Position numbers and translations under genes: made by a program. Below, piece by piece: positions 1 through 64,000 of a stretch of 64,000 nucleotides of DNA. Source of the DNA: Rhodoferax sp. WC2427 (lineage in GTDB: Bacteria > Pseudomonadota > Gammaproteobacteria > Burkholderiales > Burkholderiaceae_C); the NCBI RefSeq assembly GCF_040822085.1, contig NZ_CP162006.1, positions 4,278,001-4,342,000 on the forward strand, written 5' to 3'. Position 1 is the stretch's first letter. Every line of letters begins with the position of its first letter. The notes below the pieces were generated by a model. That model had not been told where the DNA came from, did no database searches, and saw only the letters and a program-made list of their open reading frames with translations.

Positions 1-1
1 C

Positions 2-604
2 CGGGAGGTACACCCCCTGCTACACACCTTGTACGACCTGTATCCCAAGGTATTTGGCGCACAGGCCTTGCCACTAAAGCTCGGCATCTTCCATGAACTG
101 GTAGCAAACCATCCAGATTTACTGGAAGCCAAGGCCTTGCGCGAAGCCCTGGGACAACACACCCGGTCTACCCGCTACCTGGAACAAGTTGCCACCGGCG
201 TGCAGCGCCACGATCTTCAAGGCCATCCCGTCGAGCCATTGGCGCCCGAGCATGTGCACCAGGCCATCATGGAAGTCGCCCGCCGCGACCGTACAGCCAA
301 TAGCCCCGCAGGCCAAGCCAAACTGCGCCTGCGACTGCGCAATGCCTTCGAAGCCTCTGGATTGAGCCGGGGCGCCTATGCAGAACAGGTCAAACCGCCG
401 CTGGAAGCCTGGAACGCCCTGCTGGACCACGCCTACACCGAAGACGGCGCTGCCGCAGCGAAGCGCGAAGCCTTGCTGAAAGCTTTTGAAAGTAGCGGCC
501 AGACCTTGGCGCAGTTTGCTGACATGTACGGCATGGACCTAGCCCATACCGAAAATTCGCTAGAACAGGCCAAACAGGACCGAGCCAGCAAACAGTCCGA
601 ATAG
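2..604 (+). CDS. ProQ/FinO-domain RNA chaperone, 5' end outside window
   Basis: This is a ProQ/FinO-family RNA-binding protein, which in other bacteria binds structured sRNAs and mRNA 3' ends. The frame is open from the left edge, so the true start lies outside the window; a TTG at 29 is the first possible start inside it. The visible N-terminal part reads PLLHTLYDLYPKVFG, the usual entry into the ProQ fold, followed by LREAL, a TRSTRYL stretch and RHDL, which are family landmarks. The FinO-like domain covers roughly the first 110 residues. The remainder is an Ala/Glu/Lys-rich helical tail ending in a basic, Ser-rich stretch. The gene points towards the ribosomal operon and stops just before two terminator hairpins. 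The family call is firm; the RNA targets cannot be read from the sequence. Confidence 0.85.
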   Translation, partial: REVHPLLHTLYDLYPKVFGAQALPLKLGIFHELVANHPDLLEAKALREALGQHTRSTRYLEQVATGVQRHDLQGHPVEPLAPEHVHQAIMEVARRDRTANSPAGQAKLRLRLRNAFEASGLSRGAYAEQVKPPLEAWNALLDHAYTEDGAAAAKREALLKAFESSGQTLAQFADMYGMDLAHTENSLEQAKQDRASKQSE

Positions 605-682
605 ATCTCGGCAGACCGCAGCAGCAAGCAAGCGCTACGGAGCCCCGCAAGGGGCAAAGAAACTTCCCCATAGCCACAAAGT

Positions 683-707
683 AAAAAGCCCCAGTCATCG
701 CTGGGGC
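683..707 (-). terminator. Rho-independent terminator after tRNA-fMet / alpha operon
   Basis: On the minus strand a 7-bp stem, GCCCCAG paired with CTGGGGC around a 6-nt loop, runs directly into five T residues (683-687). It lies about 77 nt downstream of the tRNA and fits the end of the rplQ/tRNA transcript. Confidence 0.8.
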
Positions 708-729
708 CCATTTACGGATAGCAGAAATT

Positions 730-756
730 AAAAAACCCACACAAGGTGGGTTTTTT
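730..756. terminator. Bidirectional terminator between proQ-like gene and tRNA
   Basis: CCCAC and GTGGG pair around the loop ACAAG, and the stem is flanked by six A on the left and six T on the right. It can therefore terminate transcription from both sides, serving the ProQ-like gene and the converging tRNA/rplQ transcript. Confidence 0.85.
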
Positions 757-783
757 AACTCGTAACACCGAAGTGCCACTGAT

Positions 784-860
<77 letters not shown>

Positions 861-870
861 GTATGTCTCT

Positions 871-876
871 ATTATA
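871..876 (-). promoter_or_regulatory. -10 element directly ahead of tRNA-fMet
   Basis: The minus strand reads a perfect TATAAT ten nucleotides before the tRNA 5' end, in the gap after rplQ. No good -35 is visible at 16-18 nt; the best candidate overlaps the rplQ stop region. The tRNA may have its own start site giving a leader of a few nucleotides, in addition to read-through from the ribosomal operon. Confidence 0.45.
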
Positions 877-881
877 GCCGC

Positions 882-1280
882 TTATTCTTGGTCTGCAGAT
901 ATTTCTACAGCTTCTTTTACATCAGCACGGTCAACCAGTTCCACGAATGCCATAGGAGCATTGTCACCCACGCGGAAACCCATCTTCAAGATACGTGTAT
1001 AGCCGCCTGGACGGGCCTTGAAATGGGGGCCGAGGTCGTTGAACAACTTGGTCACGCTGTCGCGGTCACGCAAGCGGTCAAAAGCCAGACGGCGGTTAGC
1101 CACTGTCGCTTCTTTGGCCAAGGTGATCATAGGTTCGATCACACGGCGCAATTCCTTGGCCTTGGGCAAAGTGGTCTTGATGGCCTCGTGCTCGATCAGC
1201 GAGTTCATCATGTTGCGCAACATCGCAAGACGGTGCGAAGTGGTGCGGTTAAGTTTACGAAGTCCGTGTCCGTGGCGCAT
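882..1280 (-). CDS. rplQ: 50S ribosomal protein L17
   Basis: L17 is a large-subunit protein located near the peptide exit tunnel. The 132-residue product starts [17 protein letters not shown], the invariant N-terminus of the family, and contains the [18 protein letters not shown] segment. Length is close to the 127 residues of E. coli L17. It is the last protein gene of the alpha operon, 124 nt after rpoA, with the initiator tRNA next on the same strand. Confidence 0.97.
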
Positions 1281-1404
1281 GGTGCATTCCTTTCAATTAT
1301 TTTGACGCACAGCCGGATCAGGTACTGCGCGTTGCACGTGTCCTTTGCAGGACATTTTTAAAGCCCAGCGCAGCCCCGAAGTGCTGCACCGGTCCAATTT
1401 CCAA

Positions 1405-2397
1405 TTAACGCTTGTCCAGACCGGCCGGTGGCCAGCTTTCAAGCTTCATACCCAAAGTCAGACCGCGCGAAGCGAGGACTTCCTTGATTTCATTCAGCGA
1501 TTTGCGACCCAGATTCGGGGTCTTGAGCAGTTCATTCTCGGTGCGCTGGATCAGATCACCGATGTAATAAATGTTCTCAGCCTTCAAGCAGTTCGCAGAG
1601 CGAACCGTCAATTCCAGCTCATCCACAGGACGCAACAGAATCGGGTCGAACTGCGTGTTGCCACGCGGTGCAGGCTGTTCAAACACGCCGGCCAATTCGC
1701 TGCCTTCCAGCTGCGCAAATACTGCGAGCTGTTCAACAAGGATTTTAGCCGATGCGCGCACGGCATCTTCAGCCGAGATCGCACCATTGGTTTCAATCTC
1801 TACCACCAGCTTGTCCAGGTCGGTACGCTGCTCAACGCGAGCGCTTTCAACGGTGTAGCTGACCCGCTTGACAGGTGAGAACGAAGCGTCCAGCACGATA
1901 CGGCCGATCGACTTGGTTTGCTCATCCGCATAGCGGCGCATGCTGCCTGGGACATAACCACGGCCCTTTTCGACCTTGATTTGCATGTCCAGCTTGCCAC
2001 CTTGAGACAAATGCGCAATCACGTGCTCTGGGTTGATGATCTCAACGTCGTGCGGAGTCTGAATGTCAGCCGCTGTGACCACACCGTCGCCGTCTTTACG
2101 CAGGCTCAGGGTGACTTCATCGCGGTTGTGCAGTTTGAAAACAACGCCTTTGAGGTTCAACAAAATGTTCACAACATCTTCTTGAACACCGTCAATCGAA
2201 GAGTACTCATGCAGCACACCTGCAATCGTCACTTCGGTTGCCGAATAACCCACCATGGACGACAACAGTACACGGCGTAGTGCATTACCCAATGTATGCC
2301 CGTAGCCGCGTTCAAACGGCTCCAACGCAACTTTCGCCCGGTTGTGGCCCAGCTGCTCAACGTTGATGGCTTTGGGTTTCAGCAAATTAGTTTGCAT
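1405..2397 (-). CDS. rpoA: DNA-directed RNA polymerase subunit alpha
   Basis: RpoA dimerises through its N-terminal domain to nucleate RNA polymerase assembly, and its C-terminal domain contacts UP elements and activators. The 330-residue length matches the E. coli protein (329). Residues 1-235 form the assembly domain, including the [17 protein letters not shown] motif near residues 30-48. After a short linker, residues 250-325 carry the helix-hairpin-helix domain, with [15 protein letters not shown] and a C-terminal SWPPAGL. Its position between rpsD and rplQ is the standard alpha-operon order. Confidence 0.98.
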
Positions 2398-2505
2398 GCA
2401 TGCTTCCTCTCAGTACCCCCAGCTCGTTACACCGGTAAGGCAAGTGTTGGTTCTAGACCGCAGTGCCCCGCAGCCTAGGAACAAAATCAAACGACAAATG
2501 CGGAA

Positions 2506-3129
2506 TTAACGCGAATACAACTCAACGATCAGGGATTCGTTGACATCAGAGGCGAATTCATCGCGATCAGGTACTTTCTTGAAAATACCTTCGGTCTTCT
2601 CAATGCTGACTTCAACCCAGGCCGGCAGGCCCACTTGTTGCGCCAGTTGCAGGGCTTCAACAATACGGTTCTGCTTCTTCGACTTGTCGCGAACAGCCAC
2701 TACGTCGCCGGTCTTGACCATGTACGAAGGGATATTCACGCACTGACCGTTCACCGTCATCGCTTTGTGCGACACCAATTGGCGTGCTTCGGCGCGCGTG
2801 GAGCCAAAGCCCATGCGGTAGACGACATTGTCCAGACGGGATTCCAGCAGGAACAGCAGATTTGCACCGGTATTGCCCTTGCGGCGATCGGCCTCTTCGA
2901 AATAGCGGCGGAACTGACGCTCCAACACACCGTACATGCGCTTTACTTTTTGCTTTTCGCGCAGCTGCAAGCCGAAATCAGAAGTACGGGCACCAGAAGT
3001 GCGACCGTGTTGACCTGGCTTGGAGTCAAATTTGGCCTTGTCGCTGATAGAACGACGGGCGCTCTTCAGGAAAAGATCAGTGCCTTCACGGCGGGAAAGT
3101 TTGGCCTTGGGACCGAGATAGCGTGCCAC
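2506..3129 (-). CDS. rpsD: 30S ribosomal protein S4
   Basis: S4 nucleates 30S assembly by binding the 5' domain of 16S rRNA, and in E. coli it represses its own operon. The 207-residue protein starts [16 protein letters not shown]. Its S4 RNA-binding fold is visible around residues 95-155 ([12 protein letters not shown], then HKAMTVNG). The N-terminal zinc Cys cluster found in some S4 forms is absent. It is separated from rpsK by 108 nt that hold a terminator-like hairpin. Confidence 0.97.
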
Positions 3130-3172
3130 TTGAGCGTCCTTAAATATTATCTTCCACGCAGAAACGTGGGAG

Positions 3173-3193
3173 CCATCTGCGCAAGGCAGATGG
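3173..3193 (-). other. Stem-loop in the rpsK-rpsD spacer
   Basis: CCATCTGC and GCAGATGG form a perfect 8-bp stem around a 5-nt loop about 45 nt ahead of the rpsD start. It follows the terminator-like hairpin at 3206-3233. A role in S4 autoregulation is possible but not demonstrated by the sequence. Confidence 0.4.
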
Positions 3194-3205
3194 CGGTGGG
3201 CTTAT

Positions 3206-3233
3206 AAAAAACCGGACCGAAACGAATTCCGGT
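3206..3233 (-). terminator. Terminator-like attenuator inside the alpha operon
   Basis: On the minus strand ACCGGA and TCCGGT pair around an 11-nt loop and run into six T residues, starting 5 nt after the rpsK stop. It has the form of an intrinsic terminator, but rpsD, rpoA and rplQ follow in the same direction, so it should be leaky or regulated. Confidence 0.5.
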
Positions 3234-3237
3234 GAGA

Positions 3238-3642
3238 TTAGATGCGACGACGCTTTTGAGGGCGGCAACCGTTGTGTGGAACGGGAGTCACATCTGCAAT
3301 CGAGGTAATGCGGATACCGAGTGCTCCCAGAGCACGAACCGAAGATTCGCGACCAGGACCCGGGCCCTTGATTTCGACATCAAGATTCTTGATGCCTTGC
3401 TCAATGGCGGCACGACCAGCCACTTCGGAAGCAACCTGGGCAGCAAATGGAGTCGATTTACGCGAACCCTTGAAGCCCTGGCCACCGGAAGAAGCCCAAG
3501 ACAACGCATTGCCTTGACGATCAGTGATCGTGATGATTGTATTGTTAAATGATGCGTGCACGTGTGCGACACCGTCAGACACGTTCTTGCGAACTTTCTT
3601 ACGTACACGCTGCGATGCGTTGCTTTGCTGAGCTTTTGCCAT
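3238..3642 (-). CDS. rpsK: 30S ribosomal protein S11
   Basis: S11 lies on the 30S platform near the mRNA exit and the Shine-Dalgarno helix. The 134-residue product contains [32 protein letters not shown] and the C-terminal [13 protein letters not shown], all diagnostic. It follows rpsM with an 18-nt gap in the order rpsM-rpsK-rpsD. Confidence 0.98.
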
Positions 3643-3660
3643 AGTGATCTCTCAATCCCT

Positions 3661-4026
3661 TTATTTCTTCAATGAAGCTGCAGCCTTGCGCGGTCCCTTA
3701 CGGGTGCGTGCGTTGGTACGCGTACGCTGACCACGCATCGGCAAACCGCGACGGTGGCGGAAACCACGGTAGCAGCCGATGTCCATCAATCGCTTGATGT
3801 TCATCGTGGTTTCTCTACGCAAATCGCCTTCAATGGTGAAGAGAGCGATTTGGTCGCGGATCTTTTCCAGATCAGCATCGGTCAAGTCTTTGACCTTTTT
3901 GGAATATGCAATGTCGCAAGCTTCGCAAATCTTGCGAGCGCGCGTGCGACCGATACCGAAAATAGCGGTTAAGCCGATTTCGGAATGCTTTTGCGGCGGA
4001 ATGTTAATACCAGCGATACGTGCCAT
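3661..4026 (-). CDS. rpsM: 30S ribosomal protein S13
   Basis: S13 sits in the head of the 30S subunit and bridges to the large subunit and P-site tRNA. The 121-residue protein begins [14 protein letters not shown] and ends with the basic tail [18 protein letters not shown]. It lies 23 nt after rpmJ. Confidence 0.98.
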
Positions 4027-4049
4027 GTGCGTCCTCTAAAACTTTTCTA

Positions 4050-4163
4050 TCAACCTTGACGCTGTTTGTGGCGTGGATCTGTACAGATCACACGAACCAC
4101 GCCCTTGCGCCGGATGACTTTGCAGTTACGGCAAATTTTCTTAACCGAAGCTGAAACTCTCAT
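4050..4163 (-). CDS. rpmJ: 50S ribosomal protein L36
   Basis: This is a 37-residue protein starting [20 protein letters not shown] and ending DPRHKQRQG. It keeps the zinc ribbon of the C+ form of L36: CRNC, a third Cys in VICTD, and the following His. It starts 85 nt after secY. There is no infA in that gap, although many betaproteobacteria carry it there. Confidence 0.96.
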
Positions 4164-4248
4164 TTAATTCTCCTAAAACTCTGAATACCGTGCGATTGAA
4201 TTCTCTGGAACAAAACACCAGACCCATGACCAACTTTTAACTTACCAA

Positions 4249-5565
4249 TTACGCATTGGCAGAGGACTTGAAGTTAGCCTTTTTCAGCAATGACTCATAC
4301 TGTTGAGACATCATGTAGTTTTGAACCTGGGCCATGAAATCCATAGTCACAACCACAATAATGAGCAGTGACGTTCCACCAAAATTAAATGGCACGTTGT
4401 ATTTCAAGACCAATATTTCCGGAACCAAACACACAAAGGTGATGTAAACCGCACCTGCCAAAGTCAACCTCAGCAATATCTTGTCGATATAGCGAGCAGT
4501 CTGTTCACCGGGGCGGATGCCAGGAATGAACGCACCACTCTTCTTCAGGTTGTCTGCTGTTTCACGGCTATTGAATACAAGCGCCGTGTAAAAAAAGCAG
4601 AAAAATACAATGGCACTGGCATAGAACAGCACATAAACCGGTTGTCCTGGACTCAGCATGCCTGCGACATCTTTCAGCCAGCGCAACGATTCAGAAGCAC
4701 TGAACCAATTCACCACCGTTGCAGGCAACAAAATAATCGATGAAGCAAAGATCGGAGGAATTACACCAGCCATATTGAGCTTCAAAGGCAGATGCGAAGA
4801 CTGTCCGCCATATACCTTGTTACCCACCTGCCGCCGTGCGTAATTCACCAGAATCTTTCTTTGACCACGTTCTACGAACACGACAAAGTAAGTGACCAAT
4901 GCAACTACAGCAACAATAAAGATGGAGGCAATGATGCTCATAGCACCCGTGCGCACCAACTCCAGTAAACCACCGATAGAACCCGGCAATCCAGCCGCAA
5001 TGCCAGCGAAGATCAGTATGGAAATTCCATTACCTAAGCCACGCTCTGTAATTTGCTCACCCAACCACATCAGAAACATGGTCCCAGCGGTCAAACTAAC
5101 AACAGCTGTCATGCGGAAACCAAAGCCTGGCGACAAAACCAAACCTGGAGAGCTCTCCAAACCAGTAGCAATCACCAAAGATTGAAACAGAGCCAGACCC
5201 AAAGTGCCATAGCGGGTGTACTGGGTAATCTTGCGACGGCCAGACTCGCCTTCCTTCTTCATCTGCTCAAACATCGGGACCACATAGCCCATCAATTGCA
5301 TGATGATGGAGGCCGAGATGTAAGGCATGATGCCTAAGGCAAATACGGTAAACCGGGACAAGGCACCACCAGAAAACATATTGAACAAGCTCAATATGCC
5401 GCCTTGCTGGCCTTTAAAAAGCTGCTGCAGTTGCGTTGCGTCGATGCCGGGCACAGGAATATGTGCACCGACACGATAAACAACCAGCGCAAGCAGCAAA
5501 AACACCAAGCGACGACGCAAGTCGCCGAACTTACCCGTCTTTGCGATTTGAGCGCTAGTTGCCAC
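4249..5565 (-). CDS. secY: Protein translocase subunit SecY
   Basis: SecY is the channel-forming subunit of the SecYEG translocon in the inner membrane. The 438-residue protein has ten expected membrane segments. The N-terminal region has [14 protein letters not shown], the plug-region [19 protein letters not shown], and the cytoplasmic loop with [18 protein letters not shown]. It is the usual distal gene of the spc operon, between rplO and rpmJ. Confidence 0.98.
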
Positions 5566-5588
5566 CGAACGTTTCCTTCAACAAAAAC

Positions 5589-6026
5589 TTAAGCCAGGCT
5601 GCCACCGGCGGCTTCAATAGCCGCCTTGGCTGCTGCCGTAGCACCAATACCAGTGAACTTGATCGCCTTGGTCAGTTCGCCGGTCTTGATGACCTTGATG
5701 ACTTTAGCCATCTCAGCAATCAGACCTGCCTGCTTCAGTGCCAAACCGTCTACTTCAGACAGGCCCAGCTTTTCCAGCGCTTCCAGAGTGACTTCAGCGT
5801 TGTACTTCAGCAAGTGCGATTTGAAACCACGCTTAGGCAAACGGCGTTGCATAGGCATTTGACCGCCTTCAAAGCCGACCTTGTGGTAACCACCAGCACG
5901 GGATTTTTGACCCTTGTGGCCGCGGCCAGAGGTCTTGCCCAGGCCAGAGCCAATACCGCGACCAACGCGACGCTTGGCGTGCTTTGCACCCGCTGCGGGC
6001 TTAATGCCATTGAGTTCCATCGTCAA
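5589..6026 (-). CDS. rplO: 50S ribosomal protein L15
   Basis: L15 is a late-assembly 23S rRNA-binding protein. The 145-residue protein has the glycine-rich N-terminal extension [20 protein letters not shown] and the [17 protein letters not shown] segment. It starts 3 nt after the rpmD stop, which suggests translational coupling. Confidence 0.98.
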
Positions 6027-6029
6027 TCC

Positions 6030-6212
6030 TTAGATGATTTTGACCAGATAACTGATCTTGTTGATCATGCCGCGGACTTCGGGCGTGTCTTGCAGTTCGC
6101 TTACGCTGCGAATCTTGCGCAGACCCAAGCCACGAACGGTTGCACGGTGCGATTCTTTGGTACCAATCGGGCTGCGAACCAGCGTCACTTTGAGTGTTTG
6201 TTGCGTTGTCAT
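6030..6212 (-). CDS. rpmD: 50S ribosomal protein L30
   Basis: This is a 60-residue protein with the L30 core: [20 protein letters not shown] followed by GLGLRKI and the C-terminal [12 protein letters not shown]. It lies between rpsE and rplO, as in the standard spc operon. Confidence 0.96.
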
Positions 6213-6226
6213 TTGGATAACCTTGC

Positions 6227-6751
6227 TCAGACGAAGATTTCTTCGACGTTTTTGCCGCGCTTGGCAGCAATGTCCGAAGGAGTGGTCGAATTACGCAATG
6301 CATCCAAGGTGGCACGCACCATGTTGTACGGGTTCGACGAACCATGGCTCTTGGCCACGATATCGGTGATACCCATCACTTCAAACACTGCGCGCATAGG
6401 GCCGCCTGCAATGATGCCGGTACCCTTGGGGGCCGGTGCCATCATCACGTTGGCTGCGCCATGTTGGCCAGTCACTTTGTGGAAAACGGAACCGTTTTTC
6501 AGCGTGACCTTCACCATGTTGCGGCGGGCTTCTTCCATCGCTTTTTGCACAGCAGCAGGCACTTCTTTCGACTTGCCCTTGCCCATGCCAACGCGACCTT
6601 CGCCATCACCTACCACGGTCAAAGCTGCGAAACCAAGAATACGGCCACCCTTGACCACCTTGGTAACGCGGTTGACCGCGATCATCTTTTCACGCAGGCC
6701 GTCTTCAGGCCCTTCAGCCTTACCCTGCATTTTTCCTTGAACTTTAGCCAT
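6227..6751 (-). CDS. rpsE: 30S ribosomal protein S5
   Basis: S5 acts at the mRNA entry side of the 30S subunit and affects decoding fidelity. The 174-residue protein carries the double-stranded RNA-binding-like N-terminal domain ([20 protein letters not shown]) and the C-terminal domain with [20 protein letters not shown]. It lies 17 nt after rplR. Confidence 0.98.
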
Positions 6752-6768
6752 GATTTATTCCGATCTGC

Positions 6769-7134
6769 TTAGAACTGCAAGCCAGCTTCGCGGGCAGCAT
6801 CGGCAAGCGCCTTGACGCGTCCGTGGTACGCAAAACCTGAGCGATCAAACGCTACTTTTTCAACGCCGGCAGCTTTTGCTTTTTCAGCAATCAACTTGCC
6901 AATGGCTTGTGCTGCGGTGGTGTTGCCACCCTTGCCAGCGCCGCCCAGCTCTTTGCGCACTGCCGCTTCGGCGGTCGATGCGCTGGCCAGAATCTTGGCA
7001 CCGTCGCCAGAAATAACGCTGGCGTAGATGTGCAAGTTGGTACGGTTCACCGTCAGGCGTGCAACGCCTTGGGTGGCAATACGGATGCGGGTTTGACGCG
7101 CACGGCGGAGACGCTGTTCTTTTTTGGTCAACAT
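6769..7134 (-). CDS. rplR: 50S ribosomal protein L18
   Basis: L18 binds 5S rRNA together with L5. The 121-residue protein has a basic N-terminus ([13 protein letters not shown]) and the C-terminal [20 protein letters not shown] motif. It lies 11 nt after rplF. Confidence 0.98.
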
Positions 7135-7145
7135 GTTGCGGCTCC

Positions 7146-7679
7146 TTATTTCTTCTTGGTTTCTTTGATCGTGATCTTCTCATCCGAATAACGGATGCCC
7201 TTGCCCTTGTAAGGCTCGGGAGGACGGATCGCACGAATCTCAGCAGCCACCTGGCCCACACGTTGACGGTCCGCACCCTTGATCAGAATTTCTGTCGGGG
7301 TGGGGGTCGCAACGGTGATGCCAGCAGGCATGTCGATATTGACGGGGTGGGAGTAACCCACGGCCAAGTTCAGCTTGGCGCCCTGGGCGGCGGCTTTGTA
7401 GCCCACGCCAACCAGGCTCAGCTTCTTCTCGAAACCCTTGGTCACACCGACGACCATGTTGTTCACCAGCTGACGCATGGTGCCCGACATGGCATTGGCT
7501 TCACGGGACTCATTGGCGGGGACAAACGTGAGTTTGCCAGCGTCATTGGTCACGGTAACCAGCGCATTTTGGGTCAACGACAGCGAACCGCCGGTGCCCT
7601 TGACATTGATTTGGTCGTCCTTGATTGCCACATCCACACCAGCGGGGATAGCAACAGGCATTTTTCCTACGCGAGACAT
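7146..7679 (-). CDS. rplF: 50S ribosomal protein L6
   Basis: L6 lies near the factor-binding site of the 50S subunit. The 177-residue product shows the two-repeat L6 architecture. It starts [17 protein letters not shown] and ends with [16 protein letters not shown], the hallmark of the second repeat. It follows rpsH by 16 nt. Confidence 0.98.
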
Positions 7680-7695
7680 TTGCTAGTTCTCCTGC

Positions 7696-8091
7696 TTAAG
7701 CGACGTAGCACAAGACTTCGCCACCGATACCGGTTGCGCGGGCTTTGCGGTCCGTCATCACGCCTTGCGGAGTGGTAACAATTGCCACACCCAAGCCATT
7801 CATGACTTGTGGAATGGCGCCGTGGCCTTTGTAAACACGCAGGCCGGGACGGCTAACGCGTTCAATACGTTCGATCACAGGGCGACCGGCGTAATATTTC
7901 AAGGTAATTTCGAGTTCGCTTTTGCCAGCTTCGGTTTTCACCTGGAAGCCGTCAATGTAACCTTCGTCTTTCAGGACTTGGGCAATCGCGACCTTCACTT
8001 TGGATGAAGGAATCGATACAGTCGTTTTGGCCACCATTTGCGCGTTGCGGATGCGAGTCAGCAAGTCGGCGATGGGATCACTCATACTCAT
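7696..8091 (-). CDS. rpsH: 30S ribosomal protein S8
   Basis: S8 is a primary 16S rRNA-binding protein and, in E. coli, the translational repressor of the spc operon. The 131-residue protein begins [18 protein letters not shown]. Its C-terminal half has [10 protein letters not shown] and [18 protein letters not shown], which contribute to RNA contact. It follows rpsN by 21 nt. Confidence 0.98.
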
Positions 8092-8112
8092 GTTTAGGTT
8101 CTCCTGCCTTAC

Positions 8113-8418
8113 TTACCAGCTGGCCTTGACCATACCGGGGATGTCGCCAGCAAAAGCCAGTTCGCGAATTTTTGCGCGAGCCAAGCCAAACTGACGGAAT
8201 GTTCCACGAGGACGACCCGTGATAGCGCAACGGTTACGTTGGCGCGTCGGGTTTGCATTGCGTGGAAGCTTTTGCAAAGCCAAGCGGGCCGCAGCACGCT
8301 CGTCGTCGGTCTTCTTGGCATCGGTCGAAATTGCTTTCAACTCTGCGTGTTTTGCTGCGTACTTGGCGACCAATTGGTCACGCTTGAGTTCACGCTGAAT
8401 CAGAGCTTGTTTAGCCAC
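8113..8418 (-). CDS. rpsN: 30S ribosomal protein S14 (long, zinc-free form)
   Basis: S14 is a 30S head protein. This 101-residue version is the long form without the CxxC zinc site. It has the insertion expected in proteobacteria and the conserved C-terminal half [20 protein letters not shown]. It lies 8 nt after rplE. Confidence 0.97.
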
Positions 8419-8426
8419 ACGTCACC

Positions 8427-8966
8427 TCAGTTCTTGAACGGAAAACGGAACCCGGCGAGCAGTGCCTTGCACTCTTCGTCATTCTTGGCCGTTGTCGTGA
8501 TGCTGATATTGAGACCGCGCAAGGCATCGACCTTGTCGTACTCGATTTCAGGAAAAATGATCTGCTCTTTCACGCCGATGTTGTAGTTGCCACGGCCGTC
8601 AAAAGCACGGCCAGAGATACCACGGAAGTCACGCACACGCGGCAGAGCCACGGTGACGAAACGGTCCAGGAACTCAAACATCTGCACGCCGCGCAAAGTC
8701 ACCATGCAACCAATAGCCTGGCCTTCACGGATCTTGAAACCCGCGATAGCTTTCTTGGCCTTGGTCACCACAGGGCGTTGGCCTGCAATCTTGGTCAAAT
8801 CGGCAACTGCGTTGTCCATGACCTTCTTGTCGGATACCGCTTCGCTCACACCCATGTTCAGGGTGATCTTGGTGAAACGGGGAACCTGCATCGGCGAGGT
8901 GTAGCCAAACTTGGCCATCAGCTCGGGAGCAACTTTGTCGCGATAGAGTTGTTGTAGACGTGCCAT
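8427..8966 (-). CDS. rplE: 50S ribosomal protein L5
   Basis: L5 binds 5S rRNA and forms a bridge with S13. Starting at the second in-frame ATG gives [12 protein letters not shown] and 179 residues, equal to E. coli L5. An alternative ATG six bases upstream (8972) would add Met-Ser and make an ATGA overlap with the rplX stop, so the true start is uncertain by two codons. Diagnostic stretches are [30 protein letters not shown] and the C-terminal [11 protein letters not shown]. Confidence 0.96.
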
Positions 8967-8968
8967 GC

Positions 8969-9289
8969 TCATGCAACCTTGATTTCTTCGCCGCTAGACT
9001 TGTAAACGCGGGTGCGCTTGCCATCTGCCAGCAACTTGATTCCAACACGATCAGCCTTGCCGGTAGCCGCATTGAAAATGGCTACGTTGGACTGGTGAAT
9101 GGGCATATTCTTTTCAATGATGCCGCCTGCCTCACCCTTCATGGGGTTAGGTTTAGCGTGCTTCTTGACCATGTTGATGCCATCGACCAACAGGTAAGAA
9201 TCATCTTTGCGCAGCGCCACGGTGCCGCGCTTGCCCTTGTCGCGCCCGGTGAGCACAACGACTTGGTCGCCTTTGCGAATTTTGTTCAT
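8969..9289 (-). CDS. rplX: 50S ribosomal protein L24
   Basis: L24 initiates 50S assembly. The 106-residue protein has the N-terminal KOW motif [19 protein letters not shown], followed by the [20 protein letters not shown] segment. It follows rplN by 9 nt, and its stop overlaps the upstream candidate start of rplE. Confidence 0.98.
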
Positions 9290-9298
9290 GGTGCGTCC

Positions 9299-9667
9299 TT
9301 ACAGAACTTCAGGAGCCAGGGACACGATCTTCATGAACTTTTCGGTACGCAATTCGCGCGTCACGGGTCCAAAGATGCGGGTGCCGATGGGCTCCAGCTT
9401 TGCGTTGAGCAACACTGCTGCGTTGCCGTCGAATTTGACCAGCGAACCGTCTGCACGACGGATGCCTTTGGCCGTGCGCACCACCACTGCACTGTAGATC
9501 TCGCCTTTTTTGACGCGACCACGTGGAGCGGCTTCTTTGATGCTCACTTTGATGACGTCGCCAACGCTAGCATAGCGACGCTTGGACCCGCCCAGCACCT
9601 TGATGCAGAGAACGGATTTCGCGCCAGTATTGTCGGCAACATCTAACCGGGATTCAGTTTGGATCAT
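9299..9667 (-). CDS. rplN: 50S ribosomal protein L14
   Basis: L14 is a conserved 50S protein at the subunit interface. It begins [19 protein letters not shown] and contains the basic loop [19 protein letters not shown]. It has 122 residues. It is the first gene of this ribosomal block, with a strong promoter about 140-170 nt upstream. The S10-operon genes that precede it in many genomes (rpsQ, rpmC, rplP) are not here. Confidence 0.98.
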
Positions 9668-9810
9668 GTCTATGTTTTCCCAACTTGCATCAGTTGAACC
9701 AGCTTTGCAGCTTGCCCGCCTGATCAGTCTTGGGCCCGTCGTCCACGCTACAAACCACTCATAGCGCTTCCTTTGGGCAGAAGCATCGCTTTTTAGGAGC
9801 GAAGCCCACG

Positions 9811-9839
9811 ATTATGCAGAGTATTTAACGGCGCGTCAA
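9811..9839 (-). promoter_or_regulatory. Sigma70 promoter of the spc/alpha ribosomal block
   Basis: The minus strand has TTGACG (9834-9839), a 17-bp spacer, and CATAAT (9811-9816), five of six matches at each element. It is followed by a leader of about 135 nt before rplN. The spacing and match make it a strong vegetative promoter. Confidence 0.85.
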
Positions 9840-9871
9840 CACCTTGCCTATAAATACCGCTGCTTTGGCCC

Positions 9872-10693
9872 TTAACGGGCAGCCAACACGGCAGCCACTA
9901 CCTCGGCAAAGCCTGCGCCCCGCTCGTTTTGGGTGATGAAGGCGGGTTTGCGGGCCATTTGGGCTTCAAAGCGTCGCACATTGGCCACACCGATACTGTG
10001 CGGCAGGGCTTCGAACATGCGCTGGTCGTTGGTGGAGTCACCTACATAGGCCCACAAGCCACGCTCTGCTGCCAGGTCGCGCCCCAGCAGGGCCTGGACG
10101 ATCCAGCATGCTCCGACCCATTTGTCGTGTCCGCCAAACCAGCCGTTGATATGGATGGAACTGACGGTGGCGTGCATGCCCTCGGACTGGAGTATGGCCA
10201 CCACCTGGGCAATCTTGTCGGATGGCAGGTGGGTAAATTCACTGTGGTCGAAGGCGATATCGGTTTCGCGTCCTGCGGAGTCTTGCGCCAGCGTGGTCCC
10301 AGGCACCTCGGCCAGCACCCGCTGCGCAACCTGCTGCATGCGCGCAAAGTTGGCGCTGCGCGTGCGGGCATCCTGGATATACAGTTTTGATAGCTGCTCG
10401 TGCTGATGGAATAAGCGTGGGGTGCCAATTTGGCTTGTATTTTTTTGCAATGCCACTGCACCGTTCTCGGCTACGATCGCATCCACCGGCCAGGTGCACG
10501 CAAACGGCTCGCTCCACCCTACCGGGCGGCCTGTAATGGCGATGACCACCAAGCCAGCCGCCTTCAGGTCCGCCAAGGCCTGCAGCGCGTCGGCGGTGAT
10601 GGCCCCCTCGGTCGTCAGCGTGTCGTCGATATCGGTCAGTACGCCCACCAGGCCGCGCCGCGCGGCCTGCGGCCATTGCGCCAATGGCTTCAC
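9872..10693 (-). CDS. HAD-superfamily phosphatase (type IIB, Cof-like) at the end of the glp operon
   Basis: This is a predicted HAD hydrolase of 273 residues, with the catalytic DxD motif in LTDIDDTLT (about residues 20-28), motif II in AITGRP, and the later metal-binding motif VGDSTNDQRMF. The region between motifs II and III fits a type C2 cap, as in Cof, sucrose-phosphatase and phosphomannomutase relatives. Its start codon overlaps the stop of glpD (ATGA), so the two are translationally coupled. That context suggests a substrate linked to glycerol 3-phosphate, for example a sugar- or glycerol-phosphate phosphatase that relieves phosphate-ester build-up. This is inference, and the substrate cannot be read from the sequence. 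Confidence 0.85.
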   Translation of the reverse strand: MKPLAQWPQAARRGLVGVLTDIDDTLTTEGAITADALQALADLKAAGLVVIAITGRPVGWSEPFACTWPVDAIVAENGAVALQKNTSQIGTPRLFHQHEQLSKLYIQDARTRSANFARMQQVAQRVLAEVPGTTLAQDSAGRETDIAFDHSEFTHLPSDKIAQVVAILQSEGMHATVSSIHINGWFGGHDKWVGACWIVQALLGRDLAAERGLWAYVGDSTNDQRMFEALPHSIGVANVRRFEAQMARKPAFITQNERGAGFAEVVAAVLAAR

Positions 10694-12288
10694 GCGGGCA
10701 GGGTCAGATAGAGTTGCGCCAAAGCCACAAAGGCATCGGCTTGGGGATCGACACCGGTTTCTTCGCGCAGGATGTCGGCCACAGCCGGAGCCAAACTGGC
10801 GGCCAGCCGTGCATCCAGGAACAATAGTCGGCTGCGGCGGGCCAGCATATCTTCCACGGTGCGGGCGTATTCAAAGCGCGCTGCAAAGCGGACCATGCCT
10901 TCGGTGACTCCACCGCCCAACCAGCGGTCGCCGCCGGGCAAGGCATACACAACGGTTTGCTCAGTGCCGTAGGCGTGCAGGCCGGGTGCATCACTGATCT
11001 TGGGGCGTCGGGCATCCACTGCTGCACCAGCACCCACCAGACGCAAAGTGGATGTTGTCCCGGGCTTACGCGGCTGCAGTAACTGCGCATCAAAACATTT
11101 ATCCAGTACATCCTCGGCCATGGCGCGGTAGGTGGTCCACTTACCGCCCGTCACGGTGACGAGGCCGCTTTTGCTGACCAACACCGTATGCTCGCGGCTG
11201 ATGCCCTTGGTGTTGCCACCATCTTCGTCCTGGGGCTTGACCAGCGGGCGCAGACCCACCCAGACGCTTTTCACGTCGGCGCGTGTGGGGGCACGGCTGA
11301 GGTAGCGGGCAGATTCGCTCAGGATGAACTCCACCTCCTCCTTGAAAGGCTGCGGCTCACGGGCCAAGTCGTCGCGTGGCGTGTCGGTGGTACCCAGGAT
11401 GACCTTGCCCAACCAGGGCACGGCAAACAACACGCGGCCATCGGCGGTTTTGGGGACCAGCATGGCATGGTCACCGGGCAGAAATTCGCGGTCCACCACA
11501 ATGTGCACTCCCTGGCTGGGGGCCACCATGGGTTTGACCACCCGACCAGTGGCTTCGCCGTCCTGCTGGCGGAACGCATCCACCCATACCCCGGTGGCGT
11601 TTACCACACAGGCTGCACGCAGAGTGATCTTGGCACCGGTTTCACGGTCTTCGCAGTGCACTCCCGCGACCTTGCCGCCTTCGTGCAACAGGCCGGTGGC
11701 GGCGCAGTAATTAACCACCACCGCACCGTGGGCGGCCGCCGTGCGGGCCAGCACCAGGGCCAGCCGCGCATCGTCAAACTGGCCATCCCAATACTTGACA
11801 CCACCCTTGAGGCCTCGGACCTGCACGGTAGGCAGGTACTGCAGGGTTTTACTGCGCCCTAGAAATTCTGTGGGGCCCAAGCCCGCCTTGCCCGCCAGCG
11901 CGTCATAAATCTTTAAACCGATCCCGTAAAACGGTGTATCCAGCAGCTTGTACGAGGGCATCACAAAGGCCAGCGGCTGGGCCAGATGCGGCGCGTTGTG
12001 CAGCAGCGTGGTGCGCTCGTGCAAGGCCTCGCTAACCAGGGCGATATTGCCCTGCGCCAAATAGCGGACACCACCGTGCACCAGTTTGGTCGCCCGCGAC
12101 GAGGTGCCTTTGGCAAAGTCGTGCGACTCGACCAGGGCCACACTGAACCCCCGCGTTGCGGCGTCCAGCGCCACGCCCAGGCCCGTGGCCCCGCCGCCGA
12201 TCACCACCACGTCGAAACGGGCGGGGGCGGTCAATTGCGCCATCAACGCAGAACGCAGGGTAGCCAGGGGTGGGGGTGCGAATGTCAT
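10690..12288 (-). CDS. glpD: Aerobic glycerol-3-phosphate dehydrogenase
   Basis: GlpD oxidises sn-glycerol 3-phosphate to dihydroxyacetone phosphate and passes electrons through FAD to the quinone pool at the inner membrane. The 532-residue length fits the family. Residues 24-50 hold the FAD-binding FDVVVIGGGATGLGVALDAA motif. Further landmarks are TSSRATKLVHGGVRYL (about residues 62-77) and TTDTPRD, and the C-terminal domain has TVTGGKWTTYRAMAEDVLD. The first Met gives a short N-terminal extension; a second Met at residue 16 (MAQLTAPARFD) is possible. It lies downstream of the glycerol importer with a hairpin in between, and upstream of the coupled HAD gene. Confidence 0.95.
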   Translation of the reverse strand: MTFAPPPLATLRSALMAQLTAPARFDVVVIGGGATGLGVALDAATRGFSVALVESHDFAKGTSSRATKLVHGGVRYLAQGNIALVSEALHERTTLLHNAPHLAQPLAFVMPSYKLLDTPFYGIGLKIYDALAGKAGLGPTEFLGRSKTLQYLPTVQVRGLKGGVKYWDGQFDDARLALVLARTAAAHGAVVVNYCAATGLLHEGGKVAGVHCEDRETGAKITLRAACVVNATGVWVDAFRQQDGEATGRVVKPMVAPSQGVHIVVDREFLPGDHAMLVPKTADGRVLFAVPWLGKVILGTTDTPRDDLAREPQPFKEEVEFILSESARYLSRAPTRADVKSVWVGLRPLVKPQDEDGGNTKGISREHTVLVSKSGLVTVTGGKWTTYRAMAEDVLDKCFDAQLLQPRKPGTTSTLRLVGAGAAVDARRPKISDAPGLHAYGTEQTVVYALPGGDRWLGGGVTEGMVRFAARFEYARTVEDMLARRSRLLFLDARLAASLAPAVADILREETGVDPQADAFVALAQLYLTLPA

Positions 12289-12342
12289 AACCTAAATTTC
12301 ACCAATCAAATAAACCCACCAAGCGCGAAGCGTGCCGGGATC

Positions 12343-12375
12343 AAAAAAAAGGCCGCGTGCACAGAGTACACGCGG
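12343..12375 (-). terminator. Terminator-like hairpin between glpV and glpD
   Basis: CCGCGTG and CACGCGG pair around a 9-nt loop on the minus strand and are followed by CC and eight T. It lies 44 nt after the glpV stop and 55 nt before glpD, so it may end part of the importer transcript and lower glpD expression relative to the transporter. Confidence 0.7.
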
Positions 12376-12418
12376 CGAGACACATAAAGCCTATGGCATC
12401 TGTGGCAACGTTCTCACG

Positions 12419-14149
12419 TTAACGGACCTTGCCATTCTTCCACGCGTTCAATAGCGTTTCGTAGGCAATGGTTTCACCCTTGGGTTTTTCGTTGGCCAGC
12501 TTCTTCCATGGGGCACCCTTGTCGCTCAGGTACTTGTTGGGGTCACCCTTGGGATTGAGCTTGGGTGCGCAATGCGCCATGCCGGCACGTTCAAGCCGCG
12601 ACATGACCTGGTCCATCTCTTCTGCCAGGTTGTCCATGGCACCTTGCGGGGTCTTCTCACCCGTCACGGCCTGGGCCACGTTCTTCCACCACAGCTGGGC
12701 CAGCTTGGGGTAGTCGGGCACGTTGGTGCCGGTGGGGGTCCAGGCGACGCGTGCGGGGCTGCGGTAGAACTCGATCAGGCCGCCATACTTGTTGGCGTTT
12801 TGCGTGAAGTAGTCGGCACGGATGTCGCTGTCACGGACAAAGGTCAGGCCGGTAATCGATTTCTTCAACGATACCGTCTTGCTGGTCACAAACTGGGCAT
12901 ACAGCCAGGCTGCGGCTACTTTGTCGGCGTCGTGGTCCTTGAAGAAGGTCCAGGAGCCTACGTCCTGGTAGCCGTTTTGCATGCCTTGCTTCCAGTACGG
13001 GCCGTTCGGGCCAGGAGCCATGCGCCACTTGGGTGTGCCGTCGGCGTTCACCACAGGCAGGCCGGGCTTGACCATGTCGGCGGTAAAGGCGGTGTACCAG
13101 AATATCTGCTGGGCAATCTGGCCCTGTGCAGGCACGGGGCCCGACTCACCAAAGGTCATGCCCATGGCTTCCTTGGGCGCGTACTTCTTCATCCAGTCGA
13201 TGTACTTGGTCAGGGCGTAGACCGCAGGGGGTGAGTTGGTGGCACCGCCGCGCGAAACCGACGCACCCACGGGCGTGCACTTGTCGGCACCCACGCGGAT
13301 ACCCCATTCGTCCACCGGCATGCCGTTGGGAATGCCCACGTCTGCGGTACCGGCCATGGACAGCCAGGCATCAGTAAAGCGCCAGCCCAGCGAAGGGTCT
13401 TTTTTGCCGTAGTCCATATGGCCGTAGATCTGCTTGCCGTCGATGGTCTTCACGTCATTGGTAAAGAATTCGGCGATGTCCTCGTAGGCCGACCAGTTCT
13501 GCGGCACACCCAGGTCATAACCATACTTGGCCTTGAACTTGTCCTTCAGGTCCTGGCGGGCAAACAGGTCGGCGCGGAACCAGTACAGATTGGCAAACTG
13601 CTGGTCGGGCAGTTGGTACATCTTCTTGTCGGGCGCAGTGGTGAAGCTGGTGCCGATGAAGTCTTTCAAATCCAGATCGGGATTGGTGTAGTCCTTGCCT
13701 GCGCCCACCATGTAGTCGGTCAGCGACAGAATTTTGCCGTAGCGGTAGTGCGTGCCAATCAGGTCCGAGTCGGACACCCAGCCGTCGTAGATCGACTTGC
13801 CCGACTGCATCGAGGTTTGCAGCTTCTCGACCACATCGCCCTCCTGGATCACGTCGTGCTTGACCTTGATGCCGGTGATCTCTTCAAACGCCTTGGCCAG
13901 CGTCTTGGACTCGTATTCATGGGTGGTCAAGGTCTCGGATACCACCGAGATTTCCTTCACGCCCTTGGCCTGCAGTTTCTTGGCAGCATCCATGAACCAC
14001 TTCATTTCAGCCGCTTGCTTGTCTTTGCTCAAGGTCGAAGGCTGGAACTCGCTGTCGATCCACTTCTTGGCGGCCGCCTCGTCGGCGAAAGCGTGGCCGG
14101 TCAGCGCGCAAGCCGCTGCAATGGCCAGTATGGAATAACGCATCTTCAT
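12419..14149 (-). CDS. glpV: Glycerol ABC transporter, periplasmic substrate-binding protein
   Basis: This is a large extracellular solute-binding protein of 576 residues, matching the GlpV-type component of glycerol ABC importers described in Rhizobium leguminosarum. The chosen ATG is preceded by GGAG at good spacing and gives a signal peptide MKMRYSILAIAAACALTGHA with cleavage near residue 22. The reading frame extends further upstream, but that part has no RBS and would bury the signal peptide. The mature protein has the FEEITGIKVKHDVIQEGDVV segment typical of family 1 binding proteins. It is the last importer gene, after a small DUF2160 membrane protein. Glycerol as substrate is inferred from the flanking glpD, glpK, glpR and DUF2160. 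Confidence 0.9.
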   Translation of the reverse strand: MKMRYSILAIAAACALTGHAFADEAAAKKWIDSEFQPSTLSKDKQAAEMKWFMDAAKKLQAKGVKEISVVSETLTTHEYESKTLAKAFEEITGIKVKHDVIQEGDVVEKLQTSMQSGKSIYDGWVSDSDLIGTHYRYGKILSLTDYMVGAGKDYTNPDLDLKDFIGTSFTTAPDKKMYQLPDQQFANLYWFRADLFARQDLKDKFKAKYGYDLGVPQNWSAYEDIAEFFTNDVKTIDGKQIYGHMDYGKKDPSLGWRFTDAWLSMAGTADVGIPNGMPVDEWGIRVGADKCTPVGASVSRGGATNSPPAVYALTKYIDWMKKYAPKEAMGMTFGESGPVPAQGQIAQQIFWYTAFTADMVKPGLPVVNADGTPKWRMAPGPNGPYWKQGMQNGYQDVGSWTFFKDHDADKVAAAWLYAQFVTSKTVSLKKSITGLTFVRDSDIRADYFTQNANKYGGLIEFYRSPARVAWTPTGTNVPDYPKLAQLWWKNVAQAVTGEKTPQGAMDNLAEEMDQVMSRLERAGMAHCAPKLNPKGDPNKYLSDKGAPWKKLANEKPKGETIAYETLLNAWKNGKVR

Positions 14150-14238
14150 GTCTCGTCTCCTGATTGGTATGCACCCCCATAGATCACAAAGGCTTGCTCG
14201 GCTCTGGGGGAGAGTGAAGCCGAATCCTTGAACACAAA

Positions 14239-14547
14239 TCAACCCTTGCGCATGATCACGGCCAGCAGCACCATGGACAGCACAAAGCTGATCCAGATCG
14301 ACGGATCGCCATCCAGGCCGAACCACTCGGCAAACTTGCCGCTCAAGCCCACAAAAATCAGGTTCACATAGGCCGCACTCAGCAAGCCCATGAACAGACG
14401 GTCACCCCGGGTGGTTTCCATCGGCAGAAAGCCGCGCCGCAAGGTGGTGGGCGACTTGATCTCCCACACCGTCATGCCCACCAGCATCAGCGCGATGCAA
14501 ATAAAGAAAACTGCGACCGGCAAGGTCCACGCCATCCACTCAAACAT
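14239..14547 (-). CDS. DUF2160 small membrane protein of the glycerol importer
   Basis: The 102-residue protein has three or four predicted membrane segments (residues about 5-27, 50-68 and 83-99). It matches the DUF2160 family, which occurs almost only inside glycerol ABC transporter operons, between the second permease and the binding protein as seen here. Its exact role is unknown; an accessory or stabilising subunit of the permease is likely. The gap to glpQ is 15 nt. I recall the rhizobial counterpart being called glpU, but I do not assign the name. Confidence 0.85.
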   Translation of the reverse strand: MFEWMAWTLPVAVFFICIALMLVGMTVWEIKSPTTLRRGFLPMETTRGDRLFMGLLSAAYVNLIFVGLSGKFAEWFGLDGDPSIWISFVLSMVLLAVIMRKG

Positions 14548-14562
14548 AGGAATTCCTTCGCT

Positions 14563-15367
14563 TCAAACTCGGCCCATCGCAAAACCTTTTGCGATGTAGT
14601 TGCGCACAAACCAGATCACGATGGCCCCCGGCACAATGGTCAACACGCCCGCCGCCGCCAGGGTGGCCCAGTCCATGCCGGACGCCGACACCGTGCGCGT
14701 CATGGTGGCCACGATGGGCTTGGCGTTCACGCTGGTCAGGGTGCGGGCCAGCAACAGCTCCACCCAGCTGAACATGAAGCAGAAGAACGCCGCCACACCC
14801 ACACCGGCCTTGATCAGCGGCAGGAAGATGGTGATGAAAAAGCGGGGGAAGGTGTAGCCGTCGATGTAGGCGGTCTCGTCGATCTCCCGCGGGATGCCGC
14901 TCATGAAGCCCTCCAGAATCCACACCGCCAGCGGCACGCTGAACAGCAAATGCGCCAGTGCCACGGCCAGGTGGGTGTCCATCAGGCCCACTGTGGTGTA
15001 GAGCTGGAAGAACGGCAGCAAGAACACCGCAGGCGGGGTCATGCGGTTGGTCAACAACCAGAAGAACACATGCTTGTCGCCCAGGAAGCTGTAGCGCGAA
15101 AACGCGTACGCCGCGGGCAGGGCCACGGTGAGGGTGATCACCATGTTCATGCTGACGTAGATCAGGCTGTTGATGTAGCCCGAGTACCACGATGGATCGG
15201 TCAGGATGGTGTGGTAATTGTCCCAGGTGAAGTGCTGGGGAAACAGCGAAAAGCTGGCCACGATTTCCTGGTTGGTCTTGAACGACATGTTGACCATCCA
15301 GTAGATGGGCAACAAGGCAAACACGATGTAGGCGAACAGAAAGATCGTCCGCTTCTGAAATTTAGGT

Positions 15368-15375
<8 letters not shown>
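14563..15375 (-). CDS. glpQ: Glycerol ABC transporter permease 2
   Basis: This is an inner-membrane permease of the MalG type, with about six transmembrane segments in 270 residues. The EAA loop is visible as DETAYIDGYTFPRFFITIFLP (residues about 180-200), the contact site for the ATPases. The start MNKPKFQKRT is chosen because AAGG precedes it at good spacing. A GTG thirty bases upstream would add a lysine-rich stretch. The start overlaps the glpP stop by 8 bp. Not to be confused with the periplasmic phosphodiesterase that bears the same name in E. coli. Confidence 0.9.
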
Positions 15376-16257
<882 letters not shown>

Positions 16258-16261
<4 letters not shown>

Positions 16262-17328
16262 TCCACAATTTCCTCATTTTGGTAAAAGCAGGTGTGCTCA
16301 CCCAGCACCTGCAGCCAGACGTTCTCCCCCACTGCGGGCAGTTGCACCTCGGGGCTTAAACGGGCCTTGAGCAGTTGGCCATCCACCGTGGCGGTCAGCA
16401 TCACATGCGTGCCCACGTCCTGGATCTTGTCCACCGTGCACAGCAGCGCACCGGGATCGGCGGGCGACGCCAATGCCACGTATTCAGGCCGCACGCCGAG
16501 CTTGAGCGCACCCAGGGGCAAGGCACGGGGCAAGGCCCACTGCGTACCCGCCACCTGCAATTGGCTGCCAGTGGCCTGCACCGGCAAAAAGTTCATGCCG
16601 GGCGAACCGATGAAGTTGCCCACAAAGGTATGGCTGGGGCGCTCGAACAGCGCATCGGCAGAGCCCACCTGCACGGCCCGGCCGCGGGTCATCACCACCA
16701 CCTGCTCGGCAAAGGTCAGCGCCTCCACCTGGTCATGGGTCACGTAGATCAAGGTGAGCTTGAGTTCGCGGTGGATCTGCTTGAGCTTGCGGCGCAACTG
16801 CCATTTCAGGTGGGGGTCGATCACGGTGAGCGGTTCGTCAAATAACACCGCCGACACATCGGAGCGCACCAGACCCCGGCCCAGCGAAATCTTTTGCTTG
16901 GCGTCGGCCGCCAGATTCGCCGCGCGCTGGTTGAGCTGGCCGCTCATCTCCAGCATCTCGGCAATCTCGCCCACGCGTTTGTCGATCTGCGCCTGCGGCA
17001 CCTTGCGGTTGCGCAGCGGAAAGGCCAGGTTCTCGGCCACGGTCATGGTGTCGTAGATCACCGGGAACTGGAACACCTGGGCGATATTGCGCTCTTGCGG
17101 CGAGGCGTGGGTCACGTCTTTGCCATCAAACAGCACCGTGCCCTGAGACGGTGCCACCAGACCCGACATGATGTTCAGCATGGTGGTTTTGCCGCAGCCC
17201 GACGGGCCGAGCAAGGCATAGGCACCGCCATCGTTGAAAGTCATCTTCAAAGGCAGCAGAGCGTAGTCGCTGTCTTGCGTGGGGTTGGCGCGGTAGGCGT
17301 GCGCCAAATTGAGTTCGATGCGGGCCAT
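16258..17328 (-). CDS. glpT: Glycerol ABC transporter ATPase with degenerate signature motif
   Basis: This is one of two ABC ATPases of the glycerol importer, 356 residues with a C-terminal TOBE/MalK-like regulatory domain (residues about 240-350). Walker A is GPSGCGKTT (41-49), the Q-loop Gln lies in AQVFQFP, Walker B is AVLFDE (160-165), and the H-loop His is H198 in YVTHDQVEA. The family signature LSGGQ is replaced by LAADA (139-143). The start overlaps the glpS stop as TAATG. Together with the H-loop loss in GlpS, this predicts one working and one degenerate ATP site. The name follows the rhizobial system and is distinct from the E. coli GlpT antiporter. Confidence 0.9.
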
Positions 17329-18407
17329 TAGATGGTCCCCTTGCGCGCCGGAGCCAGTAGCAAAGCCCCCTGGGCATCAAACACATAGGCCTGGGTGGCG
17401 TGAAAGTACAAGGTCAAGGCCGTGCCCAGTTCAAAATAATGCACCCCGGTCAACTGGGCGACCAGCTCGCCGATGGGCGTGGAGACGTGGACAAAAGTGT
17501 CGGAGCCCGAAATCTCGGCCAGCTCTACATGCCCGGCCAAGGCCACGTCGCCGGGGCGTTGCTGCACCCGCAGCGCACTGGCTCGCAGGCCCACTGTCAA
17601 CAAACCTCCCGGCGTGGTGGGCAGCAAAGCCAGTGCCAGCAGCGGTCCGGCCTGCAACTGCACGCCACCGGCAGCGGTGTGTGCGGCGACCAGGTTCATC
17701 GGCGGGTCGCTGAAGGCCCGCGCCACGCGCAGCGACTTGGGCTGGTGGAATACCTCGGCGGTGGGGCCGTACTGCAGCAGTTCACCACCGTCCATCACCG
17801 CGGTGTACCCCCCCAGCAGCAGGGCCTCGCCCGGCTCGGTGGTGGCATACACCACGGTGGATTCACCGCCAGAGAACAGCGAGCTCAGCTCGTCGCGCAG
17901 TTCTTCGCGCAGCTTGTAATCCAGGTTGACCAGCGGCTCGTCCAGCAGCATCAGCGGCGCGGCTTTGGCCAGGGCGCGGGCCAGGGCCACCCGCTGCTGT
18001 TGGCCGCCCGACAGCTCGGCGGGATAGCGGTCCAGAAACATCTCGATGTGCAGCTTCTCGGCCAGCGCGCTGACCTTTTGGTCCATGTTTTTTTCACCAC
18101 GCAGCTTCAGCGGCGAGGCAATGTTGTCACGCACCTTGAGCGAGGGGTAGTTGATGAACTGCTGGTAGACCATGGCCACATTGCGCTCGCGCACCGGCTG
18201 GCCGGTCACATCCACGCCGTCCACTTTGACCCGACCGTGGGTGGGCACGTCCAGGCCCGCCATGATGCGCATCAGGCTGGTCTTGCCCGCCTGGGTGGCC
18301 CCCAGCAGCACGGTGACTGCGCCAGGCTGTGGGGCGATACCCATCGCGTACAGCCACGTCTGCGCCCCCACCTTTTTGCTGATGCCTTCTAAGCTCAACT
18401 GCATCAT
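17328..18407 (-). CDS. glpS: Glycerol ABC transporter ATPase lacking the H-loop histidine
   Basis: This is the second importer ATPase, 359 residues, the first gene of the minus-strand operon. Walker A is GATQAGKTS (36-44), the signature is a canonical LSGGQQQR (132-139), and Walker B is LMLLDE (152-157). The switch position that should be His reads T190 in YATTEPGEA. The C-terminal half has the OB-fold-like regulatory domain seen in MalK relatives. The gene is divergent from glpR across a 145-bp region with repeated TTCGTTT motifs, which fits GlpR control. Confidence 0.9.
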
Positions 18408-18552
18408 GTTCCTTCACTGAAATTTACACAAATCTTCGAATTTGATAATTATTGTTCGTTTACGTTGCTTTTTTCTCAGTGACAACCCTTGGTAAGTTCT
18501 TTGTCTTTCGTTTTAAAGTCGCCACCACGACATCTACCCAAAACGAAACCTT
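18408..18552. promoter_or_regulatory. Divergent glpS/glpR control region with three TTCGTTT operator motifs
   Basis: TTCGTTT occurs on the plus strand at 18455-18461 and 18507-18513, and in reverse (AAACGAA) at 18541-18547. This half-site resembles the repeated elements bound by DeoR-family regulators such as GlpR. A weak plus-strand promoter, TTGGTA, 17 bp, TTTAAA (18489-18517), overlaps the second copy. The first copy lies beside AT-rich sequence where the importer promoter is expected. Derepression by glycerol 3-phosphate is expected from the family. Confidence 0.55.
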
Positions 18553-19320
18553 GTGAACCCCAACCCCCGACAACTGCTGCTGCTGCAGGCCGTGCAAGCC
18601 CAGGGCTCCCTCACCGTGGACCAACTGGCGGAAAAGCTGGGCGTGACGCTGCAAACCGTGCGCCGCGACGTGCAGCGCATGGCCGACGACGGCCTGCTCA
18701 CCCGCTTCCACGGTGGCGTGCGCGTGCCCAGCTCCACCATCGAGAACATCGCCCATCCGCAGCGCGAAAACCTGCACGCCGAAGGCAAGGCCCGCATCGC
18801 CCGCGCGGTGGCCGCCGAGGTGCCCAACGATTGCTCGCTGATCCTCAACATCGGCACCACCACCGAGGCCATCGCCAAGGCCCTGATGCAGCACAAGGGC
18901 CTGCGCGTCATCACCAACAACCTCAACGTGGCCACCATCCTCAGCGCGAATCCGCAGTGCGAAGTGATCATTGCCGGGGGCGTGGTGCGCGGCAGGGACC
19001 GCGGTGTGGTGGGCGAGGCTGCTATCGATTTCATACGCCAGTTCAAGGTGGACATTGCGCTGATCGGCATTTCGGCCATAGAAGCCGACGGCACGCTGCG
19101 CGACTTTGACTACCGCGAAGTCAAGGTCTCGCAGGCCATCATCCGCCACGCACGGGAGGTCTGGCTGGCGGCCGACAGCAGCAAATTCAACCGCCCGGCG
19201 ATGGTCGAAGTAGCCAGCTTGTCGCAGATCGACCGCCTGTTTACCGACGCTCCGGTGCCGGAGCCTTTCCCCGCCCTGCTGCGCGATGCCCAGGTGCGCA
19301 ACCACATTGCTCTCGACTGA
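18553..19320 (+). CDS. glpR: DeoR-family glycerol-3-phosphate regulon repressor
   Basis: This is a 255-residue DeoR-type regulator. It has an N-terminal helix-turn-helix (residues about 5-55, SLTVDQLAEKLGVTLQTVRR) and a C-terminal sugar-phosphate sensor domain with NIGTTTEAIAKAL, GGVVRGRDRGVVGEAA and LAADSSKF. It begins with GTG. It should repress the divergent importer and its own operon with glpK, with glycerol 3-phosphate as inducer, by analogy with E. coli GlpR. Confidence 0.92.
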   Translation: MNPNPRQLLLLQAVQAQGSLTVDQLAEKLGVTLQTVRRDVQRMADDGLLTRFHGGVRVPSSTIENIAHPQRENLHAEGKARIARAVAAEVPNDCSLILNIGTTTEAIAKALMQHKGLRVITNNLNVATILSANPQCEVIIAGGVVRGRDRGVVGEAAIDFIRQFKVDIALIGISAIEADGTLRDFDYREVKVSQAIIRHAREVWLAADSSKFNRPAMVEVASLSQIDRLFTDAPVPEPFPALLRDAQVRNHIALD

Positions 19321-19326
19321 ACCACC

Positions 19327-20820
<1,494 letters not shown>

Positions 20821-20852
20821 CCCTAGACTCCACTGCGGCAAAAAGCGCTAGA

Positions 20853-20892
20853 GGGTTAACCCTAGGACAAGGACTAGGGTTAACCCTATAAT
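20853..20892 (+). promoter_or_regulatory. Promoter with twin GGGTTAACCC palindromes
   Basis: TATAAT (20887-20892) has AGGACA as a -35 at 17 bp (20864-20869). The perfect palindrome GGGTTAACCC occurs at 20853-20862, just upstream of the -35, and at 20877-20886, inside the spacer and abutting the -10. Both copies are followed by TA, and their starts are 24 bp apart. This is the layout of a two-site operator that can block polymerase. The regulator is unknown. Confidence 0.7.
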
Positions 20893-20930
20893 CCACTCCA
20901 ACGTCAACCCGATGTCTAGGAGTAAACACC

Positions 20931-21194
20931 ATGTCCACCAATACCCTGCAACTGACCCGCGCCAACAATGCCCCTGTCAGTTCTGCCCTGCAAGAACTTT
21001 TCACCGCCGCTTCCCACCTGGTTGCAGCCCTGTCGTCCACCCTGTTCAAAACCGCCGAGCCCCGCGCCCTGACGGTGTTTGAAGAAGCCGAGCAAGTCCG
21101 CAAGATGGCCGAAGCCTACGCCGACAGCGACCGTGGCTTTGCCGCCGACCTGTTCGCCGCCGCCGACCGCCACGAACTGGCCAACCGCACGTAA
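20931..21194 (+). CDS. Small helical protein of unknown function
   Basis: I do not recognise this 87-residue product. It starts after a good RBS (TAGGAG, 8 nt before ATG), has its own promoter with twin palindromes, and has its own terminator, so it is very probably a real single-gene unit. It is Ala-rich and predicted to be largely helical, with no signal peptide, Cys or membrane segment. The C-terminal half alternates acidic and basic residues (FEEAEQVRKMAEAYADSD). A small cytoplasmic stress or regulatory protein is possible but not supported directly. Confidence 0.75.
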   Translation: MSTNTLQLTRANNAPVSSALQELFTAASHLVAALSSTLFKTAEPRALTVFEEAEQVRKMAEAYADSDRGFAADLFAAADRHELANRT

Positions 21195-21209
21195 GGGGTT
21201 CAACCCCCC

Positions 21210-21234
21210 AAAAAGGAGGCTTGCCTCCTTTTTT
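21210..21234 (+). terminator. Terminator of the 87-aa protein gene
   Basis: GGAGGC and GCCTCC form a tight hairpin preceded by five A and followed by six T, 16 nt after the stop codon. Confidence 0.9.
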
Positions 21235-21239
21235 GTTGT

Positions 21240-21295
21240 GCTATTTTTTCCGTAGCGTGTCACGCCCATGGAATAAGCGCCAGAGGCACTTTTTC
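21240..21295 (+). repeat. Dispersed intergenic repeat, copy 1
   Basis: This copy reads GCTA, then a diverged left arm, then GAATAAGCGCCAGAGGC and a T-run. It lies between the convergent 87-aa gene and the EamA gene. Confidence 0.8.
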
Positions 21296-21316
21296 CACCT
21301 AATCCAGGCGCCGCAC

Positions 21317-22366
21317 TCAGTGCCTGTGGCGGTGGTGGATATCCGGAAAGTGCGCGTGGCTGTGCCGTAGCGGCGCATGCGGGTGCGGATGGGTATGCGG
21401 CTCCACGCCGTCCCATGCAAAGTCGTGGTCGTGCTGGTGGTGCGCGTCGTGTCGGTGTCGGTGGGCGTGCGAGAGAGCCACATGGGTGTGCGCATGCGCG
21501 TGGTGCTCGGTCAGGTGCAGCCACACCCCCGCAGCCATCAGCGCCGCCGCCGCCCAGAACGCCATGGTCGTCGGCTCGCCGAAAACCAGCACCGCGATCG
21601 CCGCCCCGACAAACGGCGCAATCGAAAAATACGCCCCGGTGCGTGCCGCCCCCAGCCCGCGCAGGGCCAGCACAAACAGCACCAGGCTCAGCCCGTAGCC
21701 CACAAAGCCGATTCCCAGCGCCGAGGCCAGCACCGCCCCACTGGGCCACGCCGCGCCCAGCGCCCAGCCCAGCCCGGTGTTGACCGCTCCGGCCACCAGC
21801 CCCTTGCAGCCAGCCACCCACACCGCGTCCGAAGCGGACACCTTGCGGGTCAGGTTGTTGTCGATGGCCCAGGCCAGGCAGGCTCCCAGCAAGGCCAGCG
21901 GCCCCCAGCCCAGTACCGCAGCGCTGCTGTCCGACCATGCCAGCACCGCCCCGCCCGCCACGATCAGCAGCATGCCCAGGACGATGCGCCGGTCGGCGTT
22001 TTCACGGAACACCCACCACGCCAGCACGGCGGTCAGCACCGACTCGAAGTTCAGCAGCAGCGAGGCGCTGGCCGCGGTGGTGTGCGCCAGCCCCAGCATC
22101 AACAGCAGCGGCCCCAGCACCCCGCCAAACACGATGGCACCGGCCATCCACGGCCATTCCGCACGCGGCAGGTTGGCGGGCTGCCAGCCCCGGTCGCGCA
22201 GCAGCCGCAGCACAAGCAGCCCACCGCCGCTGCCCAGGTACAGCAAACCGGCCAGCACAAACGGCGACATGCCGCCGCCCACCAACTGCTTGGCCAGCGG
22301 CGTGCTGGCCCCGAACAAAACGGCTGCGCCCAGGGCGGGCAGGGCGGCACGAAGCAAGGTCTTCAT
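21317..22366 (-). CDS. EamA/DMT-family permease with long His-rich tail, metal transport likely
   Basis: This is a 349-residue drug/metabolite-superfamily permease with ten predicted membrane segments and the two EamA halves (residues about 8-140 and 150-280). The unusual part is the C-terminus after residue 284: about 65 residues with roughly 25 histidines in HAHAH and HRHRH runs, a typical zinc or nickel binding tail. The start at MKTLLRAALP is chosen because it lies 2 nt after the stop of the MerR-type sensor gene; the open frame upstream overlaps that gene in another frame. Cotranscription with a CadR/PbrR-like regulator makes a metal substrate likely. The direction of transport cannot be told. 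Confidence 0.85.
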   Translation of the reverse strand: MKTLLRAALPALGAAVLFGASTPLAKQLVGGGMSPFVLAGLLYLGSGGGLLVLRLLRDRGWQPANLPRAEWPWMAGAIVFGGVLGPLLLMLGLAHTTAASASLLLNFESVLTAVLAWWVFRENADRRIVLGMLLIVAGGAVLAWSDSSAAVLGWGPLALLGACLAWAIDNNLTRKVSASDAVWVAGCKGLVAGAVNTGLGWALGAAWPSGAVLASALGIGFVGYGLSLVLFVLALRGLGAARTGAYFSIAPFVGAAIAVLVFGEPTTMAFWAAAALMAAGVWLHLTEHHAHAHTHVALSHAHRHRHDAHHQHDHDFAWDGVEPHTHPHPHAPLRHSHAHFPDIHHRHRH

Positions 22367-22368
22367 GG

Positions 22369-22800
22369 TCAGCCCAAATGGGTGTGCCGCGCGGGCGAAG
22401 CTTCCACTTCCATCGCCGCCAGGCCTTGCAAAATGCCGCAGGCATCCACCGCCTGTTCCGAGCCGCAGCGTTCGCGCAGCGCGGCCAGCTGCAGCTTCAG
22501 CTGCGCCAGCTCGCGGATGCGCTCGTCCACATGGGCAATGTGCTGGTCGAACACCGCGTTGACGGCGCGGCAATCGTCCGCCGGGCCATCGGCCAGCGCC
22601 AGCAAGGCGTGGATTTCTGCATGGCTCATGTCCAGCGCGCGGCAGTTGCGGATCAGCCGCAGCCGCTCCACGTGCACCGGGCCGTACACCCGGAAATTGC
22701 CCGCCGTGCGCGCAGGCGCAGGCAGCAGGCCTTCTTTCTCGTAGTAACGCACCGTCTCCACGGTGCACTGCGCCACCTGCGCCAATTCACCAATCTTCAT
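22369..22800 (-). CDS. MerR-family Cd/Pb/Zn-responsive regulator (CadR/PbrR-like)
   Basis: This is a 143-residue MerR-type activator-repressor. The N-terminal winged helix starts MKIGELAQVAQCTVETVRYY, followed by GLLPAP and the long dimerisation helix. Three cysteines, in DDCRAV, RERCGS and VDACGI, match the metal-binding triad of CadR and PbrR. The ATG at 22800 is chosen because GGAAG precedes it; a TTG 12 nt upstream is less likely. It is divergent from the P-type ATPase, with a 20-bp-spacer promoter between, and is followed by the EamA gene with almost no gap. Confidence 0.9.
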   Translation of the reverse strand: MKIGELAQVAQCTVETVRYYEKEGLLPAPARTAGNFRVYGPVHVERLRLIRNCRALDMSHAEIHALLALADGPADDCRAVNAVFDQHIAHVDERIRELAQLKLQLAALRERCGSEQAVDACGILQGLAAMEVEASPARHTHLG

Positions 22801-22821
22801 GGGGTCTTCCAAACAAAAGAG

Positions 22822-22853
22822 TTGACTCTATAGTAGCTTCAGGTTGCTTAATG
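22822..22853 (+). promoter_or_regulatory. MerR-type promoter/operator of the metal ATPase
   Basis: TTGACT (22822-22827) and TTAATG (22848-22853) are 20 bp apart, the overlong spacing typical of MerR-activated promoters. The spacer holds an imperfect dyad, ACTCTATAG then CTTCAGGTT, close to the operators known for CadR and PbrR. Metal-bound regulator is expected to untwist it and activate the ATPase gene. Confidence 0.85.
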
Positions 22854-22878
22854 GGCAAAACACCCTCCCGAAAGTCCC

Positions 22879-25098
22879 ATGTCCGACCACACCCACCACC
22901 ACGAACACTCGCACGCCCATGGCCATGACCATGGCGAGGCGGCCTGTTGCGACAGCCACGCCGAGCCGGTGTTGGCCCCACTGGGCGTACCCGTTACCGG
23001 CGGTGGTGGTGTGCAAACCCCCATCCGCATCCTGCAGATGGACTGCCCCACCGAGGAAGCGCTGCTGCGCGGCAAGCTGGGCGGCATGGCCGGGGTGGCG
23101 GGGCTGGAGTTCAATCTGATGCAGCGCGTGCTGACCGTCACGCACATCCCCGAGGCACTCGAACCCATTCTGGCCGCCGTGCGCTCGCTGGGCTACACGC
23201 CCGAGCTGGCCCAGGGCAGCGCCCCGCCGACAGCCGAGCCCGCCAAACCGTGGTCGCCATTGATCGTGGCCGGGGTGGCCGCCGTTGCGTCCGAGGGCGC
23301 CCACTTCGCCGCCCTGCCCGCCTGGGTGCCTGCGCTGCTGGCCCTGATGGCCATCGCCACCTGCGGCCTCACCACCTACAAAAAAGGCTGGGTCGCGCTG
23401 CGCAACCGCAACCTGAACATCAACGCGCTGATGAGCATTGCCGTCACCGGCGCGCTGCTGCTGGGCCAGTGGCCCGAGGCCGCCATGGTGATGGTGCTGT
23501 TCACCCTGGCCGAGCGCATCGAGGCGATGTCGCTGGACCGCGCCCGCAACGCCATCCAGGGCCTGCTGCAACTGGCCCCCGAGCGCGCCACCGTGCAGCA
23601 GGCCGATGGCAGTTGGCTGGCGGTGGAGGCCAAATCCGTGCCGCTGCAGGCCCGCGTGCGCATCCAGCCCGGCGAGCGCCTGGCGCTGGACGGCCTGGTT
23701 GCCAGCGGCCGCTCCACCCTGGACCAGGCCGCCATCACCGGCGAGAGCCTGCCGGTGGAGAAGACCGTGGGCGACAGCGTCTTTGCGGGCACGGTCAACG
23801 CCGCCGGTTCGTTCGAATACGTGGTGACGGCGCTGGCGGGCGACAGCACCCTGGCCCGCATCATCCATGCGGTGGAAGCCGCCCAGGGTGCCCGCGCCCC
23901 GACCCAGCGCTTCGTGGACCAGTTTGCCCGGGTCTACACCCCCGTGGTCTTCGCACTCGCCGTACTGGTGGCCGTGCTGCCGCCGCTGCTGGCGGGCGGC
24001 GACTGGTTTGCCTGGGTCTACAAAGCGCTGGTGCTGCTGGTGATTGCCTGCCCCTGCGCGCTGGTGATATCTACCCCGGTCACCATCGTCAGCGGCCTGG
24101 CCGCGGCGGCGCGCCAAGGCATCCTCATCAAGGGCGGCGTGTTTCTGGAGCAGGGCCGCAAGCTCGCCTGGCTGGCGCTGGACAAAACCGGCACCCTGAC
24201 CCACGGCAAGCCGGTGCAGACCGACTTTGCCGTCCTCGACGGCAGCGCGGAAGCCGAGGCCCGCGGCATCGCCGCCAGCCTAGCCAGCCGCTCCGACCAC
24301 CCGGTGTCCCGCGCCGTGGCCGATGCGGCGCAGCGCGACGGCATTGCCTTGTTGGAAGTGGTCAACTTCGAAGCCCTGCCGGGCCGCGGCACCCATGGCG
24401 ACATCCACGGCCAGCGCTACCTGCTGGGCAACCACCGCCTGATCCACGCGCAAGGCCTGTGCTCCGACGCGCTGGAGGCCCGCCTGGCCGCCCTGGAAAC
24501 CCAGGGCAAAACCGTGGTGGTGCTGGCCCATGAAAAACAGGTGATCGCCCTGTTCGCCGTGGCCGATACCGTCAAGGACAGCAGCCGCCAGGCCGTCCAG
24601 GAACTGCAGGCGCTGGGCATCCAGACCGTGATGCTCACCGGTGACAACCCCCACACCGCCCAGGCCATCGCCACCCAGGTCGGCATCGCCGAGGCCCATG
24701 GCGACCTGCTGCCCGAGGACAAACTGAAGTTCTTGGAAGACAAAATCCGCCAGGGCGTGGCCGTGGGCATGGTGGGCGATGGCATCAACGACGCGCCCGC
24801 CCTGGCCCGCGCCGACATCGGCTTTGCCATGGGCGCAGCGGGCAGCGGCACCGCCATCGAAACCGCCGACGTGGCGCTGATGGACGACGACCTGCGCAAG
24901 CTGCCCCGCTTCATCCGCCTGTCGCGCGCCACCCACACGCTGCTGGTGCAAAACATCGTGCTGGCGCTGGGCATCAAGGCGGTGTTTCTGGTGCTGACGC
25001 TGATGGGCAGCGGCACCATGTGGATGGCGGTGTTTGCCGACGTGGGCGCCAGCCTGCTGGTGGTGGGAAATGGCTTGCGTTTGCTACGGTTTAAATAG
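22879..25098 (+). CDS. zntA: Heavy-metal P-type ATPase (Zn/Cd/Pb exporter)
   Basis: This is a P1B-type ATPase of 739 residues that pumps soft divalent metals out of the cytoplasm. The N-terminus is His-rich (residues 4-18), then CC at residues 23-24, and an HMA-like domain in which the metal motif appears as MDCPTEE (about residues 54-60). Core motifs are the dephosphorylation loop TGESLPVEK, the membrane metal site CPC in ACPCALVIS, the phosphorylation site DKTGTLTHGK, and GDGINDAPALARAD near the end. Regulation by the divergent MerR-type protein is clear from the promoter. The last codons and stop lie inside a dispersed repeat copy. Confidence 0.93.
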   Translation: MSDHTHHHEHSHAHGHDHGEAACCDSHAEPVLAPLGVPVTGGGGVQTPIRILQMDCPTEEALLRGKLGGMAGVAGLEFNLMQRVLTVTHIPEALEPILAAVRSLGYTPELAQGSAPPTAEPAKPWSPLIVAGVAAVASEGAHFAALPAWVPALLALMAIATCGLTTYKKGWVALRNRNLNINALMSIAVTGALLLGQWPEAAMVMVLFTLAERIEAMSLDRARNAIQGLLQLAPERATVQQADGSWLAVEAKSVPLQARVRIQPGERLALDGLVASGRSTLDQAAITGESLPVEKTVGDSVFAGTVNAAGSFEYVVTALAGDSTLARIIHAVEAAQGARAPTQRFVDQFARVYTPVVFALAVLVAVLPPLLAGGDWFAWVYKALVLLVIACPCALVISTPVTIVSGLAAAARQGILIKGGVFLEQGRKLAWLALDKTGTLTHGKPVQTDFAVLDGSAEAEARGIAASLASRSDHPVSRAVADAAQRDGIALLEVVNFEALPGRGTHGDIHGQRYLLGNHRLIHAQGLCSDALEARLAALETQGKTVVVLAHEKQVIALFAVADTVKDSSRQAVQELQALGIQTVMLTGDNPHTAQAIATQVGIAEAHGDLLPEDKLKFLEDKIRQGVAVGMVGDGINDAPALARADIGFAMGAAGSGTAIETADVALMDDDLRKLPRFIRLSRATHTLLVQNIVLALGIKAVFLVLTLMGSGTMWMAVFADVGASLLVVGNGLRLLRFK

Positions 25099-25137
25099 CT
25101 GCTTACGCTCTATGAATAAGCGCTAGAGGCACTTTTT
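25083..25137 (+). repeat. Dispersed intergenic repeat, copy 2
   Basis: GCTACGGTTTAAATAGCTGC followed by GAATAAGCGCTAGAGGC and a T-run. It supplies the last five codons and stop of the metal ATPase gene and separates it from the convergent hybrid kinase. Confidence 0.9.
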
Positions 25138-25147
25138 ATATAAATTT

Positions 25148-28879
<3,732 letters not shown>

Positions 28880-29226
28880 GGAAGAGACTCTCACGGCATG
28901 GCATGCTGACGCGCTCTCACATCGTTTGGTTTGCGTCCTGGCGGGGTGCCGCGTGAGCCACATTCATCCACCGCAGGACCCACTATGTTGGTAGAGCCAA
29001 GGCAGTTGTTGTACCGAAAAAACCAGCATCCCCCTGCAACAAGTCCACAACCATATGTAACAAACGAAAACATATGTATTCAAAGCCCGTTTCCGTGGCT
29101 GCAGTCCACAATTCCCGGCGCGCGCAGCGCCTGGGATGCCCCACCATTTGGCATGATGTCGGTTCATACACCCCGCTGGTTTCGCAGCCGCCTGCGCAGG
29201 CAGGCACCCCCAGGAAGGCTCCCTCC
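28880..29226. other. Divergent intergenic region with CATATG inverted repeat
   Basis: These 347 bp separate the hybrid kinase from the DUF1398 gene and hold no convincing gene. The 6-mer CATATG occurs at 29052-29057 and 29071-29076, separated by 13 A-rich bases, and could be an operator. I could not place a convincing -35/-10 pair for either gene. Confidence 0.4.
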
Positions 29227-29634
29227 ATGAACGCAGATCTCATACACCGCATGGCCCGCGCCACCCTGGCGGGCGACCTCCCTTTTCCCGACATCGTGGG
29301 CCACCTGCTTGCGCAAGGCGTGGAGTACTACCGGGTGGACTACGCCGCGGGGCAAATGGTGTTCTACAACGGTGCAGGCAGCAGCATCGTGGCCCCCCTG
29401 AAGCTGGACGGCCTGCCCGCCGTGGCCGCCGACTTCGACGCCCCGGCACTGCAAGCCGCCATCCTCGACAGCCAGCACCATGGCCAAAAGTTCCGCCAGT
29501 TCTCGGAGCGCGCCGTCCGGGCGGGTGTGCAAGGCTACTACGCCTTCCTGCGCGGCCAGCGGGTGGTGTACCTGGGCCGCCAGGGCGACCAGCACACCGA
29601 ATGGTTTCCAGGGGCCCGGCCAAAGGCGGATTGA
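29227..29634 (+). CDS. DUF1398-family protein
   Basis: This is a 135-residue cytoplasmic protein that fits the DUF1398 family, whose E. coli members include YbcV. The landmark is the central GVEYYRVDYAAGQMVFYNGAG block (residues about 33-53), then a C-terminal segment with GVQGYYAFLRGQRVVYLGR. No catalytic motif is evident. The ATG at 29227 has an AGGA upstream; the frame is open for a further 51 codons, but that part does not resemble protein. Function is unknown. Confidence 0.75.
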   Translation: MNADLIHRMARATLAGDLPFPDIVGHLLAQGVEYYRVDYAAGQMVFYNGAGSSIVAPLKLDGLPAVAADFDAPALQAAILDSQHHGQKFRQFSERAVRAGVQGYYAFLRGQRVVYLGRQGDQHTEWFPGARPKAD

Positions 29635-29671
29635 TGGGGGCAAGCTTTCAATTGGGCTGGCTTCACAGCAT

Positions 29672-29726
29672 GCTACGGTTTCAATAGCTGCCTGTGCTGA
29701 TTGAATAAGCACGAGAGGTACTTTTG
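29672..29726 (+). repeat. Dispersed intergenic repeat, copy 3
   Basis: GCTACGGTTTCAATAGCTGC then GAATAAGCACGAGAGG and a T-run. It lies 37 nt after the DUF1398 stop. The right arm has two substitutions relative to the other copies. Confidence 0.85.
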
Positions 29727-29921
29727 ACACTCACCGCCGATACCGCCACGGCGAACAATAGCCTGGCCGACTCTTGAATGACGCCATAATTTAAGCCCTA
29801 TACGGGGGCATTTGGGCAATCCCCTCAGCCGCCACCAACGGGCCCCCAGGTCCCTGCCAGCCTTTACCGTGCTGTGCGGCAGACCAAGCTGTTCGCCAGG
29901 TTTCACCAGGAGGTGTTGTCG

Positions 29922-30821
29922 ATGGCCGAGAAAGATGACAGGACCAAGGCAGAGACCCCCGCGGGCGGGTCCACAAACCTGGCACTTGAATGGGCCAAGG
30001 TTCTGCTACCCGCGCTCATTTCCTGGCCCCTGGCGGGAGTCGCCATAGCTTTGCTCTTTCAAAGCTCCATTACCAGCCTCGCGGACAGGTTTTCGCAGTC
30101 CACCGAGAGCATGGCGGAAATCGGGCCTGTGAAGATCAAATTTGGCGCACCCGTGCTCCCACCCCAGTACAGAACCTCGGCCCCACAAGTACCTACCGAG
30201 ATCATCGACTTGTCTTCGTCCATCGGCGAGGTGGGAGATACCGGACCCGAAGGAACCACCGTCGGGTTTGCCCTCGCCTATGCCATCCAGGCGAGAGCCG
30301 CAAAAAATGGCCAAAAAGGGCTCCAGGTGTCAGCGCGAGGCATTTACTCCCTGGCGCAAAAGTTTGATGAGTTTCCTGGTGAGACCTATGAAGGCACATC
30401 GCTACTGGGCGGACTGCAAGGGATGAAGAAAGTCGGGGTCTATCTTTTGAAGGACTGGCCTTACGCCTCAAAGGAACCCCCGAAAGCCTCTGTGAAACCG
30501 GCCTTCAAGATCAGTGCCTTCAGGCAAGCGAAGTCCATACCAGAAATTCTTTCGGCGCTCCGCGATGGCAATGTTGTCGCTGCCACCATTGAGATAACCG
30601 GGGACTTTGACCATCCGGAAAAAGACGGCCGCGTGATCCTTAAACTGCCTTTGCAAACGCAGGGGGGCAAGGCCATCGCCATCGTCGGGTACAACGCGGC
30701 AACCGCTGAATTCAAGTTTGCGAATGACTGGGGGGCCGCCTGGGGTCAAAACGGCTTTGGGCTGATCAAGGACACGGATCTGGCCAGGATCCTTGTTGAC
30801 GGCTACACGGTGGATTTCTGA
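29922..30821 (+). CDS. Membrane-anchored papain-fold protein without catalytic residues
   Basis: This is a 299-residue protein with one membrane segment (residues about 27-47) and a C-terminal domain that follows the C1A papain fold. Recognisable blocks are DTGPEGTTVGFALAYAIQ, where DQGxCGSCWAFA is expected; a middle part with SARGIYSLAQKF, EGTSLLGGLQGMKKVGV and KDWPYA; then GGKAIAIVGYN and FKFANDWGAAWGQNGFG. The catalytic Cys aligns with T113, the His with K250 and the oxyanion Gln with T107, while the Asn (N268) and Trp remain. It should therefore be an inactive papain-like domain, perhaps peptide-binding. The ATG is preceded by AGGAGGTG at ideal spacing. No operon partner is visible. Confidence 0.75.
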   Translation: MAEKDDRTKAETPAGGSTNLALEWAKVLLPALISWPLAGVAIALLFQSSITSLADRFSQSTESMAEIGPVKIKFGAPVLPPQYRTSAPQVPTEIIDLSSSIGEVGDTGPEGTTVGFALAYAIQARAAKNGQKGLQVSARGIYSLAQKFDEFPGETYEGTSLLGGLQGMKKVGVYLLKDWPYASKEPPKASVKPAFKISAFRQAKSIPEILSALRDGNVVAATIEITGDFDHPEKDGRVILKLPLQTQGGKAIAIVGYNAATAEFKFANDWGAAWGQNGFGLIKDTDLARILVDGYTVDF

Positions 30822-30848
30822 ATTGTTGGAAACAACAGCCACGCTCCT

Positions 30849-30892
30849 CTTTTTATAGCTTCCTACGCCCATCCAACCTGCACCAACCTCAG
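30849..30892 (+). repeat. Degenerate dispersed repeat (possible)
   Basis: TTTTTATAGCTTCCTACGCCCAT resembles the left arm of the dispersed repeat, but the right arm is not preserved. It lies at the 3' end of the convergent M14 gene. Confidence 0.35.
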
Positions 30893-32040
30893 TTTTCGCC
30901 CGTAACCACCGCCCGCACTGCCTCCAACACACTAGCCCCCAGCTTCTTCGCCCGCACACCGCTCCACCCCGCCCGCGCATCCGGCAGATTGGCGTTGTCC
31001 TTGAACGGCATTTCAATGGTGAACGCCAGGCAGCCAAAGGTCTGCCCCACCCAGTTGGTGGCCAGGCTCAGATTGGCCTGGCCGGGGGCGGCACGGGGGT
31101 AACCCACTGCCGTTTGGAAGTCGGGGCTGGCGGCCAGCCAGGCGGCTTTGAAGGTGTTTTGCAGGGCTTCGATGCGCGGGCTGTAGCCGGGGGTGGCTTC
31201 GGTGCCGACGACGAAGTTGTAGGGCAGGTTTTCGTCGCCGTGCGCATCCAGGAACAGGTCTACACCCAGCTGCTGCATCTTCTGCCGCACGGTGAAGACT
31301 TCGGGCGATTTCTCCAGGCTGGGCTCTTGCCACTCGCGGTTCAGGTTGGTACCAACGGCGTTGGTGCGCAGGTTGCCCAGGGCGGCACCGTCGGGGTTCA
31401 TGTGGGGCACGGCGAAGAATTCGCAGTGCTGCAGCAGGGTGCGGCTGGTGGGGTCGTCGCGGTCGAGCAGGCGTTGCAAAAAGCCTTCGGCAAACCACGC
31501 GGCCATGGTTTCGCCGGGGTGCTGGCGGGCGATAAGCCAGACTTTCTTTTTGGGGCCGGTCGCGGCCCTATCCTGGGTATCGCGGATGTGCAGCAGGGTG
31601 ATGTCGCGGCCCTGGTGGGTGGTGCCCAGGTGCTGCACGTCCACCAGGTCGGACACGGACGCAGTGCCCAGCAGGTCGAGGTGGCGCTCGTAAGAGTAGG
31701 GCTCGAAGTAGGCGAAGTAGATGCGGTTGGCGCCGGGCGTGGTGCGCACGGTCATGACCTGGCCGTCATAGGTGGTGGGCACGCGGAACCAGCGGCGCCG
31801 GTCGGTGCTGGCCACCATCTGGTAGCCGTCCCAGCCGGGCGGGTAGGCGCTTTGGCCGGCGTTCAAAAAGCGCAGCGTCACCGGCACGCCCGCCGCCCCA
31901 TGCAGGCAGAAGTGGAACCACTGGGCGAAGTCGCTGGCGTTGTCGGGGCGGATCTGGAGCTGGATGTCTTGCGGGTCGGCCAGGCTGACCACGGTGATCG
32001 CGCCCGCGTCGAACTGGCTGGAAATGTGAAGGGGGTTCAT
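30889..32040 (-). CDS. M14-family zinc carboxypeptidase (cytosolic, Nna1-like)
   Basis: This is a 383-residue metallocarboxypeptidase. An N-terminal beta-rich domain (residues about 10-125), typical of the cytosolic carboxypeptidase (M14D) branch, precedes the catalytic domain. Zinc ligands are in HPGETMAAW (HxxE) and the His of LDAHGDE. The catalytic Glu is in FTIEMPFK, and substrate-binding NLNREW and NPDG are also present. There is no signal peptide. Bacterial members process cytosolic peptides or polyglutamate-like tails; the substrate here is unknown. The Met at 32040 is preferred because the upstream frame crosses the pgpA region and is not protein-like. Confidence 0.85.
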   Translation of the reverse strand: MNPLHISSQFDAGAITVVSLADPQDIQLQIRPDNASDFAQWFHFCLHGAAGVPVTLRFLNAGQSAYPPGWDGYQMVASTDRRRWFRVPTTYDGQVMTVRTTPGANRIYFAYFEPYSYERHLDLLGTASVSDLVDVQHLGTTHQGRDITLLHIRDTQDRAATGPKKKVWLIARQHPGETMAAWFAEGFLQRLLDRDDPTSRTLLQHCEFFAVPHMNPDGAALGNLRTNAVGTNLNREWQEPSLEKSPEVFTVRQKMQQLGVDLFLDAHGDENLPYNFVVGTEATPGYSPRIEALQNTFKAAWLAASPDFQTAVGYPRAAPGQANLSLATNWVGQTFGCLAFTIEMPFKDNANLPDARAGWSGVRAKKLGASVLEAVRAVVTGEN

Positions 32041-32076
32041 CGGTGGATTATGTGCGCGCCCCCGATAATCTGCGGG

Positions 32077-32598
32077 ATGGACTCCCCTTCTCCCCGCTCT
32101 CCGATCCGCCGCCCGAGTGTGCGGTTTTTGCTGTCGCACCCGGCCCACTTCATCGCCCTGGGTTTCGGCTCGGGGCTGAGCCCGGTGGCCCCGGGCACGG
32201 CGGGCACGCTGTGGGCCTGGCTGGCGTTTTTGGTGGTCCAGCCGCATTTGACGCAAGGGCAGATGGGCGGGTTGCTGGTGGCCTCGTTTTTCATCGGCTG
32301 GTGGGCCTGCACGGTGTGTGCGCGGCACATGAATGTGGCCGACCCCGGGGCGATTGTGTGGGACGAGGTGGTTGCGTTCTGGCTGGTGCTGTGGCTGGTG
32401 ATGCCCACCGGGCTGCTGGGGCAGTTGGTGGCTTTTGGTCTGTTTCGCTACTTTGACGCGGCCAAGCCGGGGCCGGTGGCCTGGGCCGACCAGGCCTTCA
32501 AAGGGCTTAACGCGCGCGGCGGCTTCGGCATTATTTTTGACGACCTGGTGGCGGCGTTTTGCACGCTGCTGGTGATCGCCGCCTGGCGTTTTTTGTAA
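32077..32598 (+). CDS. pgpA: Phosphatidylglycerophosphatase A
   Basis: PgpA dephosphorylates phosphatidylglycerophosphate to phosphatidylglycerol at the inner membrane. The 173-residue product has the family core GFGSGLSPVAPGTAGTLWAW (residues about 29-48), the VWDEVVAFWL acidic motif and the C-terminal GGFGIIFDDLVAAFCTLLV. The start MDSPSPRSP is uncertain; an ATG at 32050 is an alternative. It is followed by cinA, a common pair; the usual upstream thiL is absent. Confidence 0.93.
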   Translation: MDSPSPRSPIRRPSVRFLLSHPAHFIALGFGSGLSPVAPGTAGTLWAWLAFLVVQPHLTQGQMGGLLVASFFIGWWACTVCARHMNVADPGAIVWDEVVAFWLVLWLVMPTGLLGQLVAFGLFRYFDAAKPGPVAWADQAFKGLNARGGFGIIFDDLVAAFCTLLVIAAWRFL

Positions 32599-32600
32599 AA

Positions 32601-32653
32601 CTATACTTTTGATAGCTGCCCATGCTTAATCTACCAGCGCTAGTGGCCGATTT
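32601..32653 (+). repeat. Dispersed intergenic repeat, copy 4 (contains cinA start codon)
   Basis: CTATACTTTTGATAGCTGCC then AGCGCTAGTGGCCGATTT. It begins 3 nt after the pgpA stop, and the cinA ATG and first 11 codons lie within it. Confidence 0.8.
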
Positions 32654-33113
32654 AATGCTTGAAAACAATTGCTTCCTGGCCACCGCCGAGAGCTGTACCG
32701 GCGGCATGATTGCGGCGGCCTGCACCGATTTGGCGGGGTCGAGCACCTGGTTCGAGCGCGGCTTTGTGACCTATTCCAATGCCGCCAAAACCGAGATGCT
32801 GGGGGTGGACGCCGCGCTGATCGCCCAGCACGGTGCGGTCAGCGAAGCGGTAGCGCGGGCCATGGCGGCGGGGGCGCTGGCCCATTCGCATGCCCAGGTG
32901 GCGGTGGCGGTGACCGGCGTGGCCGGGCCCAGCGGCGGCAGTGCCGACAAGCCGGTGGGACTGGTGTGGTTCGGCTTTGCGCTGGACGGGCAGGTGCACG
33001 CGGAATGCCAGCATTTCCCCGGCGACCGGGCCGCCGTGCGGACGGCCACGGTGCGGCATGCGCTGCTGCGGGTGGTAGAGCTACTTACTCCGCGTCCGTC
33101 GCCAGGCGGCTGA
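32622..33113 (+). CDS. pncC: CinA C-terminal domain protein, nicotinamide-nucleotide amidase
   Basis: This is a 163-residue stand-alone CinA C-terminal domain, the PncC type that deamidates NMN to nicotinate mononucleotide for NAD recycling. Family motifs are LATAESCTGGMIAA (residues about 19-32), GFVTYSNAAKTEMLGV and VAVTGVAGPSGGSADKPVG. The first 11 residues (MLNLPALVADL) are encoded by a dispersed repeat. The last codons overlap the 3' end of the convergent PhcQ-like gene by 29 bp and extend past the usual C-terminus. Confidence 0.9.
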   Translation: MLNLPALVADLMLENNCFLATAESCTGGMIAAACTDLAGSSTWFERGFVTYSNAAKTEMLGVDAALIAQHGAVSEAVARAMAAGALAHSHAQVAVAVTGVAGPSGGSADKPVGLVWFGFALDGQVHAECQHFPGDRAAVRTATVRHALLRVVELLTPRPSPGG

Positions 33114-34065
33114 TGCGCTCGATGGCGTCGGCCATCCAGTCTGGCTGGAGTGCAGCGGGTTGGCCGCCGGTGCGCACAGACACCGCCAAGCCCTCGGGGT
33201 GGGCCTCGATGTGCACACTGCCGCCCCAGTGCGACAACCACGCCAGCCAGGCCACGGTGGCAGACGACGGCGGCTCGTGCGACGCCGCATCCAGCAGCCA
33301 GGTGAGTACCGGGCGGCTGGTGAGCCTGGCGGTATCGCCCTGTAACAGCACCTGGCCCGGCAGCGCATCGGCCAGCGCCTGCAAGGCCGCGCTGGCGTTG
33401 TCCACCCCGGCAAAGCGTGGCTGCAGGCTGGCCAGGGCCTGGCCGATGGCAATGCTGCGCTGGGCTTCGTACTGCATCAGCTCGGCGTGGTCCATGCTGC
33501 GCCAATCGATGGGCGGCAGCGCGCAGCCGCTGAGTTCGGCCGCCTGAAGGTAGAGCTGCAAGCCGAGTGGGTAGTCCACATGCAGAAAGCCGGCGCACAC
33601 CACCGCCAGCTGCGAGATGCGGCTGGCCAGCAGCTGCTGGCGCTGCACGGCCATCTTTTCGCGCAGCAGGTCGTCGCGCTCGCAGCGGGTTTCGGCCAGC
33701 TCCAGGGCGTTGCGCATGTCGGAGCGCAGCAGCTCCAGGTCCCAGGGCTTGGTGACGTAGCGGTAGATTTCGCCGGTGTTGATGGCCTCAATGGCCTCGC
33801 CCAGTTCGGAGTAGGCGGTGGTGAGCATGCGCACCATCTGGGGGTAGTGCTCGCGGGCGTAGCGCAGCAGCTCGTTGCCGGTGGCTCCGGGCATGCGCTG
33901 GTCGGTGATGAGCACGGCGATCTCCGCGCCCCGTGCCCGCAGCACGGCCTTGCCGTCCTCTACCGACAAGGCGGTCAGCACCGGGGCCATGGGGTTGATC
34001 AGACGCTCAAAGTATTTGAGGGCCATGGGTTCGTCGTCAACGTACAGGATCTTGTCGGGTCTCAT
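33085..34065 (-). CDS. phcQ: PhcQ-like response regulator
   Basis: This 326-residue protein has an N-terminal receiver domain (residues about 4-125: ILYVDDEP, phosphoacceptor D55 in LITDQRMPG, Lys in YVTKPW) and a C-terminal region of about 190 residues without a known DNA-binding or enzymatic motif. It is the last gene of a four-gene operon that matches phcB-phcS-phcR-phcQ of Ralstonia in gene order and domain types; PhcQ there is a receiver protein that modulates quorum-sensing output. The ATG at 34065 overlaps the phcR-like gene by 29 bp. A TTG 24 nt upstream is the alternative start. Confidence 0.75.
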   Translation of the reverse strand: MRPDKILYVDDEPMALKYFERLINPMAPVLTALSVEDGKAVLRARGAEIAVLITDQRMPGATGNELLRYAREHYPQMVRMLTTAYSELGEAIEAINTGEIYRYVTKPWDLELLRSDMRNALELAETRCERDDLLREKMAVQRQQLLASRISQLAVVCAGFLHVDYPLGLQLYLQAAELSGCALPPIDWRSMDHAELMQYEAQRSIAIGQALASLQPRFAGVDNASAALQALADALPGQVLLQGDTARLTSRPVLTWLLDAASHEPPSSATVAWLAWLSHWGGSVHIEAHPEGLAVSVRTGGQPAALQPDWMADAIERISRLATDAE

Positions 34066-35254
34066 AGGGGGCCTTGCCAGGTTTATCAACAGAGAAAGAC
34101 TGGAAATACAGGGCTACACAGGCCCCTTGTCCAGCGACGGAAGTAATCGCAATGCTGCCGCCCATGGACTCCAGCACGCGACGGCACAGCAACAAACCCA
34201 TGCCATGGCGGCCGGTGTCGGCGTGGACGGCGATGGGCCGCAGGGTCAGGCGCTCCAGCAGCACCGGTGCGATGCCGGGGCCGTTGTCGGCAATCCGGAT
34301 GCAGGTGCTGTGGGTGTCGGCATCAAAGCCCAGCCAGATGTGCAGGCCGGGCTGGGGCCGGTCGCGCAGGGCCAGCAAGGCGTTTTTGGTCAGGGTGCAC
34401 AGCACCAGGTACAACAGATCGCGGCGGCCTGGCAGTACAAAGTCGGCCTCGATCTGGGTGCTGACCCAGGCACGCTCGTCTCCCACGAAGGGGTATTCGT
34501 CCAGCAGGTACTGGAGCAGGCTGCTGGCCATCACCGGTTGGGGCGCGTCCGGGGCACCGGGGTAGGCATCGCGGGCCGACTGCACGAAGCTGGAGACCAA
34601 CGACTGGCAAAAAAGGGTCTGGCGTTCGGCCGACACCAGGGCCTGCAGGATCTCGCCCGGCGCGGCCTCGGCAAACAGGGCCATGCCGGCGATGTCCGCC
34701 GGGGCGAACCCAGGGGCCAGGTGCCGCTCTTTCACGGCCGTGAGGTAGCCGCGTACGGCACCCAGCGGGGCCATCAGTTCGTGGGCTAGAAAGCCCACGG
34801 TGTCGCGCAGGGCGGTGACGCGGTGGGCGTGCACCATGTGCTGCAGCGCCTGCTGGTGGTGCAGGGCCAGCGCGTCGCGCAAGGCCTGGCGGGTGGGCTC
34901 GAAGGCCAGCGGCTTCTCCAGGATACGGAAGACCTGGCCCTCGTTGACGGCGGCAATGGCCAGCGCTTTGTCGGCATGGCCAGTGGCCAGCATGCGCACC
35001 ATCGGCCGGTACTCCCGCAGCACGGTGCGCAGCAGGTCCATGCCGTCGCGCTGGGGCATGCGGTAGTCGGTGACCAGCACGGCAATCTCCGCCGAATGGT
35101 CCTGCAGCAGCGCCAGCGCCGCGTCCACGCTGGTGGCGGTGAGGATGGTGAATTCATCGGCGAAGCTGCGCGCAAACCATTTGCAGGACAGGGGCTCGTC
35201 GTCGACGAACAGGACGCTGGCAGCGTGCGCAAAAGCCAGGGAAGTTTCAGACAT
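34037..35254 (-). CDS. phcR: PhcR-like receiver-histidine kinase hybrid
   Basis: This 405-residue protein has an N-terminal receiver domain (VLFVDDEPL, D63 in VLVTDYRMPQRDG, K in ILEKPLAF) followed by a histidine-kinase-like module. The module has an HELMAPLGAVRGYL H-box, a KNALLAL N-box, IADNGPGIAP and GMGLLLCRRVLESMGG. A receiver joined to a C-terminal kinase domain, with no output domain, is the unusual make-up reported for PhcR of Ralstonia. The start overlaps the upstream kinase stop by 8 bp, and the 3' end overlaps the next receiver gene. The function, relaying from the PhcS-like kinase, is inferred from that parallel. Confidence 0.78.
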   Translation of the reverse strand: MSETSLAFAHAASVLFVDDEPLSCKWFARSFADEFTILTATSVDAALALLQDHSAEIAVLVTDYRMPQRDGMDLLRTVLREYRPMVRMLATGHADKALAIAAVNEGQVFRILEKPLAFEPTRQALRDALALHHQQALQHMVHAHRVTALRDTVGFLAHELMAPLGAVRGYLTAVKERHLAPGFAPADIAGMALFAEAAPGEILQALVSAERQTLFCQSLVSSFVQSARDAYPGAPDAPQPVMASSLLQYLLDEYPFVGDERAWVSTQIEADFVLPGRRDLLYLVLCTLTKNALLALRDRPQPGLHIWLGFDADTHSTCIRIADNGPGIAPVLLERLTLRPIAVHADTGRHGMGLLLCRRVLESMGGSIAITSVAGQGACVALYFQSFSVDKPGKAPYETRQDPVR

Positions 35255-36596
35255 GTTGGTGGGCCAGTCCCAGGTCAAACGCAAATTCGGTCCACGCACC
35301 GGGCTCGCTGCTGACGCGCAAGGAACCGCCGTGGCGCTGCACGATGGCATAGCTCACACTCAGGCCCAGGCCCAGACCCTTGCCCACGTCGCGGGTGGTG
35401 AAAAACGGTTCGAACACCCGGGCCAGGTGCCCGGGCTGGATGCCGGTGCCGTTGTCGCGCACGGTGACTTCCAGCCGGTCGCCCTGGCGCACGGCCCGCA
35501 CCTCGATGCGCGGGTCGGTGCGGGCGGCTTTGTGCAAGGCCAGCGCGGCATTGCCCAGCAGGTTGATGAGTACGCCGATCAGCGCAGGCTCGTCGCCGCG
35601 CACGTGGGTGTCCATGGGCAACTCGACCTGCACGGCGATGCCTTTGAGCTCAAAGCCCGTCAGGCGCAGCGCCGATTGCAGGGCTTTTTCAAACAGGAAG
35701 ATGCGGCTGCTGCTGGCATCGCCGGGCTGCTGGTAGGCAAAGGTCTTCAGGTCGGAGACGATGCTTTGCACCCGCTGCATGCCCTCTTTGGCATCGCCCA
35801 GGCTTTCCTGCAGGTCGGCGCTGCGCAGCACCGCGGGGTCCATCAGCGACATGTTGAGCGCCATCAGGCTGTAGTTGACGGGGTTGTTGACCTCGTGCAG
35901 CAAGCCCGCCGCCAGGGTACCCAGCGCGGCCATCTTTTCCTGCTGCATCATGTGGCCCTTGATCTCGGCCAGCGCCTGGTTGGTGTGCTGCAGCGCCGCG
36001 TTCTTCAGCTGGATTTCTTTTTTGAGCCGAAACGACAGCCAGCGCCAGCGCTCGTTGTAGACGGCCAAAGCAATGCCAATGATGGCGTAGAACAGCATGA
36101 ACAAGGCATTCCCCCCAAATGCATGAAAGTCCTGGATACCCCCCTGGCGCCAGACACAGGCGACCCCGTAAGCCGCCAGCGTCAAGGTGCCAAAAAACAC
36201 GGCTTCCATGAAGGAGATGGGCAAGAAAAAAGCCATGCCGCTGAGCACAAAGGTCAGGCCGACAAAGTAGATCGACTGCTCGCCGTTGGTTTTGTAAATC
36301 ATCCAGGACACCATGGCCTGCGGCACACACAGCCAGAAATACGTCAGCGCCTTGATGTGGTCGCGGCCCCAGGCGTACCGGTAGCTCCACAGCACCAGCC
36401 CAATCACCACGCAGGCAGCGACGCGCACATGCAAAAACTCCGGGGCAAACCGGGGGTAAAAAATATGGTCCAGCGCCAGGCCGGCCAGCACCAGCACGAT
36501 GGTCATCAGGCAGGCGGCCCGACTGTTGAAAATCAGGTAGCCGTGCAGCTCTTGCCGGTAGGCAGCATCTTTGCGCGGCTGGATGAAGCGCATCAT
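35247..36596 (-). CDS. phcS: PhcS-like membrane sensor histidine kinase
   Basis: This is a 449-residue sensor kinase whose N-terminal half (residues about 25-180) holds six membrane segments and almost no periplasmic domain, as expected for a kinase sensing a lipophilic signal. The H-box is GLLHEVNNPVNYSL with H234. ATP-binding motifs are LLGNAALALHKA, VRDNGTGIQPGH and GLGLGLSVSYAIVQRHGG. It starts on an ATGA overlap with the methyltransferase stop. In Ralstonia, PhcS detects 3-hydroxy fatty acid methyl esters; the same role here is inferred from operon structure. Confidence 0.8.
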   Translation of the reverse strand: MMRFIQPRKDAAYRQELHGYLIFNSRAACLMTIVLVLAGLALDHIFYPRFAPEFLHVRVAACVVIGLVLWSYRYAWGRDHIKALTYFWLCVPQAMVSWMIYKTNGEQSIYFVGLTFVLSGMAFFLPISFMEAVFFGTLTLAAYGVACVWRQGGIQDFHAFGGNALFMLFYAIIGIALAVYNERWRWLSFRLKKEIQLKNAALQHTNQALAEIKGHMMQQEKMAALGTLAAGLLHEVNNPVNYSLMALNMSLMDPAVLRSADLQESLGDAKEGMQRVQSIVSDLKTFAYQQPGDASSSRIFLFEKALQSALRLTGFELKGIAVQVELPMDTHVRGDEPALIGVLINLLGNAALALHKAARTDPRIEVRAVRQGDRLEVTVRDNGTGIQPGHLARVFEPFFTTRDVGKGLGLGLSVSYAIVQRHGGSLRVSSEPGAWTEFAFDLGLAHQHV

Positions 36597-38020
36597 GCCG
36601 CCACGCCACCCACGGTGGATTCGGAAAAAATGTTCACTCCGGTGGCATCGGTGTAGACCGTGGTGTTGCACAGGCCCGGCGGCAGAATGCGCTGCACATC
36701 GGCCTCGTCGCGGCAAATCAAATGCCACTCCAGAAAGTGCTCCATCCAGCGCCGCTCGGGGTTGCTGGAATGCACATTGGTCAGCAGCAGCTTGCCGCCC
36801 ACACGCGACTGGTTGACCATGTACCGGATCAGTCGGTTGCACACCTTGTCCGTCAGGTAGTCGAACAGACCGGCGCAGTACACGTAGTCAAACCGCTCGG
36901 CCTCGGACAGTGGCTGGGCCAGGTTGCCGCGTTTGAGCAACTGGTGGACCGAGGCGTGCTGCAGCGTGAGGTGCAGGGTTTTTCCGGTGCCTTGGTGCAG
37001 GGCGTCCAGCATCCGGCGGGTATGGTCCAGCGACTCTTCGCTGAAATCCACCAGCACAAATTCCAGGCGGTCGAAATGCGGATTCGTCTGCACCAGCCGC
37101 TGGATTTCCAGGGCCGGGCCGCAGCCGATGTTCAGCACCCGCATCGGGCGCCGGGCCTGCACGGCCTGTGCGGCCAGGGCTTCCAGCCGGTCGAACAAGA
37201 TGCCGATACGGTTGCGGTGGGCCTGCGCCACACCAGCCTGCAAAAACATGAAGTTGACCAGCTGGAAATAGCTGCTGGGGCCCTGCCGGGGGTCGCCCAC
37301 GATCTGGTTCACCATCTCGTAGTCGCCCGCATAGCCCAGCGGCTTGGAGAAGGTGCGGTGCACAAACGGTGCCCGCAGGATCAGCGGATGGATGGCGCTC
37401 TGGGCAAAGCTGCGGTGCAGGGGGACCAACGCATCGGGTACCAAGGCGGCCTCCCGGTCAAACCACCGCAGGTACTCGCGGCCCTTGTGCAGCAACGGTG
37501 TCCCCAGTTCCACAAACACTTCGGGCGGGATGCGGCCGTCGGCATCGCGCGGCAGACGGCCCGCTACATCCAGCTGGTCGATCCAGCGCGCCACCTCGAA
37601 AAAATAGGCCCGCATTTCACTCACCACCACCTGGTAGTCGCGGCGCACGTTGAAGCGGCTGGCCCAGTCCTGTACAAAAGCCGTTGCAGCCTCCCCGGCG
37701 GCAGCGGGGCCTGCCTGGATGGGCCCTACCTCGTTCCAGGCATCCATCAAGCCCACCGACACCACCACCATCAGGCCGGTGTTGACCAGGCTGACCACCA
37801 CCGCCCGGCCCTGGTACACGATCTGCTGGGCAGCGCGCACGGTCAGATCGTGCAACACCTCACTCACCTGCACCAGGGCATCGGGGTTGTAGACCTCCAT
37901 CACCAAGGAGCCCCGCTGGTGGCTGATGAGGGTAGCGCGCACCGCATCGTGCTTACTGTTGCGGAAGCTGATCACCGGATGGATGGCGGTTAAGGACTGC
38001 ACGGGATGGGGCACCAGCAA
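36593..38020 (-). CDS. phcB: PhcB-like SAM methyltransferase, likely 3-hydroxy fatty acid methyl ester synthase
   Basis: This protein of about 475 residues has a C-terminal class I methyltransferase domain: motif I VLNIGCGPALEIQRL near residue 293, followed by EFVLVDFSEESLDHTRR and YCAGLFDYLTD. An N-terminal region of about 270 residues includes a beta-rich segment (residues 25-95) that could be PilZ-like. This matches proteins annotated as extracellular-factor 3-hydroxypalmitate methyl ester biosynthesis protein (PhcB). Ralstonia PhcB methylates 3-hydroxy fatty acids to make the autoinducer. The TTG start at 38020 is the longest option; later GTG codons are possible. It is first in the operon and coupled to the PhcS-like gene. 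Confidence 0.8.
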   Translation of the reverse strand: MLVPHPVQSLTAIHPVISFRNSKHDAVRATLISHQRGSLVMEVYNPDALVQVSEVLHDLTVRAAQQIVYQGRAVVVSLVNTGLMVVVSVGLMDAWNEVGPIQAGPAAAGEAATAFVQDWASRFNVRRDYQVVVSEMRAYFFEVARWIDQLDVAGRLPRDADGRIPPEVFVELGTPLLHKGREYLRWFDREAALVPDALVPLHRSFAQSAIHPLILRAPFVHRTFSKPLGYAGDYEMVNQIVGDPRQGPSSYFQLVNFMFLQAGVAQAHRNRIGILFDRLEALAAQAVQARRPMRVLNIGCGPALEIQRLVQTNPHFDRLEFVLVDFSEESLDHTRRMLDALHQGTGKTLHLTLQHASVHQLLKRGNLAQPLSEAERFDYVYCAGLFDYLTDKVCNRLIRYMVNQSRVGGKLLLTNVHSSNPERRWMEHFLEWHLICRDEADVQRILPPGLCNTTVYTDATGVNIFSESTVGGVAA

Positions 38021-38325
38021 GAGTTAGACCTGCAGGAATTCACGGGCTAGCGGTCAAGGCGGAATGGCCGCACACGGGCAACATGTTGTACGTTCGGCAG
38101 GTGAAAGTCAAAATGGACGCGATTGCCAACCCCATGGCAATTGCCCGGATACCGCCTGTGCCCCACCCTACACGCCCATGTTTTGTCACGTTCAGCCTTC
38201 CGCAAAACCCCAAACAAGCCCCCAAAATTCCCGCTTGTAGCGGCCACACGAAATGCAAATTTCACCGGTAGTCTATACATTACCAATGCATTCAAAATGT
38301 AATAAATTGAAACTCGAATAAAGCC
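38021..38325. other. Divergent region between phcB-like and NTF2-like genes
   Basis: These 305 bp carry the promoters for two divergent genes. I see no convincing gene; a 62-codon frame in it is not protein-like. The right end is AT-rich and holds a 24-bp dyad (38277-38300). Confidence 0.5.
38277..38300. promoter_or_regulatory. Candidate operator dyad upstream of the phc-like operon
   Basis: ACATT and AATGT flank the perfect palindrome AATGCATT with 3-bp spacers, giving a 24-bp dyad with 9 of 12 positions symmetric. It lies 26 bp before the NTF2-like start and about 256 bp before phcB. Confidence 0.4.
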
Positions 38326-38811
38326 ATGCACGCCCACCAAACCACGCTGGAACGCTTCTACACCGCCTTCGCCCAACTCGATGCAGACACCATGGCGGCC
38401 TGCTATGCGCCGCAGGCGCAGTTCGAGGATGCGGTGTTTTCCTTGCGGGGCCAGCGGGAGGTTGGCGGCATGTGGCGCATGCTGTGTGCGGCCACCCGCA
38501 CCCAGGGCCGGGACGTGTGGAAACTGGAGTTCAGTGGCCTGCAGGCCGATGCAACCACCGGCCAGGCCCACTGGGAGGCGCACTACCGGTTCAGCGCGAC
38601 CGGACGGCTGGTGCACAACCGGATCGACAGCAGTTTCAGCTTCAACCCGCAAGGGCTGATCGTGAACCAGGTGGACCGGTTTGATTTTTGGGCTTGGTCG
38701 CGCCAGGCACTGGGCACGCCGGGGCTGCTGCTGGGCTGGACGCCGTTTCTGCGTACCCAGGTGCGCCGAAAGGCCGCCGCCAATTTGCAGAAATTTTTGG
38801 CGAAGCCGTGA
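38326..38811 (+). CDS. NTF2-like (SnoaL-type) protein
   Basis: This 161-residue protein has the NTF2-like cone fold pattern: an N-terminal helix pair with LERFYTAFAQLDADTMAACYAPQ, then strands with FEDAVFSLRG and the C-terminal VDRFDFWAWSRQALGTPG. Such domains bind or isomerise small hydrophobic molecules, or are non-catalytic. It is divergent from the phcB-like gene; whether it is part of the same regulon is unknown. The stop codon lies inside a 12-bp inverted repeat shared with the convergent neighbour. Confidence 0.75.
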   Translation: MHAHQTTLERFYTAFAQLDADTMAACYAPQAQFEDAVFSLRGQREVGGMWRMLCAATRTQGRDVWKLEFSGLQADATTGQAHWEAHYRFSATGRLVHNRIDSSFSFNPQGLIVNQVDRFDFWAWSRQALGTPGLLLGWTPFLRTQVRRKAAANLQKFLAKP

Positions 38812-38848
38812 GCCTCAACCTTCAAAAAATACCATAGAGGCTCACGGC
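38805..38848. terminator. Inverted repeat between convergent NTF2-like and YecA-like genes
   Basis: GCCGTGAGCCTC and its exact reverse complement are separated by 20 nt containing an A-run. The 12-bp stem could end transcription from both sides, although neither arm is followed by a T-run. The left arm includes the end of the NTF2-like gene. Confidence 0.5.
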
Positions 38849-38864
38849 GTTTGCAGACCCTGTC

Positions 38865-39686
38865 TCAGGTCATGCCGTGGCACTTTTTGTACTTTTTGCC
38901 GCTGCCGCAAGGGCATGGGTCGTTGCGGCCCGGCGTGGCTTCGACGCGCACGGTTTCCACCCGCGGGCCGATGCTGCGCCACAGCGCGCGCAGGTCGTAC
39001 ACCGCCCACAGGGCTTCGCCGAAGGCTTCCATGCGGGCCATGGACATGCTGGGGGGCGGTTCTTCACCGCCTTCTTCGTCGGGGCCATAGGCGGAGACTT
39101 CGGCCGGGCCGGTGTCGTCTTCGGTGAGTGCCACGATGGCCTCCAGGCCGGCATCCAGCGCCTTCACGGCTTCTTTGTCCTTGGCCGGAGCCACCCACTC
39201 TTCGGGCCAGGATTCGACCGCAAACATGAAGCCCAGGGCCCACACCTGGCCGAAGGCGGGCAGCGGACCGTCCTCTTCCTCTTCGCCCTGCAGGGCTTCG
39301 GCACGTTCTTCGGGGCTGAGCGACAGCATCATGCCGCGCACGTCCAACACCTCGGGGGAGTAGGCTTTCTCGTCCGACAGGTTGCGCACATCCTCGGCAT
39401 CCAGCGCCGCGGTCACCTCGTCCCAACGGCGATTCCATAACGCCATGAAGGCTTCTTTTTGGGCTTCGTCGGCAAAACTGCCTTCGCCGTCTTCGCCGAT
39501 GTCGAGCAGCACCGACAGATATTCCTCGGGGGCGATGGGCTTGCGGCCACAGATGACGGCGGCCATGAAGCCTTCGCAAAACTCCCACTGCGGGGTTTCG
39601 TCATAGCGCTCGCGCAGATCTTCCAGGATCAGGTCCAGGGCATCAAAGTCTTCGGGTTGCAAGGGGGAAAGGGGAGTCGAGGTCAT
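38865..39686 (-). CDS. YecA/UPF0149-family protein with C-terminal SEC-C zinc motif
   Basis: This 273-residue acidic protein has an UPF0149 (YecA) domain (residues about 15-175, with [18 protein letters not shown] and [17 protein letters not shown]) and a C-terminal SEC-C motif, [19 protein letters not shown]. The SEC-C segment is the same zinc-binding tail that lets SecA bind ribosomes and SecB, so a role near translation or secretion quality control is plausible. The ATG at 39686 is chosen over an upstream start because the extra residues are not conserved-looking. Confidence 0.85.
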
Positions 39687-39741
39687 GAAGATCACCGGTG
39701 GCAAAGCCCCAGTTTAGCCAGTAGCATCGCGCCCAGGAGAA

Positions 39742-41406
39742 ATGTCTATGTTGGAATACTTGAATACGGTCTACCCCATCCGCTATACCGCCATGGGGCT
39801 GTGTGTGATGGGCCTGCTGCTGAGCCTGTTCAGCCTGGTGGCCTTGCACACCGGACTGTTGCCGCTGCTGGTGTTTGGCGGCCTGGTGGGGCTGGGAATT
39901 TTTGACCTGCGGCAGACCAAAAAGTCGGTGCTGCGCAACTACCCGGTGATCGGCCACATGCGCTACATGCTGGAGTACGTGCGCCCGGAAATCCGCCAGT
40001 ACTTCATCGAGGCCGACAACGATGCCAACCCCTTCTCGCGCGCCCAGCGCTCGCTGGTGTACCAGCGCGCCAAGAGCGACATCGACAAGCGCCCGTTTGG
40101 CACCCAGCTGGATGTGCTGGCCGAGGGCTACGAGTGGATCAACCACTCGGTGGCCCCCACCGTCACGCCGTCGCACGACTTTCGCACCACCATCGGGCTG
40201 GACAGCCGCACCGGGCTGCAGGCCAGCAGCTCCAGTTGCACCCAGCCCTACAGCGCCAGCGTGTTCAGCATCTCGGCCATGAGCTTTGGCGCGCTGTCGG
40301 CCAATGCCATCCTGGCGCTGAACCAGGGGGCCAAGCAGGGCCACTTTGCGCACGACACGGGCGAGGGCTCCATCTCGGTGCACCACAAAACCCACGGCGG
40401 CGACCTGGTGTGGGAAATCGGCTCGGGCTACTTTGGCTGCCGCAACGACGACGGCAGCTTCAACCCCGAACGCTTTGCCGCCAACGCCGCCAATCCGCAG
40501 GTCAAGATGATCGAGCTCAAGCTCAGCCAGGGAGCCAAACCTGGCCACGGCGGCGTGCTGCCCGGCCCCAAGGTCAGTGCCGAGATCGCCGAAGCCCGCG
40601 GCGTACCCGAGGGGGTGGACTGCGTCTCGCCCTCGTCCCACAGCGCGTTTAGTACGCCCGTCGAGATGATGCTGTTCATCGCCCGGCTGCGCGAGCTGTC
40701 GGGCGGCAAGCCCACCGGCTTCAAGCTGTGCATCGGCCACCCCTGGGAATGGTTCGCCATGGTCAAGGCCATGCAGACCACCGGCATCACGCCCGACTTC
40801 ATCGTGGTGGACGGGGCCGAGGGCGGCACCGGCGCGGCTCCGCTGGAATTTACCGACCACGTGGGCGCGCCACTGCAAGAGGGCCTGCAACTGGTGCACA
40901 ACACCCTGCGCGGCGTGGGCCTGCGCAGCCGCATCCGGTTGGGCTGCGCGGGCAAGGTGGTCAGCGCCTTCGACATCGCACGGATGATGGCGCTGGGGGC
41001 CGACTGGTGCAATTCGGCCCGCGGCTTCATGTTTGCGCTGGGCTGCCTGCAGGCCCAGGCCTGCCACACCGGCCACTGCCCCACGGGCGTGACCACCCAG
41101 GACCCGGTGCGCCAGCAGGCGCTGATCGTGCCTGACAAGGCGGTGCGGGTGTTCAACTTCCACCAGAACACGCTCAAGGCCCTGAAAGAGATGGTGCAGG
41201 CCGCCGGGCTGATGCACCCGGGCGACATCACCGCCCACCACATCGTGCGGCGGGTCAATGAAACCGGGGTCAAGCTGCTGGTCAGCATCATGCCGCCGCT
41301 GCCGCTGGATGCCCTGCTCGACCGGGACATCAGCGCCCTGCCCAACGTCTACAAGTTCTACTGGCCGCGCGCCAGCGCCGACAGCTTTACGCTACAAATT
41401 GAATAG
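39742..41406 (+). CDS. FMN-binding glutamate synthase-family protein, membrane-anchored
   Basis: This 554-residue protein resembles the FMN/synthase domain of the glutamate synthase large subunit without the amidotransferase part. Two N-terminal membrane segments (about 14-35 and 37-55) precede the domain. Landmarks are SISAMSFGALSANAILALNQGA, a GEGSISVHHK stretch, VVDGAEGGTGAAPLEF, and CLQAQACHTGHC, whose Cys spacing (C-x5-C-x4-C) fits the 3Fe-4S cluster of glutamate synthases. The reaction is unknown; it may oxidise or reduce an amino acid-like substrate. AGGAG also fits a start at the second Met (39748). The last residues and stop lie in a dispersed repeat. Confidence 0.85.
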   Translation: MSMLEYLNTVYPIRYTAMGLCVMGLLLSLFSLVALHTGLLPLLVFGGLVGLGIFDLRQTKKSVLRNYPVIGHMRYMLEYVRPEIRQYFIEADNDANPFSRAQRSLVYQRAKSDIDKRPFGTQLDVLAEGYEWINHSVAPTVTPSHDFRTTIGLDSRTGLQASSSSCTQPYSASVFSISAMSFGALSANAILALNQGAKQGHFAHDTGEGSISVHHKTHGGDLVWEIGSGYFGCRNDDGSFNPERFAANAANPQVKMIELKLSQGAKPGHGGVLPGPKVSAEIAEARGVPEGVDCVSPSSHSAFSTPVEMMLFIARLRELSGGKPTGFKLCIGHPWEWFAMVKAMQTTGITPDFIVVDGAEGGTGAAPLEFTDHVGAPLQEGLQLVHNTLRGVGLRSRIRLGCAGKVVSAFDIARMMALGADWCNSARGFMFALGCLQAQACHTGHCPTGVTTQDPVRQQALIVPDKAVRVFNFHQNTLKALKEMVQAAGLMHPGDITAHHIVRRVNETGVKLLVSIMPPLPLDALLDRDISALPNVYKFYWPRASADSFTLQIE

Positions 41407-41836
41407 CTGCTTGCGCTGATGTACCCAGCGCTAGCAGCCTTTTTTTCATGGAAAGCACAGCTTTGTCCTTGCTCAGCAGCAGCGCCTGGTGGGCCACGGC
41501 CAGGTCGATAAAGCACTGGTCGTCGGGGTCTTTGCAGATGGCTGTAACGCGCGGGGCCACCTCCACCAGGGTGGCGTAGCGGTCGAACCGGGCCAGCACG
41601 TCGGCCTTGCTGAGTTGGTAGTAGGCCAGCTTGGGTACGATGTGTGCGTAGTCCAGCACCCGCTCCAGCTCGTTGCGCATGTGCTGTGTGGCCAGCCAGC
41701 GCAGTTGGCCACTGGCCAGGGCGGGCTGCAAGGGCTTGGAGGCCTTGTCGTCAAAGATGAACACGTCCAGCACGATGTTGGTGTCGATCACCACCGTGTG
41801 CGGGCCCGCGCCCAGCTCCAGCGGCTTATTTGGCAT
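41387..41836 (-). CDS. PIN-domain protein (putative endoribonuclease)
   Basis: This 149-residue protein has a PIN-like nuclease fold: VVIDTNIVLDVFIF with the first acidic residue (about residue 18), a central Glu in MRNELERVLDY, and the acidic C-terminal cluster CKDPDDQCFIDLAVA. Such proteins are often annotated as PIN-family toxins, but there is no antitoxin gene beside it, and its start overlaps the RNA methyltransferase stop by 11 bp, which suggests a housekeeping link. The C-terminal 17 residues or so are encoded by a dispersed repeat. A GTG start 12 nt upstream is possible. Confidence 0.78.
   Translation of the reverse strand: MPNKPLELGAGPHTVVIDTNIVLDVFIFDDKASKPLQPALASGQLRWLATQHMRNELERVLDYAHIVPKLAYYQLSKADVLARFDRYATLVEVAPRVTAICKDPDDQCFIDLAVAHQALLLSKDKAVLSMKKRLLALGTSAQAAIQFVA
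41391..41447 (+). repeat. Dispersed intergenic repeat, copy 5 (shared by two gene ends)
   Basis: GCTACAAATTGAATAGCTGC then CAGCGCTAGCAGCC and a T-run. It encodes the last codons and stop of the FMN protein on the plus strand and the C-terminus of the PIN protein on the minus strand. Confidence 0.85.
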
Positions 41837-43034
41837 CGGTGTCGGCACCGCGCCGCGCCGACCCGGCCACCATGTCGAAGCGGAACAAACGGCATTCGAT
41901 GGGGCCGTTCCACATCGGCACGCGGCGCGATTCCTTCAGGCGCATCTTGCTGGGCAGCTTCAGGTCGGGCGTGAGGATCCAGCCGGTCCAGCCCGCGTAG
42001 TTGCGCTTCCAGTGGGTGGCCAGTTGGGGAAAGAAGTCGCTGCCACCGTCGTCGGTCTGCGCGGCTTCGCGGCGACCGGCCACACCGGCCACCTCGATCC
42101 GTTCGCCGTAGGGCGGGTTCAGCAGCATCACGCCCGAGGGCGCGGGCGGCATGCGCTGCAAGGCATCGCCACCGCGGAACTCGACCACGCCCGTGACCCC
42201 GGCGCGCTCGGCATTGCGGGTGGCGAAATCGACCATCCGGAAAGCCACATCGCTGCCAAAAATGGGGGCCTGCGGCTCGTGCTCGGCCTCGGCGGCCTGG
42301 TCCTGGATGGCCGACCACACATGGGGCTGGAACGGCAGCAGCTTCTCGAAGCCAAAGCGGCGCAGGCTGCCCGGGGCGATGTTGCAGGCAATCTGCGCAG
42401 CCTCGATGGCGATGGTGCCGCTGCCGCAGCAGGGGTCGTAGAAGGGCGTGGTGCCGTCCCAGCCGCTGGCGGCAATCATGGCGGCGGCCAGGGTTTCCTT
42501 CAGCGGAGCATCGCCCTTGTCTTCACGCCAGCCGCGCTTGAACAGCGCGTCACCCGACGTGTCGATGTAGATGGTGGCGTGCTCGGTGGTCAGGTGCAGG
42601 TAGATGCGCGCGTCGGGCCACTGCACGTTCACATCGGGGCGCACGCCAGTCTTGAAGCGGAAACGGTCGGCCACCGCGTCTTTCACCTTCAGGGCGGCGA
42701 AGTTCAGCGAGGTCAGCGGGCTGTGTTGCGCGGTGACTTCGATCTTGAAGCTCTGCTTGGGCGTAAACCAGATCTCCCAGGCCACGTTGCTCGCGGCCTC
42801 GTACAGGTCTTGCTCGTTGCGGTAGGGCGTGCTGGACAGCTCGATCAGCACCCGCTGCGCCAGGCGGCTGTGCAAATTGAGCCGCATCGCATCGCGCCAC
42901 GACGAGCGCACCAGCACCCCGCCCCGGTGCGAGCGCAAATCCTCGCCCTGCAGCCCGGTAATCGCGTGCACCTCTTCGGCCAGCAGCTCTTCCACGCCAG
43001 CGGCGCAGGGTAAAAATAATTGGAGTTGGTTCAT
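41826..43034 (-). CDS. THUMP-domain 23S rRNA methyltransferase (RlmL N-terminal type)
   Basis: This 402-residue RNA methyltransferase has an N-terminal ferredoxin-like/THUMP region (residues about 5-155) and a C-terminal Rossmann domain with YDPCCGSGTIAIEAA (motif I) and the catalytic LNPPYGERI (NPPY) motif. It corresponds to the guanine-N2 methyltransferase half of E. coli RlmL, which modifies G2445 of 23S rRNA, without the fused RlmK part. The exact target is inferred from family similarity. Confidence 0.88.
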   Translation of the reverse strand: MNQLQLFLPCAAGVEELLAEEVHAITGLQGEDLRSHRGGVLVRSSWRDAMRLNLHSRLAQRVLIELSSTPYRNEQDLYEAASNVAWEIWFTPKQSFKIEVTAQHSPLTSLNFAALKVKDAVADRFRFKTGVRPDVNVQWPDARIYLHLTTEHATIYIDTSGDALFKRGWREDKGDAPLKETLAAAMIAASGWDGTTPFYDPCCGSGTIAIEAAQIACNIAPGSLRRFGFEKLLPFQPHVWSAIQDQAAEAEHEPQAPIFGSDVAFRMVDFATRNAERAGVTGVVEFRGGDALQRMPPAPSGVMLLNPPYGERIEVAGVAGRREAAQTDDGGSDFFPQLATHWKRNYAGWTGWILTPDLKLPSKMRLKESRRVPMWNGPIECRLFRFDMVAGSARRGADTDAK

Positions 43035-43159
43035 GGAGTCGGTGCCAAAGTGGGGCGCGGAGCGGGTCCGCTGGGAGGCGTGGAGTATCCCATAGGGGCA
43101 TCTTGGCCTGCCAGTCCCCCGGGCAGGACCCGCACACGCAGGGACTGGTCAGGAGTCCG

Positions 43160-44737
43160 CTACAGCGCCTTGCGCAGATTCGTCGGCGCGATCCGCAAGG
43201 CTTCGCGGTACTTGGCTACCGTGCGGCGGGCGCATTCGATGCCCTGCTCTTTCAGCATATCCGACAGTTGGCTGTCGCTGAGCGGCTTTTTCAGGTCTTC
43301 GGAGGCAACGAACTGCTTGATGAGCGCGCGCACCGCCGTGCTGGAGGCATTGCCGCCCGTCTCGGTGCCCAGGGATGAGCCGAAGAAGTATTTCAGCTCG
43401 AAGGTGCCGTAGGGCGTAGCCATGTACTTGGCCGTGGTGACGCGGCTGATGGTGGACTCGTGCAGGCCCAGTTCGTCGGCAATCTCGCGCAGCACCAAGG
43501 GGCGCATGGCCAGCGCGCCGTGGCTGAAGAAGCTTTTTTGCCGCTCCACGATGGCGTTACTGACCCGCAAGATGGTGTCGAAGCGCTGCTGGATGTTCTT
43601 GATGAACCAACGGGCTTCCTGCAAGCGCTGCTGCAGGGCGGCGTTGTTCGAAGAGTCCTTGCCGCCACCCTTGTGCTGGCGCAGGGCGTTGGCGTAGATG
43701 TCGTGCACGCGCAGGCGCGGCATGACCTCGGGGTTCAGCACCACCCGGAACTTGGCGTTGGCACCCCGCCCCACTTTGGCCACGATCACGTCGGGCACCA
43801 CGATGTTGCGCTCCACATCCACAAAGCGGCGGCCAGGCTTGGGCTCCAGCCGGGCGATCAGCGCAATGGCCAGTTTGATGTCGGCATCGGTGGCGTGGCA
43901 GAGCTGGGCCAGGCGCTTCACGTCGCGCCGGGCCAGCAGGTCCATGGGCTGGCGGCAGATGCGCAGTGCGATCTTGCGCACCGGGTCGTTGCCCATGGTG
44001 GATTGCAACGCCTTGAGCTGCAACACCAGGCATTCGCCCAGATGGGTCGCACCCACGCCAGCGGGCTCCAGGCTTTGCAGCAGGCCCAAGGCGACGGTGA
44101 AGCGGTGCACCAGCTCTTCCTGGGCCTCCAGGTCGTCGCCCGCCAGGCCCTGGGCCAGGCTGGCCAGGTCGTCTTCGAGGTAGCCGTCGTCGTTCAGGGA
44201 CTCGATCAGGAAGCGCAGCGCCGCCTGGTCTACCTCACCCAGGCGCAGCGCCAGTGCCTGGCGGTGCAAAAAGCTGGTCAGCGATTCCTGGTTGCGGGCC
44301 AGCTCGGTGGCATCGGCCTCGCCGTCTTCGCCCAGGTTGTTCTGGCGGGCGGGTGCGTCGCCGCCCCACTCGCTGTCGTCGGGCTTCATCTCGGAGGTGC
44401 CGTCGCCATCCCAGCTGGTGTCGTCCCCACCGGTCAGCGGCGACTCTGAGTCATTTGAGCCCTCGGTGCTGGTCTCGCTTGTGTATTCAGCTACAGAAGT
44501 AGGAGCAGATTCGGTTTCGCGGTCGCCTGCGCTCACGGGCGTGTCGGCCTGGGCCAGGCCAAACTCTTCGCGGGGTGCGTCGTCCAGGTTGCGTTCCAGA
44601 AACGGGTTGTCGTCCAGCATCTGGTCCACTTCCTGGCTCAGCTCCAGGGTGGAGAGCTGCAACAGGCGGATGGACTGCTGCAACTGGGGCGTGAGCGCCA
44701 GGTGCTGGGAAACGCGTAGGGAAAGGCCTTGCTTCAT
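43160..44737 (-). CDS. rpoN: RNA polymerase sigma-54 factor
   Basis: Sigma-54 directs transcription from -24/-12 promoters and needs AAA+ activators. The 525-residue protein has region I (SQHLALTPQLQQSIRLLQLS), an acidic region II (residues about 55-125), the core-binding region, and the C-terminal RpoN box ARRTVAKYRE. The start MKQGLSLRV is the family N-terminus, though the frame is open further upstream. It lies 7 nt after lptB, in the conserved lptA-lptB-rpoN order. Confidence 0.97.
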   Translation of the reverse strand: MKQGLSLRVSQHLALTPQLQQSIRLLQLSTLELSQEVDQMLDDNPFLERNLDDAPREEFGLAQADTPVSAGDRETESAPTSVAEYTSETSTEGSNDSESPLTGGDDTSWDGDGTSEMKPDDSEWGGDAPARQNNLGEDGEADATELARNQESLTSFLHRQALALRLGEVDQAALRFLIESLNDDGYLEDDLASLAQGLAGDDLEAQEELVHRFTVALGLLQSLEPAGVGATHLGECLVLQLKALQSTMGNDPVRKIALRICRQPMDLLARRDVKRLAQLCHATDADIKLAIALIARLEPKPGRRFVDVERNIVVPDVIVAKVGRGANAKFRVVLNPEVMPRLRVHDIYANALRQHKGGGKDSSNNAALQQRLQEARWFIKNIQQRFDTILRVSNAIVERQKSFFSHGALAMRPLVLREIADELGLHESTISRVTTAKYMATPYGTFELKYFFGSSLGTETGGNASSTAVRALIKQFVASEDLKKPLSDSQLSDMLKEQGIECARRTVAKYREALRIAPTNLRKAL

Positions 44738-44744
44738 CGTGCAA

Positions 44745-45509
44745 TCACATGCGGAAGTGCTCGCCGAGGTAGACCCGACGCACATCGGCGTTGTCCACGA
44801 TCTCGGACGGCGTACCTTCGGCCAGCACATGGCCGTCGCTGATGATGTAGGCGTGGTCGCAAATACCCAGGGTCTCGCGCACGTTGTGGTCGGTGATCAG
44901 CACGCCGATGCCGCGCGACTTCAAGAAGCCGATGATGCGCTGGATCTCGATCACCGCAATCGGGTCGATACCGGCAAACGGCTCGTCGAGCAGGATGAAA
45001 CGCGGCTGGGTGGCCAAGGCGCGGGCGATCTCCACCCGGCGGCGCTCGCCACCCGACAGGGCCAGGGCGCTGGACTGGCGCAGGTGTTCCACCCGCAGGT
45101 CTTCGAGCAAGGCGGTCAGGCGCTGTTCGATCGCCTCCTTGGTCAGCGATTTACCGTCCTCGCCATGCTGCAACTCCAGCACGGCACGCACGTTTTCTTC
45201 CACCGTGAGCTTGCGAAAAATCGAGGCCTCTTGCGGCAAATAGCTCAGGCCGAGGCGCGACCGACGGTGGATTGGCATGTGCTCGACCGGCTGGCCGTCG
45301 ATGGAGATACTGCCGCCATCGGCCCGTACCAGGCCCACGATCATGTAGAACGAGGTGGTCTTGCCCGCGCCATTGGGGCCGAGCAGGCCCACCACTTCGC
45401 CTTTTTTGACCGCCAGGGTCACGTCCTTCACGACCTTGCGGCTGCCATAGGCCTTTTGCAAATGGCGGGCCTCCAGGCGACTGTCTACAACCTCTGCCAC
45501 GGCCTTCAC
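44745..45509 (-). CDS. lptB: LPS export ABC transporter ATPase LptB
   Basis: LptB powers the LptB2FGC complex that extracts lipopolysaccharide from the inner membrane. The 254-residue ATPase has Walker A GPNGAGKTT, signature ALSGGERRR, Walker B FILLDEPFAGID, and the H-loop LITDHNVRE. An N-terminal extension of about 12 residues precedes the ABC domain. The start overlaps the lptA stop (ATGA). Confidence 0.97.
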   Translation of the reverse strand: MKAVAEVVDSRLEARHLQKAYGSRKVVKDVTLAVKKGEVVGLLGPNGAGKTTSFYMIVGLVRADGGSISIDGQPVEHMPIHRRSRLGLSYLPQEASIFRKLTVEENVRAVLELQHGEDGKSLTKEAIEQRLTALLEDLRVEHLRQSSALALSGGERRRVEIARALATQPRFILLDEPFAGIDPIAVIEIQRIIGFLKSRGIGVLITDHNVRETLGICDHAYIISDGHVLAEGTPSEIVDNADVRRVYLGEHFRM

Positions 45510-46126
45510 TTTTGCGCGCCCTCCAACGTGGTGCTGGGTCGCAGCGCGGGGCTGGCGGAGCCCGCTGGCGCAGAGGCCACCGGGGCCACCACCTTGGGAG
45601 TCAACATGGCGCGGACCCGACCGTTCTGGCCACCGGGGTTGTTCGCGGGCGTGCCGTTGTCCACCGTGAAGACATCGGTGGTGTTGTCGTAGACGATGAC
45701 ACCACCGGTCACTTCGTCATTGACCTTGCTGCCCAGCAGGCGGCGCATCACGGCGCGCTTGATGAAACGCACGTTGTCGAGCTTGCTGCTGTATTCGATG
45801 GTTTCGCCTTCGCCCTCGATGTATTCGTCGACGCCGTCGCGCTTTTGCTTGAAGTAGGCCAGCTTGCCGGGCTCGGCGGTGACCACGCCAAACTGGTTGC
45901 CCTCGGCGTCCTGGCGCACATCTACACGGGCTCCACGGATGACGATAGTCCCCTTGGTCATGACCACGCGCCCCGTAAACACGTTGGTTTGCTTCAGGTC
46001 GTCGTAGCGCATGGCATCGGACTCGACGTTCATGGGCTTGAGGCGGTCGGCTTTTTCAGCCCAGGCAGCGCTGCCCGCACAAGTGCACAGCAACAAGAGT
46101 AGGAAGGTGTGGTAGGCGTTTTTCAT
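45506..46126 (-). CDS. lptA: LPS transport periplasmic protein LptA
   Basis: LptA polymerises into the periplasmic bridge that carries LPS to the outer membrane. The 206-residue precursor has a signal peptide (residues 1-23, ending AAWA), the OstA-like beta-jellyroll with NVFTGRVVMTKGTIVIRG, and a Pro/Ala/Ser-rich C-terminal tail of about 40 residues beyond the usual end. lptC, which normally precedes lptA, is not here. Confidence 0.93.
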   Translation of the reverse strand: MKNAYHTFLLLLLCTCAGSAAWAEKADRLKPMNVESDAMRYDDLKQTNVFTGRVVMTKGTIVIRGARVDVRQDAEGNQFGVVTAEPGKLAYFKQKRDGVDEYIEGEGETIEYSSKLDNVRFIKRAVMRRLLGSKVNDEVTGGVIVYDNTTDVFTVDNGTPANNPGGQNGRVRAMLTPKVVAPVASAPAGSASPALRPSTTLEGAQK

Positions 46127-46176
46127 AGAGGCACGAATCTTGCAGATGATTGTACCGGTCGATTCGGGTAGCCCAG

Positions 46177-46199
46177 AAAAAAGCCCGCAAAAGCGGGCT
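46177..46199 (-). terminator. Terminator of dsbA
   Basis: On the minus strand AGCCCGC and GCGGGCT pair around a 4-nt loop and run into six T. It lies 27 nt after the dsbA stop and before lptA, so lptA needs its own promoter or read-through. Confidence 0.9.
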
Positions 46200-46225
46200 C
46201 ATAGGTGCGGTACGCGGGCGACCGG

Positions 46226-46879
46226 TCAGGTTTTTTGCTGCGACACCAGGTAATCCACCACCGTCAGGCCACGCTCCATCGACTGGGCTTGCGTGCCGTC
46301 GGTGTAGAAGCGTCCGGCCACACCCATGGCGGGCACACCGGCGACTTTGTAGGCCTCTTGCAGTTGCGCGGCCTTGCGCACCTTGGTGGCCACCGAGAAC
46401 GAGTTGTAGGTTTCCACAAACTTGGCTTTGTCCAGGCCCTGCTTGGCGGCCCATTCGATCACCAGGTTGTCCTTGTCCAGCTTTTGGCGCTCGACATGGA
46501 TGGCGTTGAACACCTTTTCGTGCACCGCCTCCAACTGGCCCATGGCCTCCAGCGTGTAGTACAGCTTCTGCGGCGGCACGAAACTGTCCTGGAACACCAC
46601 CGGCACGCGGCGGAAAGCCACATTCTTGGGCAGCTTCTTGAGCCAGGCGGTCAGCGCGGGCTCAAAGGCAAAGCAATGCGGGCAGGCGTACCAGAAGAAC
46701 TCGATCACCTCGACCTTGCCCGCCGGGGCTTCGGTGGGCACGGGTTTGTCCAGCACCAGGTAATCGGTGCCAGCCACAGGCGGCTTGCCCTGCGCGTGGG
46801 CGCTACCGACAGGGGACAGAACCAGGGCCGAGCCCGCCAGAACGCTGGCAGAGGTCAGGGAAAACTCACGACGTTTCAT
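46226..46879 (-). CDS. dsbA: Thiol:disulfide interchange protein DsbA
   Basis: DsbA introduces disulfide bonds into periplasmic proteins. The 217-residue precursor has a signal peptide with RR near the N-terminus (MKRREFSLTSASVLAGSAL, cleavage after SAHA). Its thioredoxin-fold active site is FFWYACPHCFAFEP (CPHC), and the cis-Pro region is VAGVPAMGV. It follows the SPOR-domain gene with an 82-nt gap and ends at a strong terminator. Confidence 0.96.
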   Translation of the reverse strand: MKRREFSLTSASVLAGSALVLSPVGSAHAQGKPPVAGTDYLVLDKPVPTEAPAGKVEVIEFFWYACPHCFAFEPALTAWLKKLPKNVAFRRVPVVFQDSFVPPQKLYYTLEAMGQLEAVHEKVFNAIHVERQKLDKDNLVIEWAAKQGLDKAKFVETYNSFSVATKVRKAAQLQEAYKVAGVPAMGVAGRFYTDGTQAQSMERGLTVVDYLVSQQKT

Positions 46880-46961
46880 TGCTAATCACTCCTTGTGGGG
46901 GTCAGACGGGGCTGGGTTGAAAAAGTTCAGCCCGGATGCCCACGGTAAATACAACGCCGGA

Positions 46962-47675
46962 CTACCGCTGTACGCGGACCAGGGTGGTGTCGCCACCGGC
47001 ACTTTCCAGCTTGTCTTTGGCGCGCTCGGCATCTTCGCGCTTGGCAAAGGGGCCCATGCGCACGCGGTAGACGGTGCGGCCTGACTGCTCGCGCTCGGTA
47101 ACCTTGGCTTCCATGCCCATCATGGCCAGCTTGGCGCGCTGGGCTTCGGCGTCTTCGGTGGTGCGGAAAGCCCCAGCCTGCACGAAATACTCGAACGGCT
47201 CGGCGGTCGGGGCCAGGGCGGGTGCGGCGGTGCTCGGTGCCGCCTTGGCTTTGGCCTTGGCCAGATCGCCCAGCGGGTCGGCGCTGGTGGCCGGCGCACT
47301 GGTGGCGGGTTTGGGCTCGGGCTTGGCCACCGGCTTGGCCGCCACCGACGCCGCCGGGGCCGCTGGCACCACGGCGGGCGGCGGCACGGCCACGGTAGGC
47401 TCGGGAGCCGGTTCAGGCGACGCCGCCGGCGCCACCGGACGCACCGGGTTTTTGCCGTGCAGCGGGGTGTTGGGGTCCCAGTCCTTGTTCTTCTGGGTTT
47501 CGGCGGCGTCGTGGTCGGCACCGCTGATCTGGGTCTTGCCGCTCATGAACGGAATCGGCACCTTGGTGACGTACACCGCCACCGCCAGCGCCGATCCCAA
47601 GCCCACCACCACCCCGACGATGAAGCCGATGATGGTGCCGCCGCTTTGCTTTTGCTTTTTCATACGTGCTGTCAC
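46962..47675 (-). CDS. SPOR-domain membrane protein (FtsN-like)
   Basis: This 237-residue bitopic protein has a short cytoplasmic N-terminus, a membrane segment at about residues 15-37 (GFIVGVVVGLGSALAVAVYV), a long Pro/Ala/Val-rich periplasmic linker and a C-terminal SPOR domain (about 160-237, EYFVQAGAFRTTEDAEAQRAKL). SPOR domains bind denuded septal peptidoglycan. Position directly after argS is common for FtsN-like proteins in betaproteobacteria. The GTG at 47675 has GGAG at good spacing; an ATG at 47663 is possible. Confidence 0.9.
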   Translation of the reverse strand: MTARMKKQKQSGGTIIGFIVGVVVGLGSALAVAVYVTKVPIPFMSGKTQISGADHDAAETQKNKDWDPNTPLHGKNPVRPVAPAASPEPAPEPTVAVPPPAVVPAAPAASVAAKPVAKPEPKPATSAPATSADPLGDLAKAKAKAAPSTAAPALAPTAEPFEYFVQAGAFRTTEDAEAQRAKLAMMGMEAKVTEREQSGRTVYRVRMGPFAKREDAERAKDKLESAGGDTTLVRVQR

Positions 47676-49349
47676 TTACATTTTCTCCGGGGCACTCACA
47701 CCGAGTACCGCCAAACCATTGTGCAGTACCTGGGCGCAGGCAGCGACCAGGGCCAGACGGGCCAATTTGAGCGGCTCGTCGTCCACCAGCACGCGCTCTG
47801 CGTCGTAGTAGCTGTGCAGATTGGCGGCCAGTTCGCGCAGGTAGAAGGTCACGTCGTGCGGGGCAAAGCCCTCGGTGGCGTTGGTCAGCATCTCGGGATA
47901 CTTGGCCAGTTGCAGCATCAGGGTCTGGGCCTGGGGCACCAGCAGGCTGGACAGGTCCACGCCCTGCAAGCTGGCCACATCGCCCGCCCAGTCGCGCAGC
48001 ATCTTGCAGATGCGGGCATGGGCGTACTGCACGTAGTAGACCGGGTTGTCGTTGTTTTGCGAGCGGGCCAGGTCGATGTCGAAGGTGTATTCGGTATCGG
48101 GCTTGCGGCTGAGCAGGAAGAAACGCACCGCGTCCTTGCTGGTCCAGTCGATCACGTCGCGCAAGGTGACGTAGCTGCCGGCGCGCTTGGAGATCTTGAC
48201 CTCTTCGCCGCCGCGCACCACCCGCACCATGGTGTGCAGCACGTAGTCGGGATAGCCCAGCGGGATGCCCACGTTGGCCGCCTGCAACCCGGCGCGCACC
48301 CGGGCGATGGTGCCGTGGTGGTCGGTGCCCTGGATGTTGACCACCTTGGTGAAGCCGCGCTGCCATTTGGCGATGTGGTAGGCCACATCGGGCACAAAAT
48401 AGGTGTAGCTGCCGTCGGTCTTGCGCATGACGCGGTTCTTGTCGTCGCCGTAGTCGGTGGACTGCAGCCACAGCGCGCCGTCTTGCTCGTAGGTCTTGCC
48501 TGCGTCTTGCAGCAGCTGCACCGTGGCATCCACCTTGCCGCTGGTGTACAGGCTGGATTCGAGGTAGAAGTTATCGAACTTCACCTGGAAGGCCTGCAAA
48601 TCCAGGTCCTGCTCGCGGCGCAGATAGGCCACGGCAAAGGCGCGGATCGAGTCCAGGTCGTCGATATTGCCGGAGGCGGTGACTTCGCGGTCGTCGGCCT
48701 TGACGGTCTTGCCCGCCAGAAAGTCGGTGGCAATGTCGCCGATGTAGTCGCCGTTGTAAGCGGCTTCGGGCCATTCGGCATCGCCGGGTTTGAAGCCCTT
48801 GGCGCGCATCTGCGTGCTGGTGGCCAGGGTGCCGATCTGCACGCCCGCATCGTTGTAATAGAACTCGCGGTACACGTCCCAGCCCTGGGTGGCGTAGAGG
48901 TTGCAGATCGCGTCGCCTAAAGCGGCCTGGCGGCCATGGCCTACGTGCAGCGGGCCGGTGGGGTTGGCCGAGACAAATTCCACCAGGATGTGCTGGCCGT
49001 TGGCGGGCTGCACGCCAAAGCGGGCCCCGGCGGCCAGTACCTCGCGCACGATTTCCTGCTTGGCGGCGGGTTTCAGTTTGATGTTGATGAAGCCCGGCCC
49101 GGCGATGTCGATGGCCTCGACCCACTTGGCGAACGCAGGCTGCTCCAGCAGGGCCGCGCGCAGGTTTTCACCCAGTTGGCGCGGATTCAGCTTGAGCGGC
49201 TTGGCCAGTTGCATGGCGGCGGTGCAGGCGAAATCGCCGTGGGCCGCGACCTTGGGGGACTCGAACGCGGCTTTGGCACCGGCGCCGGGGGCAATTTTTT
49301 CCAGCCCGACGGCCAGCGCCGCGAGCAATTCATGTTTGACTGAGAGCAT
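47676..49349 (-). CDS. argS: Arginyl-tRNA synthetase
   Basis: ArgRS charges tRNA-Arg. The 557-residue class I enzyme has the N-terminal Add-1 domain, the HIGH motif as [11 protein letters not shown] (about residues 130-140), a KMSK-like site in [15 protein letters not shown], and the C-terminal anticodon-binding helical domain. The gene before the SPOR protein lies only 0-3 nt away, so the two are coupled. Confidence 0.97.
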
Positions 49350-49471
49350 GCGGCGATTTTACGGGGGCCGTCATCCGACTTGCAGGATGCGCCGTTATAG
49401 GGTGCAATCGTCTGGTGCAGCATGGCGTTGTACACAGGATTACTTCCATTTCCCCCACTTTTGGAGCTTGC

Positions 49472-49786
49472 ATGAAACAACTCTTCCCCCTGATCGCCGC
49501 CCTGGGCATGGCCTTTTCGCTGGGCGTGGCCCACGCCGAAGACAAGCCCAAAACCGCCCAGCAGACCAAAATGACCACCTGCAATGCCGATGCCAAGACC
49601 AAGGCGCTCAAGGGCGATGAGCGCAAAGCTTTCATGAAAACCTGCCTGAGCGCCAAGGCCGAAGCCCCCGCCGCCGATGACGGCAAAACGGCCCAGCAAA
49701 GCAAGATGGTGACCTGCAACAAGGACGCGACCGGCAAAAAGGGCGACGAGCGCAAGAAGTTCATGAGCGAGTGCTTAAAGGGCTAA
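49472..49786 (+). CDS. PsiF-repeat periplasmic protein
   Basis: This 104-residue precursor has a signal peptide (residues 1-22, ending AHA) and two PsiF repeats, each with a K(M)xxCNxDAK start and a GDERKxFMxxCL end (about 32-60 and 75-103). The four Cys may form two disulfides. In E. coli the family member is phosphate-starvation inducible; the function is unknown. GGAG precedes the start, and a terminator follows within 25 nt. Confidence 0.88.
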   Translation: MKQLFPLIAALGMAFSLGVAHAEDKPKTAQQTKMTTCNADAKTKALKGDERKAFMKTCLSAKAEAPAADDGKTAQQSKMVTCNKDATGKKGDERKKFMSECLKG

Positions 49787-49807
49787 CCCCCTCCCCGCTT
49801 CTAGAAG

Positions 49808-49830
49808 AACCCGGTCAGCCGGGTTTTTTT
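49808..49830 (+). terminator. Terminator of the PsiF-repeat gene
   Basis: AACCCGG and CCGGGTT form a stem around TCAG and are followed by seven T. The right arm overlaps the last codons of the convergent LysR gene, whose stop is at 49815-49817. Confidence 0.9.
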
Positions 49831-50753
49831 ACGTCCGCCCCGGTCCAGAACCCCGGCTGCCCGTAGTGCAGCTTCAAAAAATCAATCCACAGCCGCACCC
49901 GCAGCGGCAGGTGCTTGCGCTGGGCAAACACCGCGTAGATGCCGTTGGGCGGCGCGGCGAAAGCGTCCAGCACCGACACCAGCTGGCCGCTGGCGATCTC
50001 GGACTCCACCTCCCAGGTGCTGCGCCAGGCAATGCCGTAGCCCGCCAGGCACCAGTCGTGCAGTACCTGGCCGTCCGAGCAGTTCAGCGGACCGCTGGGC
50101 TTGGCGTAGAACACCTCGGCACGGTCGGTGCCCGGCACGGTAAACGCCCAGCCCCGGGTTTGCGAAGCCTCGCTGGACAAAGCCAGGCAGTCGAACTTGG
50201 CCAAATCAGCGGGCTGCTGCGGTGTGCCATGGCGCTTCAAAAACGCCGGGGTGGCCACGCACAGTCGGCGATTGTCGGCCAGGCGCACGCTGACCAGGCT
50301 GGAGTCGGGCAAATCCCCCACGCGCACCGCGCAGTCAAAGCCCTCGCCGCCCAGGTCCACCACCCGGTCGCTCAGGTTCAGGGTCACGCTGACGTCCGGG
50401 TGCTGCTCGCGGAACCAGGGCACCAGCGGGGCCACGTGGCGGCGGCCAAAGCCGGCGGGCGCAGTGACGCGCAGGTGGCCGCTGGCCTGCATGCCACCCG
50501 CCGACACGCTGGCCTCGGCATTCGCCAGGTCGGCCAGCACGCGCTGGCAGTCTTCCAGGAACGCGCTGCCCTCGTGGGTGAGGCTGATGCGCCGGGTGGT
50601 GCGCAGCAGCAGTTTCACGCCCAGGCGCTCCTCCAGCGCGTCCAGCCGCCGCCCGATGATGGCCGGGGCCACGCCCTCGGCCTGGGCTGCAGCGGTCAGG
50701 CTGCCGCGCGCCACCACGGCGACGAACGATTCCAGGGTTTTCAGGCGGTCCAT
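49815..50753 (-). CDS. LysR-family transcriptional regulator
   Basis: This 312-residue regulator has an N-terminal winged helix (residues 1-60, with ARGSLTAAAQAEGVAPAIIGRRL) and a substrate-binding co-inducer domain from about residue 90. It resembles the CrgA/DsdC-type group by its LERFV-like start and LLLRTTRRISLTHEG. It follows the CoA-transferase gene on the same strand, across a dispersed repeat, so control of that operon is possible but unproven. Confidence 0.9.
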   Translation of the reverse strand: MDRLKTLESFVAVVARGSLTAAAQAEGVAPAIIGRRLDALEERLGVKLLLRTTRRISLTHEGSAFLEDCQRVLADLANAEASVSAGGMQASGHLRVTAPAGFGRRHVAPLVPWFREQHPDVSVTLNLSDRVVDLGGEGFDCAVRVGDLPDSSLVSVRLADNRRLCVATPAFLKRHGTPQQPADLAKFDCLALSSEASQTRGWAFTVPGTDRAEVFYAKPSGPLNCSDGQVLHDWCLAGYGIAWRSTWEVESEIASGQLVSVLDAFAAPPNGIYAVFAQRKHLPLRVRLWIDFLKLHYGQPGFWTGADVKKPG

Positions 50754-50765
50754 GGCGATTTATAA

Positions 50766-50822
50766 AAAATAGGGCCCTAGCGCTTATTGCATGGGCGCAA
50801 GCAGCTATTTATTCAATAGCAT
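50766..50822 (-). repeat. Dispersed intergenic repeat, copy 6 (inverted)
   Basis: On the minus strand GCTATTGAATAAATAGCTGC then CAATAAGCGCTAGGGCC. It includes the last codons and stop of the CoA-transferase gene and extends to 13 nt before the LysR start. Confidence 0.9.
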
Positions 50823-51995
50823 CAAGGACTGGATCTCGGCGTCGGAGTAGCCCAGCTCGCGCAACAGTTCGGCGCTGTGTTCGCCCAGGCGCGGCGGGTC
50901 CAGGCGCAGGCCGGGGCGCTGGCCGTCCAGCGTCAGGGGCAGCAGCACGGTATGGGTGGCGCGGCCATCGGGCAGCTGCATGGGGGCCAGGCCGCCGGTG
51001 GCTTGGAGGTGGGGGTCGTCCAGAAGGTCGTGTGGGCGGGTGATGGGCGCAAACGGCAGCGTATTGCGCTCGAACACCTCGGCGATGTGGGCGGCGCTAA
51101 AGGCGGCCATGCGCTCGCGCAGCAGCGGCATCATCCACTCGCGGGCGCGCACCCGGTCGTTGTTGCTGGCCAGACGCGCGTCGTATTGCAAATCGCCCAG
51201 ATCAAAAGCCTCGCAAAACACCTTCCAGGCCGTGTTGCTGACCACCGCCAGAAAGATCTGCTCCCCGCCCTGCACGCTGAACACGTCGTAAATGCCCCAG
51301 GGCGAGATGCGGGCAGGCATGGGCGCGGCGGGCTGGCCGGTCACCGCGTACTGCAGCATGTGCTGGGCCACCAGAAACACATTGTTTTCAAACAGCGCGC
51401 TCTGCACCTCCTGGCCCAGGCCCGTTTTTTCGCGCTGGGCCAGGGCCGCCATGGCACCGATGGCGCCAAACATGCCGCCCATGATGTCGTTCACGCTGGT
51501 GCCCGCGCGCAGCGGGTCGCCGGGGCGGCCCGTCATGTAGGCCAGGCCGCCCATCATCTGCACCACCTCGTCCAGCGCGGTGCGGTGGTCGTAGGGGCCG
51601 GGCAGAAAGCCCTTGTGGCTGACGTAGATGAGGCGCGGGTTCAGCTTTTTGAGCGTGGCGTAGTCCAGGCCCAGCTTGGCCATGGTGCCGGGCTTGAAGT
51701 TCTCGCTGACGATGTCGGCGGTGGCAATCAGGCGCAGCGCGGCTTCCTTGCCCTCGGGGGTTTGCAGATCCAGCGCCAGGCTTTTCTTGTTGCGGTTAAA
51801 CAGGGCAAAGAAGCCTGCCCCCGAGCCCAGCAGCTGCCGGGTGCTGTCGCCCTCGCGGCCATGGCCGATGGGCTCGACCTTGATCACCTCGGCCCCCAGG
51901 TCGCCCAGCACCAGGCCGCAGGTGGGGCCCATCACCATGTGGGTGAATTCGACAACGCGGATGTGGGCGTAGGGGAGCGCGTTGGCTTCAGACAT
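50805..51995 (-). CDS. Class III (CaiB/BaiF) CoA transferase
   Basis: This 396-residue formyl-CoA transferase-like enzyme has the N-terminal RVVEFTHMVMGPTCGLVLGDLGAEVIKVE and the catalytic Asp region, LALDLQTPEGKEAALRL followed by ENFKPG. Its start overlaps the stop of the HMG-CoA lyase gene by 8 bp, so the two act together. A mammalian parallel is SUGCT, which transfers CoA from succinyl-CoA to hydroxymethylglutarate or glutarate; a similar reaction feeding the lyase is the most economical inference. C-terminal residues are encoded by a dispersed repeat. Confidence 0.88.
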   Translation of the reverse strand: MSEANALPYAHIRVVEFTHMVMGPTCGLVLGDLGAEVIKVEPIGHGREGDSTRQLLGSGAGFFALFNRNKKSLALDLQTPEGKEAALRLIATADIVSENFKPGTMAKLGLDYATLKKLNPRLIYVSHKGFLPGPYDHRTALDEVVQMMGGLAYMTGRPGDPLRAGTSVNDIMGGMFGAIGAMAALAQREKTGLGQEVQSALFENNVFLVAQHMLQYAVTGQPAAPMPARISPWGIYDVFSVQGGEQIFLAVVSNTAWKVFCEAFDLGDLQYDARLASNNDRVRAREWMMPLLRERMAAFSAAHIAEVFERNTLPFAPITRPHDLLDDPHLQATGGLAPMQLPDGRATHTVLLPLTLDGQRPGLRLDPPRLGEHSAELLRELGYSDAEIQSLMLLNK

Positions 51996-52935
51996 TCTGG
52001 GATCCTTGGGTGAAATTTTTGGGCAGACCGGCCTCGGGGGTCATGCCGTAGATGGCTTCGCCGGGCAGCCCGGCTAGCAAAGGGGCGCGGGCCTGGAACA
52101 GCGTGGCCAGGTCGATGCCGGTGGCAATGCCCATGGCCTCGAACATGAACACCAGGTCTTCGGTGACCACATTGCCCGAGGCGCCCGGCGCATACGGGCA
52201 GCCGCCCAGCCCGCCCAGCGACGCATCAAACGTGCGCACACCGGCTTCATACGCGGCCAGGCAGTTGGCCAGGCCCAGGCCGCGGGTGTTGTGCATGTGG
52301 GCCGCCCCGGCCTTGCTGCCAATCTCGGCACGCAGCGCCAGGAACAGGCGCCGCACCTGCGCCGGGTTGGCCATGCCGGTGGTGTCCGACAGGCCCACCT
52401 CGTCCACCCCCACCCGCACCAGCTCGCTGGCCAGCCACAGCACCTCGGCATCCGCCACCGCGCCCTGCAGGGTGCAGCCAAAGGCGGTGGACATGCCCAC
52501 CTCGATGGGCACGGCGGGCGCGGTGGCGTTGCGCAGGGCGACGATGCGCGCCACCTCGGCCACCATCTCCTCGCGGGTCTTGCGCACATTGGCCAGCGAG
52601 TGCGCCGCGCTGGCGGAGACGGGGATGGTCAGCTTGTGCACGCCCGCGGCCAGCGCCGCCTCGGCCCCGCGCAGGTTCGGCACCAGGGCCATCACCGTCC
52701 AGCCGGGCAGTGCCAGGGCGTGGCGCACCACTTCGGCCACATCGGCCATTTGCGGCAGCAGCTTGGGCGGCACGAAGGAGCCCACCTCCACCTCGCGGAT
52801 GCCGCTGGCGTGCAGGGCATCCAGCCAGCGCAGCTTGTGCGCTGTGGCCATGGTGGCGGCCACCGACTGCAGGCCGTCGCGCGGCCCCACTTCGCTGATC
52901 AACACGCCCAGGGGCGGCGGGATTACCGTGGCCAT
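51988..52935 (-). CDS. Hydroxymethylglutaryl-CoA lyase-family enzyme
   Basis: This 315-residue DRE-TIM metallolyase has the catalytic SEVGPRDGLQSV at the N-terminus, metal-binding DTTGMANP and HMHNTRGLGLAN, and the C-terminal G-loop with GLGGCPYAPGASGNV (catalytic Cys). It splits HMG-CoA to acetyl-CoA and acetoacetate, or a related 3-hydroxyacyl-CoA. AGGA at the right distance selects the ATG at 52935; another ATG 6 nt upstream lies too close to it. It forms an operon with the class III CoA transferase. Confidence 0.9.
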   Translation of the reverse strand: MATVIPPPLGVLISEVGPRDGLQSVAATMATAHKLRWLDALHASGIREVEVGSFVPPKLLPQMADVAEVVRHALALPGWTVMALVPNLRGAEAALAAGVHKLTIPVSASAAHSLANVRKTREEMVAEVARIVALRNATAPAVPIEVGMSTAFGCTLQGAVADAEVLWLASELVRVGVDEVGLSDTTGMANPAQVRRLFLALRAEIGSKAGAAHMHNTRGLGLANCLAAYEAGVRTFDASLGGLGGCPYAPGASGNVVTEDLVFMFEAMGIATGIDLATLFQARAPLLAGLPGEAIYGMTPEAGLPKNFTQGSQNV

Positions 52936-53089
52936 ACACATCCTCTGTAGAGAAGCCCGCGGGCTATTACCATCAATTTTGTCACGTATAAATGCAATTT
53001 AATCTTTTTAATACGCCTTAAGGGTTGGAATACAGTAGGCCCATCGTTTGCTTTAATCTCTTTCCCACTCCATTCCAAGGCGCACCACC

Positions 53090-55267
53090 ATGACCGCACG
53101 CACCACCCGCCACCAGCTCCAGGTTGCCACCGTTCTCGAACGCTTCATTGACGAAAAAGTACTGCCCGGCACCGGCGTGGACAGCGACCGGTTTTGGGCC
53201 GGTTTTGACGCCATCGTGGCCGACCTGGCCCCCCAAAATATCGCCCTGCTGGCCGAACGCGACCGCCTGCAGCTGGAACTGGACGCCTGGCACAAGGCCC
53301 ACCCCGGCCCCATTGCCGACATGCCCGCCTACCGCGCGTTTTTGGAGTCTATCGGCTACCTGGTGCCCATGCCTTTGAATGTGGCGGCCACCACCGCCAA
53401 TGTCGATGCCGAGCTGGCCCTGCAGGCCGGGCCGCAACTGGTGGTGCCGGTGCTGAACGCCCGCTACGCCCTGAACGCCGCCAACGCCCGCTGGGGCAGC
53501 CTGTACGACGCGCTGTACGGCACGGACGCTATTCCCGAGACTGGTGGGGCCGAAAAAGGCAAAGGTTACAACCCGGTGCGCGGTGCCAAGGTCATTGCCT
53601 TCGCCCGCAATGTGCTCGACCAGGCCGCTCCGCTGGCCAACGGCTCGCACAAGGAAGCCACCGGCTACAGCGTGCAGCACGGCCAGTTGGTCATCAACCT
53701 GCACAACAGCAGCACCAGCCTGGCCCATCCCGAAGCCTTCATCGGCTACCAGGGCGCGCCCGCAGCACCCACCTCCGTGCTGCTGCAGCACAACGGCCTG
53801 CACATCGACATCCAGATCGACCGCAGCACGACGATTGGCAAGAGCGACGCAGCCGGTATCAGCGACGTGGTGCTGGAAGCCGCGCTGTCCACCATCCTCG
53901 ACCTGGAAGACTCTGTTGCTGTGGTGGACGCCGAAGACAAGGTGCTGGCCTACAGCAACTGGCTCGGCATCCAGCTGGGCACGCTGACAGAAGAAGTGCA
54001 AAAAGGCGGCGGCAGCTTCACCCGCCGCCTGAACCCCGACCGGGTGTACACCGCAGCCAACGGCGGCACAGTGACCCTGCATGGCCGCTCACTCATGTTT
54101 GTGCGCAACGTCGGCCATTTGATGACCAACCCGGCCATTCTGTACGGTAATGGGCAGGAAATCCCCGAAGGCATCCTGGACGCGATGGTCACCGTCACCA
54201 TCGCCATGCACGATTTACAACGCAAGGGCAACTCGCGCACCGGCAGCGTCTACATCGTCAAACCCAAGATGCACGGCCCGGCCGAAGTGGCCTTTGCCTG
54301 CGAGCTGTTTGGCCGCGTGGAAGCCGTGCTGGGCCTGCCGGAAAACACCGTCAAGCTGGGCATCATGGATGAAGAGCGCCGCACCAGCGTCAACCTGAAA
54401 GCCTGCATCGCCGCCGCCAGCGCCCGCGTGGCCTTCATCAACACCGGCTTCCTGGACCGCACCGGCGATGAAATGCACACCGCCATGCACGCCGGCCCGA
54501 TGATCCGCAAGGGCGACATGAAGTCCAGCGCCTGGATTGCCGCCTACGAGAAGAACAACGTGCTGGTCGGCCTGAGCTGCGGCCTGCGCGGCAAGGCGCA
54601 GATCGGCAAAGGCATGTGGGCCATGCCCGACCTGATGCACGCCATGCTGGAGCAAAAAATTGCCCACCCCAAGGCCGGCGCCAACACCGCCTGGGTGCCC
54701 AGCCCCACCGGAGCCACGCTGCACGCCCTGCACTACCACCAGGTCAAGGTGTCCGACATCCAGATTCAATTGGAAAAAATCGATGCCAACGGCGAGCGCG
54801 ACCACATCCTGAACGCCCTGCTGCAAATCCCGGTGACCGCTACGCCCCACTGGAGCGCCGCCGAGAAACAGCAAGAGCTGGACAACAACGCCCAGGGCAT
54901 TCTGGGCTACGTGGTGCGCTGGGTGGACCAGGGCGTGGGCTGCTCCAAGGTGCCCGACATCCACAACGTCGGCCTGATGGAAGACCGCGCCACCCTGCGC
55001 ATCAGCAGCCAGCACATGGCCAACTGGTTGCTGCACGGCGTGGTGACACAAGCCCAGATCACCGAAACCTTCGAACGCATGGCCGCCGTGGTGGACGGCC
55101 AGAACGCGGGCGACGCGGCGTACCAGAACATGGCCGGCCACTTCACCACCTCCGCAGCCTACAAGGCGGCGTGCGATTTGGTGTTCAAGGGCCTGGAGCA
55201 ACCCAGCGGCTACACCGAACCCCTGCTGCACGCCTGGCGCTTGAAGGTGAAGGCGGGTACAGCCTGA
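53090..55267 (+). CDS. glcB: Malate synthase G
   Basis: GlcB condenses glyoxylate with acetyl-CoA to malate. The 725-residue length and domain order are those of the monomeric G isoform. Landmarks are [14 protein letters not shown], the catalytic Arg in [17 protein letters not shown], the metal-binding [11 protein letters not shown], and the C-terminal [20 protein letters not shown] with the catalytic Asp. The 154-bp upstream region has a weak candidate promoter, TTAATA, 17 bp, TACAGT (53008-53036). A dispersed repeat starts 7 nt after the stop. Confidence 0.97.
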
Positions 55268-55274
55268 GGCAAAT

Positions 55275-55330
55275 GCTATTGAATAAGTAGCCTCTTGCGC
55301 TGACGGAATAAGCGCTGGAGGCCAATTTGG
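55275..55330 (+). repeat. Dispersed intergenic repeat, copy 7
   Basis: GCTATTGAATAAGTAGCC then GGAATAAGCGCTGGAGGCC, 7 nt after glcB. The glcB terminator follows it. Confidence 0.9.
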
Positions 55331-55335
55331 CACAT

Positions 55336-55364
55336 AAAAATGGCACCTGCGGGTGCCATTTTTT
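55336..55364 (+). terminator. Terminator of glcB
   Basis: TGGCACC and GGTGCCA form a stem around TGCG, flanked by five A and six T. Confidence 0.9.
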
Positions 55365-55389
55365 ATGCAAGAAGGATGTGGGCCCCTCC

Positions 55390-55446
55390 ACTACCAAAAT
55401 CGTAGCTGCCTGTGCTGGCTGGATAAGCGCAAAGGGCCGATTTCAT
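55390..55446 (+). repeat. Dispersed intergenic repeat, copy 8
   Basis: ACTACCAAAATCGTAGCTGC then GGATAAGCGCAAAGGGCCGA. This second copy after glcB lies about 60 bp from copy 7, with the terminator between them. Confidence 0.8.
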
Positions 55447-55456
55447 ACCTCCATGC

Positions 55457-55480
55457 AAAACGGCAGCCTAAGCTGCCGTT
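55457..55480 (-). terminator. Minus-strand terminator of the putative micro-gene
   Basis: On the minus strand AACGGCAGC and GCTGCCGTT pair around TTAG and run into four T. It lies just downstream of the micro-ORF region. Confidence 0.7.
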
Positions 55481-55490
55481 GTACGGGGTC

Positions 55491-55649
55491 TCACCGCGCC
55501 GGGTCTACCGGGCCATCGGGAAAAGCCCCCGAGTGCTTGAAATTTCGGTAGATCAGCGGGCTGGCATACGGCGGCGATCGCGGTCGTCGGAGGGCCAGTT
55601 GTATTCGGTGGTGCTGTGCAGTGTGGTCATCGGGAATCTCCTTGTGCAT
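55491..55649 (-). CDS. Possible micro-gene (25 or 52 residues), reading frame uncertain
   Basis: An AAGGAG sits 7 nt before an ATG at 55630 that opens a 25-codon frame (MTTLHSTTEYNWPSDDRDRR..., stop at 55553). A second frame from an ATG at 55649, with no good RBS, runs 52 codons to 55491, and its second half (YASPLIYRNFKHSGAFPDG) looks more protein-like. Joining the start of the first frame to the end of the second would give about 46 residues, as if one base were gained or lost near 55566-55572. The region is followed by a matching terminator. I do not recognise the product. Confidence 0.35.
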   Translation of the reverse strand: MHKEIPDDHTAQHHRIQLALRRPRSPPYASPLIYRNFKHSGAFPDGPVDPAR

Positions 55650-55688
55650 CTACAACGAGGCACCCGGCGATTCGGTTGACAACTTTTT

Positions 55689-56777
55689 TTAAGCGATCGC
55701 TTCCTCGAATACATGGGCCTGGCCCATCACGGTAATTTCCACGGTGGAGCCTACCGGCGGGATGTGGATGGCCGGGCTGCGCACCAGCAGCGGGGCGGTG
55801 GCCGACGGCGCGTCGGTCTGGGGATTGCCCAGCAGGCGCACCGTCAGGCCGCACAGCGCGCCGCCAAAGTCGATGTCTTCCACCACGCCCAGGCAGGCCT
55901 CGGCATCGGTGTCCATGGGGTCCACGGGCACGGCGGTCAACTGCAGCTGCTCGGGGCGCAGCATGATCTGCACCGGGCCGCTGCGCTGGCTGTCGTCGGC
56001 AGCGATCACGCCCAGGGCGCAGGTGGCCCAGCCTTGCGACAGCTGGGCAGGCAAGACAATGGTTTCGCCCAGAAACTGGGCGGTGGCCGCATCGGTGGGA
56101 CGCAGGTACAGAGCGTGCGGCGGGCCCACCTGGGCCAGGCGGCCGGCACGCATCACCGCCACCTGGTCGGCAAACGACAGGGCTTCGGCCTGGTCGTGGG
56201 TCACCAGAATGGTGGTGATACCGGCGGCACCCAGCAGCTGGGCCACGGCCTTGCGGGTACTGGCGCGCAGGCCGGTGTCCAGGGCAGAAAAGGGTTCGTC
56301 CAGCAGCATCAGGCGCGGCCTTTGGGCCAGGGCGCGGGCCAGGGCCACGCGCTGCTGCTGGCCGCCAGAGAGTTCGTGCGGGCGGCGCGTCAGCATGGCG
56401 GGGTCGAGCGTCACCATCTGCATCAGCTCGGTGATGCGCTGGGCGCGGTCGGGGGCGTTGCGGGCCAGGCCGAAGCCGACGTTGTCGGCCACGCTCAAAT
56501 GCGGAAACAATGCGCCCTCTTGCGGCACAAAGCCGATGCCGCGCCGGTGGGCCGGAATGGCGTTGGGCCCGTCGGCCAGTGTCTGGCTGCCCAGGGTGAC
56601 GCGGCCCACGTCCGGCGCTTCAAAGCCCGCGATGATGCGCAGCAGCGTGGTTTTGCCCGAGCCCGACGGCCCGACGATGGCGGTGCGGCTGCCCGCGGCA
56701 ACGCGCAGATCGACACCGGCCAGCGCCACTTGGGGACCGTAGCTTTTGCGTACGGCGTGTAATTCAAGAAAACCCAT
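55689..56777 (-). CDS. fbpC: Ferric iron ABC transporter ATPase (FbpC type)
   Basis: This 362-residue ATPase has Walker A GPSGSGKTT, signature ELSGGQQQR, Walker B LMLLDEPFSALD, and H-loop LVTHDQAEAL, plus a C-terminal regulatory domain (about 240-355). The start MGFLELHAV follows the permease stop by 6 nt; a TTG 6 nt upstream is less likely. It is the last gene of the fbpA-fbpB-fbpC operon. Confidence 0.88.
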   Translation of the reverse strand: MGFLELHAVRKSYGPQVALAGVDLRVAAGSRTAIVGPSGSGKTTLLRIIAGFEAPDVGRVTLGSQTLADGPNAIPAHRRGIGFVPQEGALFPHLSVADNVGFGLARNAPDRAQRITELMQMVTLDPAMLTRRPHELSGGQQQRVALARALAQRPRLMLLDEPFSALDTGLRASTRKAVAQLLGAAGITTILVTHDQAEALSFADQVAVMRAGRLAQVGPPHALYLRPTDAATAQFLGETIVLPAQLSQGWATCALGVIAADDSQRSGPVQIMLRPEQLQLTAVPVDPMDTDAEACLGVVEDIDFGGALCGLTVRLLGNPQTDAPSATAPLLVRSPAIHIPPVGSTVEITVMGQAHVFEEAIA

Positions 56778-56783
56778 TGCCAA

Positions 56784-58379
56784 TTACCGTCCAGCAGTTC
56801 GTTTGGATTGCACGTAGAGAAGCCAGGTCATGGGCATGGACAGCAGCACCATCATCAGCGCGTAGGGGGCGGCGGCGGCGTAGTCGATCTCGCTGCTGAA
56901 GGCCCAGAACGCGGTGGCCAGGGTTTGTGTGCCGGTGGGGGCCAGCAGCAAGGTGGCGGTGAGCTCGTTGGTGATGCCCAGCGCCACCATCGCCATGCCC
57001 GCGGCAGCGCCCGGTGCCGCCAGCCGCAGGGTGATGGACCACAGCGCCTGCGTGGGCGTGCGGCCCAGGCTGCGGGCGGCGTGCTCCAGCTCCACCGGGG
57101 CCTGGGAGATGCCCGCACGCAGGCTGACCAGCGCACGCGGCAAAAACATCAGCATGTAGGCCAGCAAGATCGTGGCCACGGTTTGGTACAGCGGCAGCGC
57201 CACCCGCACGGTGATGGTGACCAGGGCCAGCGCCACCACCACACCGGGCAGCGAGCCGACCATGTAGTTGCAGGCCTCCACCAGGCGCTGCAGCTTGCCG
57301 GGCTTGCGGATGGACAGCCAGGCCATGGGGACCGACACCACCGTGGTCAGCACACCGCCCAGCACCGCCCACACCAGGGTCTGGCCCAGGGCCGCGCCCA
57401 TCACGTCCAGGTGCCACACGCCCGCGCCACCGGCCACCAGCCAGCGCGCCAGGGTAAACAAGGGCACACCCAGCGCCAGCAGGCTGGTGGCCAACGGCAG
57501 CAGCCAGGCCAGCGCCGTCCAGCGGCCCAGGCGGCTGCGCACCGGCATGCGGGCCGCCCCGGTGCCGACGCGGGCATAGCGCTCGTTGCCACGCAGGCGC
57601 GACTCCAGCCCCAGCAGGCCAAAGCAGCAGACCACCAGCACGCCCGCCAGCATATTGGCCGCCGGGCCGTTGTAGGTGGACTGGAACTGGTCGACGATGG
57701 CCGTGGTGAATGTGTCGTAGCGGATCATCACGTACAGGCCGTACTCGGCCAGCAGGTGCAGCCCTACCAGCAGCCCGCCACCGCACAGGGCCAGGCGCAA
57801 CTGCGGCAGCACCACGCGCATGAACACGGCCCAGGGCCCCAGGCCCAGCGACGCAGCGGCGTCTTCCATGCCCGGGTCGAGCCGCCGCAGGGCCGCCGAC
57901 AAGGGCAGATACATGAACGGGAAATAGGCGATGGTGGACACCAGCACTGCACCCACCAGGCCGTGCAGGCCGGGGGTAACCGTCATCCAGGCATAGCTGT
58001 GCACAAACGCGGGCACGGCCAGCGGGGCCACGGCCAGTGCGGCCCAGGTGCGGGCTCCGGGCAGGTCGCTGCGCTCGGTGAGCCAGGCCAGGGCCAGGGC
58101 CAGCACGCCGCAGACCGGCACGGTGACCAGCTCCAGCAAGGCGGTGTTGACCAGCAACTCGCCCACGCGGGCGCGAAAAATCAGCGGCGCGGCGGTGTCC
58201 CAGCCGGTTTGCCAGGCCACCCAGACCACAAAGCCCAGCGGCAGCAGCGCAAACAGCGACACCAGCACCGCCGCCGCGCCCACCCACGACACGCGCCCGC
58301 CCCCGATGCGCTGCAGGGCATCGGGCGGCACACCGGCCAGGAACGGTGCGCGGGGAAGAGCGGACGGTACGGCGGACAC
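56784..58379 (-). CDS. fbpB: Ferric iron ABC transporter permease (FbpB type)
   Basis: This 531-residue permease is a fused double unit with about twelve membrane segments and two EAA-type loops ([20 protein letters not shown] around residue 190 and [19 protein letters not shown] around residue 450). That is the typical FbpB/SfuB architecture. It begins with GTG (58379), 7 nt after the fbpA stop, with no alternative Met nearby. Confidence 0.9.
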
Positions 58380-58386
58380 GGTGGGT

Positions 58387-59403
58387 TTACAGCAAGCCCG
58401 CCTGGGTCATCAGGTCCGAGACTTTTTTGCTGTTCAGGTTGGAGGGCTCGACCTTGGGCGACTGCAGATCGGCCAATGGCACCAGCTTGGAGTTGGACTG
58501 CGCGCCCACGCCCACGGCGTATTCATACGAGTCGCCGGTTTTCAGAATTTCCTGGCCCGCTTTGCCGGTGACCCACTTCACAAAGGCCTGGGCTTCCTTG
58601 GCGCGCTTGCTGGTGGCCAGCACGCCGCCGCCGGAGATGCTGACGAACGCGCCCGGATCTTCGTTGCGGAAGTAGTGCAACGCGCTGTTGTTGCTGTTTT
58701 CAGCGGTCTTGGCCTGGTCGCCGAAGTAGTAGTAGTGGTAGATCACGCCGCCGTCGATCTGGCCGGCATTGACAGCCTTCATCACCGTGCTGTTGCCCTT
58801 GTAGGCGGTGAAGTTCTCTTTCATGCCCTTGAGCCAGGCGGCGGTGGCGGGCTCGCCCTTCATTTCAAGCATGGCGCTGACGATGGCCTGGAAGTCGGCA
58901 CCGGCCTGCGAGGCGGCCCAACGGCCCTTCCAGGCGGGGCTGGCCAGATCCATCATCGACTTGGGCAACTGCTCGGGCGTGAACTTTTTCTTGTTGTAGA
59001 CAAACACCGTGCTGCGCGCAGCCACACCAATCCAGTGGCCCGTGGCGGGGCGGAAGGTGGCGGGCACCTGGGCCAGCGTGGCGGGGTCCAGCGGTGCAAA
59101 CAGGCCGGCCGACTCCACCAGGCTCATGGCGGGCGAGTTTTCGGTCAGGAACACGTCGGCGGGCGAGGCCTTGCCCTCTTGCACCAGTTGGTTGCCCAGC
59201 TCGCTGTCGCCGCCGTTGCGCAACACCACGGGGATACCGGTTTCCTTGGTAAAGCCCTTGGCCCAGGCCTGGGTCAGGCTGACGTGCTGCGCGTTGTAAA
59301 CCACCAACGGCTCGGCGCTTTGCGCAGAGGCTCCCATGGAGACAGCCAACACACCGGTAGCCAGCGCCACGGCACGAACCAGGAAAGGGATGGAAATTTT
59401 CAT
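58387..59403 (-). CDS. fbpA: Ferric iron ABC transporter substrate-binding protein (FbpA type)
   Basis: This 338-residue periplasmic binding protein has a signal peptide (residues 1-28, ending ASAQ) and the FbpA-type iron site, with the consecutive tyrosines of YHYYYFGDQ (about residue 224). N-terminal LVVYNAQH and the internal [15 protein letters not shown] fit the ferric-binding family. The start [10 protein letters not shown] gives the signal peptide at the N-terminus; the open frame continues upstream for 44 codons without RBS. A Fur-like palindrome lies about 63 nt upstream. Confidence 0.9.
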
Positions 59404-59465
59404 AAGAACACTTTGGATGGAGGGGGTGCCGGGGGAAGGTCCTCCCGGTGCCACATTGCGAACAG

Positions 59466-59486
59466 TGCAAATAAGAATTAATTGCA
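59466..59486 (-). promoter_or_regulatory. Fur-box-like palindrome upstream of fbpA
   Basis: TGCAA and TTGCA bracket an AT-rich 21-bp imperfect palindrome whose minus strand contains AATTAATTCTTATT, close to the Fur consensus core. It sits where the fbpA promoter is expected and fits iron-dependent repression. Confidence 0.5.
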
Positions 59487-59583
59487 TCTGAATTCTAACC
59501 GCGCACTCTCCATCGCCGGGGCTGCCCCTGCGCAACAGCAGGCTATTTACAGAGATTTAAGGCCCTTCGTTGGCAGAACGTGT

Positions 59584-60294
59584 TCAGAGCCGGGCGTTGC
59601 GTGTGCTGCTGGATTTGCGGTGTCGGCGCCGGCGTTCCGACTTGCGTCGGCTGAAGGCCAGCATGGCGCGCAGCCCTTGCGCGCAGCCCACCAGCATCGC
59701 CGCGCCCAGGGCCCAGGGCATCACCTCGTGGACCAGGGCCGATGCCAGAAACGAGGCTTGCTCCTCGTCCAGCTTCATCTGCTCGGCCGAACGCGCTGGC
59801 GCGTTGTTGGCATTCGCGGCATCACTGCGGGTGTCGCCGTTGGCGCGGCGGCGCAGCACATTGATTTCGGGATCGGCATTGCCATCGGGGGCTTTGTCCG
59901 AGCCGAACTCGGTGCTCAGGTACTGCCTGGCATCAACGGCACCGGTGCTGACCGCCAGGTCTTTGGCGGCCATGTGCACGGTTTCACCCAGCGGGCGGGC
60001 TTCGGGCTTGGTGGCAGAGGCCGGATTGGCGGGTTTGGGCGCGGTATCGGTGCGGGGCTCGGGGGTAGCGGCTTTGTCGGCAGCCGCTTTGGAGGGCATG
60101 GAAGACAGGGCCCGCAGCACGGGCGAGTCCGAATGGGCATCGGCCAGATCGGCTGCCTCCTGGGCATCCTGAGTGGACCCGGGCGCCAGATTGGGCAAAA
60201 GCGCAGCGGCTGCAGGCAAGACCCCACCAGCACCCGCCACTGCACAGACGGCACACGCCACCGCACGCAGCTTTTTGACCCCACGCCATTCCAT
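59584..60294 (-). CDS. Hypothetical exported protein with C-terminal membrane segment
   Basis: I do not recognise this 236-residue product. The start MEWRGVKKLRAVACAV has GGAG upstream and gives a signal-peptide-like N-terminus (residues 1-30, ending AAA). A long Ala/Pro/Asp-rich, low-complexity middle (residues 45-165) follows. Near the end, a membrane segment (about 190-212, VMPWALGAAMLVGCAQGL) is followed by a strongly basic tail, RRKSERRRRHRK. That suggests a periplasmic domain with a C-terminal anchor and cytoplasmic basic tail. No neighbours point to a role. Confidence 0.65.
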   Translation of the reverse strand: MEWRGVKKLRAVACAVCAVAGAGGVLPAAAALLPNLAPGSTQDAQEAADLADAHSDSPVLRALSSMPSKAAADKAATPEPRTDTAPKPANPASATKPEARPLGETVHMAAKDLAVSTGAVDARQYLSTEFGSDKAPDGNADPEINVLRRRANGDTRSDAANANNAPARSAEQMKLDEEQASFLASALVHEVMPWALGAAMLVGCAQGLRAMLAFSRRKSERRRRHRKSSSTRNARL

Positions 60295-60429
60295 AGCCTG
60301 TCTCCAACTCCGTAACACTGGCCCGCGCCGAGCGCGCGTAACAACTTGATTTATTTAATTTTATTGGCAATGCACACGGACAGGGGGGCTTGTAGCCCAG
60401 CCCAGGGGAAACACTACCGCCTCACGAAT

Positions 60430-60455
60430 GCTACTTATTTTATAGCTACAAATAC
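60430..60455 (+). repeat. Truncated dispersed repeat (left arm only)
   Basis: GCTACTTATTTTATAGCTAC corresponds to the left arm only; the right arm AATAAGCGC is missing. It lies in the 249-bp region between two divergent genes. Confidence 0.45.
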
Positions 60456-60543
60456 ATATTTGGTCGGCGCAGGATACGTTTTTCTTCTATGCGCAATGGT
60501 GTCAAACTGTTTCATTCGGTAAAGAACGCCGCTACCATGGCCT

Positions 60544-60765
60544 ATGCCAAGCGCCGCCAACCTGCCCAACCCGCAAAACTGCCCGCTGTGCGGCCTGCCC
60601 AATCTGTGTGCCATGGAGCAGGCGCGCCGCACCGGGCAGGCGCAAGCCCCGTGCTGGTGCCTGGCGGCAAACATCCTCCCGGCCACGCTGGCGTCCATCC
60701 CCCCTGCGGCTCGGGACCTGGCCTGCATCTGCGCCGCCTGCGCGGCGAAGGTGCCAACGGTTTAA
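60544..60765 (+). CDS. Cysteine-rich CWC-family small protein
   Basis: This 73-residue protein has the Cys-rich CWC pattern: CPLCGLPNLCAME, then the name-giving APCWC and, near the end, LACICAACAAK. The eight Cys suggest one or two zinc or iron sites. Family function is unknown. It ends 21 nt before the mechanosensitive channel gene and may be cotranscribed with it. Confidence 0.85.
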   Translation: MPSAANLPNPQNCPLCGLPNLCAMEQARRTGQAQAPCWCLAANILPATLASIPPAARDLACICAACAAKVPTV

Positions 60766-60786
60766 GGCCCCACGCCGCACCTGCCC

Positions 60787-62304
60787 ATGACCTCCTGGAC
60801 CTCCGGACTGCTCCACCCCGCGCTGCTGGTACTGGCACTGCTGACCGCCCTGCTGGCCGGGGCCCTGCGCCTGCTGCGCCCCAACCACCAGCGGGCGCTG
60901 CGGGCCACCTGGGCCTTGCTCAACCTGACCTGGTGCGCCCAGCTGCTGGCACTGCTGGCGGCCAGCCAGGGCCACACGCTGCTGGAGGGCATCTTGCGCA
61001 ACACGGCCCATGTGTGCGCAGTGTGGGCCAGCATCCAGATCGGTACGCTGCTGGTGTTCCGGGTGCTGTTACCCGCCCTGCGGGTGCACCTGCCGCAGAT
61101 CGCCCAGGACCTCACCCTGACCGCCCTGACCCTGGCCTGGGGCCTGCTGTGGTTGCGGCTGGCCGGTGTGGACCCGACCCAGCTGTTCGCCACCTCGGCC
61201 ATCGTGACGGCGGTGGTGGCCTTTGCCATGCAGGACACGCTGGGCAATGTGATGGGTGGCGTGGCGCTGCAACTGGACAACTCGCTGCGGGTGGGCGAAT
61301 GGGTGCAGCTGGACGACCTCAGCGGCCGCGTTGCGGATGTGCGCTGGCGTTACACCGAAATCGTCACGCGCAACTGCGAGACCGTGGTGGTGCCCAACAG
61401 CTGGCTGATGAAGAACCGCTTCAAAGTGCTGCGCAAGCGCCCCGGAGAGCCCCTGCTGTGGCGGCGCATGCTGCACTTCCACGTCGACCAGGGCGCTCTG
61501 CCCAACCGGGTTCTGCGCACGCTGGAACAGGCCGTGGCGGACGCCAGCATCGCCAACGTGGCCACGCAACCGGGGCCCAGCGCGGTGCTGATGGAGATGG
61601 GCGCGGGCTACCACCACTACTGCCTGCGCTACTGGCTCACCGACCCGCAGTTTGACGACCCCACCGACTCCGCCGTGCGGGTCCATGCCCTCACCGGCCT
61701 GGCCCGCGAGGGCATCCGCCTGGGCGTGCCGCTGGCCGAGCGCCTGGTGACCCACGAGGACGAGCACTCGCGCAACGCCCGCGACCAGCGCGAACTGGCC
61801 CGGCGCACCGCGGCCATCCACCGCATCGCCCTGTTTGCCAGCCTGCCCGAAGCCGAGCAGCACACCCTGGCCGCGCACCTGGTGCACGCGCCGTTTGTGG
61901 CGGGCAGCACCATCACCCGCCAGGGATCGGTCGCGCACTGGCTGTACCTGATCCTGCACGGCGAGGCCGAGGTGGTGGTGGACAGCAGCGCGGGCCGTAC
62001 CACCGTGGCCCGGCTGCACGACGGCGAGTTCTTCGGCGAAATGGGCCTGCTGACCGGCGAGCCGCGCAGCGCCACCGTGCGGGCCGTGACCGATGTGGAG
62101 TGCTACCGGCTCGACAAAGAAGGCTTTGGCCTGGTGCTGGCGGCCCGCCCCGCCCTGGCCGAAGAAGTGGCCACCCTGCTGGCCCAGCGCCGCGCCGAAT
62201 TCACCGCCCGCATGCAACAGACGGCGGCCGCCGCGCCGCCGGTGCGCAGCAAAGACCTGCTGGCGCGGATGCAGGCGTTTTTCGGCATGGAGCCGGGCGA
62301 CTGA
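60787..62304 (+). CDS. MscS-family channel fused to a cyclic-nucleotide-binding domain
   Basis: This 505-residue inner-membrane protein has four or five N-terminal membrane segments (residues about 8-160). The MscS pore-lining/beta region follows (AMQDTLGNVMGGVALQLDNSLRVGEWVQL, then VVVPNSWLMKNRF). Its C-terminal cNMP-binding domain (about 345-470) has the signature FFGEMGLLTGEPRSATVRA, with the Arg expected to bind the cyclic phosphate. This is the architecture of bacterial cyclic-nucleotide-gated MscS relatives. Gating by cAMP or cGMP rather than tension is expected from that family but not shown here. Confidence 0.9.
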   Translation: MTSWTSGLLHPALLVLALLTALLAGALRLLRPNHQRALRATWALLNLTWCAQLLALLAASQGHTLLEGILRNTAHVCAVWASIQIGTLLVFRVLLPALRVHLPQIAQDLTLTALTLAWGLLWLRLAGVDPTQLFATSAIVTAVVAFAMQDTLGNVMGGVALQLDNSLRVGEWVQLDDLSGRVADVRWRYTEIVTRNCETVVVPNSWLMKNRFKVLRKRPGEPLLWRRMLHFHVDQGALPNRVLRTLEQAVADASIANVATQPGPSAVLMEMGAGYHHYCLRYWLTDPQFDDPTDSAVRVHALTGLAREGIRLGVPLAERLVTHEDEHSRNARDQRELARRTAAIHRIALFASLPEAEQHTLAAHLVHAPFVAGSTITRQGSVAHWLYLILHGEAEVVVDSSAGRTTVARLHDGEFFGEMGLLTGEPRSATVRAVTDVECYRLDKEGFGLVLAARPALAEEVATLLAQRRAEFTARMQQTAAAAPPVRSKDLLARMQAFFGMEPGD

Positions 62305-62358
62305 GGCTACCATCCGCTCTTCACCACGCCACCCGGGCCCCGCGCCCCACCCTGCCCC

Positions 62359-63129
62359 ATGTGCCAATTGTTAGGAATGAACTGCAACACCCCGACCGAC
62401 GTGGTGTTCAGCTTTAGCGGCTTTGCCGAGCGCGGGGGCCGCACCGACCACCACAGCGACGGCTGGGGCATTGCCTTTTTCGAGGGCCGGGGCCTGCGCC
62501 ACTTTGTCGACCACCAGGCCGCCTGCGAGTCGCCGGTGGCCGCGCTGATCCGCAACTACCCCATCAAGAGCCGCAACGTCATCGCCCACATCCGCAAAGC
62601 CACCCAGGGCGTGGTGGCGCTGGAAAACTGCCATCCGTTCGTGCGTGAGCTGTGGGGCCGCTACTGGGTGTTTGCCCACAATGGCGACCTGAAAGACTTC
62701 CACCCGCGCCTGCACAGCAGCTTTCGGCCCGTGGGCAACACCGACAGCGAACGTGCCTTTTCCTGGATCATGCAGGAGCTGGCCAAGTCGCATGCCGGGG
62801 TGCCCAGCGTGGCCGAACTGACGCTGACCCTGCGCGAGCTGGCCGAACGCATCGCCCGCCACGGCACCTTCAACTTCCTGCTCAGCAACGGCGAAGCGCT
62901 GTGGGCCCACGCCAGCACCCAGCTGCACTACGTGGAGCGCAAACACCCGTTTGCCCATGCCTCGTTGAAAGATGACGACCTCAGCATCAACTTTGCCGAA
63001 CACACCACCGCCCACGACCGCGTAGCCATGGTGGCCACCGCGCCACTGACCACCAACGAGGCCTGGACGGCGTTTGCGCCCGGTGAGCTCAAGGTGTTCG
63101 TAGACGGCGCGCTGCTATCGATTGAGTAG
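62359..63129 (+). CDS. Class II glutamine amidotransferase (YafJ-like)
   Basis: This 256-residue Ntn-hydrolase has catalytic Cys2 exposed after Met removal (MCQLLGMNC). It also has HSDGWGIAFF (about residues 32-41), HIRKATQG and the FAHNGDL substrate loop. There is no second synthase domain, so the acceptor is unknown, as for E. coli YafJ. The last four codons and the stop lie in a dispersed repeat. Confidence 0.92.
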   Translation: MCQLLGMNCNTPTDVVFSFSGFAERGGRTDHHSDGWGIAFFEGRGLRHFVDHQAACESPVAALIRNYPIKSRNVIAHIRKATQGVVALENCHPFVRELWGRYWVFAHNGDLKDFHPRLHSSFRPVGNTDSERAFSWIMQELAKSHAGVPSVAELTLTLRELAERIARHGTFNFLLSNGEALWAHASTQLHYVERKHPFAHASLKDDDLSINFAEHTTAHDRVAMVATAPLTTNEAWTAFAPGELKVFVDGALLSIE

Positions 63130-63170
63130 CTGCTTACGCCCACGGAATAAGCGCCAGGGGCCGATTTTCC
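63114..63170 (+). repeat. Dispersed intergenic repeat, copy 9
   Basis: GCTATCGATTGAGTAGCTGC then GGAATAAGCGCCAGGGGCC. It encodes the end of the amidotransferase gene and reaches the gshB stop, so both converging genes end at it. Confidence 0.9.
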
Positions 63171-64000
63171 TTAAACTTTTAACGCCGCTTCCAGCGCGTC
63201 GATAAACAGTGCCGCCACGTCGCAGCCGGTCTGGTCGAAGATCTCCTGGAAGCAGGTGGGGCTGGTCACGTTGATCTCGGTCACGCAGTCGCCGATCACA
63301 TCCACCCCCACCAGCAGCAGGCCGCGCGCCGCCAGGATGGGGCCCAGGGTTTCGCCGATCTCGCGGTCGCGCGCCGAGAGCGGCTGCGCCACCCCCTTGC
63401 CGCCCACCGCCAGGTTGCCGCGCACCTCGCCGCCCTGCGGAATCCGCGCCAGGCAAAACGGCACCGGCTTGCCGCCGATCACCAGCACGCGCTTGTCGCC
63501 CAAGGCGATTTCGGGCAGAAACTTTTGCACCATCACGCTCTGCGCACCGTCTTTGTTCAGCGTCTCGATGATGCCGCCCAGGTTCAGCCCGTCGTCTTTC
63601 ACCCGGAAGATGCCCATGCCGCCCATGCCGTCCAGCGGCTTCAAGATGATGTCGCGGTGCGTGGCGTGGAAGGCGCGGATGGCCTCAGCGCTGCGCGTCA
63701 CCAGCGTGGGGCCGCTGAACTGCGGGAACTCCATGATGGCCAGCTTTTCCGGGTGGTCGCGCAGGGCCCGCGGCTTGTTGAATACCCGGGCGCCCTCGCG
63801 CTCGGCCTGCTCCAGCAGGTGCGTGGCGTAGAAAAATTCCGAATCAAACGGCGGGTCCTTGCGCATGATGATGGCGCCAAAGTCCTTAAGTGCGCGCGGG
63901 CTGCCCGCAAATAGCGGCTGGGCCACGCTGAACCAGGCCGACTTATCCCCGGTGAGGTGGATGTCGCGCACCTGCGCCGTCACCACCGCGCCCGTCTGCC
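63171..64000 (-). CDS. gshB: Glutathione synthetase, 5' end outside window
   Basis: GshB ligates glycine to gamma-glutamylcysteine. The visible 276 codons cover most of the ATP-grasp enzyme (family length near 315). Landmarks are MRKDPPFDSEFFYATHLLE, DIILKPLDGMGGMGIFRV, the GDKRVLVIGGKPVPF stretch, and the C-terminal GVDVIGDCVTEINVTSPT. The frame is open to the right edge and the start lies beyond it. Confidence 0.95.
   Translation of the reverse strand, partial: QTGAVVTAQVRDIHLTGDKSAWFSVAQPLFAGSPRALKDFGAIIMRKDPPFDSEFFYATHLLEQAEREGARVFNKPRALRDHPEKLAIMEFPQFSGPTLVTRSAEAIRAFHATHRDIILKPLDGMGGMGIFRVKDDGLNLGGIIETLNKDGAQSVMVQKFLPEIALGDKRVLVIGGKPVPFCLARIPQGGEVRGNLAVGGKGVAQPLSARDREIGETLGPILAARGLLLVGVDVIGDCVTEINVTSPTCFQEIFDQTGCDVAALFIDALEAALKV

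Follow-up and report, generated by a model that had tools for sequence, protein, structure and literature searches.

The 64,000-nucleotide stretch of the Rhodoferax sp. WC2427 genome analyzed here (the window) carries, on its minus strand, four genes whose products and order support their identification as a phcBSRQ operon. What the genome encodes is not the whole Phc system, as neither a PhcA nor a PhcX/LqsR orthologue was found in it. No PhcA was found in the 26 other carriers from the same family either, whereas it is present in all five of the Ralstonia/Cupriavidus-type carriers tested, and this contrast is the new element of the present analysis. The reading that we favor, with a probability of about 0.65, is that the operon is genuine and was inherited in place, and that it would specify a Phc signaling module with an output other than PhcA, its target probably being something else given that the genome search for PhcA came up empty.

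The original prediction had described four overlapping minus-strand genes, and this arrangement stands: the frames were confirmed and the junctions phcB/phcS, phcS/phcR and phcR/phcQ overlap by 4, 8 and 29 nt, respectively (Table 1). The longest frame of phcB spans 36593-38020 from a TTG start (475 aa), but GTG 38002 is more likely to be the start, because the same start is seen in two same-genus relatives and because the database entry P0001, identical to the window PhcB over P0001's length, is also of 469 aa. Pfam recovers a SAM methyltransferase in PhcB, HisKA+HATPase_c in PhcS, Response_reg+HATPase_c in PhcR (with a HisKA match below the cut-off) and Response_reg alone in PhcQ, whose C-terminus is without a match; NCBIfam models match the products of the operon only far below their cut-offs. 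No DNA-binding domain is detected by Pfam in PhcR, in keeping with its earlier description as a receiver-kinase protein devoid of an output domain. Identities to the PhcB, PhcS, PhcR and PhcQ of Ralstonia pickettii (locus L076) are 53, 51, 40 and 44%, that of PhcB extending over the full length and the alignment of PhcQ running along its C-terminal part, which bears out the assignment of the first as a PhcB-like methyltransferase and of the last as a PhcQ-like receiver protein. The histidine placed at position 234 in the HEVNNP motif of PhcS is correctly numbered when the ATG at 36596 is taken as the start. As for the six transmembrane segments claimed for PhcS, a hydropathy scan gave four separate N-terminal peaks, and two weaker ones were discerned by eye from the sequence; six membrane helices are plausible.

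Table 1. Coordinates of the phc operon, its recurrent neighbors and PhcX-like genes of three MAG loci (window positions unless a locus is named)
Feature	Coordinates	Strand	Remarks
phcB, predicted SAM-dependent methyltransferase	36593..38002	-	469 aa from GTG 38002
phcS, membrane sensor histidine kinase	35247..36596	-	449 aa, H234 in HEVNNP
phcR, receiver (D63) and kinase module (H158), without output domain	34037..35254	-	405 aa
phcQ, receiver (D55) and C-terminal part without Pfam match	33085..34065	-	326 aa
Region 5' of phcB, up to divergent SnoaL-like gene	38003..38325	.	Probable operon promoter region (inferred)
CinA-type neighbor	32622-33113		Pfam
UPF0149-type neighbor	38865-39704		Pfam
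RlmL-type neighbor	41826-43034		Pfam
PhcX-like gene, MAG locus	L072:432-1544		
PhcX-like gene, MAG locus	L075:1876-2871		
PhcX-like gene, MAG locus	L087:6001-7008		

The four genes thus lie on one strand in the order B-S-R-Q, with each product of the expected type, and both order and domains match R. pickettii, as had been anticipated; there, the operon is preceded by a further gene, for which its position 5' of phcB and the available part of PMC10653808 suggest the name PhcX. The reciprocal best hits proposed as a check were obtained in one direction only: against the whole Rhodoferax genome, R. pickettii PhcS finds the window phcS first (464.6 bits vs 87.2 for the second match) and R. pickettii PhcR finds the window phcR first (259.5 vs 94.9 bits, the second match being the window's own phcQ). 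PhcB is present in a single copy, and further PhcS/PhcR-like matches lie at 1.20 and 2.26 Mb (ORF beginnings inspected by eye). Separately, two large hybrid-kinase-like open frames of 1271 and 1256 aa, one in the window (~26708-27364, minus strand) and the other ~75 kb apart from it (G000:C1:4380144-4380800), show near-equal scores against PhcS and PhcR, and are perhaps a duplication. A promoter scan 5' of phcB returned no sigma-70-like site or consensus promoter, and Rfam yielded nothing at the operon and one tRNA elsewhere in the window.

The functional residues are kept throughout the alignments (rows length-filtered beforehand, window included, some loci duplicated): PhcB R22 is an arginine in 112/112 rows and PhcS H234 a histidine in 109/109, while H158 and D63 of PhcR are retained in 86/86 and D55 and R149 of PhcQ in 107/107. 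In R. pseudosolanacearum, activation of PhcA needs autophosphorylation of PhcS at H230, according to the accessible portion of PMC11960443, and the counterpart of this residue in the window is H234. R22 of the window PhcB (counted from GTG 38002) and R22 of R. pickettii PhcB lie in a common VR.T motif, and the available text of a study in R. solanacearum reports less signal in supernatants for PhcB R22C (PMC6989110). The same partial source gives a further change, R154C in PhcQ, of which R149 in the window PhcQ might, at a guess, be the counterpart. Two structural impressions were not supported by profiles. The order of helices and strands in the PhcQ C-terminus suggested a degenerate histidine kinase, and two Foldseek rows (6ob8, 8vc9) aligned REC-kinase hybrids along the protein; however, profile comparisons gave E-values of 0.26 with the PhcR kinase module and 0.088 with that of PhcS, with unrelated controls at 0.33-0.46 and the positive comparison of the PhcR and PhcS kinase module profiles at 3.1e-24, the first PhcQ profile comparison having aligned the receivers alone and a second structural look having covered only the receiver. 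A PilZ-like barrel at the PhcB N-terminus, an impression of modest confidence from strand order, found no support in Pfam.

The placement of the operon outside Ralstonia and Cupriavidus by the original prediction is correct; as an occurrence it was already in print, the available part of a 2023 study placing the phc cluster beyond Ralstonia, though solely in Betaproteobacteria (PMC10653808). A database search gave 4109 PhcB relatives at E<=1e-10 (7996 candidates scored); among the 120 matches listed, many are JGI entries named extracellular factor (EF) 3-hydroxypalmitic acid methyl ester biosynthesis protein, the closest with an organism name is from Rhodoferax sp. (84% identical), and the named organisms include Rhodoferax, Polaromonas, Hydrogenophaga and Variovorax, which points to Comamonadaceae as the probable name of the window's family. 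A scan of species genomes yielded at least 590 stretches, at least 565 of them encoding a PhcB relative, and the best 80 of these derive from Cupriavidus, Paraburkholderia/Burkholderia, Ralstonia, Janthinobacterium, Oxalobacteraceae and MAGs, a list that leans to Cupriavidus because the first query sequence was a Cupriavidus PhcB. Among 399 sampled genomes of the order, 15 have a PhcB match, 10 of which, counting that of the window's genome, cover the full length with >=52% identity, the other five being partial at 27-30%; the B-S-R-Q order recurs in all nine of the other full-length carriers, which argues that the four-gene arrangement is more than chance.

In the window's family, PhcB at E<=1e-60 was found in 27/397 sampled genomes and 7/126 genera, a sparseness that marks the operon as dispensable. 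The family PhcBs fall on one side of a branch with a support of 100 in the PhcB tree, and the 27 family loci (window included, some truncated at a contig edge or at the limit of the retrieved sequence) have neighbors in common, namely CinA in 13/27, UPF0149 in 16/27 and an RlmL-type gene in 18/27. Both observations fit an operon inherited in place within the family, presumably with many losses, and on the same evidence a recent horizontal capture in the window's lineage is not supported. A dedicated regulator beside the operon was also considered and set aside, since the recurring neighbors with a Pfam identity are housekeeping-type genes. Elsewhere in the window, positions 29874-30821 on the plus strand encode a protein of the papain family (Peptidase_C1), close to the N-terminus of which a hydrophobic segment was noted by eye. 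As a further observation, Paraburkholderia translucens carries two phc operons (L064 and L098) with PhcBs of different clades, ~14 kb apart on one contig, one with a complete PhcR and the other without a PhcR frame.

The PhcA searches started from an R. pickettii LysR gene (L111:5122-6159), ~10 kb downstream of phcQ in its genome (G399), which we take to be PhcA from its LysR similarity, its linkage to phc, and the sequence and gene order in R. solanacearum. Matches at 76-77% identity occur in G400 and G401 (Cupriavidus), G149 and G288 (placed as Cupriavidus-type by its genus code), in each of which PhcA and the operon are 22-24 kb apart. In the order sample, with at most five candidates scored per genome, PhcA at E<=1e-60 is seen in 2/399 genomes, G149 and G288, both of which are full-length PhcB carriers. 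In contrast, the genome search that had been suggested for a phcA LysR orthologue found none in the window's genome, where the best LysR match reaches 32% identity (E 4.7e-28, 98.9 bits). The other 26 family carriers (G296, G272, G048 and 23 more) likewise gave no PhcA, the best match being 33% identical at E 1.5e-37, and for four of the 23 nothing passed E<=1e-24. No full-length match above 33% was obtained from Paraburkholderia xenovorans (G402), from Janthinobacterium (G403) or from the MAG G036, and none at E<=1e-60 from G237, G080 and G182. Since a Cupriavidus LysR paralogue itself reaches 123.7 bits against the PhcA query, most of the carrier scores can be seen as paralogue background; the highest, at 129.2 and 128 bits (G607, G670) and 127 bits (G612), exceed it marginally.

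A functional PhcA counterpart could nevertheless have diverged to the point of looking like a paralogue, an obvious candidate being the Rhodoferax genome's own best match at G000:C1:4735789-4736700 (L113). In a LysR tree of 27 rows, 25 of them different (all from phc carriers, namely the window's genome, those searched first and those of the order sample), the five rows of the PhcA set are closed at 100/99 and L113 sits in a separate starred group; it groups with close relatives from the phc carriers G272, G296, G048 and G403. One LysR of G048 (29% identity) joins PhcA at 97/96, albeit by a branch whose length, 2.44 changes per column, led the program to flag it as unsure, and from this position on a very long branch beside PhcA it follows that some carriers may have a strongly diverged PhcA. 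As against this, PhcA retains 76-77% identity between Ralstonia and Cupriavidus, i.e., more than the 53% that PhcB retains between Ralstonia and the window, and L113 scores below the Cupriavidus paralogue, stands apart from PhcA in the tree and lies ~420 kb from the operon. We regard such a diverged counterpart as unlikely, and L113 as a PhcA replacement is only a lead. As for PhcX/LqsR, none was found beside the window operon or elsewhere in the genome (best E 6e-6). In Hydrogenophaga, Cupriavidus and Ralstonia, phcX adjoins the phc genes according to PMC10653808. In three MAG loci, the gene immediately 5' of phcB and divergent from it is PhcX/LqsR-like, with 47-49% identity to the PhcX of R. 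pickettii (Table 1).

The operon itself varies chiefly at PhcR. A complete receiver-kinase PhcR occurs in 23/27 loci of the family (two are without PhcR and two end at a contig edge), in 30/32 Cupriavidus-type loci (one of them cut before phcQ; the other two with split frames), in 14/31 from Paraburkholderia/Burkholderia, in 5/5 from Ralstonia and in 9/10 other named loci. A receiver-only form of 133-137 aa is present in 17/31 Paraburkholderia loci, and PhcR is absent from both Janthinobacterium loci and from one of the ten other named loci. Within the window's own genus, G674, which shares 95% identity with the window in PhcB, has an internally deleted phcR with its two ends left between phcS and phcQ (L165:7450-7800), and in G726 phcQ begins within ~40 nt after phcS with no phcR between them (L180:7500-7750); phcB, phcS and phcQ remain as open frames in both. 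Thus, PhcR has repeatedly been reduced or lost beside kept B, S and Q. This agrees with the mild phenotype of phcR deletion in R. pseudosolanacearum, which, in the available portion of PMC8578825, changed 22.9% and 26.4% of the positively and negatively quorum-dependent genes, respectively, as compared to 96.8% and 66.9% upon deletion of phcQ.

Under the favored reading of a Phc module with another output, PhcB would convert a 3-hydroxy fatty acid into its methyl ester, a diffusible signal, which PhcS would detect at the membrane and answer by autophosphorylation at H234. The phosphoryl group would then pass to the receiver of PhcQ and, less importantly, to that of PhcR, and phospho-PhcQ would act on a target through protein-protein contact, PhcR serving as a side arm; both this phosphotransfer route and PhcQ as the output protein are inferred. 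PhcQ of R. pseudosolanacearum binds to PhcA and maintains its stability, as stated in the accessible part of PMC13320629; with PhcA not found here, the partner of PhcQ should differ from that in Ralstonia. The conservation of PhcB and PhcS suggests that the signal would be of the same class as in Ralstonia, i.e., a 3-hydroxy fatty acid methyl ester. A methyltransferase fold does not determine which substrate is used, 3ocj, the best structural relative of PhcB among solved proteins, has no known function and none of the solved chains is matched by the PhcB sequence, such that the operon might make and sense some other methylated signal; given that PhcB is 53% identical to its R. pickettii counterpart over the full length, that R22 is conserved and that PhcS is co-inherited, we deem this improbable. 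That the operon is a decaying remnant which, in the absence of PhcA, persists without function, as the broken or missing phcR of G674 and G726 and the carriage by just 27/397 family genomes might hint, is very improbable, for none of the four window frames is interrupted and their catalytic residues are conserved, G674 and G726 still have open phcB, phcS and phcQ, and no PhcA was found in any tested carrier outside Ralstonia/Cupriavidus, meaning that its absence need not be recent.

In comparison with known systems, the window operon shares with the phcBSRQ of Ralstonia (the R. solanacearum complex, with R. pickettii L076 as the one compared) its order, domains, REC-kinase PhcR, H-box histidine and PhcB R22, and differs in the identity of 40-53%, the location between CinA and UPF0149 genes and a genome in which no PhcA or PhcX/LqsR was found. 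The Cupriavidus system is similar in that 29/32 Cupriavidus-type loci have B-S-R-Q with a complete PhcR, and differs in having a well-conserved PhcA within 22-24 kb (G149, G288, G400, G401). Paraburkholderia and Janthinobacterium resemble the window in possessing B, S and Q with no PhcA found (G402, G403, G237), whereas their PhcR is receiver-only in 17/31 and absent in 2/2 loci, respectively, as opposed to complete in the window. LqsA-LqsS-LqsR and CqsA-CqsS are density-sensing circuits, and the Lqs synthase is a PLP enzyme. The parallel with them lies in the membrane histidine kinase (partly after PMC10653808, as far as available); the window synthase is instead a SAM methyltransferase, and no LqsR orthologue was found in the genome.

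These patterns may be accommodated, with roughly even odds, by a Phc cassette that is both older than PhcA and separable from it: outside Ralstonia and Cupriavidus it would stand alone, with PhcQ acting on another partner and PhcR as an optional side arm lost time and again, and the Ralstonia/Cupriavidus line would have gained PhcA later, the gene now lying close to the operon there. In the available part of PMC10653808, no discussion of PhcA-free carriers was found, and its Figure 7b may show such carriers; nor does a report of a PhcA-free phc operon appear among the titles and beginnings of abstracts listed on phc genes in Burkholderiales.

The accounts of Phc signaling considered here run through PhcA in Ralstonia, and carriers for which the PhcA search was negative allow one to ask what PhcQ does alone. 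Likewise, the loss or reduction of PhcR with B, S and Q kept constitutes a natural experiment. Beyond this, the Rhodoferax-type carriers raise the question of whether 3-hydroxy acid methyl esters might be a wider language of Betaproteobacteria.
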